NCBI RefSeq assembly: GCF_001050275.1
Contig: NZ_BBYA01000006.1
Span: forward strand, 1-35,812
From: Leptolinea tardivitalis
GTDB lineage: Bacteria > Chloroflexota > Anaerolineae > Anaerolineales > Anaerolineaceae
Direction of reading: 5' to 3'
DNA: 35,812 bases
The position numbers and the translations under genes are program-made. Within the stretch, counting starts at the first letter, position 1. Every line of letters starts with the position of its first letter. The notes beneath the pieces were generated by a model that saw only the letters and a list, made by a program, of their open reading frames with translations, was not told where the DNA came from and searched no databases. This document shows positions 1-35,812 of the stretch, in pieces.

Positions 1-82
1 TTGCTTTTTCTGTTTTGTTCCCTTTTTGATAGCGGGGTCGGATGGTTTCTACTAATTCTCGCTTGCTTTGTTGACTCATCAT
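1..82 (-). CDS. Transposase/integrase N-terminus (partial)
   Basis: This frame opens at ATG 82 (a second in-frame ATG is at 79) and runs off the left edge, giving 27 complete codons identical to the right-hand copy. A purine-rich ribosome site (GAGGGAGC on the minus strand) lies just upstream. The residues SKRELVETIRPRY followed by a lysine-rich stretch resemble the N-termini of rve-type integrase/transposases, which often begin with a similar S-K-x-E-L...RPRY segment. That assignment is from memory of the family and is tentative. The catalytic domain is not in the window, so activity cannot be judged. Confidence 0.6.
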   Translation of the reverse strand, partial: MMSQQSKRELVETIRPRYQKGNKTEKA

Positions 83-116
83 AGCTCCCTCGGCAGCTCT
101 CTATTCTCTGCCCAAG

Positions 117-171
117 GTAACATCTATTGTGAGGCAACGTTTCTCCTAAAGTTACTTTTAATTTGAGGCAA
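117..171 (-). repeat. Two imperfect 21-bp direct repeats in IS end (left copy)
   Basis: On the minus strand, 171-151 and 137-117 both start with TTGCCTCA and end in TAC or AAC; 16 of 21 positions agree, with starts 34 bp apart. Tandem sites just inside an IS end are typical of transposase binding sites. The same pair occurs at 35640-35660 and 35674-35694. Confidence 0.55.
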
Positions 172-189
172 TGCGCAGATATAATATGC

Positions 190-219
190 CTGTCAAAATT
201 ATCAATTATGTAGTAAAAT
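190..219 (+). promoter_or_regulatory. Candidate promoter of rpsF operon
   Basis: CTGTCA at 190-195 (4 of 6 to the -35 consensus) and TAAAAT at 214-219 (5 of 6 to the -10) are separated by 18 bases, about 100 bases before rpsF. It starts only 15 bases from the IS boundary. A perfect TATAAT at 180-185 also exists but has no -35 at a suitable distance. Confidence 0.45.
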
Positions 220-254
220 AATTGTTCGATTGCAGCTCAACTCTGCATCTTTCC

Positions 255-288
255 GCTCTCAGGTTCACCTACGGTGTCTTCTGGGGGC
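255..288 (+). promoter_or_regulatory. rpsF leader hairpin, possible S6:S18 autoregulation site
   Basis: In the leader, bases 255-262 pair with 281-288 (8 pairs, two of them G-U). An inner stem CACC 266-269 / GGTG 273-276 closes a 3-base loop. A CCG sits at 253-255, at the base of the stem. In other bacteria the S6:S18 complex represses its own mRNA by binding a hairpin with an unpaired CCG. This structure is in the right place and roughly the right shape, but pairing is judged by eye and the CCG position does not exactly match a defined consensus. Confidence 0.4.
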
Positions 289-317
289 AATCCCGTGGAA
301 AGGAGGAATTCCTAGAA

Positions 318-602
318 ATGCGTAATTACGAGGTAGTCACCATCTTCCAGCCTGATCTGGATGAGGCCGCTTTATCTGCCGCCATCGAGAAAGTAAAAGG
401 TTGGATCACCGAATCTGGTGGATCAATCACCAAAGTAGATGTTTGGGGCAAACGCCGCATGGCCTACATGATCCGCAAAACCCGCGAAGGTCAGTATGCT
501 GTGATCTATGCCCAGATGGAACCCGCATTCACCAGCACATTGGAACGCAATTTACGGTTCCATGAACCGCTGATGCGCTTCCTGATCACACTGGTTGACT
601 GA
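318..602 (+). CDS. rpsF: 30S ribosomal protein S6
   Basis: This 94-residue protein starts MRNYEVVTIFQPDLDE and contains the S6 signature region around WGKRRMAYMIRKTREGQY. S6 binds 16S rRNA in the platform of the small subunit together with S18, which is encoded two genes downstream. The frame is open back to 222, but ATG 318 is chosen because AGGAGG at 301-306 lies 11 bases before it and the family starts with this motif. It is the first gene of an rpsF-ssb-rpsR operon with gaps of 41 and 12 bases. The usual rplI does not follow. Transcription probably starts from the promoter near 190-219, beside an IS end. Confidence 0.97.
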   Translation: MRNYEVVTIFQPDLDEAALSAAIEKVKGWITESGGSITKVDVWGKRRMAYMIRKTREGQYAVIYAQMEPAFTSTLERNLRFHEPLMRFLITLVD

Positions 603-643
603 AATACCTGATCTTTAATCAGGATAAATTGACGAGGAATGCC

Positions 644-1051
644 ATGAGTCGAGGTCTGAATAAAGTCATGATCATTGGTCATGTAGGCCGTGAACCGGAG
701 ATGCGATACACACCTTCCGGACGGCCTGTAACTACATTCACAGTTGCCACCAATCGATCCTGGAATAGTGCAGACGGCGAACATCATGCAGAAACAGAAT
801 GGTTCAATGTGGTCACCTGGGGAAGCCTGGCGGAAGTCTGCAAACAGTACTTAAACAAAGGGCTTCAGGTCTACATCGAAGGCCGCCTTCAATCCAGACG
901 TTGGGAAGACGCCGAAAATATCCGGCATACCAGTGTTGAAATTGTGGCCAGTGAAATGATGATTCTGGGTGAACGCAAAGAAACCTTCGGAACCAACATG
1001 AACGGCGAGTTCCTCGCCACAGATGAAATGGAAGATGAATTTCCATATTGA
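644..1051 (+). CDS. ssb: Single-stranded DNA-binding protein
   Basis: This is a 135-residue SSB with the typical opening SRGLNKVMIIGHVGREPEMRYTPSG, then WFNVVTWGSLAE and the YIEGRLQSRRWED strand of the OB fold (about residues 1-105). It coats single-stranded DNA in replication and repair. The tail is short: there is almost no glycine/glutamine linker, and the acidic tip reads EMEDEFPY, ending in Tyr where most SSBs end in Phe. ATG 644 is preferred over the upstream in-frame TTG 629 because GAGG at 634-637 precedes it at good spacing. It lies between rpsF and rpsR, a common arrangement that links SSB supply to ribosome synthesis. Confidence 0.96.
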   Translation: MSRGLNKVMIIGHVGREPEMRYTPSGRPVTTFTVATNRSWNSADGEHHAETEWFNVVTWGSLAEVCKQYLNKGLQVYIEGRLQSRRWEDAENIRHTSVEIVASEMMILGERKETFGTNMNGEFLATDEMEDEFPY

Positions 1052-1063
1052 TGGAGTATAACA

Positions 1064-1348
1064 ATGGCTGAAGAACTATCTGTAGAAAACGAGCAGTCTT
1101 CCGGTGGTTACGGTGGACGTCGTTATGTAGCCCGGCCAAAAATTTGTCAGTTTTGCGCCGATAAAAATATCAAAATTGATTACAAATCCAGCGACATGAT
1201 GCGCCGGTTTGTCACCGAAGAAGGCAAAATCCGCCCTCGTCGCCAGACAGGCACCTGTGCCCGCCATCAGCGCGAACTGGCCAGCGCTGTAAAACGCGCA
1301 CGCCATATCGCTCTGTTGCCTTTCGTAAGCGAACGCCCCACCGACTAA
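1064..1348 (+). CDS. rpsR: 30S ribosomal protein S18
   Basis: This 94-residue protein has the S18 core: [16 protein letters not shown], then [19 protein letters not shown] and a basic C-terminal helix ending [10 protein letters not shown]18 forms a heterodimer with S6 on the 16S rRNA platform. The N-terminal 20 residues are acidic and glycine-rich and not part of the conserved fold. The pair CQFC plus a later Cys in GTCARHQ resembles the zinc-ligand (C+) version of S18. The start ATG 1064 follows GGAG at 1053-1056. The gene ends the operon, 25 bases before a strong intrinsic terminator. Confidence 0.96.
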
Positions 1349-1373
1349 CGCCTTTTTCCATAAAGCTTATGAA

Positions 1374-1412
1374 GGGGCACAGGATACCTATGCCTGTGCC
1401 CCAAGGTTTTTA
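1374..1412 (+). terminator. Intrinsic terminator after rpsR
   Basis: GGGGCACAGG at 1374-1383 pairs perfectly with CCTGTGCCCC at 1393-1402 (10 GC-rich pairs, 9-base loop), followed by AAGG and a T-run at 1407-1411. It separates the ribosomal operon from the foldase gene 16 bases later, so the foldase needs read-through or a promoter inside this short gap. Confidence 0.85.
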
Positions 1413-1427
1413 ATATTGAGGTCTCCT

Positions 1428-2714
1428 ATGACGGAAGAAGAATCAAAAAAAGTCGTTTCAAAAAAGCATCTTGCACGTTTGGAACGTGAAAAGATTCAAC
1501 GCAAATACCTGATCACCGGCGTGACGGTTGCTCTGCTTCTGGTGGTTGGACTGATCATTTATGGGATCCTTGACCAGACCTTTTTCCAGAAACAAAAGAC
1601 AGTTGCTACTGTGGGTAATGACAAAATTACCCAGGGTGAATTCCAGGGTCGGGTTCGTTATGCCCGCTGGCAGTTGATCCAACAGTACAACCGAACCATG
1701 CAGATGGCTGAAATGTTCGGTGGTTTATCAAGTGGAAATGGCAGCTATTTCCAGAATTCATTAAATCAGATCCAATCTCAATTGGATAATCCCACGAACC
1801 TGGGCGAGAGTGTTCTGGCTGCCATCATTGATGAACGTGTCGTGGAACAGGAAGCCGCCAAACAGGGTATCACTGTGACGGATAAAGAAGTGGAAGATGC
1901 CATTCAACAAGCCTTTGGTTTCTACGCTAATGGCACCCCCACTCCCGCCGCAACCCGTGCCATGGCTCCAACATCCACATTATCTGCAGCACAGCTGGCT
2001 ATCATTACCATCACACCGACAGCCACGATGTCCCCCACGGCAACCGAAGTTCCCACAGAGACTCCCGCAGCAGTGTCTCCCACTCCAACCGTTGAAAGTA
2101 CACCGCTGCCCACTTCAACTCCATACACCATTGATGGATTCAAGAAACAATATCAAGATTTCTTGACTGGTATGAAAGCGGTTGATTTCCCTGAATCCGA
2201 ATTCCGTGATGCCTTCCGCATCAGCTTGCTTCGCAAGAAGCTATCTGAAAAGATCACAGCTGATGTTGCAGCAAAAGAAGATCAGGTTTGGGCTCGCCAT
2301 ATTCTGGTTAGCGATGAACAGGCGGCTAAAGATGTTCTGGCTCGTTTACAGAAGGGTGAAAATTGGGCTTCTATTGCAGCCGAGGTTTCAAAAGATACCA
2401 GTAACAAAGATACCGGTGGAGACCTCGGATGGTTTGGCAAAGAGAAAATGGTCAAAGAATTCTCTGATGCAGCATTTGCCATGAAGATCGGTGAAATCAG
2501 CCAACCGGTGAAGTCATCCTTTGGTTATCACATCATCCAGGTTCTTGGTCACGAAGAACGTGAGTTGACGAGTGCTGAACTGGCGGATAAACAAAACACC
2601 GCATTTGAAGAATGGTTGACAAAGGTGCAGGCAGAAATCGGTGTCAAAAAGAACGATATCACTGGCATTGTTCCCACTGAGCCGTCCCTCACACAGACCG
2701 CTTCTGCTCAGTAA
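1428..2714 (+). CDS. Membrane-anchored PrsA/SurA-like foldase (parvulin PPIase)
   Basis: The 428-residue product has a basic cytoplasmic N-terminus, one membrane segment (about residues 29-50), a SurA_N-like helical region, a parvulin rotamase domain at about 284-376 (start VWARHILV, then GGDLGWFGKEKMV and the end SFGYHIIQVL), and a tail rich in Ser, Thr and Ala. It probably helps fold exported proteins on the outer face of the membrane. A linker of about 65 residues (169-235) made almost only of Thr, Pro, Ser and Ala interrupts the chaperone part; such linkers are frequent in Chloroflexota surface proteins. There is no lipobox cysteine, so anchoring is by the transmembrane helix. ATG 1428 is chosen over the open frame from 1416 because of GAGG at 1418-1421. 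Confidence 0.88.
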   Translation: MTEEESKKVVSKKHLARLEREKIQRKYLITGVTVALLLVVGLIIYGILDQTFFQKQKTVATVGNDKITQGEFQGRVRYARWQLIQQYNRTMQMAEMFGGLSSGNGSYFQNSLNQIQSQLDNPTNLGESVLAAIIDERVVEQEAAKQGITVTDKEVEDAIQQAFGFYANGTPTPAATRAMAPTSTLSAAQLAIITITPTATMSPTATEVPTETPAAVSPTPTVESTPLPTSTPYTIDGFKKQYQDFLTGMKAVDFPESEFRDAFRISLLRKKLSEKITADVAAKEDQVWARHILVSDEQAAKDVLARLQKGENWASIAAEVSKDTSNKDTGGDLGWFGKEKMVKEFSDAAFAMKIGEISQPVKSSFGYHIIQVLGHEERELTSAELADKQNTAFEEWLTKVQAEIGVKKNDITGIVPTEPSLTQTASAQ

Positions 2715-2731
2715 TGTTTTGACCAATTCAC

Positions 2732-2763
2732 AAAAAAACCGCCGGAAATCCGGCGGTTTTTTT
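2732..2763. terminator. Bidirectional terminator between foldase gene and smc
   Basis: CCGCCGG at 2739-2745 pairs with CCGGCGG at 2750-2756 around a 4-base loop. Seven A residues precede and seven T residues follow, so the hairpin has a U-tract on both strands. It serves the convergent ends of the foldase gene (+) and smc (-). Confidence 0.9.
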
Positions 2764-2765
2764 AT

Positions 2766-5700
2766 CTATTTCATCATGTCTAGCGGGATATCATCAAGCT
2801 TCAAACTGATCACCTGACTGGCAGAATCTCGTCCCATGGTAATGCCATAAATCACATCTGCTGCCTGTACGGTATTACGGTTATGGGTGATCACAAGGAA
2901 CTGTGTCTGGTTGGCCAGTTCCCGCAAAAGGTCGCGGTAACGTCCAACATTGGCTTCATCCAGCATGGCATCAACTTCATCCAAAACACAGAATGGAGTC
3001 GGTGATACTTTTAACAATGAAAAAACCAGCGCTACTGCCGTCAGACTGCGCTCTCCACCCGATAGCAGTGACAATCCCTGTTCTCTTCGTCCTGGCAGAC
3101 GGGCTTCAATATCGATACCTGTTTCAGTGAAATTTGTTTCATCAGTCAGGATCAGTTTCGCGCTCCCACCGCCAAACAGCCGGGTGAACATCCTTTCAAA
3201 TTCAACAGCCACTTTTTGGAAGGTTTGTTTAAAATCCCGTTCCATCACCTCATCCAGCTCCTGGATGATCTTGCAAAGGTCTTCGTCAGCTTTTTTCAGG
3301 TCATCTACCTGGGTTTTCAGGTATTCATAACGTTCAACCACCGATTGATATTCTGCCTGGGCTTCAGGGTTGACGGCTCCCATGCGCCTTAGATGAGCTT
3401 TTTGCCGATTGATGCTTTCTTCCATTTCGGGTGGAATTTCGGTGATATTTGGCAGTTGTTCCACCCACCCATCCAATGGTAGTGGTGATTGTGCAGCCGT
3501 GTCTTCCGAATATTCCAGAATGACCAGCCCCATGTCTTCTTCAATTTTTTTCCGCAGGTTGTCCACGGCGTCTTTACTGCGGGCGTATTCGAGTTTGGCC
3601 TGAGCAACAGAACGCTCAGCCGTCGTTACCTTTTGTTGTGCAGCAATCAGGTCAGTCTGCAGATCATTGTATTCACGATCCAACCGGGCCAGATCTTTTT
3701 CAGCCGGGGAAATTTTCTCATCCAGCAGGTCTGTCTGTTTGTTAATTTCATCAATCGCTTCGCTTTGGCGACCAATCTCAAAATCGATTTGAGTTCGCTC
3801 ATCCATCAAACTCTTTATCTGGGTTTTCAGATCTTCTACCTGTTGCGTGGTCCTGTCAATAGTCGCGCGTTGATCGGCCAACCTTCGTTCGGCTTCCTGC
3901 CTGGCTTTCCGCGATACAGCCACTGTGGTATTCCAGTGGAAAACCTGGCTCTGGATTTCATCCAGGCTGAGTTTTGCCAATGCAATATTCTTTTCCTTTA
4001 ATTGCGCCGTGATTTCCTGGATGGATTTCTGGTTCGCGGCGATTGCATCATCCAGCTTTAAGACCTCATCATTGGCAGATTCGATTTGTTTTTTCTGCTG
4101 TTCGATCTGTTGTTTTTTCCAGTTAACCTGTTGATTGAGTTGATTGAGGTCTAAAACCACCTTCTGTGCTTTTTGTTCCAATCGGCGGGCAATTTCTTCT
4201 ACCTGCTGGCGGGATTTTTGCAGCCGGGTTTCTTCTTCATGCAGGGCTTTCAGATCCCCATCAATTCTGGAAATTTCTTCATCAATTGTATTCAGGTCTT
4301 CTTCAACCTGGGCAATGACCGTCTCCAATTCTTTTCTTTCACGGGGGCGGCTGATCATACTGCCGCGACCTTCACGACCGGCTATGACAGCTCCATTACT
4401 TAAAAACACCTCACCATTGAGTGTAACCGCACGGGCAGAATTTCCCTTGCTGCGGGCAATCCTGCGGGCTACATCCCGGTCTTTCACTACCCAGGCATTC
4501 CCAAGAGCAGCCTGTATTACTTTTTTCAATTCGGCAGGAGCTTTCACCAAATCACTGGCGAGCCCGATCACGCCCTCTTTGGAAGAAAGTGTACTCTTCG
4601 GCTGTGAATCTACCAGTGCCGAAACAGGCAACAATGCAGCCCGTCCCTGATCACTGGTTCCCAGCCAGCTGACCGCCTGGTCTTCGTCGGTATCATCTGC
4701 CAGATAAATGGCATCGAGAAATTCTCCCAGTACCGCCGCGATAGCCTGTTCATATTCTTTTGGCACTTCCAGCAGACTGGTCAATGCCGAATATTTACCT
4801 TTGAGATGGCCGTTTCTGGCTTGCTGTAAAACAGCCTTGGCGCCGCCTGCCAAACCGCTGAAGGCATTCTCTGCTTCAATTAATGCTTTCAACTGTCCAT
4901 TTAATTGCGCACGGCGGCTTTCTACCTTATTTAATGCTTCCTGTTTTTCACGCCGGGAAGCCTCATATTCTGTGATTTTCTTCCGAGTAGCAGTTACCTG
5001 TTCGTTCAAACTTTGAAGATCATCTTCTGCTTTTTCGCGCTCAAGCCGGGTCGTTTTTTCAGCCTGCTTCAATTCTTCCAGCTTTTTCTCTTCATCAGTG
5101 ATACCAGATTCAAAACCACTCAAACTGGTTTTCAGCGATTCTGTGCGTGAAATAATCTCATTCCGGTGAGCCTGAAGCTTGACATTCGTCGTTTCAATTT
5201 CCACCATTTTTCGGCGAGTGACACGAACCTCTTCTTCGCATTTCTGACGTTCACCCTGCAATTTTTCCAGTTGACTGGTCACCTGTTCAGATTGAGACTG
5301 GGCATCATCCAGTTCCATCTGAAGCCGTTCCACTTCATCCGTCATTTCTTGAAGACTGCGTCGGCGGGAAGCAATTTCTTCCTCCCGTTTCGCCAGATCA
5401 TTTTGAAGAGAAAGCTCCCTTTCCATCAGGGAGCGTTTCCGCTCCTGTTTAACGGCAACTTCCCGCAGTAAACCTTCTTCTTTACTGTGCAGGGCGGCCA
5501 GCTGACTGTGCCAGTCAGACAGCTGCCGGCGGACATCCGTTAGTCGTTGTTTCTTTTGATTCAATACGATATCAAATTCATTCAGAGTGTCACGGTTCTT
5601 CTCCAAATTGGCTTCATAGGACCGTAACACATCGTGGTCTCTGCGTACACTTTTTTGCGTCAGATTCCAGTGATATCCGTACCAATCTCTCAAAAGCAGG

Positions 5701-6374
5701 CGCAGATCGTCTTTAATTTGTTCATATTCCAATGCACGGCGGGCTTGCCGTTCCAGTGAAGCCAATCTCGGCTCTAGTTCACTGACAATATCTTGCACGC
5801 GCACAAGATTACGGCGTGTCGCTTCCAATCTCGATAAGGCTTCTTCCCGTCTGCCCCTATAAAGCCCTATACCCGCAGCTTCTTCAAAAAATCGGCGGCG
5901 TTCTTCTGGCTTTAAGGACAGGGCTGCATCCACCAGGCCCTGACCTATGATCGTATACGTGCGTTCAGCCAGACCGGATAATGCCAGTAATTCTGATATT
6001 TCCTTTAATCGTACTTTCTGGCCATTTAACAAATATTCATTTTGACCGTCTCGATACGCCCGGCGGGTTATGGATACTTCTGAATAATCAATCGGAAGCC
6101 AGCCGTCTTCATTGTTGAATGTAATTGTGGCAGATGCCATACCGGCACGGGAACGCTGTTCCGAACCGGAAAAGATCATATCCTCTGTTTTCCGTCCGCG
6201 CAACAGGCTGAATGCCTGTTCTCCCAGAACCCAGCGTAAAGAGTCGGCAATATTGGATTTCCCGGAACCATTCGGACCAACAATGGCGGTCACAACACCG
6301 GGGAATTCGAAAAGAACCTGGCTCGCAAAGGTCTTATACCCGTGCAATTCCAGTGATTTCAGTCGTGGTGGCAT
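2766..6374 (-). CDS. smc: Chromosome segregation ATPase SMC
   Basis: This is a full-length SMC of 1202 residues. The N-terminal head carries Walker A GPNGSGKSN at 33-41 and the conserved opening LKSLELHGYKTFA. Long coiled coils flank a hinge at about 505-665 with the glycine-rich start GLAGGAKAVLQQ. The C-terminal head has the ABC signature LSGGERSL near 1105 and Walker B with D-loop CVLDEVDAMLDEAN near 1130. SMC folds and separates chromosomes with ScpA and ScpB; scpA lies about 2 kb away on the other strand. ATG 6374 starts 9 bases after the rnc stop, so rnc and smc are co-transcribed, an order also seen in Firmicutes. There is no strong ribosome site, which suggests coupling to rnc translation. 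Confidence 0.97.
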   Translation of the reverse strand: MPPRLKSLELHGYKTFASQVLFEFPGVVTAIVGPNGSGKSNIADSLRWVLGEQAFSLLRGRKTEDMIFSGSEQRSRAGMASATITFNNEDGWLPIDYSEVSITRRAYRDGQNEYLLNGQKVRLKEISELLALSGLAERTYTIIGQGLVDAALSLKPEERRRFFEEAAGIGLYRGRREEALSRLEATRRNLVRVQDIVSELEPRLASLERQARRALEYEQIKDDLRLLLRDWYGYHWNLTQKSVRRDHDVLRSYEANLEKNRDTLNEFDIVLNQKKQRLTDVRRQLSDWHSQLAALHSKEEGLLREVAVKQERKRSLMERELSLQNDLAKREEEIASRRRSLQEMTDEVERLQMELDDAQSQSEQVTSQLEKLQGERQKCEEEVRVTRRKMVEIETTNVKLQAHRNEIISRTESLKTSLSGFESGITDEEKKLEELKQAEKTTRLEREKAEDDLQSLNEQVTATRKKITEYEASRREKQEALNKVESRRAQLNGQLKALIEAENAFSGLAGGAKAVLQQARNGHLKGKYSALTSLLEVPKEYEQAIAAVLGEFLDAIYLADDTDEDQAVSWLGTSDQGRAALLPVSALVDSQPKSTLSSKEGVIGLASDLVKAPAELKKVIQAALGNAWVVKDRDVARRIARSKGNSARAVTLNGEVFLSNGAVIAGREGRGSMISRPRERKELETVIAQVEEDLNTIDEEISRIDGDLKALHEEETRLQKSRQQVEEIARRLEQKAQKVVLDLNQLNQQVNWKKQQIEQQKKQIESANDEVLKLDDAIAANQKSIQEITAQLKEKNIALAKLSLDEIQSQVFHWNTTVAVSRKARQEAERRLADQRATIDRTTQQVEDLKTQIKSLMDERTQIDFEIGRQSEAIDEINKQTDLLDEKISPAEKDLARLDREYNDLQTDLIAAQQKVTTAERSVAQAKLEYARSKDAVDNLRKKIEEDMGLVILEYSEDTAAQSPLPLDGWVEQLPNITEIPPEMEESINRQKAHLRRMGAVNPEAQAEYQSVVERYEYLKTQVDDLKKADEDLCKIIQELDEVMERDFKQTFQKVAVEFERMFTRLFGGGSAKLILTDETNFTETGIDIEARLPGRREQGLSLLSGGERSLTAVALVFSLLKVSPTPFCVLDEVDAMLDEANVGRYRDLLRELANQTQFLVITHNRNTVQAADVIYGITMGRDSASQVISLKLDDIPLDMMK

Positions 6375-6383
6375 GGATCACTG

Positions 6384-7124
6384 TTACCCTTCATTAATTT
6401 GAATTCTATCTACCAGTCCAATTTGACCAAGAGCTTTCGAGGCAGCCGCCTTGGCAGCAGCCTGTTTACTATGTCCGGTTCCTGAACCATAGATTTCCCC
6501 ATTGACAATGACATCGACTTCAAAGATTTTGGAATGATCCGGTCCGCTTGAGTTACGGGTCACATAGATCGGAGCCTGGAATCCCTGTGATTGAGCCCAT
6601 TCCTGAAACAGACTCTTGGGGTCTTCATTCTTATGATGGATCAATATATCTTCTGATGCGGTTTCCAGGAGTGTGGCAGTGAATGTTTTTACAGCTTCAA
6701 TACCGCAATCAAGGTATAACGCGCCTATTATGGCTTCAAATGTATCGCATAACAAGGCATCCCGGTCACGTCCACCTCCCTGAGCTTCTCCCCGCCCTAA
6801 ACGCATGGCATTTCCCAGGTGTAATTGACGGGCAAATTCAGCAAACCGTTCGGTATGTACCAGCGCTGACCGCATACGGGTTAGATCACCTTCTGCCATT
6901 TCTGGATATCGATTGTAAAGCCAGGCACCAACAATGAAATCCATCACAGCATCACCCAGGAATTCAAGCCTTTCATTATCTTCCAGGGCATCGCTATGTT
7001 CATTCAAATATGACCTGTGAGTCAAAGCCCGGCTTAGCAGCAACCAGTTCTTAAATGGCAGGTTCAGCCGTCTGGATAATTCTTCCGGTGATTCTTGTAT
7101 GTTCGGGTATACCGCGTTATCCAA
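6384..7124 (-). CDS. rnc: Ribonuclease III
   Basis: The catalytic domain contains the signature NERLEFLGDAVMDF with the acidic metal ligands, and DTFEAIIGALYLD supplies the second acidic pair. A double-stranded RNA-binding domain follows (from DPKSLFQEWAQ to the KQAAAKAAASKAL helix). RNase III processes rRNA precursors and cuts double-stranded RNA. The frame is open to a GTG at 7157, but that codon has no clear ribosome site. TTG 7124 is preceded by GGGAGG (7135-7130) at 5 bases, so I take it as the start, giving 246 residues. The longer form would have 257. It lies between thrC and smc in one operon. Confidence 0.95.
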   Translation of the reverse strand: MDNAVYPNIQESPEELSRRLNLPFKNWLLLSRALTHRSYLNEHSDALEDNERLEFLGDAVMDFIVGAWLYNRYPEMAEGDLTRMRSALVHTERFAEFARQLHLGNAMRLGRGEAQGGGRDRDALLCDTFEAIIGALYLDCGIEAVKTFTATLLETASEDILIHHKNEDPKSLFQEWAQSQGFQAPIYVTRNSSGPDHSKIFEVDVIVNGEIYGSGTGHSKQAAAKAAASKALGQIGLVDRIQINEG

Positions 7125-7201
7125 ATCATCCTCCCGAACTAAAGGAGCGCAAGCCACCTCACTTGAATACGTCAGGTAGATTGCGGCCCATCAGTTCTTA
7201 A

Positions 7202-8293
7202 TCAAGTTGGATAGTATTTTAACCCGTTCCCAGAAATTATGAGAATAATGGGTCGGGGAATTTCTTTTTTAACATGACTTAATGCCGCCCAGACAAGTGC
7301 AGAGGTTGGCTCTGCATAGATACCCAGATGAGCTAATTGTGTACAGCCAGGTAAAATCTCTTCTTCTGGAATGGCAACAATTTCACCTTTTCCTCCAGAC
7401 AGTTCTTTAAGTATGGCACGTACCCGGACAGGTTTTTGAACACGGACGCCTTCGGCAATAGTCTGCCCTTCAGGGGTATCTTGCATTTTTTCCATTCCGT
7501 ATTGGAAGGCTGCATTCATAGGAGAGCAATTCCTGGCTTGAACACCTACGAAATATGGCAGACGAGTCATTTTTCCGGCATAGACCAACGCTTTGAATCC
7601 TCGTATCACACCAAGAATCAACGCTCCATGACCGGCCGGTGCGATCACTGTGCCAATCTGACCGTTAGTCTGTTCAAATAATTCATAGGCAATTGTGGCA
7701 ACGCCCGGTATACCGAAAGGAAGAAAGGCATGACTGGCATATGTTTGACCATCTTTTACCGCTTCCAATACTGCCCGGGCAGCTTCAGAACGCGGACCAG
7801 GCACGGAAACAAGCTCAGCTCCATATTGTTCAATCTGACGCCGCTTGGGTCCTGAAGCCGTCTCTGGAACAAAAACTCGTCCATTAATTCCCGCCCGAGC
7901 ACAATAGGCGGCAAAAGATGCTCCGGCATTTCCACTCGAATCTTCTACCGCTCTGGTTACACCCCTTGAGGTTAACTGGCTGACCAATACAGCTGTTCCG
8001 CGGTCTTTATAAGATCCGGTTGGATTCATACTCTCCAACTTAAATCCTATTTGCCGGTCATTATTCCAGACAAGCGGTGTATCCCCTTCTCCGAGAAAAC
8101 ATACAGGGGCATCATTCGCCAGCGAAAATGAATGTTGATATTTCCAGATTCCCGGTAGAGAATTTTGAATCTCCTCGTCATGGTAGACCGGTTCAGAATC
8201 AAAGTCATAGAATCCACCACATTGATCACACTGATGCGGTATTCGATCTTCCGGAAATGGATATCCACAAGATTCACATCGAATGGCAGGCAT
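7202..8293 (-). CDS. thrC: Threonine synthase-like PLP enzyme
   Basis: The 363-residue protein starts with a zinc ribbon (Cys 6, 9, 22 and 25), followed by a fold-type II PLP enzyme. GEGDTPL, then KLESMNPTGSYKDRG with the PLP lysine at K96, and EDSSGNAGAS are characteristic of threonine synthase, which converts O-phosphohomoserine to threonine. Related enzymes of the same fold (cysteate synthase, threonine dehydratase) cannot be fully excluded, but the zinc ribbon and motif set favour ThrC. The start ATG 8293 follows AGGAG at 7-8 bases. It is the first gene of a thrC-rnc-smc run; no homoserine kinase or dehydrogenase gene is nearby. Confidence 0.82.
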   Translation of the reverse strand: MPAIRCESCGYPFPEDRIPHQCDQCGGFYDFDSEPVYHDEEIQNSLPGIWKYQHSFSLANDAPVCFLGEGDTPLVWNNDRQIGFKLESMNPTGSYKDRGTAVLVSQLTSRGVTRAVEDSSGNAGASFAAYCARAGINGRVFVPETASGPKRRQIEQYGAELVSVPGPRSEAARAVLEAVKDGQTYASHAFLPFGIPGVATIAYELFEQTNGQIGTVIAPAGHGALILGVIRGFKALVYAGKMTRLPYFVGVQARNCSPMNAAFQYGMEKMQDTPEGQTIAEGVRVQKPVRVRAILKELSGGKGEIVAIPEEEILPGCTQLAHLGIYAEPTSALVWAALSHVKKEIPRPIILIISGNGLKYYPT

Positions 8294-8313
8294 ACCGGTT
8301 TCTCCTGTCCCTA

Positions 8314-8319
8314 ATTATA
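8314..8319 (-). promoter_or_regulatory. -10 box, candidate promoter for thrC-rnc-smc
   Basis: TATAAT on the minus strand lies 20 bases before the thrC start, directly preceded by TG. No convincing -35 box is seen. The expected transcript start would leave room for the AGGAG ribosome site. Confidence 0.45.
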
Positions 8320-8435
8320 CAGGGTTCAACTGTGGATAATTTGTATCGAGCTTAAGACTCCCAACGAATGAATCCATCGTAATGGACTTGATTAATTGTC
8401 TATACGCAATATGTCGCCTGTTGCGCTTCTACCTT

Positions 8436-8444
8436 TGCTATAAT
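8436..8444 (+). promoter_or_regulatory. Extended -10 promoter of scpA (leaderless layout)
   Basis: TGCTATAAT at 8436-8444 is a perfect extended -10 element. It ends 6 bases before ATG 8451, so +1 would fall on the A of the start codon. There is no ribosome binding site between them and no good -35 box. Confidence 0.6.
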
Positions 8445-8450
8445 AAGAGA

Positions 8451-9218
8451 ATGCTTTCTGAAGCCTCAAATTCCTCTCCCTATCGGGTGAATACACCGGT
8501 ATATGAAGGCCCCCTTGACCTGTTATTGTCTTTAATTGAAAAGGCAGAATTGGATATCACCCGTCTGGCCCTTGCCCAGGTGACAGATCAATATTTGACA
8601 TACATCCAGAATCTGGAAGGCATCCGTGCTGCCGATATTTCCGAATTTCTGGTTATCGCCGCCAAGTTGATCCAAATTAAATCCGCCGCTCTTCTTCCCA
8701 AGCCTCCCGCAATTGAGGTCGAAGAAGAAGATCCCGGAGAAGCCCTTGCCAGACAGTTGATTGAGTATAAGAAGTTCAAAGAGGCATCCCTGTTTCTTTC
8801 CGAACGGGAAGAAAAGGGCCTCCACACATACCTGCATATCGCTCAAATTCCAAAGATTGAACCACGGCTCGATCTTACCGGACTTACAATTAAAGATCTA
8901 ATGGACGCTGCTCGGGATATTTTTGCCGGAAAAACCAACATACCGCTGAATCAGGTCGTGGCAGCTCCCAAAATAACCATTCGAGAACGGATTGGACGCA
9001 TCCTATCCATTATGAGAGAAAAAGAACGTACGTCATTCTTTGAGTTAGTTAAGGATAACTCTTCACGTATATCTGTTGTTGTCACGTTTCTAGCCATGTT
9101 GGAACTGGTGAAAAGACATGTCATCGAAGCCGAACAATCCGCTCTTTTCTCAGATATCGTTCTTGAACCTTTGGAATTGACCATCGATGAAACCGCTATA
9201 TCAGAATTTGGAGAATAA
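8451..9218 (+). CDS. scpA: Segregation and condensation protein A (kleisin)
   Basis: This 255-residue protein has the ScpA opening YRVNTPVYEGPLDLLLSLIEKAELDI, then the ISEFLVIAAKLIQIKSAALLP helix that contacts the SMC neck, and a C-terminal winged-helix region (ERIGRILSIMREKERTSFFEL and later) that binds the SMC cap. It bridges the two SMC heads in bacterial condensin. ATG 8451 fits the family start. An in-frame ATG at 8382 would add 23 residues, but these precede the -10 box described at 8436-8444 and look non-coding. scpB does not follow. Confidence 0.94.
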   Translation: MLSEASNSSPYRVNTPVYEGPLDLLLSLIEKAELDITRLALAQVTDQYLTYIQNLEGIRAADISEFLVIAAKLIQIKSAALLPKPPAIEVEEEDPGEALARQLIEYKKFKEASLFLSEREEKGLHTYLHIAQIPKIEPRLDLTGLTIKDLMDAARDIFAGKTNIPLNQVVAAPKITIRERIGRILSIMREKERTSFFELVKDNSSRISVVVTFLAMLELVKRHVIEAEQSALFSDIVLEPLELTIDETAISEFGE

Positions 9219-9234
9219 GGCCGTAAGGCTCCGA

Positions 9235-9243
9235 TGTTATAAT
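9235..9243 (+). promoter_or_regulatory. Extended -10 promoter for zinc-ribbon gene and mutS
   Basis: TGTTATAAT at 9235-9243 lies between scpA and the zinc-ribbon gene. Transcription would start near 9250, leaving a leader of about 26 bases that includes GGAGGGG before ATG 9276. No -35 box is evident. Confidence 0.55.
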
Positions 9244-9275
9244 TTCTTACATCATTTCCCGTTGGAGGGGTAGTT

Positions 9276-9923
9276 ATGGGTGATTTGATTGAATTTACAC
9301 GAAATTATAATGATTTAAGCACAGATACAGGATTTCAATTTGAATTCCAGTGCGATCGCTGTGGAACAGGTTATCGGACTCCATTCCAGGCATCAGCTAC
9401 TGGAACCATTTCAGGTGCATTAAATACAGCCAGTAATATTTTTGGCGGCATATTTGGATCAGCCGCCAATATCAGCGAACAGGTACGCAATGCCAGCTGG
9501 CAATCAGCCCGCGATTCTGCTTTTGCCAATGCCGTGAAATTGATTAAACCATCTTTTGTTCAATGTCCCCGCTGTCAGTCATGGGTGTGCCGAAAAAGCT
9601 GCTGGAATGAAAAACGCGGACTCTGCAAAGGCTGTGCTCCCGACCTGGGAGTGGAAATGTCAGCTGCACAGGCATCAAGATCAGTGGAAGAGATATGGGC
9701 GCACGCCGCCATGTCGGAAGAAGATAAAAAATTATCGGAAGGCAACTGGCGTGAGACAATTCGGGCTACCTGCCCTAAATGTGAGACTCCTCTGGCGACC
9801 AATGCGAAATTCTGCCCCAACTGTGGTGAACCACTCAAAAAAAATACGCATTGCACTCAATGTGGCGCCCAATTACAACCCGGGGCAAAATTCTGTGGAG
9901 AATGCGGCGCCAAAGTCGGTTGA
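9276..9923 (+). CDS. Multi-zinc-ribbon protein, function unknown
   Basis: The 215-residue protein has no assignable enzymatic domain. It begins with a CxxC pair in FQCDRCGTGYRTPF, then a small-residue stretch rich in Ala, Gly and Asn (about 45-75). A second cysteine cluster follows (CPRCQSWVCRKSC...CKGC). Two classic ribbons of the CPKC...CPNCG and CTQCG...CGECG type sit at the C-terminus, like the double zinc ribbons of regulatory or adaptor proteins. It has a strong ribosome site (GGAGGGG) and lies only 10 bases before mutS, so the two are probably made together. A nucleic-acid or protein adaptor role is likely by analogy but not shown. Confidence 0.85.
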   Translation: MGDLIEFTRNYNDLSTDTGFQFEFQCDRCGTGYRTPFQASATGTISGALNTASNIFGGIFGSAANISEQVRNASWQSARDSAFANAVKLIKPSFVQCPRCQSWVCRKSCWNEKRGLCKGCAPDLGVEMSAAQASRSVEEIWAHAAMSEEDKKLSEGNWRETIRATCPKCETPLATNAKFCPNCGEPLKKNTHCTQCGAQLQPGAKFCGECGAKVG

Positions 9924-9933
9924 AATAGTCTGA

Positions 9934-12528
9934 ATGTCTGACGATGTAACTCCAATCCGCCAACAATATCTGGACATAAAAAAGAAATACCCCGATGCCA
10001 TTTTGTTTTTTCGGCTCGGGGATTTTTACGAGACATTTGACAACGACGCCGAAACGACCTCGCGCGAATTGGACATAGTCTTAACATCTCGGAATGTTGC
10101 CAAGGGAATGCGTATTCCTATGGCAGGTATTCCCTATCATGCCGCAGAGAATTACCTTTCACGATTGATAGAACGCGGCTATCATGTGGCGATTTGCGAA
10201 CAGGTCGGTGAACAACCGGTAAAAGGATTGTTCCCTCGTGAAGTCACCCGTGTGGTAACCCCGGGTACATTACTCGAACCGTCCCTGTTAAAAGGCGACC
10301 GCAACAATTACCTGGCTTCCTTATTCATTGCACACGATAGTGCCGGTCTGGCATATGCCGATATTTCAACGGGTGAATTTGCCGCCACCGAATGGACCGG
10401 GCAAGATTTCTTCACAAGGGTTCGAGCTGAATTGGCCCGTCTTCAACCGTCTGAAATAATTCTTCCCGTGGAATGCCCTGTTTCTGACCAGATCACGTAT
10501 CATAAGACCTTCCAGCCAAACTGGCGGTTTGAGACCGGCCGTTGCATGGAAGCATTAAAAAAACAATTACAGACCTCCACATTGGACGGTTTTGGATTGC
10601 GGGGTATGCAGTCCGCCATTCAGGCCGCCGGCGCGCTGATTCAATATCTGCAAGATACCCAGCCGGCAGCCCTCCAGTTATTGGTTTCCATCCATACATA
10701 TCAGTTGGATTCCTCGATGCTGTTGGATGTCTCCACCCGCCGCAATCTTGAATTAACCGAAACCATCCGGGGCGGCTCAGAAGAGGGCTCGCTTCTGTCT
10801 GTCCTCGACCATGCCATTACTCCTATGGGACATCGTCTGATGCGGTCCTGGGTGAGTAAACCCTTGCTCGATATTCCGGCCATTCAAGCCCGACAGGCCT
10901 GTGTGCAATGGTTCGTGGATAATGGACTTATTCGTAAAGAATTCATACAGTCACTCAAGGACATTTCTGACCTTGAACGTCTGGTCAACCGGGTGACGGC
11001 CGGTACAGCTCAACCGCGTGATTTAACAGCCATTCGGGCAAACCTGCATGCCCTTCCTGAACTGCTTCGAATTCTGGCATCGCCCTGTGAAGCTGTTCAA
11101 TCCATCCTTAAACATCTTGATCCATGTACAAATGAGCTGGCATTGCTGGATGAAGCCATTGCGGATGATCCGCCGGCTACCCTGCAAAATACCGGTGTAA
11201 TTCGGCCAGGTTACTCTTCCGAACTGGATAATATCATCCAATCCTCCCGTAACGCCCGAGAATGGATCGCTAATCTGGAACAGGTTGAACGTGAACGCAC
11301 AGGAATAAAAAATCTCAAGGTTGGATACAACAAAGTCTTTGGATATTACATTGAAGTGACCCACAGCAATACCGGGGTTGTGCCACAGGAATACATACGC
11401 AAACAGACTCTGGTCAACGCAGAGCGATATATTACCCCGGAAATGAAAGAATATGAGACCCTGGTTCTCAATGCAGAAGAGCGTATCCGGGAAGTGGAAG
11501 GACGTCTTTTCCGTGAAATCTGCCGGAATATAGCGGCCAATTCAAGCCGCCTTCTAAAAACAGCCCAGGCCATTTCTGAGCTGGATGTCACAGCCGCACT
11601 GGCCGACGTGGCTGTCAACAACCATTATGTGTGCCCTGAAATTACGCCGGAACCCGTATTGGAAATCATCGACGGCCGCCACCCTGTTGTGGAAAAAACT
11701 CTGACTTCAGATCGTTTCATTCCAAACGATACAGTATTTGACCAGGGAGAATTGGTTCGGGTAATTACCGGACCGAATATGAGCGGTAAAAGCACTTTCC
11801 TCCGTCAGGTCGCCCTGATCGTGTTAATGGCACAGATGGGGTCATTTGTTCCTGCATCATCCGCCCGCATTGGTCTGGTTGACCGAATTTTCACTCGTAT
11901 CGGTGCACAAGACGAAATCCATGCAGGCCAGTCAACATTCATGGTGGAAATGGTGGAAACCGCCAATATCCTTCATCATGCCACCACGCGAAGTTTATTG
12001 GTACTGGACGAAATTGGACGCGGTACAAGCACATATGACGGGCTCTCCATTGCCTGGGCAGTTGTGGAACACATTCATAATCATCCAGGTCTGCGTTCCC
12101 GCACCCTGTTTGCCACTCATTACCACGAGTTGACCCAACTGGCAGACCTTTTGCCGGGAATTCGCAACTACAATGTGGCTGTAACAGAAGTGGATAATAA
12201 CGTAGTTTTTCTACATAAGATTGTTCCCGGTGGAACAGACCGCTCCTATGGCATCCATGTTGGTCAACTGGCAGGTCTTCCTAAACCGGTCATCCAGCGG
12301 GCCAATGAAATTCTCAGTGAACTTGAAGCCACCTCGGGTAAGGCGGTGAATATCGGCGAGACGACCTCCCGGCAAATGGCGCTATTTCCCGAAACTAATC
12401 CGCTTTTGGATGAGTTGAAAGCGCTGGATATACTTTCAATTTCCCCATTGGAAGCCTTGAATAAATTATTCGAATGGAAGAAGAAATACACCGAAAACGA
12501 AGACGGCCATAACGTTAAGAAAGCATAG
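9934..12528 (+). CDS. mutS: DNA mismatch repair protein MutS
   Basis: The 864-residue protein carries the mismatch-reading F-x-E motif in RLGDFYETF near residue 30, connector, lever and clamp domains, and a C-terminal ATPase with Walker A GPNMSGKST at 613-621, GQSTFMVEM, and Walker B DEIGRGTSTYDG from about 692. This is the MutS1 type that recognises mismatches and recruits MutL; mutL is not in the window. The N-terminus begins QQYLDIKKKYPDAILFFR as usual. There is no good ribosome site before ATG 9934, so it is probably coupled to the zinc-ribbon gene 10 bases upstream. Its last 14 bases overlap the end of panE on the other strand, with no terminator seen between them. Confidence 0.97.
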   Translation: MSDDVTPIRQQYLDIKKKYPDAILFFRLGDFYETFDNDAETTSRELDIVLTSRNVAKGMRIPMAGIPYHAAENYLSRLIERGYHVAICEQVGEQPVKGLFPREVTRVVTPGTLLEPSLLKGDRNNYLASLFIAHDSAGLAYADISTGEFAATEWTGQDFFTRVRAELARLQPSEIILPVECPVSDQITYHKTFQPNWRFETGRCMEALKKQLQTSTLDGFGLRGMQSAIQAAGALIQYLQDTQPAALQLLVSIHTYQLDSSMLLDVSTRRNLELTETIRGGSEEGSLLSVLDHAITPMGHRLMRSWVSKPLLDIPAIQARQACVQWFVDNGLIRKEFIQSLKDISDLERLVNRVTAGTAQPRDLTAIRANLHALPELLRILASPCEAVQSILKHLDPCTNELALLDEAIADDPPATLQNTGVIRPGYSSELDNIIQSSRNAREWIANLEQVERERTGIKNLKVGYNKVFGYYIEVTHSNTGVVPQEYIRKQTLVNAERYITPEMKEYETLVLNAEERIREVEGRLFREICRNIAANSSRLLKTAQAISELDVTAALADVAVNNHYVCPEITPEPVLEIIDGRHPVVEKTLTSDRFIPNDTVFDQGELVRVITGPNMSGKSTFLRQVALIVLMAQMGSFVPASSARIGLVDRIFTRIGAQDEIHAGQSTFMVEMVETANILHHATTRSLLVLDEIGRGTSTYDGLSIAWAVVEHIHNHPGLRSRTLFATHYHELTQLADLLPGIRNYNVAVTEVDNNVVFLHKIVPGGTDRSYGIHVGQLAGLPKPVIQRANEILSELEATSGKAVNIGETTSRQMALFPETNPLLDELKALDILSISPLEALNKLFEWKKKYTENEDGHNVKKA

Positions 12529-13540
12529 CCAGAATCTTCTCGGGTTGATTGTCAAATTCCTCTTTTTTCCATTCGCCGGTTGTCAGCTTCAACAAGGTAT
12601 CAGTCAAGAGTCGATTTACAGGTGCATGAAGGTTGAGTTTTTCTGCAGCCCGTACCACTGCACCATTCAACCAGTCTACTTCACTCTGACCGCGGCCTTG
12701 ATACAAGTCAATATGGAAACTGGGCATCTTTGCGCCCCGTCCACCACCAACCGCTTTGACAAGAATTGGGCGGCATATAAATGCAGGAAGGTATCGGATG
12801 GCCATAGCCAACAGCCTGACAGGGGTTCCCGGCAGGTTTACCACTGGAATATTCCTGGCAGCCATGACGTTTAAAACTTCCAACAGTTGACGGCGTTCAA
12901 GATCAAACATTCCGGGATGGGCGTACACTTTGCCCGGCTGCCAGTTGAGAATGGCAGAGGAGGCATTGCCCATTAAGTTTGTCATCATTTTGGACCATTT
13001 CATGGCCTGTCCATCGGAATACCCAAGCATACCCAGGCCAGCCCGGTTGCAGGCTTCCATTATTGATGGCGAAAGAGGATGGTTAAGATCTATACCTGTA
13101 CCCCTAAACCTCTCCACCTTTATATTCCCCAATCCGCGCCTTCCTATCGATGTTGTGACAGTTCCCCGGATAACATGATCCTCTCCCAACATCGCTGCAA
13201 TGGCCGGTTCATTTTCTACCCCGTTTTGAAAGCACAAAACCGGCGGCATTTTATCCAGCAACGGTTTCATCATGTTGAGAACACTGGCAGTATCAAAACT
13301 TTTTACTGCCAGTATGGAAAGATCATACGATCCTTTGGAAAATGCTTCATCCAAAGAAGTTACAAGGCAAAGATCAGACACACTTTGTTCACCGGCAGGC
13401 AAACCGAGTTTTAATCCTGATTTGGTAAGTTCTTTTGCCACATCTGTTCTTTCAAGGAATGTGACATCTTCCCCGGCCAATGCCAGACTCCCACCTATAT
13501 AAGTACCAATGGCACCGGCGCCAAAAATGAGTATCCGCAT
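12515..13540 (-). CDS. panE: Ketopantoate reductase family protein
   Basis: The 341-residue protein opens with the Rossmann motif GAGAIGTYIGG for NADP and contains CFQNGVENE and the catalytic helix MKWSKMMTNLMGN, which carries the conserved Lys and Asn of ketopantoate reductases (ApbA/PanE C-terminal domain). The family reduces 2-dehydropantoate to pantoate for pantothenate and CoA synthesis. Some paralogues have other substrates and no other pan gene is present, so the exact substrate is inferred. Start ATG 13540 lies 6 bases after the fmt stop, so the two form an operon. Confidence 0.82.
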   Translation of the reverse strand: MRILIFGAGAIGTYIGGSLALAGEDVTFLERTDVAKELTKSGLKLGLPAGEQSVSDLCLVTSLDEAFSKGSYDLSILAVKSFDTASVLNMMKPLLDKMPPVLCFQNGVENEPAIAAMLGEDHVIRGTVTTSIGRRGLGNIKVERFRGTGIDLNHPLSPSIMEACNRAGLGMLGYSDGQAMKWSKMMTNLMGNASSAILNWQPGKVYAHPGMFDLERRQLLEVLNVMAARNIPVVNLPGTPVRLLAMAIRYLPAFICRPILVKAVGGGRGAKMPSFHIDLYQGRGQSEVDWLNGAVVRAAEKLNLHAPVNRLLTDTLLKLTTGEWKKEEFDNQPEKILAMLS

Positions 13541-13546
13541 AATAAA

Positions 13547-14464
13547 TTAACCTTTTCCCCAGTTTCTCGCCCCGTTGAGGAATACCTTTCCATTCATGGG
13601 CTTCTTCCCTGCTGGCTGCACCTCTTCAAGGCAAAGGGCATCTTTTCCACAAAAAACTACAGGTAATCCTTCGAAAATAGTTTTTAAGCCTGGAACACCG
13701 TTTAACCCTGAAATCGGTCTGGCTTTAATAACTTTTAATGGCTGGTTTTCCCAGTGAAGATATGTTCCCGGCCAGGGATGGAAAGCACGCACCCGGTTGA
13801 ACAAATCTTTTGCCGAAAGGGTGAAATTCAACAATCCATCTTCTTTTTTAAGCATTGAAGCATATGTGGCGCCCTGTTCTGGCTGTGCAACAGCCTGAAC
13901 CGTTCCATTCATAATACCAGGGAGTGTTTCCAACAATAAATCCCCTCCCAGCTCTGCCAGTTTCTGTCCCAGAGTGGAAGAATCGTCATCTTCCTCAATT
14001 TTCAAAGACCGTGAAGTGAAAACAGGTCCGGTATCAATACCTGCATCCATCTTCATTATGGACACTCCGGTTAGTTCATCACCGGCAAGAATAGCCGCCT
14101 GAATAGGTGCTGCTCCCCGCCAGCGAGGCAGTAACGAGGCATGCACATTGATACATCCCAGAGGGGGGAGATCAAGCACATTTTGCCGTAATATCTGGCC
14201 AAAGGCCGCCACCAGGATAATATCAGGCGACCAGGATCGTAGTATTTCGAAATTCTCCGGCAGACGAAGCCGTTGGGGCTGCATTATGCGGCATCCAAGA
14301 TTCTCGGCTAAAATTTTCACCGGAGGTGGTGTCAACACCTTGCCTCGCCCCGCCGGTCTATCCGGCTGGGTTACCACCCCATAAATTGGATAATGATCTG
14401 CCACCCGTGCCAGAATGATCCGGGCTAATTCAGGAGAACCCATAAAAACAATTCGTGGTTTCAT
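13547..14464 (-). CDS. fmt: Methionyl-tRNA formyltransferase
   Basis: This is a 305-residue Fmt with the N-terminal formyltransferase fold. RIVFMGSPELA is the start motif, QPDRPAGRG the tRNA-binding loop, and INVHASLLPRWRGAAPIQ holds the catalytic Asn-His pair, with the Asp in MDAGIDTGP. A C-terminal OB domain follows. It formylates Met-tRNA with 10-formyl-THF to start translation. The frame is open to TTG 14491, but ATG 14464 is the family start. No ribosome site precedes it; instead a -10 box ends 7 bases upstream, so the message may be almost leaderless. panE follows after 6 bases. def and priA, frequent neighbours elsewhere, are not seen. Confidence 0.96.
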   Translation of the reverse strand: MKPRIVFMGSPELARIILARVADHYPIYGVVTQPDRPAGRGKVLTPPPVKILAENLGCRIMQPQRLRLPENFEILRSWSPDIILVAAFGQILRQNVLDLPPLGCINVHASLLPRWRGAAPIQAAILAGDELTGVSIMKMDAGIDTGPVFTSRSLKIEEDDDSSTLGQKLAELGGDLLLETLPGIMNGTVQAVAQPEQGATYASMLKKEDGLLNFTLSAKDLFNRVRAFHPWPGTYLHWENQPLKVIKARPISGLNGVPGLKTIFEGLPVVFCGKDALCLEEVQPAGKKPMNGKVFLNGARNWGKG

Positions 14465-14471
14465 TGGGTCG

Positions 14472-14480
14472 ATTTTAACA
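14472..14480 (-). promoter_or_regulatory. Extended -10 promoter of fmt (near-leaderless layout)
   Basis: On the minus strand TGTTAAAAT (14480-14472) is an extended -10 element ending 7 bases before ATG 14464, so +1 would lie at about 14465, one base before the start codon. No Shine-Dalgarno sequence or clear -35 box is seen. Confidence 0.5.
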
Positions 14481-14526
14481 TACACATGCAAAATTGAAAG
14501 ACTGTGAACTGTAAAGTTAAGGAAGG

Positions 14527-14554
14527 TTGCTAATTCGATAAAAAGGGGTAAAAT
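14527..14554 (+). promoter_or_regulatory. Promoter of DUF4870 gene
   Basis: TTGCTA at 14527-14532 (4 of 6) and TAAAAT at 14549-14554 (5 of 6) are 16 bases apart. The expected leader of about 32 bases contains GAGGAG before ATG 14593. Confidence 0.55.
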
Positions 14555-14592
14555 TAATCCAACATTAATTCATCAACTGAGGAGACAAAAAG

Positions 14593-14931
14593 ATGGCAAA
14601 TCAGACGTATGTTCCCGGCGGAGACATCACCAGTGACGATAAACTTTGGGGATTGCTCTCCTATTTATTGACACCGATTGTTCCCATCATCGTTTTATTG
14701 ATGGAAGATAAAAAAGCCCGTCCCTATATCAAGTACGCAGCTGTCCAGGGTCTGGCAATCGGTATTTTGATTGTCATTATGGCTGCCCTTTCATTCTTGA
14801 TCATTCCTGGCTGCCTGGCTGGTTTGCTGGGCATCTACGCCATTTATCTGGCTATCAAATCCTACCAGGGTGAATATACCGTCATTCCTGTTGTGACTGA
14901 TTTCTGCAAAAAACAGGGTTGGATTGCCTGA
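14593..14931 (+). CDS. Small membrane protein, DUF4870/Tic20-like
   Basis: The 112-residue protein starts with a polar segment ending DDKLWGLLSYL. Hydrophobic segments follow at about 22-38, 52-75 and 76-90, linked by a cytoplasmic loop with EDKKARPYIKYAAVQGL. This layout (a WGLLSYL opening, a charged loop, then a helix pair) is typical of DUF4870 membrane proteins, whose role is unknown. It has its own promoter, a GAGGAG ribosome site and a strong terminator, so it is a single-gene unit. Confidence 0.8.
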   Translation: MANQTYVPGGDITSDDKLWGLLSYLLTPIVPIIVLLMEDKKARPYIKYAAVQGLAIGILIVIMAALSFLIIPGCLAGLLGIYAIYLAIKSYQGEYTVIPVVTDFCKKQGWIA

Positions 14932-14950
14932 TTTTGTGTTTCATAAACAT

Positions 14951-14982
14951 AGCGGTCTGCCTGAGCAGACCGCTTTTGTTTT
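14951..14982 (+). terminator. Intrinsic terminator after DUF4870 gene
   Basis: AGCGGTCTGC at 14951-14960 pairs perfectly with GCAGACCGCT at 14965-14974 around a 4-base loop, followed by TTTGTTTT. On the minus strand the tract after the stem is less T-rich, so it mainly serves the plus-strand gene. Confidence 0.88.
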
Positions 14983-16030
14983 AAATCTTTGAGAGTTTTG
15001 ATCCATCGGGCGTATCAAGAATACGCCACCCCAGATTCTCTACTTCCAGACGCAACCGGTCAGCAACATCAAAATGACCCGCCTTACGGGCAATCTCGCG
15101 GCGTTCCACCAGTTCAGATACATCATCTGAAGGAGATGGATTTTCGGTATATTCGTAGTTTTCCAGCCTCTTCCATACATCAGGGCGAATATCATCCTGC
15201 CAGTTGGTTGGAATTTTGAACAATCCAAGAATATCAAGAGATTCAGACGTACCGCTGGGAAGTTCTTTTTCTATTCCCTTATTTTTGATATGCACAACCC
15301 CTTTGCCAAATACTTTTATGGTATTTGAGGAAATATCTATCCATAGGGAGGTATGCTCATCAATGCCAATAACAGTCCCATGACACAAATTCAGCTCAAG
15401 CAACTCAGAAAACCGTTTCTCGCCCATAAAACAATGGCTGGTATCCAATTCCATGCCACCTTCCGCATTGTTCCAATGCGGCACAATGATCACATCCAAA
15501 CCAAAACGATGTAAAAAATTCAATCCGGGTTGCCAGTGTAAATCCATTCCAGCTTTATATATTTCATATACAGGGAGAGCCTGACAGCCAATCGCGATAG
15601 TGGCCGCACTGGCTAAAACCAGAGCTGCTCCGGTTCTATGTCTTGCCTGAATAATGTCATACGCCAGACTACCGGAAAGTTGTTTTGTTGCATACGTAGG
15701 GCTTCCCGGTCCCATGAAAATCATATTTGCCGAATAAAGCGGCTCCAATATCGTCTCATTATCCGGGCTGAATACGGTACCTTTGCGACGTGCGGGAATA
15801 ATATCAATGTATGGGTGGTAATTTTGAAGCCGGTTTTGAAGAAATTCGCCCACCCTGCCGGCTACTTTCGGTGAATTCAATTCAAAACCGGCGGGTGTTT
15901 CCAGTATAGCGATTCGCAGCGGCTTCGGATAACATTTTGCCACTTCTTCAAATGCTGCGCCGCTGCTGGGAGATGTTTCACCGGATCCCATTAAAACAAT
16001 TGGGCCGGGGGAAAAGGTTTTTGAATGCAT
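14981..16030 (-). CDS. S51/cyanophycinase-like protein with CysRS-type C-terminal tail
   Basis: The 349-residue protein has an N-terminal class I glutamine-amidotransferase-like fold of the S51 peptidase/cyanophycinase group: LMGSGETSP near the start, GPGSPTYA at about 107-114, and a putative nucleophile Ser141 in LASAATIAIG. Its last 44 residues (306-349, ELVERREIARKAG...DTPDGSKL) closely resemble the extreme C-terminus of cysteinyl-tRNA synthetase, where an R-x-x-AR-K segment, an AD-x-x-R helix and LxDTPxG recur. The substrate is unknown. S51 peptidases cut after Asp or hydrolyse cyanophycin, but no cyanophycin synthetase is nearby. A -10 box ends 6 bases before ATG 16030 with no ribosome site. 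Confidence 0.75.
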   Translation of the reverse strand: MHSKTFSPGPIVLMGSGETSPSSGAAFEEVAKCYPKPLRIAILETPAGFELNSPKVAGRVGEFLQNRLQNYHPYIDIIPARRKGTVFSPDNETILEPLYSANMIFMGPGSPTYATKQLSGSLAYDIIQARHRTGAALVLASAATIAIGCQALPVYEIYKAGMDLHWQPGLNFLHRFGLDVIIVPHWNNAEGGMELDTSHCFMGEKRFSELLELNLCHGTVIGIDEHTSLWIDISSNTIKVFGKGVVHIKNKGIEKELPSGTSESLDILGLFKIPTNWQDDIRPDVWKRLENYEYTENPSPSDDVSELVERREIARKAGHFDVADRLRLEVENLGWRILDTPDGSKLSKI

Positions 16031-16036
16031 ATCTCA

Positions 16037-16042
16037 ATTGTA
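16037..16042 (-). promoter_or_regulatory. -10 box of S51-like gene (leaderless layout)
   Basis: TACAAT (16042-16037, minus strand), directly preceded by TG, ends 6 bases before ATG 16030, which places +1 on the A of the start codon. No Shine-Dalgarno sequence lies between, and no clear -35 box is seen. Confidence 0.45.
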
Positions 16043-16140
16043 CATGACCACAGCTTAAAACAGATATCCGATCATTCATAAAAAATTGAAACAAGGTTCT
16101 ACTAAGCTTTAACCGTTCCACGTCATAGTGTTCATTGGAG

Positions 16141-16146
16141 TAAAAT
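16141..16146 (+). promoter_or_regulatory. -10 box of glutaredoxin-like gene (leaderless layout)
   Basis: TAAAAT ends 6 bases before ATG 16153, so +1 would be the first base of the start codon. There is no Shine-Dalgarno sequence in the 6-base gap and no good -35 box. Confidence 0.45.
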
Positions 16147-16152
16147 TACGGT

Positions 16153-16416
16153 ATGGATGAAATAATAAAACTATACGGAACTTCATGGTGCGGTGGAACC
16201 CGCCGTGCAAGGCGGATTTTTGATGACAATAAAATCGCCTATCAGTGGATTGATATTGATCTGGATAAAGAAGCCAGGTCAATAGTCGAACAGATAAATC
16301 ACGGTAATCGCAGTGTACCGACCATAGTATTCCCTGATGGTTCCATCCTCGTAGAACCATCAGATGGCCAATTGGCGGAAAAACTTGGTGTCACTCCCCC
16401 TAGATCATTCTTCTAA
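16153..16416 (+). CDS. Glutaredoxin/mycoredoxin-like protein, monothiol CGGT
   Basis: This 87-residue thioredoxin-fold protein resembles mycoredoxins: KLYGTSWCGGTRRARRIF at the active site, YQWIDIDLDKEA on strand 2, and GNRSVPTIVFPDGSILVEPS with the cis-proline. The active site reads C13-G-G-T16, so the second cysteine of the usual CxxC is replaced by Thr, giving a monothiol enzyme or one that no longer does dithiol chemistry. It probably reduces mixed disulfides of a low-molecular-weight thiol. Its stop overlaps the stop of the converging membrane-protein gene by 4 bases. Confidence 0.82.
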   Translation: MDEIIKLYGTSWCGGTRRARRIFDDNKIAYQWIDIDLDKEARSIVEQINHGNRSVPTIVFPDGSILVEPSDGQLAEKLGVTPPRSFF

Positions 16417-16649
16417 ATCATTTTTCTGTCCGACCGGCCTGATAAGAGAGACAGGATAAAAACAACCAAACCACCAACAAATAAAGCAGAAGCGATCACC
16501 CAGATGGCTTTATATTTTTTTCTGGTTTCGACAGAGATAACAGGTTCATATGTCAACCGGGATTTCAATTCTGCCACAAAATCAGGATTTGCCTGTCGTG
16601 GTTTTAATAGATTGCCCAGTTTGCTTTCCAATAATTCCATCTCATTCAT
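16413..16649 (-). CDS. Small single-pass membrane protein, possible anti-sigma factor
   Basis: The 78-residue product has an acidic/amphipathic N-terminus (MNEMELLESKLGNLLKPR), then NPDFVAELKSRL, one strong membrane helix at about 47-69 and a short basic tail, so the N-terminus is expected in the cytoplasm. Size, topology and place downstream of an ECF-type sigma gene fit a minimal anti-sigma factor, though no zinc-binding HxxxCxxC motif is present and the family is not recognised. It follows degV by 35 bases on the same strand and probably belongs to the subtilase-sigma-degV operon. Confidence 0.6.
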   Translation of the reverse strand: MNEMELLESKLGNLLKPRQANPDFVAELKSRLTYEPVISVETRKKYKAIWVIASALFVGGLVVFILSLLSGRSDRKMI

Positions 16650-16684
16650 TGTTAATCATTCCCAGAATAAAAATACAATCCGCC

Positions 16685-17530
16685 TTAAATTTCATCCGGA
16701 TAGGCCACAATTCCTATGGCACCCGGGCCTAAATTTGCCGCAACAGGAATGGAAAGATCTGTGATAATGACCTCCCTGCACACAAACCGCTGTTTGACCA
16801 GATGGGATAGACTTCTGGCTTCATCGGGATCATTGGCATGAACTACAGCAAGGTGAACGGGTTTCTGCCCAATTCTCCTCTCAACAGCAAAAAGTACCTC
16901 ATCGAGCGAGGAATTTCGGGTGCGAACTTTATCCACCATCTCCAATAAGCCATCTTTAAGATAAACAATCGGTTTTATCTTCATAAAAGATCCTAACAGG
17001 CTTTGAACAGCTGTCACTCTGCCATTCAGCCGGGCAAATTCGAGTGTATCCATAGTGAAGACAACTGTCAGATTCCGCTTTATCGCTTCCAATCGGTTTA
17101 TGATTGCCTGAATGTTATAACCGGCATTTTCCATAATTCTGGCTTCCCGGCACATAAAACCCAGAGCAATAGAACCAGCACCTGAGTCAAATGGAATTAC
17201 ATTGAACTCATTTTCCACGTCCCTTGCTGCCAGTTTGATAACTGAATACGTTCCAGAAAGTTTGCTGGATACATGCAAAGACAAAATCTTTTCACCTTTT
17301 CTGGCAATGGATCGATAAAAATCTATCACCTGTCCCGGTGACGGAAGTGATGTTTTGGGTACGATTTTTGTTTGTTTCACGAGATCATAAAAATTGATCG
17401 GAGAAATATCCAAACCAGAAGTATATATATTCTCATCAAAACGGACCATCAGCGGCAGGGTATGAATATTGTATTTTTCAGCCCAGCCCGGGGGCATATC
17501 CACAGAACCATCGGTGACGATATGAATCAT
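16685..17530 (-). CDS. DegV family fatty-acid-binding protein
   Basis: This is a 281-residue DegV protein: VTDGSVDMP at the start, KTSLPSPGQVIDFYRS, LSLHVSSKLSGTYSV with the conserved serine and glycine that hold the fatty-acid carboxylate, and DTLEFARLNGRV. DegV/FakB proteins bind a fatty acid and present it to FakA kinase for phospholipid synthesis. No fakA is in the window. The start ATG overlaps the sigma-factor stop in an ATGA, with GGAG upstream inside the sigma gene, which indicates translational coupling. Coupling of a lipid-binding protein to a sigma factor is unusual and may link envelope lipid state to transcription (inference). Confidence 0.9.
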   Translation of the reverse strand: MIHIVTDGSVDMPPGWAEKYNIHTLPLMVRFDENIYTSGLDISPINFYDLVKQTKIVPKTSLPSPGQVIDFYRSIARKGEKILSLHVSSKLSGTYSVIKLAARDVENEFNVIPFDSGAGSIALGFMCREARIMENAGYNIQAIINRLEAIKRNLTVVFTMDTLEFARLNGRVTAVQSLLGSFMKIKPIVYLKDGLLEMVDKVRTRNSSLDEVLFAVERRIGQKPVHLAVVHANDPDEARSLSHLVKQRFVCREVIITDLSIPVAANLGPGAIGIVAYPDEI

Positions 17531-18084
17531 TCTTGCTCCAGGATTCCATTTACTTCGGTTCGTAGTTCCAACAATGTTCGATGATAAAGGCTCTTTATTG
17601 CTCCCTCACTTTTCGACATGATCAGGGCAATTTCAGCATTGGAAAGTTGTTGAACAAATTTGAGAACAATCAATTGCTGCCGCTCAGGTGATAACCGTCT
17701 GATGACGGAGATCAACTTTTCCACCTCCTGGTCGTAAACTACCTGTTTTTCCGGATGCTCCCCGGTCATTACCAGATTCGGCTGGTCATCCAGAGCCACT
17801 TCCTGGCGGCGGCTGTTATCGCGATGCCAATTCGCCACAAGGTTATGGGCAATCCGATAAAGCCAGGCAGAAAATGGCACACCTTTATCACTGTAGTGTG
17901 TTATCCGCCCCATAGCTCGTTGAAAAACCCTGGCCGTCAGGTCTTCAGCATCTGTTGTATTACCTGTTCGGTAATATATATAGCTGTATATCCGGTTTAC
18001 ATATCTCTCGTATAAATGACTAAACGCCTCCGCATCACCCTGGATTGCTTGCTGTAAAACTTCTTCTTCGTTCAGGTCAGCCAT
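17527..18084 (-). CDS. ECF-type sigma-70 factor
   Basis: The 185-residue protein has only regions 2 and 4. Region 2 (about 20-90) contains AFSHLYERYVNRIYSYIYYRT, DAEDLTARVFQRAM and FSAWLYRIAHNLVANWHR. Region 4 (about 125-175) contains RRLSPERQQLIVLKFVQQLSNAEIALIM and KSEGAIKSLYHRTLLELR. It directs RNA polymerase to a set of envelope- or stress-type promoters. It lies 64 bases after the membrane subtilase gene and overlaps degV by 4 bases. The ribosome site before ATG 18084 is weak. Confidence 0.93.
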   Translation of the reverse strand: MADLNEEEVLQQAIQGDAEAFSHLYERYVNRIYSYIYYRTGNTTDAEDLTARVFQRAMGRITHYSDKGVPFSAWLYRIAHNLVANWHRDNSRRQEVALDDQPNLVMTGEHPEKQVVYDQEVEKLISVIRRLSPERQQLIVLKFVQQLSNAEIALIMSKSEGAIKSLYHRTLLELRTEVNGILEQE

Positions 18085-18148
18085 GAAAAGGTCCTATCAG
18101 TGCTATATCTAAAATAACCCTGTGAGGCCTGCGAAGATACTTATTTTC

Positions 18149-20575
18149 TCACCGGTCTTCCAACGCTTTTTCAACTGCCTTGTATGCATTTACAATACCA
18201 TATCCCGCTACCGAATTAGGTGCATCCATCCTGGTGACGCATTCGGGTACAACTCCATTATACGGATCTGCCGTCTCGTTGAGTATTTCCCGGGTTTTTT
18301 CAATATCCCCGATTAATTTGGGGTTGGCTGACCAAAGCAAAGCTACCACACCTGCCACATGCGGCCCGGCCATCGATGTCCCGCTGGCTGTTTTATAAGT
18401 TGATCCAGGGTAGGATGATATAACATCCACACCGGGTGCTGCAATATCCGGCTTAATCCGTCCGCTTCCATCAACTTCTACCGGACCAAGGCTGCTAAAA
18501 CTGGCGATGTTCCCATTACGGTCTACCGCTCCCACTGAGTAAACATCTTCATAGATTGCCAGAGGATCCTGTACGGTGGAACATCCACCCATTCCAGAAT
18601 TCCCTGCGGACGCCACCACAAATATCCCGGCAGTCTTAAGCGCCGAAACAGCCGGAAGATACGTTTTTGGATCGCAGCCTTCTACAACCGGGCACCCCCA
18701 GGAATTGTTAAGCACATTTGCACCTTTTTCGGGTTTTCCATCTTTGAATGGATCACCATTCTGCGGGAATGGCGCCAGCATAAATTGCATACAATCCAGA
18801 TAATGTGCCGGATTCCCCAGGTTGCGTGCCAGATTGACACAACCAATCCACTCTGCTTTGGGTGCCACACCAACAGTCTCTCCAACAATAGAACCCAGCG
18901 TGTGTGTTCCATGTCCTCCAATATCTACGGGTTTTTTGGAACCAAACCAGGGGTCAAACCAATTGAAGTTATCCGTTCCATCCAAATTTCCACGGTAATT
19001 GGCAGATAACTGAGAATGCTGCCCATCTGCCCCGCTGTCTGATTGGCCTATGATGATCCCCTCGCCGTAAACCTTAAAATCCTTGTGAACACGGTCAGCG
19101 CCAATCATCTGGATGTTCCAGGGCAAGGAAGGCTCTTGTGAAATTTCACCTTTAGCAACAGGAGCCGGGCTCTGTAACGGCCGTAAAACAGGGCTGTCTA
19201 AAATACGATCGACATCACTTCGGGCAGCCAATTCTTGCCTCAGAATTGGATTTCCATCGAGTTCAATTGCATTAACAAGGTAATACGGCTGATAAGCTAT
19301 CCCCTTACTGTCCAACCAGGCACGGATATCTTTTTGAGATTCAACGGCATTTTGTACAAGAGCAGAATAGACAGCTTTACGACGAGCGAGGGCATCGGGA
19401 ATATTTTTTTCTGTTGTCAAATCTGCCTGGCTTTTCATTATTACAAAAATCTTCTCACCATAAAAACCAGGGTGTCCAAATGTTCCATAAAGCACAAGTA
19501 CAAGGGTCCAGGCTGCCACGAAGAATACAGCTCCAGGTATGGGAGATATCTCTTTTCTTCCGGCAAATTTTCGGCTAATCAATAGAAAGATAAAAAGCAG
19601 AAGCGCCAGACCGAAACCAATCGCGGTAGCTTCAACCGCATACCCCAGTAATTCCCCCGCCTCACCAGAAACCACGGCAGAAAGCTCATCAGGATCGATC
19701 ATCATCATCGGCCAGGCAAATCCCAGCAATACTACTGTACCGGCTGCCAAACGTCCAGACATGGATAGGTACCCATCCATGTCAATGGCCAGAGATGCCG
19801 CGGCAAATCCGAGCGGCAACAGAGAGAACAAAAGAATCCATCCGTTATTATTTTGATCTATGGCTGTGGTCAAAATAATAAGCCCAAGGGTGATAATCCA
19901 CCCGGCACCCCCGATGCTTTGTTTAATAGATGTCTGGTCTGATCCAATACTGGTAATTTCAGGCAGCAGAACAGATATCGTAATAATTCCCAACCCGGTG
20001 GAAAGAAGCAGGGCGAGAATAGAATCCAATGGAGAACCCTGAGCTCCCCATAGAACCCATGGAATCCCGACTATAGCGCCAGCACCGGCGGATATTGCCA
20101 GCAGGTTCAACCCATTGGTTTTTTCATCCGGTTTGGTTTTTTGATGTTTATGGAAAAATACCAACCACAGAACTAAAAAGACACAAACGCCTGCCAGTTG
20201 GATGGAGGCAGTCAATTGCCAATCGGTGATTGATGAAAGTCTGGATGGAGTTAAGAGGATAGCCAGAATGGATATGTTCCTCAAGGCTTGAAGCCTTTTT
20301 TGTGCCACCGGCTCCCGGACTACTTTCTCAGCTATAAGGAACGGGATAAATAAAAGAAGTCCATAGGTCAATTCGATGATCCAACGAATATTAGGAACTT
20401 TGATCGACCCCTCAAAAATGATCTGGAAAATTGTAAAATTGGTTAATTGAACAATAAAGGTAAGAAAAAGTACCCAGATTGAAAGGACGATTATGACTGC
20501 CAGACCTGAACAGCCTTTCGATTCGGTAGTTGGAGTAATTCCAATGGATTGCTCGTTTTTCAGCGATTCTTCCAT
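18149..20575 (-). CDS. Polytopic membrane subtilase (peptidase S8 fusion)
   Basis: The 808-residue protein joins a large membrane domain to a subtilisin. After a polar N-terminus come about 10-11 hydrophobic segments (roughly 22-370), then a region like an I9 propeptide (about 385-470), then the S8 domain. The catalytic residues are Asp in SDSGADGQHS near 511, His in GGHGTHTLGS near 556, the oxyanion Asn in SAGNSGMGG near 657 and Ser in SGTSMAGPHVAG near 731. The protease is expected outside the membrane. Most bacterial subtilases have a signal peptide only, so a multi-pass N-terminal half is unusual. GAGG precedes ATG 20575. It is first in a run with the sigma factor, DegV and a small membrane protein, suggesting a surface sensor or output protease of that regulon. 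Confidence 0.9.
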   Translation of the reverse strand: MEESLKNEQSIGITPTTESKGCSGLAVIIVLSIWVLFLTFIVQLTNFTIFQIIFEGSIKVPNIRWIIELTYGLLLFIPFLIAEKVVREPVAQKRLQALRNISILAILLTPSRLSSITDWQLTASIQLAGVCVFLVLWLVFFHKHQKTKPDEKTNGLNLLAISAGAGAIVGIPWVLWGAQGSPLDSILALLLSTGLGIITISVLLPEITSIGSDQTSIKQSIGGAGWIITLGLIILTTAIDQNNNGWILLFSLLPLGFAAASLAIDMDGYLSMSGRLAAGTVVLLGFAWPMMMIDPDELSAVVSGEAGELLGYAVEATAIGFGLALLLFIFLLISRKFAGRKEISPIPGAVFFVAAWTLVLVLYGTFGHPGFYGEKIFVIMKSQADLTTEKNIPDALARRKAVYSALVQNAVESQKDIRAWLDSKGIAYQPYYLVNAIELDGNPILRQELAARSDVDRILDSPVLRPLQSPAPVAKGEISQEPSLPWNIQMIGADRVHKDFKVYGEGIIIGQSDSGADGQHSQLSANYRGNLDGTDNFNWFDPWFGSKKPVDIGGHGTHTLGSIVGETVGVAPKAEWIGCVNLARNLGNPAHYLDCMQFMLAPFPQNGDPFKDGKPEKGANVLNNSWGCPVVEGCDPKTYLPAVSALKTAGIFVVASAGNSGMGGCSTVQDPLAIYEDVYSVGAVDRNGNIASFSSLGPVEVDGSGRIKPDIAAPGVDVISSYPGSTYKTASGTSMAGPHVAGVVALLWSANPKLIGDIEKTREILNETADPYNGVVPECVTRMDAPNSVAGYGIVNAYKAVEKALEDR

Positions 20576-20652
20576 ATTAAATCCTCGATAGAATGGATAT
20601 AATTGTCAGGGGATTATAGCGCATCTCAAAACCAAGAAATTGGGGAGGAATC

Positions 20653-21492
20653 TTGATCTGGAAAGACGGTTACACAACCATTGATGGAAACAAGATATAT
20701 ATTCAAAGATGGTCGCCAGAACAGTCTCCCAGGGCCAATGTACTTCTGGTGCATGGTGTTGGCGAGCACTCGAGTCGGTACGGGCATGTAGGCGATCATT
20801 TTTCCCATGCAGGTATTGCGCTGACCGGTTTTGATCTGCCGGGTCATGGTAAATCCGATGGTCAACGCGGTCACGCCGATTCATATGATGTGTTTTGCCG
20901 GGAAATTGATCATTTTGCCAATGAATTGTCTGAGCAACAACCTTCAATCCCCATTTTCCTGTACGGACACAGTATGGGTGGTTTGATCGTTCTGTACTAT
21001 TCACTTTATAGAAAACCACAAAAGATCAAAGGAGTAATCTCTACATCCCCTGGACTTGTTCCCGGGTATCCCATTCCAGCATGGAAAACAGCGCTTGGAA
21101 ACTTTCTGTACACAATCTTCCCAACATTTTCCATGAAAAATGGTTTGCCTTTAGATGGTATTTCGCATGACAAAGAAGTGGTAGCCGCTTATAAAGCCGA
21201 TCCTTTGAACCACCCCTATATATCGGCGCGCATGGGTATGGATTTAATTCGCAATGGCCAAAAAGTCAGTCAGAAGGCAGCCGAGTTTCCCCTTCCGCTT
21301 CTGTTGATGGTAGGTAGTGAAGATCATCTTGTGGATCCGAAAGCTGTTATTGACTTTGGGCAAAAAAGCAACCATAAGACAACATTAAAAGTGTGGGATA
21401 ACGGTTTTCATGAATTGCACAACGAAACCTTTAAAATCGAGGTACTAAATACAATGACGGATTGGATCATTAAAAATGCAGCATTGTCCTGA
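20653..21492 (+). CDS. Alpha/beta hydrolase, monoacylglycerol lipase-like
   Basis: This 279-residue lysophospholipase/monoacylglycerol lipase-type hydrolase has the oxyanion motif LLVHGVGEHSSRY, GFDLPGHGKSDGQRGH, the nucleophile elbow GHSMGG with Ser107, Asp in VGSEDHLVD near 224 and His in FHELHNE near 256. It probably releases fatty acids from monoglycerides or lysolipids in the cytoplasm, as no signal peptide is present. The start is a TTG at 20653 preceded by GGGGAGG. No ATG lies near enough to keep the conserved N-terminus. It is divergent from the subtilase gene across 77 bases that hold a TATAAT on each strand (about 20599-20604 on +, 20615-20620 on -). Confidence 0.9.
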   Translation: MIWKDGYTTIDGNKIYIQRWSPEQSPRANVLLVHGVGEHSSRYGHVGDHFSHAGIALTGFDLPGHGKSDGQRGHADSYDVFCREIDHFANELSEQQPSIPIFLYGHSMGGLIVLYYSLYRKPQKIKGVISTSPGLVPGYPIPAWKTALGNFLYTIFPTFSMKNGLPLDGISHDKEVVAAYKADPLNHPYISARMGMDLIRNGQKVSQKAAEFPLPLLLMVGSEDHLVDPKAVIDFGQKSNHKTTLKVWDNGFHELHNETFKIEVLNTMTDWIIKNAALS

Positions 21493-21611
21493 CAAAATGG
21501 GATTCTTTTCACTTGATAGTGATCCAATAAAATCCTATAATTTTTTATTGAAGCAGCGAATGAAAATAAACCAGACTCATTTGTTGTTGTGTTGTTGTAT
21601 TAAATTAATAG

Positions 21612-21660
21612 ATACCTCCCCCATCCTGCAGTCAACGACTGAATGGTGGGGGAGTTGTAT
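21612..21660 (+). other. Strong three-tier hairpin upstream of glyA-gcvT
   Basis: Bases 21616-21623 (CTCCCCCA) pair with 21647-21654 (TGGGGGAG), inside them CAGTC 21629-21633 pairs with GACTG 21637-21641 around a 3-base loop, and outside ATAC 21612-21615 can pair with GTAT 21657-21660. It is followed by TTAAATG and not by a U-run, so it is a poor terminator. It lies 67 bases before the glyA-gcvT start and could be a leader regulator, an mRNA-stabilising element, or the 3' end of the hydrolase transcript. No known riboswitch consensus was recognised here. The remaining gap (21493-21611) is AT-rich, with a weak inverted repeat CAATAAAA/TTTTATTG at 21525-21550. Confidence 0.7.
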
Positions 21661-21727
21661 TTAAATGCCGAAACGATTATTTAGATCAGATGTACAAATA
21701 AAAGTAAGTAGAAACAAAGGAGAAACC

Positions 21728-24700
21728 ATGAGTGATTTTCTTTTTCGCGGGAAACTGGCAGAGATTGATCCTGATGTACAAAAATTAATTAGTTTTGAAT
21801 CAGAACGCCAAATCCGCAAACTCATTCTCATCCCGAGTGAAAGCACCGCCCCTCTGGCAGTTCGTGAAGCCCTGTCATCTTCATTTCAGAATATTTACGC
21901 CGAAGGTTATCCCGATGACGAAACCCGTTGGATGACAGAAGAAGAAATCTTGAATTATGAAAACCGATTAGCCAATTACAGACGTTATGCAGATCCTCGG
22001 TATTACAAAGGTGTGGAATATGCCGATGTCATCGAATCCCTGACCCGTCGGCGTTGTGCTGAGGCTTTTGCTAATGAAAAAGTCCCGGCTAGCAGTTTGT
22101 ATGCTAATGTACAGGCATTGTCTGGAGCTCCGGCAAATAATGCGGTCTATTCTGCTTTGCTCAATCCGGGCGACACCATACTGGGGATGAACCTGTTACA
22201 TGGAGGCCATCTATCTCATGGATCATCTGTCAATCGGTCAGGCAAGCTTTATAAAGTAGTCCATTACAATGTTGATCCCCAGACCGAAAAGATCGATTAT
22301 GAAGCCGTTGCCGCTCTTGCATTAGAACATAAACCAAAAATCATTATTGCCGGATACAGCTCATATCCATGGGTGCCAGATTATGCCGAATTCCGCCGTA
22401 TCGCCGATAGTGTGGGCGCCTATCTTCTGGCAGATATTTCGCATATTGCCGGCCTCACGGCAGCCGGTGTTATTCCATCTCCTGTTGGCTATGCGCACGT
22501 TATTACCTTTACCACTCATAAGACTTTGTGCGGACCACGCGGTGCCTGCATCCTCACGTCTGACCTGTCCCTTGCCCGCAAGATTGATAAGGCGGTTTTC
22601 CCCGGTGAACAGGGCGGCCCTCATATGCACACCATCGCAGCCATGGCATTGACATTCAAACTGGCCCAATCACCTGAGTTTAAAAATCTCCAGGCTCAAA
22701 TCCTTAAAAATTGCGCAGCCCTTACAGCACGGCTTCAGGAACGCGGTATCCGGATTCCTTTCAACGGAACGAATACTCATATGGCTAATCTGGACTGCAA
22801 ATCCATCGTTGGCCCCGATGGCACCACTCTTTCCGGTGATATGGCCGCCCGCATCCTCGATATCGCCGGTCTGGTGTGCAACCGTAACACCATCCCGGGT
22901 GATAAAACGGCCAACAATTCTTCAGGCGTCCGGTTTGGAACTCCCTGGACAACCCAGCGTGGGTTAAAAGAAGCCGATATGGTGCAAATTGCAGATATCA
23001 TGGCCGATATTCTCAAAGCTACCATCCCCTACACCGTGGAATCACGCCAGGGATTGCAGACCCGAGCCAAAGTTGATTTTGATGTTCTGGAAAATGCCAA
23101 AATCCGGGTTCGTGAAATTGCTGCTCGTGCAGGCGCCGATATGACAGTTGGGACATCAGGATATCCCCATTTCTTCTACCTTGATGATCCTGCACCGGCC
23201 AAAGAAGGCTGGTCAGCATTGGATCTGATCGGAGAAAAAGTCCTGACATTTGCCCATTATGTATTTACTTCTGACCTTGATTCAATTAAGTCTGGCCAGT
23301 CGATTCCCTGCCAATTTAAAGCCAATAAGAAACCCATCGAAGGGGTGCTCACATTTGTGGCAGCAAATCATCTCTTGCTAAGTATTCCTTCTGCCGATGC
23401 TCCACTGGCTGCCGCCTGGCTGCGAGGTTTATCTGATGGATATATTGCGTTCGATGAAGATGCAGCCCGCAGGTTTGCCGGTCCTATCGTTGTAAAATAT
23501 TCTGATAAACAACCAGTCAAATCAGCTGCCGGAGAAGCCATCTGGCCATCTAAACCATATGCACCCGGTCTCATTGTGAAACCACAACCGGCACTTCCTG
23601 AATTCGTCTGGATTGAACCGGAAGAAGCTCCAATAAAAAAGACCGCGCTGAATGAAACACACAGGAAAATGGGAGCCAAGATGGTTCCCTTTGCCGGTTG
23701 GGATATGCCTGTGTGGTACAGCGGCGTAATGGAGGAACATCTGGCCACCCGTCAGGCTGCAGGTCTGTTTGACGTTTCCCACATGGGTGTATATCAGGCT
23801 GAAGGACCAGACGCTCCCCTGTTCCTGGATTGTGTTTGCGGAAACGATATCAGCGCCCTGGCCGTCGGGGAATCTTGTTACACCCACTTCCTTGACCCCT
23901 ATGCGAATGTTATTGATGATACCCTGGTGTACCATCGTGCTGAAGATAAATATCTTGTTGTGGTCAATGCTTCAAATGATGACAAAGATTGGGCCTGGCT
24001 GAATGCCGTCCGGGAAGGAAAAGTAGCTATCGATTCCAAACGCCCGTGGGTGAAAGTCATTGGACGCAATGTAACCCTGCGAAATTTGCGTGATCCCAAA
24101 GAAGGAAAGGACATGCGCGTGGATATTGCCCTCCAGGGTCCAAAATCGCGCGATATCCTTCTGATGCTGGGCACCGATAAACCAACAGAAAAGAAGATCA
24201 AAGCCTTAAAACGTACAGAGCTCTGTGAGGCTGTTGTCGGTGGATTTGATCTCGTTGTTTCCCGTACCGGTTACACAGGCGAAAAAATGGCGTTTGAACT
24301 CTTTGTCCATCCTGATAAATCGGTTGACCTGTGGAACAAATTGCTGGAGGCAGGCCAGTTGATGGGCATCAAACCCTGCGGACTCGGAGCCCGCGATTCC
24401 CTGCGTACTGAAGCAGGACTGCCTTTATATGGACATGAAATGGGTGGAGAACGGAATCTTTCTGTAAGTGAAGGCGGTTTTGGTTCATACGTCAAACTCT
24501 ACAAACCCTGGTTTATCGGTCGAGATGAATTTGCCCTGAAAGAAAAGAGCCGCAAAGGTGTGGTCGCCCGGTTCCGCTTCCTCGAAAAAGGCATTCGCAT
24601 GGCACATAACGGGGATCCTGTTGTCGATAAAAAAGGACGTGTCATTGGTCTGGTAACCAGTTGTGCTGTAGATGCAGAAGGATTCTTTACCGGCCAGGCA

Positions 24701-24865
24701 TTTGTGGAGTTGAAATCTGCTGTTGAAGGCACTCCCATTTTTGTTTATCAGGGTGCCCACAGTCTTGGATCACAGAATATCGCTGAAATCAAGCCGGGAG
24801 ATAAAATCCCGCTGCCGTCATCTGCCATTATTGTCAGCCGGTTCCCAAAACTGACTGCCTCTTAA
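21728..24865 (+). CDS. Fusion of serine hydroxymethyltransferase and GcvT aminomethyltransferase
   Basis: The 1045-residue protein has three parts. Residues 1-470 are a serine hydroxymethyltransferase: LILIPSEST, YAEGYP, MNLLHGGHLSHGS, and THKTLCGPRGA with the PLP lysine K265. It carries an extra segment at 63-90 before RYYKGVEY. Residues 471-637 form a linker domain I do not recognise. Residues 639-1040 are GcvT: MVPFAGWDMPVWYSG, GLFDVSHMG, ALQGPKSRDIL, SRTGYTGEKMAFELF and GLGARDSLRTEAGLPLYGHEM, with about 25 extra residues before ALQGP. GlyA interconverts serine and glycine; GcvT passes the aminomethyl carbon of glycine to THF. Fusion could channel methylene-THF between them. AAAGGAG at 21717-21723 fixes ATG 21728; the frame is open from 21665. 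No gcvH or gcvP is here. Confidence 0.93.
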   Translation: MSDFLFRGKLAEIDPDVQKLISFESERQIRKLILIPSESTAPLAVREALSSSFQNIYAEGYPDDETRWMTEEEILNYENRLANYRRYADPRYYKGVEYADVIESLTRRRCAEAFANEKVPASSLYANVQALSGAPANNAVYSALLNPGDTILGMNLLHGGHLSHGSSVNRSGKLYKVVHYNVDPQTEKIDYEAVAALALEHKPKIIIAGYSSYPWVPDYAEFRRIADSVGAYLLADISHIAGLTAAGVIPSPVGYAHVITFTTHKTLCGPRGACILTSDLSLARKIDKAVFPGEQGGPHMHTIAAMALTFKLAQSPEFKNLQAQILKNCAALTARLQERGIRIPFNGTNTHMANLDCKSIVGPDGTTLSGDMAARILDIAGLVCNRNTIPGDKTANNSSGVRFGTPWTTQRGLKEADMVQIADIMADILKATIPYTVESRQGLQTRAKVDFDVLENAKIRVREIAARAGADMTVGTSGYPHFFYLDDPAPAKEGWSALDLIGEKVLTFAHYVFTSDLDSIKSGQSIPCQFKANKKPIEGVLTFVAANHLLLSIPSADAPLAAAWLRGLSDGYIAFDEDAARRFAGPIVVKYSDKQPVKSAAGEAIWPSKPYAPGLIVKPQPALPEFVWIEPEEAPIKKTALNETHRKMGAKMVPFAGWDMPVWYSGVMEEHLATRQAAGLFDVSHMGVYQAEGPDAPLFLDCVCGNDISALAVGESCYTHFLDPYANVIDDTLVYHRAEDKYLVVVNASNDDKDWAWLNAVREGKVAIDSKRPWVKVIGRNVTLRNLRDPKEGKDMRVDIALQGPKSRDILLMLGTDKPTEKKIKALKRTELCEAVVGGFDLVVSRTGYTGEKMAFELFVHPDKSVDLWNKLLEAGQLMGIKPCGLGARDSLRTEAGLPLYGHEMGGERNLSVSEGGFGSYVKLYKPWFIGRDEFALKEKSRKGVVARFRFLEKGIRMAHNGDPVVDKKGRVIGLVTSCAVDAEGFFTGQAFVELKSAVEGTPIFVYQGAHSLGSQNIAEIKPGDKIPLPSSAIIVSRFPKLTAS

Positions 24866-24885
24866 CCATCGCAAAAGGAGAACGA

Positions 24886-26106
24886 ATGCAACCAGACTGG
24901 AGCAGTAAATTTGCCGATAGAACACAAAGAATGAAAGGTTCTGCCATTCGTGAGTTGTTAAAGCTCACTGAACGCCCTGAAGTGATCTCGTTTGGGGGTG
25001 GAATGCCAGCACCTGAGATTTTCCCGGTAAAGGAAGTGGGAGAAGCCTGTGAACGAATTCTCAAAAATTACAGTGAGAAAGCGCTCCAATACGGCACCAC
25101 TGAGGGATACAATCCGCTTCGCCAAATGCTGGCGGATGACGCTACCAAAAATGGCCTGTCCTGCCAGATTGATAATGTCTTAATCACCTCTGGTTCACAA
25201 CAGGCTCTCGACCTGCTGGGCAAGGTTTTCATTAATCCAGGTGATAACATCCTGGTTGAATCTCCAACATATCTGGGGGCGCTTCAAGCCTGGAATGCCT
25301 ATGAATGCAATTACATTACCGTGAAATCGGATAAATTTGGTATGCTCCCAGACAGCCTTGAAGAAGGCTTGAAAAAGAAACCAAAATTTGTCTATGTTCT
25401 GCCGAATTTCCAGAATCCCACCGGTATTTCTTTCAGCCTCGAGCGTCGGAAAAAGGTTGTAGAACTTGCCGATAAATATGGCATTCCCATCGTGGAAGAT
25501 GATCCATATGGAAAGCTGCGCTATGAAGGAGAAGATATCCCCACCCTCACCCAGTTAGACTCAGAGATGCGCGGCCAGAAGAATGCATTATATGATGGCA
25601 ACGTGATTTATTTGAGCACGTTCTCAAAGATTCTGGCTCCAGGTATCCGGCTTGCGTGGGTCATTGCTCCTCCTCTTGCAGCCAGCAGAATCACCCAGGC
25701 CAAACAGGGTGTTGACCTGAATACCTCCACCTTCAACCAGTTAATGGCGTATGAAGTTGGTAAAGACGGCTTCCTGGATACCCATGTGAAAGTCATCCGT
25801 AAGGTTTACCACGAGCGACGTGATGTAATGCTGGATGCCCTGGAAGAACATTGTCCCAAAGGTGTATCCTGGACTCATCCTGAGGGCGGCCTTTTCCTGT
25901 GGGTTACATTGCCAGAAGGCAATGATTCTGCCGAGTTGATGAAGGAAGCATTGAAGGAAAATGTTGCCTATGTCCCCGGCGGTTCGTTCCATCCGCTGGG
26001 TGGAGGCGACAACACCATGCGCCTAAATTTCTCCTTCTCCAATCCGCAAACGATTAATGAAGGTATCGCTCGTCTGGCAAAGGTATTTCGAACGCATCTG
26101 CATTAA
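24886..26106 (+). CDS. PLP aminotransferase, LysN/2-aminoadipate type
   Basis: This 406-residue fold-type I aminotransferase has FGGGMPAPEIFP near the start, ALQYGTTEGYNPLRQML, TSGSQQALDLL, PNFQNPTGISFSLERR, VEDDPYGKLRYEG, and STFSKILAPGIRLAW with PLP lysine K248. These features match the LysN/ARO8-like group, which transaminates 2-aminoadipate, branched or aromatic amino acids; the exact substrate cannot be read from sequence. It follows the GlyA-GcvT fusion by 20 bases with its own AAAGGAG and probably shares its transcript, so a link to glycine or serine metabolism is possible. A small hairpin (26109-26128) and then a strong terminator follow. Confidence 0.9.
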   Translation: MQPDWSSKFADRTQRMKGSAIRELLKLTERPEVISFGGGMPAPEIFPVKEVGEACERILKNYSEKALQYGTTEGYNPLRQMLADDATKNGLSCQIDNVLITSGSQQALDLLGKVFINPGDNILVESPTYLGALQAWNAYECNYITVKSDKFGMLPDSLEEGLKKKPKFVYVLPNFQNPTGISFSLERRKKVVELADKYGIPIVEDDPYGKLRYEGEDIPTLTQLDSEMRGQKNALYDGNVIYLSTFSKILAPGIRLAWVIAPPLAASRITQAKQGVDLNTSTFNQLMAYEVGKDGFLDTHVKVIRKVYHERRDVMLDALEEHCPKGVSWTHPEGGLFLWVTLPEGNDSAELMKEALKENVAYVPGGSFHPLGGGDNTMRLNFSFSNPQTINEGIARLAKVFRTHLH

Positions 26107-26171
26107 TCAAGATCCAGCTGGAGATCTTTTCCAAATCGGATAATTTTAATAGTTGAGAAGAACTCGAAAAC

Positions 26172-26206
26172 AAAAATGCCAGACGGAAAAATCGTCTGGC
26201 ATTTTT
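26172..26206. terminator. Bidirectional terminator between aminotransferase and kinase genes
   Basis: AAAAATGCCAGACG (26172-26185) pairs perfectly with CGTCTGGCATTTTT (26193-26206) around a 7-base loop. A-runs and T-runs at the two ends make it work on both strands for the converging genes. Confidence 0.9.
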
Positions 26207-26209
26207 CTC

Positions 26210-27943
26210 TTAATAATTCAGGTAGCCCTGTTCAGATTTTTCCCACAATTTAAAATCATGCAAAATGGAACCGCCGATAAATTCTCTCAATAGAGAATTA
26301 TCCGGTATCAGGCTAGAATCCACAGGAAGGAACCAATCAAGGAACGTCAACAAACGTTTCGCTTCAATGTACTCCGGCACGCCAAACGGAACCTGTCTCA
26401 GCAATGGCTCGGCCAGCGGCTTCAATGCAGAAAGCTCGTAAGCCAGAGCAGAATTAAACATATCATCGGCATTTTCCTGATACGGGAAGATATGCAGCTT
26501 TTCACCCCGGCGGACAGAATCCCATCGCTGGATCGTTTGCTGGGCACTATACCCTCGCTCAGTGGCGTCACGTACTATGCGCCGTAGCAAGCGGGTATCG
26601 GTAGTAGAAATCCGATTATGTAGATCAAGGTTCAGTTGAGTTAAACAAGATACATAAACACGGTATGTCTGATCCTGACGAATGGAAGGTAACAGTTGGG
26701 GATTTAATCCATGAATTCCTTCCAGGATGATTACCTGACCATCTTGAAGTCTGGCTATTTCACCCGGTTCAGATAATCCGGTTTTGAAATTATATTTTGG
26801 CATCTGCACTTCTTCACCGGCAATCAGTTTTTGCAGATGTTCACTGAAAAGACGAGTATTGAGAGCGCCCAGTGCTTCATAATCATATTCACCATTTTTA
26901 TCTTTAGGTGTCTTTTCGCGATCTACAAAATAGTTATCGATCTCAACGGGGAACGGTAATATTCCCTGGGCAAGCAATTGAATAGACAGCCGTTTAGAAA
27001 AGGTGGTTTTTCCGGATGACGAAGGCCCGGCTATCAACACAATGCGGATCTGGTTGGCATGATTGACAATCGATTCGGCAATCTCGGCGATCTGTTGTTC
27101 ATGCAAGGCCTCAGATACCAGGATGATTTCACGAATTCGTCCTGAATGGATGGCATCATTCAACGCACCCAGCGATTCAATACCCAACCGATTAAGCCAT
27201 TTCCCATATCGATGAAACGTATTCAATAATTTCGGATATGCCGGCATGGGTAGCAATTCCTTCGGTGAATGCTTCCGGGGGAATTGCAACACAAAACCAT
27301 CACCAAAAGGTGAGATAGCAAACCAACGCAAGAACCCTGTCGATGGAACCATATATCCATGATGATAATCTCGATGCACACCAAGTCTGTATAAAACCAG
27401 CGTATCTTTTTGCCGGTACTTCAACAGACGCACTTTATCTTCATTTCCATGATCTTTAAAATATTGGATGGCTTCCGTTAAGGGTACCTGTTCACGCGTA
27501 AAGGCGATATCCTGCTGCACCATTTCACGCATCCGGGTTTCCAATCGGGGCAGATCAATCTCTGAGATTTTTCCGTTGCCAACAATCTGACAGAAAAAAC
27601 CGCCGGATGAAACAGAATGGTCAATTGTGAGCATATAGTCTGGATACAGCTCTTCAAATGCGGCTTCCAGTAAAAATGTTAACGACCTGCGGTAAATGCG
27701 GGTTCCATCTGTATCCGCCATGGTTACCGGAGTAACTCTGGCATCAATAGTTATCGGAAATGTCAATTCCCGCAATTCGTCATTAATGATGGCACCAACA
27801 ATCGGAGGATTGTCCCATTCGGGTAATACTCGCAGAAATTTCTGGACATCTTTTCCACGTTCACCCCGAATAACCCGACCATCAGGCAGGTAAACTTCTA
27901 CTGTTGATTGTGGAAGTGTCAGATAAAAAGATTCATTTTCCAT
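26210..27943 (-). CDS. TGS-domain nucleoside (uridine) kinase-like protein
   Basis: The 577-residue protein has a TGS domain (about 10-75: VEVYLPDGRVIRGERG), then a region like the second additional domain of threonyl-tRNA synthetase (DHSVSSGGFFCQI and later), then a phosphoribulokinase/uridine kinase-type P-loop domain from about 295 with Walker A GPSSSGKTT near 303-311, EIDNYFVDREKTPKD and ILEGIHGLNPQLLP. This architecture is known in Thermotoga, Chloroflexota and Firmicutes and is annotated as nucleoside kinase; the true substrate is not established here. An extended -10 box ends 10 bases before ATG 27943 and there is no ribosome site. It is a single-gene unit ending at a shared terminator. 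Confidence 0.88.
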   Translation of the reverse strand: MENESFYLTLPQSTVEVYLPDGRVIRGERGKDVQKFLRVLPEWDNPPIVGAIINDELRELTFPITIDARVTPVTMADTDGTRIYRRSLTFLLEAAFEELYPDYMLTIDHSVSSGGFFCQIVGNGKISEIDLPRLETRMREMVQQDIAFTREQVPLTEAIQYFKDHGNEDKVRLLKYRQKDTLVLYRLGVHRDYHHGYMVPSTGFLRWFAISPFGDGFVLQFPRKHSPKELLPMPAYPKLLNTFHRYGKWLNRLGIESLGALNDAIHSGRIREIILVSEALHEQQIAEIAESIVNHANQIRIVLIAGPSSSGKTTFSKRLSIQLLAQGILPFPVEIDNYFVDREKTPKDKNGEYDYEALGALNTRLFSEHLQKLIAGEEVQMPKYNFKTGLSEPGEIARLQDGQVIILEGIHGLNPQLLPSIRQDQTYRVYVSCLTQLNLDLHNRISTTDTRLLRRIVRDATERGYSAQQTIQRWDSVRRGEKLHIFPYQENADDMFNSALAYELSALKPLAEPLLRQVPFGVPEYIEAKRLLTFLDWFLPVDSSLIPDNSLLREFIGGSILHDFKLWEKSEQGYLNY

Positions 27944-27953
27944 AAGGAAATAA

Positions 27954-27962
27954 ATTCTAGCA
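27954..27962 (-). promoter_or_regulatory. Extended -10 promoter of TGS-kinase gene
   Basis: TGCTAGAAT (27962-27954, minus strand) ends 10 bases before ATG 27943, leaving a predicted leader of about 4 bases and no ribosome binding site. Confidence 0.45.
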
Positions 27963-27996
27963 TATTTCCCATATTCCTTGATAGATTGTTGAGAAG

Positions 27997-28015
27997 AACG
28001 GGATCCCTGCCCGTT
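27997..28015. terminator. Weak terminator-like hairpin after DUF4230 gene
   Basis: AACGGG at 27997-28002 pairs with CCCGTT at 28010-28015 around a 7-base loop. On the minus strand it is followed by CTTCTC and not a clean U-run, so termination of the DUF4230 transcript here is only possible. Confidence 0.35.
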
Positions 28016-28025
28016 GGGAGAATAA

Positions 28026-28703
28026 TTATTTCAAAAATACGACTTCTTCATATCCCAAAGAACGAACAAGGCGGTCGATATAATTCTCGGCATTAATCCC
28101 CGCCTGTTTCAAAATTCCATCTTCTATGGCGGCATTGAAAATCTCTTGTTCAGCCATTTGTCTGGCTTTAGTTTCCAATGATTCATCCTGTCGTACAAGC
28201 ACCCCGGTTTGCCTGTCATAGACATAGGATTCTTCATTATTCAACCGGCTGACCAAAACTTCCGGTTCAGGTAATTTAATAGTTACCGCCTTTCCATTTA
28301 ATGTCACGTCATCCAATCGAATCTTTTCCAGGTTAATCCCGGCAATTACCTCACCATGTGCCACAAACAACAGTCGATCACCGAACAGAGCTTTTAATTC
28401 TTCGCGGCCGGAATCTGCTGTGATAACTTTCTCTACAGAGTACTGGATGGTTTCTAACCGGGCTAATGAGCGTATCTCATGAATAATACTGACCGGATCT
28501 GGAACTATGGTTGCAGTGGGTTCCATGAACCGGGCCAGGCGGGTAGCCATATCCTGATTAGCCTGTTGAATGGGAGCAATTGTCCGTTGTTCTATCGATT
28601 GAACCTGCCGGCTGACAAAATAATAAACGCCCGTACCAATACCAGCAATGAGAAACATGATGAAAAATACTAGAGCAATAAACTGCTTCGTCTTCATCTT
28701 CAC
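28026..28703 (-). CDS. DUF4230 membrane-anchored protein
   Basis: The 225-residue protein has one N-terminal membrane helix (about 8-29), a coiled or polar spacer, and a DUF4230 domain: SLARLETIQYSVEKVI, LLFVAHGEVIAGINLEK, VTIKLPEPEVLVSRLNNEESYVYDR split by short loops, then a C-terminal helix with AEQEIFNAAIEDGILKQA. The family is widespread in bacteria and of unknown function; it is expected to face the outside of the membrane. The start may be GTG 28703 or ATG 28697, with AAAGG just upstream fitting either. It is divergent from the sanA-like gene. Confidence 0.85.
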   Translation of the reverse strand: MKMKTKQFIALVFFIMFLIAGIGTGVYYFVSRQVQSIEQRTIAPIQQANQDMATRLARFMEPTATIVPDPVSIIHEIRSLARLETIQYSVEKVITADSGREELKALFGDRLLFVAHGEVIAGINLEKIRLDDVTLNGKAVTIKLPEPEVLVSRLNNEESYVYDRQTGVLVRQDESLETKARQMAEQEIFNAAIEDGILKQAGINAENYIDRLVRSLGYEEVVFLK

Positions 28704-28781
28704 CTGACCTTTTCTCTTATAGTATTCTACGGTTTTTCTGTCTCATCGTTTCATCCGATTGAAAATTGGTAATTTTGTGCA

Positions 28782-28790
28782 TGGTAGAAT
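28782..28790 (+). promoter_or_regulatory. Extended -10 promoter of sanA-like gene
   Basis: TGGTAGAAT at 28782-28790 is an extended -10 element. A TTGAAA at 28759-28764 lies 20 bases before the hexamer, too far for a good -35. +1 near 28797 would leave about 5 bases before GTG 28802. Confidence 0.45.
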
Positions 28791-28801
28791 TGTTCATCAT
28801 T

Positions 28802-29467
28802 GTGAAAAAGAACAATTTTAGAAAAAATCTCTTGATCGTAATAATACTTCTCCTGGTTTTCAGCCTTGTGCCAGCCGTTATTACCTACATTGATTCAATG
28901 GGTAAACGGTATCCTCTGGGTTTGTCTCCTGTGGGAAAAACAGCCATCGTGTTCGGCGCCGGTTTGTATCGTGATGGTTCTCCGTCGGCGGTACTTCGTG
29001 ACCGTGTGAAAACAGCGGTAGAACTTCTTAAAGCTGGCAAAGTCGAGAAAATATTGATGAGTGGTGATAATAGTTATGTCGATTACAACGAACCCGGAGC
29101 CATGCAAAAATATGCTCTGGAGTTGGGCGCCCCAGAATCGGCAATAGTTCTTGATTATGCCGGTCGCCGTACCTACGATACCTGTTACAGGGCAAAAGAG
29201 ATATTCGGGATAACCAATGCCATTCTGGTTACACAGGATTATCACCTTCCACGTGCACTATTTATCTGCAAACATCTTGGTTTGAACACCATTGGTGTGA
29301 GTGCTGACCGGCGCGCTTACACATTTGGAACATATCTATACTGGCGAATTCGGGAAATTCCTGCCACATTCACGGCTTTTATTGACCTTTTTGTTCGCAA
29401 ACCTAAACCCATCCTGGGTGATCCGTTACCTATTTATCCGCCCGATGGAGATGTTCCCCAATCATAA
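28802..29467 (+). CDS. SanA/YdcF-like DUF218 membrane protein
   Basis: The protein (221 residues from GTG 28802) starts with lysine-rich VKKNNFRKN, one membrane helix (about 8-27), and then a DUF218 domain: AIVFGAGLYRDGSPSAVLRDRV, KILMSGDN, GAMQKYALELGAP, RRTYDTCYRAKEIFG, AILVTQDYHLPRAL. SanA proteins affect envelope permeability in E. coli; the biochemical role is not settled. The frame is open from TTG 28766, but that would put the -10 box inside the gene. GTG 28802 gives a normal positively charged start before the helix. It leads a three-gene run with gaps of 26 and 12 bases. Confidence 0.88.
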   Translation: MKKNNFRKNLLIVIILLLVFSLVPAVITYIDSMGKRYPLGLSPVGKTAIVFGAGLYRDGSPSAVLRDRVKTAVELLKAGKVEKILMSGDNSYVDYNEPGAMQKYALELGAPESAIVLDYAGRRTYDTCYRAKEIFGITNAILVTQDYHLPRALFICKHLGLNTIGVSADRRAYTFGTYLYWRIREIPATFTAFIDLFVRKPKPILGDPLPIYPPDGDVPQS

Positions 29468-29493
29468 ATAGCATCAAAGTAGAGGAAAACAAC

Positions 29494-30081
29494 ATGACCA
29501 CCCGTGAAGAAGCCTTTCAAATCGTAACAAAATATGTTAAGAATAACGGTCTGATTAACCATATGCTTTCTGTGGAAGCCGCTATGCGGTTCTATGCAGA
29601 AAAGTTGAATGCTGATCCTGAAAAATGGGGAGTGGCAGGTTTATTGCACGATTTCGATTGGGAAATTCACCCCTCATTGGAGGAACATCCTTCGGCTGGA
29701 GCGCCGATATTGAGGGAATTGAATGTCCCAGAAGACATTGTCCATGCAATTCTCAGTCATGGCGAAGGGGTAGAGCGGATTACTCCTATGGAATTGTGTC
29801 TGGCAGCCTGTGATGAATTGACCGGATTGATTACTGCGGTCTCTCTGGTCAGACCGTCACGCTCGTTGTACGACCTCACCGCTTCTTCTGTCAAGAAAAA
29901 ATGGAAAGATCGTGCATTTGCCGCAGCCATTAATCGTGAAGAGATCGCAGCCAACACCCAGGCTTTTGGCGTGGAACTCTGGCAACATGTTGACAATGTA
30001 ATTCTCGCCATGCGAAAGATTGCATCCCAATTGGATCTGGAAGGATCATTATTGCCCGACGGATCACCCTCTGAAAAATAA
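29494..30081 (+). CDS. HD-domain hydrolase
   Basis: The 195-residue HD-superfamily protein shows the metal ligands His23 (NHMLSVEAAM), His52-Asp53 (GLLHDFDWE), then H65, H84/H89 (VHAILSHGE) and D107 (AACDEL). It is probably a cytoplasmic metal-dependent phosphohydrolase of the HDIG type, acting on a nucleotide or similar phosphate ester; the substrate is unknown. An AGAGGAAAACAAC ribosome site precedes ATG 29494. It sits between the sanA-like gene and a TIM-barrel gene in one operon. Confidence 0.88.
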   Translation: MTTREEAFQIVTKYVKNNGLINHMLSVEAAMRFYAEKLNADPEKWGVAGLLHDFDWEIHPSLEEHPSAGAPILRELNVPEDIVHAILSHGEGVERITPMELCLAACDELTGLITAVSLVRPSRSLYDLTASSVKKKWKDRAFAAAINREEIAANTQAFGVELWQHVDNVILAMRKIASQLDLEGSLLPDGSPSEK

Positions 30082-30093
30082 ACCAAACAGGAC

Positions 30094-31179
30094 ATGACAC
30101 TAACCGGAAAAGGCTTTTTTATCTGGAAGATCAAAGATTGTGAAAGCGGCAGCGCAAGTGCCATCGCTGCTGCGGCAAAATCTGCCGGTTTGAGTCATGT
30201 ATTGATTAAAATAGCCGATGGAGTCAATTCATACAATGTTGATTCTTCCACCGGAGTTGACTATGTCCCATCTGTTGTAAGTGCCTTGCATTCTGTGGGT
30301 ATCCAGGCCTGGGGATGGCATTATATCTATGGAGAAAATCCCGGTAAAGAAGCCTGGTGTGGTGGTCAACGCACGAAACAGCTTGGCTTGGATGGATATG
30401 TCATTGATGCTGAATCAGAATACAAAGCTTCCGGCATGGCGGCCAAAGCCAGCCGATATATGACTGATCTGCGGAGTTATCTGGGAAATACACCGGTTGC
30501 GCTCAGTTCTTTTCGCTTTCCCGCATATCACATGCAATTTCCCTGGAACAACTTCCTTACAAAATCCGATTTCAATCTACCGCAGGTGTACTGGGAGCAG
30601 GCTCACAATCCCGGTGCTCAACTTCAACGCTCATTTCGCGAGTTTAATGCGCTCACACCCTACCGCCCCTTCATGGCAACCGGGGCCGCTTATGGCAATC
30701 AGGGTTGGGTGCCATCAGTCACAGAAATCACAGAATTTATGACCACAGCTGTATCACTTAATATTCCGGCAGTCAATTTTTATAGTTGGGATTATTGCCG
30801 CAAACATCTTCCGGCTCTCTGGAATACCATAGCCGCTTTCCCATACCCGACGGAAAAACCTGTAGGAATTGTGCAGCAATTCATCAACGCACTCAACACT
30901 CATAATGCCGAAGCCGTTGCCGCCCTGTACACAGAAAACGCCGTCCACATTACAGCCTTACAGACAATTCAGGGTCGTGATGCGATCCAATCTTTATATT
31001 CCGATTTATTTTTGAAAAAACAACCGGGAATCAAGATAGCACTTATTTCCACATCAGGCATAGAACCCACCCAGAACTTTGGGTGGACGACAACTGTTTC
31101 ATCTACTATTCGCCATGGTACAGATACTCTCGGTTTGACCGATGGTTTGATTTCTTACCACTATTCAAGCATCTGTTGA
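30094..31179 (+). CDS. TIM-barrel glycosidase-like domain fused to NTF2/SnoaL-like domain
   Basis: The first 250 or so residues of this 361-residue protein look like a (beta/alpha)8 barrel of the lysozyme-like/GH type: GFFIWKIKDCESGSA, HVLIKIADG, GIQAWGWHYIYGEN, GYVIDAESEYK with acidic residues at a strand end as in glycoside hydrolases, PQVYWEQAHN, and VNFYSWDY. From about 255 an NTF2/SnoaL-type domain follows (VQQFINALNTHNAEAVAALYTENAVH, IQGRDAIQSLYSDLF). There is no signal peptide, odd for a wall hydrolase, so it may act inside or use another route. The family was not firmly recognised. It ends the sanA-HD operon, with only a weak AGGA before ATG 30094. Confidence 0.72.
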   Translation: MTLTGKGFFIWKIKDCESGSASAIAAAAKSAGLSHVLIKIADGVNSYNVDSSTGVDYVPSVVSALHSVGIQAWGWHYIYGENPGKEAWCGGQRTKQLGLDGYVIDAESEYKASGMAAKASRYMTDLRSYLGNTPVALSSFRFPAYHMQFPWNNFLTKSDFNLPQVYWEQAHNPGAQLQRSFREFNALTPYRPFMATGAAYGNQGWVPSVTEITEFMTTAVSLNIPAVNFYSWDYCRKHLPALWNTIAAFPYPTEKPVGIVQQFINALNTHNAEAVAALYTENAVHITALQTIQGRDAIQSLYSDLFLKKQPGIKIALISTSGIEPTQNFGWTTTVSSTIRHGTDTLGLTDGLISYHYSSIC

Positions 31180-31190
31180 CAATCTTATAC

Positions 31191-31230
31191 AAAAAAGACG
31201 GACTGCCTCTAATGGACAATCCGTCTTTTC
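31191..31230. terminator. Bidirectional terminator between TIM-barrel gene and rpoC
   Basis: AAAAGACGGA (31193-31202) pairs with TCCGTCTTTT (31220-31229), extended by TG/CA inside. A-runs and T-runs on both sides let it end transcripts from both strands. Confidence 0.85.
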
Positions 31231-31245
31231 TGATTCCGTCAAAAA

Positions 31246-34200
31246 TTACTCTGCTGTGGGTAGTAACCCTTCCTGTGGTGTTACTTCTTTCGTCAAACCA
31301 TGCTCTTCCGTGAACCGTCCGTGGGTGAAACCAGTTCCCGCCGGGATGAGCTTTCCGATGATCACGTTTTCCTTCAAACCGTACAAAGGATCACCAGTTG
31401 AGGCTATGGCTGCGCCAGCCAATACTTTAATCGTGTGCTGGAAGGAAGAGGCTGACAGCCAGGAGTCTGTGCTGAGGGATGCTTTGGTAACACCCAGCAA
31501 AATTTCCACAAATTTCGCCGGTTGTTTGGATTCAGCAAGCATCTGTTCGTTTGTCTTGTAAATCTCCAGGCGGTCAACAAGATCCTGTGGAAGATATTTC
31601 GTATCTCCCGGACGGATAACCTGTACCTTACCCAACATCTTGCGAATAATAACTTCAAAGTGTTTGTCATTAATATTCTGACCCTGGGAACGGTACACCT
31701 TTTGAATTTCCACCAGCAGGTATTTCATACATTCATCCCGGCCTTTGATGCGCAGGATGATATGCGGATTCAGTGAACCTTCAGTCAGCGGTTCACCGGC
31801 ATTGATATGGTCACCTTCCTTGACCAGGAGGCGTGCCGTGCTTGGAATCTCATATTCCTCCGATTCCTTTTGTTCATAGGAATTGATAACCCGTGAACCT
31901 TCGATGCGAATACGGCCGGCATGTTCTGCTTTGATCTCAGCTTCTCCCATTCGGGCAAGCGTATCGGCCACAGAAACCTGGTCTTCGTCTTTGACAACAA
32001 CTTCCCAGCCTTCTGGAATTTCATATTCATCACTAACCATTTCGCTGTTTTCGAGGCGGACAACGCGCTGGTCACTGTACTTGTCAGACTGGATGATTTT
32101 CACCACACCGGAAATCTGGCAAATGACAGCTTCACCTTTTGGCAAACGGCGAGCTTCGAAGAGTTCTTCTACACGGGGCAAACCGGTTGTAATGTCACCG
32201 CCGGCAGCCACACCACCGGTATGGAAAGTACGCAGAGTTAGCTGGGTGCCAGGCTCGCCAATGGATTGAGCAGCCACAATACCTACTGCAGAACCGAGTT
32301 CCACTATGGTACCACGGCCTAAATCCATGCCGTAGCACTTCTGGCAAATACCATGAGTCAGTTCACACGTCATTGGTGAACGAACCTTGACTTCGGTAAT
32401 ATTGGCTTCAACGACTTTGCGGATGGCTTCATGATCCATCAATTCATCGCGTTCAACCAACACTTCACCGGTCTTCGGATCAATGATTCGCTCTGCCACT
32501 GTACGGCCGTACAGACGGGTGCTCATGGATTGACCGGCGATATCATCGCTCTTGCGAATGATAATACCGTCATGCGTACCACAATCATATTCGTTGACAA
32601 TCATATCCTGGGCAACATCCACCAGACGGCGGGTCAGGTACCCGGCATCGGCTGTACGAAGAGCGGTGTCAGCCAGGCCTTTGCGGGCGCCGTGAGTAGA
32701 GATGAAGTATTCCAGAGCTGTCAAACCTTCACGGAAGTTTGATTTGATAGGCAAGCGGATGATACGACCAGATGGGTCAGCCATCAAACCGCGCATACCA
32801 GCCAGCTGGGCAATAGGACCAAAACCGCCTTTTGTTGCCCCAGAGTTGGCCATAGTAGAAAGATTACCAGTGGGATCCATGGCTTTACGTACCGCATCAG
32901 CCACTTCTTTGGTAGTCTGCTGCCATACTTCCACAGTTCGGTCATTGCGTTCCTGTTCGGTCAACAAGCCGCGGCGGTAATCACGCTGCAAACTGTCAAC
33001 ATCTTTCTGAGATTTACTCAGAATTTCTTCCTTCACTTTGGGAACCGTAATATCAGAAACAGCAATGGTGGAACCAGAGCGCATGGCAAACTCAAAGCCA
33101 ATATCTTTAATCCGGTCAGCAACCTCGGTGGTTACTTCCTGTCCACAAACTTCATAGATATTGGCGATTAAATCTTTCACGCCGCCTTTATCCAGTTCTT
33201 CATTTATGAACTGCACATCCATCGGGAGAATCCGGTTAAAAATGACCCGACCGGTGGTTGTTTCAATCATTTTCTCCGTCAGTTCAGGCAGTTTATCGCC
33301 TTTTTCATCGAACCAGGTTTTGGCACGCACCTTAATATTGGAATGGATTTCAATGTGACCAAGACCATAGGCCAGCTCAACTTCGTCACAATTAGCGAAT
33401 ACATGGCCATCGCCCTTGTGTTTCAGCTTATCGCTGGTTGTCAGATAGTACACACCCAGCACCATATCCTTGGACGGGCTGATGATTGGTTCACCGTCAG
33501 CCGGTTTGAGCAGGTTGCGGGAAGCCAGCATAAGGCGCCGGGCTTCATTTACAGCCTTCTCAGAGAGTGGCACGTGAACAGCCATCTGGTCACCATCAAA
33601 GTCAGCGTTGAAAGCTGTGGTCACCAGGGGATGTAATTGAATGGCGCTGCCTTCGATCAGGATAGGTTCAAAAGCTTGAATACCAAGGCGGTGAAGCGTA
33701 GGAGCACGATTGACCAGTACAGGCCGGTCTTTGATCACCTCTTCCAGAACTTCCCAAACCTCGGGACGGTTACGTTCAATAAAGCGGCGGGCGCCTTTAA
33801 CATTGGCGGCATAATTGTGTTTGACCAGGCGGGCAATCACAAATGGACGGTAAAGTTCCAATGCCATGGTCTTGGGCAGACCGCACTGATAAAGTTTCAG
33901 ACTCGGACCGACCACAATTACAGAGCGGCCGGAGTAGTCCACACGTTTACCCAACAGGTTGCGGCGGAAACGGCCTTTCTTACCTTTGAGCATATCGCTC
34001 AAGGATTTTAATTCGCGGCGCCCGCGACGAGACAAAGCTTTGCCGCGCTGAGAATTATCAATCAGGGAATAAACGGCTTCCTGAAGCATGCGTTTTTCAT
34101 TGCGAACGATAACATCAGGGGCACCCAGTTCCAACAACCGTTTCAGACGGTTGTTGCGGTTGATCACCCGGCGGTAGAGATCATTCAGGTCAGACGTGGC

Positions 34201-35481
34201 AAAACGGCCGCCATCCAGTTGCACCATAGGCCGCAAATCCGGCGGAATGACCGGTAATACCGTCAGGATCATCCATTCAGGACGGTTTCCAGATCTCTTG
34301 AAGTCTTCAACTACTTTCAACCGAGAGGTCGCTTTTTTGCGTTTCTGTTTACTCTTGGAAGTGCGGACTTCATGCCAAAGGTCTTCAGCCAGTTTATCGA
34401 GGTCCAGGCGTTTCAGAATATCATAGAACGCCTCAGCACCCATATCAGCCTTGAATACCTGTCCCCAGCGTTGTTTTAATTCACGATAGCGTTGCTCGCT
34501 TACAAACGTAAATGGACGGAGTTCCTGCAATTCATCACGCAGATGAGAATTCTGGTCAGCTGATTCACTTGACTGGTCATCCAGCGTATTCCGCAGGTTT
34601 TCCATATTAAGGTCGGCTTCCGCTTTGACCTCATCCAGTTTTAGTTTGAGAGAATCAATCTCCCGTTGTAGCTGTTCACGGAATTCGGTATCGATTTCGT
34701 CCAGCCGTTCTTTTACAGCTTTCTGAACTGCTGCAATACTCTGGGCGGTGATGGTTTCACCCTTTTCTGCAATTTTTACATTTGTAGCTGTGAAAACAAT
34801 CTGATTCCGGGCAGGATTTCCAAGATTTTCCTGAAGCTCCTGTTCCAACCGCTGGCCTTCTTGAATGATGGGTTCAAGACGAGCAGCAATCTGCTCATCA
34901 GCACGTGTTTCCAGATCAGTTTTCTGCTGGTTAATTTCTGCCAGCTTGCGGTCACGTGCCTGTTTGACTTCAATAATCTTGGAGTTAATAGCTTGAGCCT
35001 GTTCACGTTCAGAAACACTGATTTCATCTTCAAGGCGTTTCAATGCTTTCTGGCGTGCTTCTTCATCCACATAGGTAACAATGTATTGAGCAAAATATAA
35101 AACCCTATCCAGATTCCGGCGGGAAATATCCAGCAGAAGGCCAAGATAGGAAGGAATTCTTCGTGTGTACCAGATGTGTGCAACTGGAGTAGCCAGTTCA
35201 ATATGGCCCATCCGCTCGCGGCGTACTGACGACCGGGTTACTTCAACACCGCATTTATCACATACAATACCTTTATACCGCGGGTTCTTGTACTTCCCGC
35301 AGTAGCACTGCCAGTCACGGGTCGGTCCAAAAATTGCCTCACAAAATAGTCCGTCCTTCTCTGGACGGAGGCGCCGGTAATTGATTGTCTCCGGTTTTAA
35401 CACTTCACCATACGACCAACTTCGAATGGTCTCAGGAGAAGCCAGACTGATCCGTAGCGCCGTTAATCCCTTGGTTTCCAC
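31246..35481 (-). CDS. rpoC: RNA polymerase beta' subunit
   Basis: The 1411-residue beta' subunit is complete. Its N-terminal zinc site is Cys 59, 61, 74 and 77. The catalytic loop [12 protein letters not shown] at about 624-635 carries the three Asp that bind magnesium. The bridge and trigger region is around [17 protein letters not shown] and [28 protein letters not shown], and the second zinc site includes [11 protein letters not shown]. Between the zinc finger and the clamp (about 139-330) there is a long charged coiled-coil insertion. The start is GTG 35481 with GGAGGT 8 bases before it. rpoB normally lies directly upstream, but here an IS end follows after 155 bases and rpoC has its own promoter. 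It ends at a shared terminator. Confidence 0.98.
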
Positions 35482-35593
35482 TAATCTACCTCCTCGCGAA
35501 TCTAGGTTCTGGCAAAAAGTCAGGGTGTTGGCAGTTCGACCTGCTCACACCATGGTAGCAAGCATAAATGAAGCCTGGATAATGCAATCAATT

Positions 35594-35621
35594 ATTATAA
35601 CAAAGAATGGCCTAAATGCAA
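35594..35621 (-). promoter_or_regulatory. rpoC promoter
   Basis: On the minus strand TTGCAT (35621-35616, 4 of 6) and a perfect TATAAT (35599-35594) are 16 bases apart, and the -10 is extended by TGT. The expected leader is about 106 bases, with GGAGGT before GTG 35481. The -35 box lies 15 bases from the IS boundary. Confidence 0.72.
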
Positions 35622-35639
35622 GATTTTTATGAAATCGCA

Positions 35640-35694
35640 TTGCCTCAAATTAAAAGTAACTTTAGGAGAAACGTTGCCTCACAATAGATGTTAC
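35640..35694 (+). repeat. Two imperfect 21-bp direct repeats in IS end (right copy)
   Basis: 35640-35660 and 35674-35694 both begin TTGCCTCA; 16 of 21 bases match. They are the likely transposase contact sites at this IS end. Confidence 0.55.
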
Positions 35695-35728
35695 CTTGGG
35701 CAGAGAATAGAGAGCTGCCGAGGGAGCT

Positions 35729-35812
35729 ATGATGAGTCAACAAAGCAAGCGAGAATTAGTAGAAACCATCCGACCCCGCTATCAAAAAGGGAACAAAACA
35801 GAAAAAGCAAGA
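35729..35812 (+). CDS. Transposase/integrase N-terminus (partial)
   Basis: ATG 35729 (or the next codon, ATG 35732) opens a frame of 28 codons that runs off the right edge and is identical to the left copy over the shared part. It begins MMSQQSKRELVETIRPRY and becomes very lysine-rich. The promoter would lie in the IS leader between 35640 and 35720. The catalytic part is missing from the window. Confidence 0.6.
   Translation, partial: MMSQQSKRELVETIRPRYQKGNKTEKAR

Follow-up and report, generated by a model that had tools for sequence, protein, structure and literature searches.

Three described systems lie closest to the locus analyzed here: the σ factor BldN of Streptomyces and its partner RsbN, an ASDIII anti-σ factor that binds σ4 and σ2 and is encoded downstream of the σ factor as a single-pass membrane protein; the fatty-acid-binding FakB/DegV proteins that serve the fatty acid kinase in Firmicutes; and the RseA/RsiW-type RIP systems, in which a membrane-held anti-σ factor is co-encoded with its σ factor. 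The BldN site reads CGTAAC-N16-CGTTGA (available text of PMC2375139), and promoters of ECF σ factors have been described by an AAC/CGT rule (available text of PMC8103513). In FakB1, Arg173 is catalytic and Arg205 binds FakA (available text of PMC8892158). In the literature searched, which left most subscription papers outside, nothing joined "ECF sigma factor" and "DegV." The combination of Anaerolineae, ECF and σ factor was found there only in a gut metagenome study, and DegV or fatty acid kinase stood beside "sigma factor" in other settings, such as SigB in Bacillus cereus (PMC9912610).

Results

A BldN-Like σ Factor Is Encoded with a Small Membrane Protein across Anaerolineae

We analyzed a 35,812-nucleotide stretch of Leptolinea tardivitalis DNA (hereafter, the window), which contains the following features:

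18149..20575, minus strand: membrane subtilase, 808 aa, with 11 predicted transmembrane (TM) helices, an I9-like unit at residues 375-461 and an S8 domain at 504-774
18114..18140, minus strand: ECF-type promoter-like motif GTATCT-N14-GGGTTAT, score 15.3, 29 nt before the σ start codon
17527..18084, minus strand: BldN-like ECF σ factor (σ2 + σ4), 185 aa
16685..17530, minus strand: DegV/FakB-like protein, 281 aa, its start overlapping the σ stop by 4 bases
16413..16649, minus strand: 78-aa single-pass protein, a putative minimal anti-σ factor, with an N-terminal domain followed by TM 51-69

A sequence-only reading of the window had described four minus-strand genes with gaps of 64, -4 and 34 bases; the strand and the first two gaps agree with the ORF coordinates, but the third gap is 35 bases.

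The Pfam matches of the σ protein, Sigma70_r2 at residues 24-93 (E 2.9e-17) and r4_2 at 123-173 (E 2.5e-11), comprise σ2 and σ4 only and bear out its initial designation as an ECF σ factor. Its best Protein Data Bank match is 6dxo_A (E 2.5e-30), which we take to be BldN with RsbN. Among NCBIfam models it scores best against that of the BldN family, TIGR02952; this score, 174 bits, falls under the curated cut-off of 206.45. An ortholog (E<=1e-45) is present in 212 of the 249 genomes of the class Anaerolineae, in a survey that scored at most 13 candidates per genome, and each genome has a single match except G299, which has two.

The neighboring genes keep the same order across 101 genomes of the family Anaerolineaceae, a recurrence beyond chance. 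Gene content was compared at 85 family, 40 distant-family and 80 named loci, sets that overlap. DegV lies beside σ at 37, 22 and 61 of these, respectively; 48 of the 85 family loci have no DegV within 500 bp of σ, a few of them being contig ends. The small protein follows σ or DegV at 79/85 family loci, the other six being contig ends (79/79 testable loci), at 33/40 distant-family loci, where some matches are weak, and at 75/80 named loci, the other five having less than 1 kb downstream. Judged by gene order, the conserved unit is σ-[DegV]-small protein, with DegV optional, and outside the family the genes flanking σ-DegV mostly differ. This arrangement resembles that of bldN and rsbN in Streptomyces, but here a DegV gene often stands between the σ factor and the putative anti-σ factor.

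The Small Protein Is a Candidate Anti-σ Factor

The 78-aa protein contains an N-terminal domain with the pattern LExxL..LxPxxPxPxFVxxLxxRL and one TM segment by hydropathy, in agreement with its earlier description as single pass. It has no Pfam domain match, and a profile of the small proteins found nothing above chance in Pfam, NCBIfam or the PDB. Homology to RsbN was rejected at the level of sequence profiles, since the profile, built from 70 small proteins, recovered none of the 6dxo chains at E<=10; in this respect, the protein is unlike Streptomyces RsbN. When searched against a small database, the ORFs of 10 chosen loci, the profile matched four long proteins at their N-termini (E 1.2e-9 to 2.6e-8), each of them encoded directly behind another ECF σ gene, and also a long protein of this kind in the window's own genome (E 4.5e-5). 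Some weak matches to the small protein, L189 and L190, turned out to lie at loci without σ linkage.

The proposed σ/anti-σ pairing thus gains support from the 79 testable family loci and from the profile matches after other ECF σ genes. On this comparative evidence, the small membrane protein probably holds σ back, and we infer that the two proteins bind one another. An AlphaFold2 model of the fused pair had a pLDDT of 85.4 and a pTM of 0.40, and no contact map was returned. The 78 residues include no His and no Cys, hence the zinc-binding HxxxCxxC motif (ZAS branch of ASDI) is absent, a difference from RseA/RsiW-type systems; the protein may be a divergent zinc-free ASDI. For Chloroflexi, a figure of 72% is given for ASDI-associated ECFs (available text of PMC7406223), and nothing in the literature searched paired DUF5667 with an anti-σ factor.

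A Promoter-Like Motif Precedes Both the σ Gene and an Unlinked DegV Gene

A strong ECF-type motif, TGaAAC-N17-GTTA, is found mostly 57-90 bp before the σ gene and so sits between the subtilase and σ. It exceeds the 99% shuffle level at 60/85 family, 31/40 distant-family and 78/80 named loci; in a control, 3% of 758 other genes exceeded the same motif score. The motif has the AAC-N17-GTT layout of the BldN site and carries GTTA rather than the CGT of the AAC/CGT type.

The motif matrix was built from σ loci only, and the upstream regions of an unlinked DegV paralog, DegV2, lie outside these training loci. Among the best 30 of 57 DegV2 matches, 28 passed the 95% level and 25 the 99% level. DegV2 presence tracks the σ motif (Fisher p 4.6e-9 by genome and 4e-4 by genus). 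A strict form of the motif occurred at 12 places in 12 whole genomes (5 σ operons, 4 DegV2 and 3 others) versus 7 for a reversed control pattern; these genomes were picked for strong σ motifs, and several also entered the DegV2 upstream test. A looser form gave 24 places versus 10 for its reversed control. The motif is weak or absent before σ in some genera (for example, 0/7 genomes in g15), the fmt control region was raised (6/60 over 8.9), and only 48% of 97 σ genes passed 8.9 when longest-ORF starts replaced the homology start. The σ factor presumably reads this motif, and its predicted targets would then be DegV genes, unlike the case of BldN/RsbN.

GNAT acyltransferase upstream regions were weakly enriched, with 11/30 over the 95% null and 7/30 over 99%. 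Of the three strict-pattern matches that lie elsewhere, two (L405 and L408) lack a convincing downstream gene, and the third, L413, precedes an ORF that may encode a CBS-domain protein. The looser pattern also matched at a YegS-like diacylglycerol kinase, an RRM protein and a ferredoxin-domain protein.

σ-Linked DegV Proteins Form One Clade with an Often Altered Carboxylate Site

The window DegV protein matches Pfam DegV with an E of 5.2e-72, confirming its earlier identification and placing it by sequence in the DegV family, which includes FakB. Its R171 and R203 align with Arg173 and Arg205 of FakB1, positions that are retained in nearly all DegV rows. The Thr62-Ser95-His270 carboxylate network of FakB is incomplete, with T60 and S88 present but N266. 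Such loss, in which these proteins differ from FakB, is frequent among σ-downstream copies: the His270 position is Asn in 18/35 family and 53/59 named rows with a letter there (overlapping sets), and at the Ser95 position Thr, Ala or Gly is common. All 30 of 30 DegV2 rows retain both His and Ser. In total, 110 of the 111 σ-downstream DegV rows group in one clade. The window's own genome also contains frames with a Dak2 domain, a domain of FakA-type kinases, and the DegV proteins here presumably bind fatty acids. The earlier idea of DegV as a partner in a lipid theme is favored by the linkage, the motif at the paralog and the single clade.

The Subtilase Is a Lineage-Specific Neighbor

The subtilase contains a Peptidase_S8 domain (E 2.5e-41, residues 504-774) with its Asp, His and Ser: D513, H555 and S734, which we take from knowledge of the S8 family to be the catalytic triad, are invariant in 8/8 aligned subtilases. 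An AlphaFold2 model from 8 sequences, with a mean pLDDT of only 55.7, shows 11 long N-terminal helices, consistent with the 10-11 passes first predicted. The modeled beta-alpha-beta-beta-alpha-beta unit at 375-461 (10-residue pLDDT means 64-92) would suit the I9-like propeptide of that prediction, but the I9 label found no family match.

Thirty-nine of 41 long family subtilases lie directly upstream of σ. However, 46/85 family loci have no subtilase before σ, and at the 40 distant-family loci no subtilase of the window's kind was labeled within five genes of σ. The anticipated conservation of gene order therefore held, beyond the family, for σ-[DegV]-small protein but not for the subtilase as a fixed member. 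The promoter-like motif separates subtilase from σ at 36/39 family subtilase loci, which further argues against a single four-gene circuit. Nor was the motif generally found, as had been envisaged, upstream of the subtilase: among 38 5' regions of 260 bp, 5 passed 5.8 and 2 passed 8.9, and within 150 bp 5% passed 5.8 and none 8.9, so the subtilase was rejected as the head of a σ-driven operon. Of the two regions over 8.9, one is inside the subtilase gene and the other is at a gene start that is probably miscalled. Judged by gene order and motif position, the subtilase is a lineage-specific neighbor outside the conserved, promoter-bounded unit, and any role in the switch is hypothetical.

Discussion

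We put at roughly 60% the probability that the locus encodes an autoregulated BldN-like ECF σ factor with a minimal membrane anti-σ factor, controlling FakB-like fatty-acid-binding proteins and hence membrane lipids. The N-terminal domain of the small protein would retain σ at the membrane, to which a single C-terminal helix anchors the protein. Once freed, σ would transcribe its own operon (σ, DegV and anti-σ) from TGaAAC-N17-GTTA, as well as the unlinked, canonical DegV2 gene and possibly further such genes, and the pool of FakB-type proteins carrying fatty acids for the kinase FakA would rise. Fatty acids may be the signal, and the σ-embedded DegV, with its drifted carboxylate-binding residues, could be either another carrier or a gauge of fatty-acid state. 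A more specific version makes this DegV the receptor: fatty-acid-loaded or empty, it would dock at the membrane-held σ/anti-σ pair and switch it, the altered carboxylate site marking a change from carrier to sensor. We hold this version only tentatively, at a low but appreciable probability.

Other explanations fit the data less well. The sequence-only reading had favored regulated proteolysis, in which the membrane subtilase senses the envelope, cuts the small protein and frees σ. Its adjacency to σ and conserved catalytic residues agree with this, as do the 11 helices of the low-confidence model, which, given an N-terminus on the inner side, would put the protease on the outer side. Unlike RseA or RsiW, however, the small protein has no extracytoplasmic sensor domain; by hydropathy it stops ∼9 residues past its TM segment, leaving almost nothing outside for a protease to cut. 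The motif moreover stands between the two genes, and σ and the small protein persist where the subtilase is missing, so that release by proteolysis seems decidedly improbable.

Fatty-acid genes are often under repressor control, and the partial symmetry of the motif (AACC...GGTT) makes a repressor site possible; the motif might thus be the operator of a fatty-acid-responsive repressor common to the σ and DegV genes. Yet its boxes and spacing equal those of the BldN promoter (PMC2375139, available text), it fits the AAC/CGT rule for ECF σ factors (PMC8103513, available text), and its position relative to the start also speaks for a promoter, making an operator unlikely. That the cluster is mere inherited local gene order, with no common function, accords with the mostly syntenic glyA-to-fmt block within the family, but σ-DegV-small protein recurs in distant families in mostly different neighborhoods and the motif also ties in an unlinked DegV gene; we give this explanation very little credence.

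As to how bacteria of the class Anaerolineae monitor their membrane fatty acids, the apparent start-signal motif before a second DegV-type gene points to a possible, testable circuit of membrane-lipid control: a widespread, mostly single-copy regulator for which a promoter, two target operons and an anti-σ factor are proposed, each of which can be tested. If the receptor version is true, a cytoplasmic fatty-acid-binding protein would directly gate an ECF σ factor across a large part of the class. If the autoregulated σ/anti-σ reading is right, ECF signaling would be linked to FakB-type carriers.

The sigma factor and the small protein recur together

The sequence-only reading described a module of four minus-strand genes, and all four open reading frames were borne out:

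18149-20575, minus strand, subtilase (SUB)
17527-18084, minus strand, ECF sigma factor (SIG)
16685-17530, minus strand, DegV protein (DEGV)
16413-16649, minus strand, small single-pass membrane protein of 78 residues (SMALL)

The proposed gaps of 64 and -4 bases held, and the third is 35 bases rather than 34. Pfam assigned an S8 subtilase, an ECF sigma factor and a DegV protein; searches with Pfam and further family models gave no family match for the 78-residue protein. Each of the four proteins served as a query against 101 Anaerolineaceae genomes, and the coordinates of the matches were then joined. With a cut-off of our own choosing for sigma orthologs (at least 170 bits; the next-best match scored 127 bits), 85 loci were found in 84 genomes.

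Table. Layouts at the family loci in single-sequence searches
SIG-SMALL: 18
SUB-SIG-SMALL: 16
SUB-SIG-DEGV-SMALL: 15
SIG-DEGV-SMALL: 13
SIG: 10
SIG-DEGV: 5
SUB-SIG-DEGV: 4
SUB-SIG: 4

Once ORFs and frames were read, the small protein was present in 79 of the 85 loci, and the contigs of the remaining 6 stop short. Because the glyA-to-fmt block is mostly syntenic across the family, gene order inside it is little proof by itself. A 1066-residue ORF (21665-24865, plus strand) reads from its translation as a fusion of serine hydroxymethyltransferase and glycine-cleavage T protein, and 72 of the 85 loci hold a gene of its cluster. The 349-residue protein at 14981-16030 (minus strand) weakly matches S51 peptidases and ends in a stretch resembling the CysS anticodon-binding domain; both matches fall below Pfam cut-offs.

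Scoring up to 13 candidates per genome, we found the sigma factor at E ≤ 1e-45 in 212 of 249 Anaerolineae genomes, with a single match in all but one. Gene order across the class was conserved in part: the sigma factor with the small protein, often with DegV, recurs, but at the 40 distant-family loci examined the subtilase did not recur beside sigma. Downstream of sigma, the small-protein profile matched in 33 of these 40 loci, although some of the matches were weak, with E-values as high as 0.01, and some of the misses reflect contig ends. A same-strand DegV gene lay within 500 bp of sigma in 22 (13 downstream, 5 upstream, 4 both). The genes flanking these loci are mostly unlike those of the family; a few are common, such as glutaredoxin in genomes G127 and G230. 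Among the best 80 of 584 loci from named genomes, some identical to family loci, the small protein was found in 75, an intervening DegV in 61 and the subtilase in 9; the five without the small protein have <1 kb downstream.

The family has 41 long subtilases, some of them truncated where a contig stops, and 39 lie directly upstream of sigma. Class genomes also have the long subtilase, away from sigma: at the 40 distant loci none was labelled among the five genes to either side of sigma, and a comparison by eye of seven genomes (G127, G230, G322, G189, G161, G279 and G171) put it on another contig or megabases off. The subtilase is not part of the core of the sigma system; it may modulate that system in the one family.

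The small protein resembles an anti-sigma domain

An alignment of 70 small proteins, out of 76 read by the filter, has near-invariant positions E8, L11, P20, F24, L28 and L32; after these come a transmembrane helix and then a short tail that is often basic. Among the ORFs of 10 loci (6 picked for weak small-protein matches, 4 for sigma paralogs), the profile matched in 5, covering the first 70-90 residues of long proteins (456-823 residues) whose genes directly follow other sigma genes. The E-values were 1.2e-9, 3.9e-9, 7.8e-9 and 2.6e-8; a further match, in the window's own genome, reached 4.5e-5. Two sigma-neighbor proteins carry sub-threshold DUF4179 matches; two others carry DUF5667 matches, likewise sub-threshold, and the profile did not match these two. 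From these sequence matches, the small protein is read as a putative anti-sigma domain without its sensor. A search with its profile gave no match to RsbN, the ASDIII anti-sigma factor of Streptomyces, so ASDIII membership is not claimed. Many class I associated ECFs are noted for Chloroflexi in a passage of PMC7406223.

A promoter-like motif precedes sigma and a second DegV gene

When dyads were counted in 150 nonredundant sequences from upstream of the operons, AACT-N16-GTTA ranked first, with 33 observed against 0.1 expected. A weight matrix for the ECF-type motif TGaAAC-N17-GTTA, built from 60 instances, exceeded the 99% shuffle level (score 8.9) within 150 bp upstream of sigma at 60/85 family, 31/40 class and 78/80 named loci, training and test sigma loci overlapping. 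The motif lies mostly 57-90 bp before the sigma start; at subtilase loci it falls between subtilase and sigma (36/39 and 9/9 above the 95% level). In the window it reads:

18140-18114, minus strand, motif with ATC in place of AAC

A score of 8.9 was passed by 3% of 758 other genes, 0/38 subtilases and 0/37 operon DegVs; the fmt control was raised (6/60), which is unexplained, and the sigma rate fell to 48% of 97 genes with longest-ORF starts. The motif shares an AAC-N17-GTT layout with the site of BldN, a Streptomyces ECF sigma factor, given in a portion of PMC2375139 as CGTAAC-N16-CGTTGA.

A looser pattern occurred at 24 places in four Leptolinea genomes, versus 10 for the reversed control. 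One of the 24 precedes DegV2, a canonical DegV paralog unlinked to sigma. In the window's own genome the DegV2 motif scored 16.2, 53 nt before the start; 8 of the 9 DegV places there had loci to examine, and at the six besides DegV2 and the sigma-linked gene no site preceded an ORF. DegV2 was found at E ≤ 1e-90 in 56 of 101 family genomes (57 matches). Upstream of the best 30 of these matches, which had no part in building the matrix, 28 exceeded the 95% null and 25 the 99% null. A strict pattern was then scanned in 12 genomes, which had been selected for their strong sigma motifs once the DegV2 upstream test was done. It hit 12 places, spread over 10 of the genomes: 5 at sigma operons, 4 at DegV2 and 3 elsewhere. 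The reversed control hit 7; thus the raw number is unremarkable, and where the places fall is striking. Most genomes with DegV2 also have the sigma motif: 49 had both, 21 neither, 11 the motif only and 3 DegV2 only, phylogeny being handled by genus tally only.

Looser motifs also lie 25-28 nt before a GNAT-like 375-residue protein in two Leptolinea genomes (L325 in G011, L335 in G045), with weak enrichment among its orthologs (11/30 above the 95% null); 104 nt upstream of a YegS-like diacylglycerol kinase in the window's own genome (locus L336, G000:C10:523916); and 101-104 nt upstream of an RRM RNA-binding protein in two Leptolinea genomes (L333, L334).

Sigma-linked DegVs often differ from FakB1 at the binding site

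In a tree made by a quick method, with some rows identical between sets, 110 of the 111 sigma-downstream DegV rows grouped, together with one tandem copy, in a single clade (support 97), separate from DegV2 and from upstream copies. For FakB1, a fatty-acid-binding protein of Firmicutes, sections of PMC8892158 and PMC9136124 describe a carboxylate network of Thr62, Ser95, Ser171 and His270, with Arg173 required for catalysis and Arg205 for the kinase FakA. The sigma-linked clade keeps both arginines, but His270 is often Asn, and Ser95 often Thr, Ala or Gly, whereas DegV2 retains His and Ser in 30/30. Nine of 40 distant-family loci (L198, L199, L203, L208, L212, L216, L221, L223 and L233) have a further DegV gene no more than 500 bp upstream of sigma, and four of the nine also have another downstream; these upstream copies keep His270 in 9/9 and Ser95 in 7/9. 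The window's own genome holds Dak2-domain frames, one of 575 residues, and a kinase partner for DegV is therefore plausible.

A proposed lipid-linked sigma circuit

We propose that the ECF sigma factor would be autoregulated, that the minimal anti-sigma protein would hold it at the membrane, and that its output would be fatty-acid-binding proteins. Because the putative anti-sigma has no outside domain, a membrane or cytoplasmic signal appears likelier than an outside one, and we infer that DegV is the obvious candidate for what would open the lock between sigma and anti-sigma.
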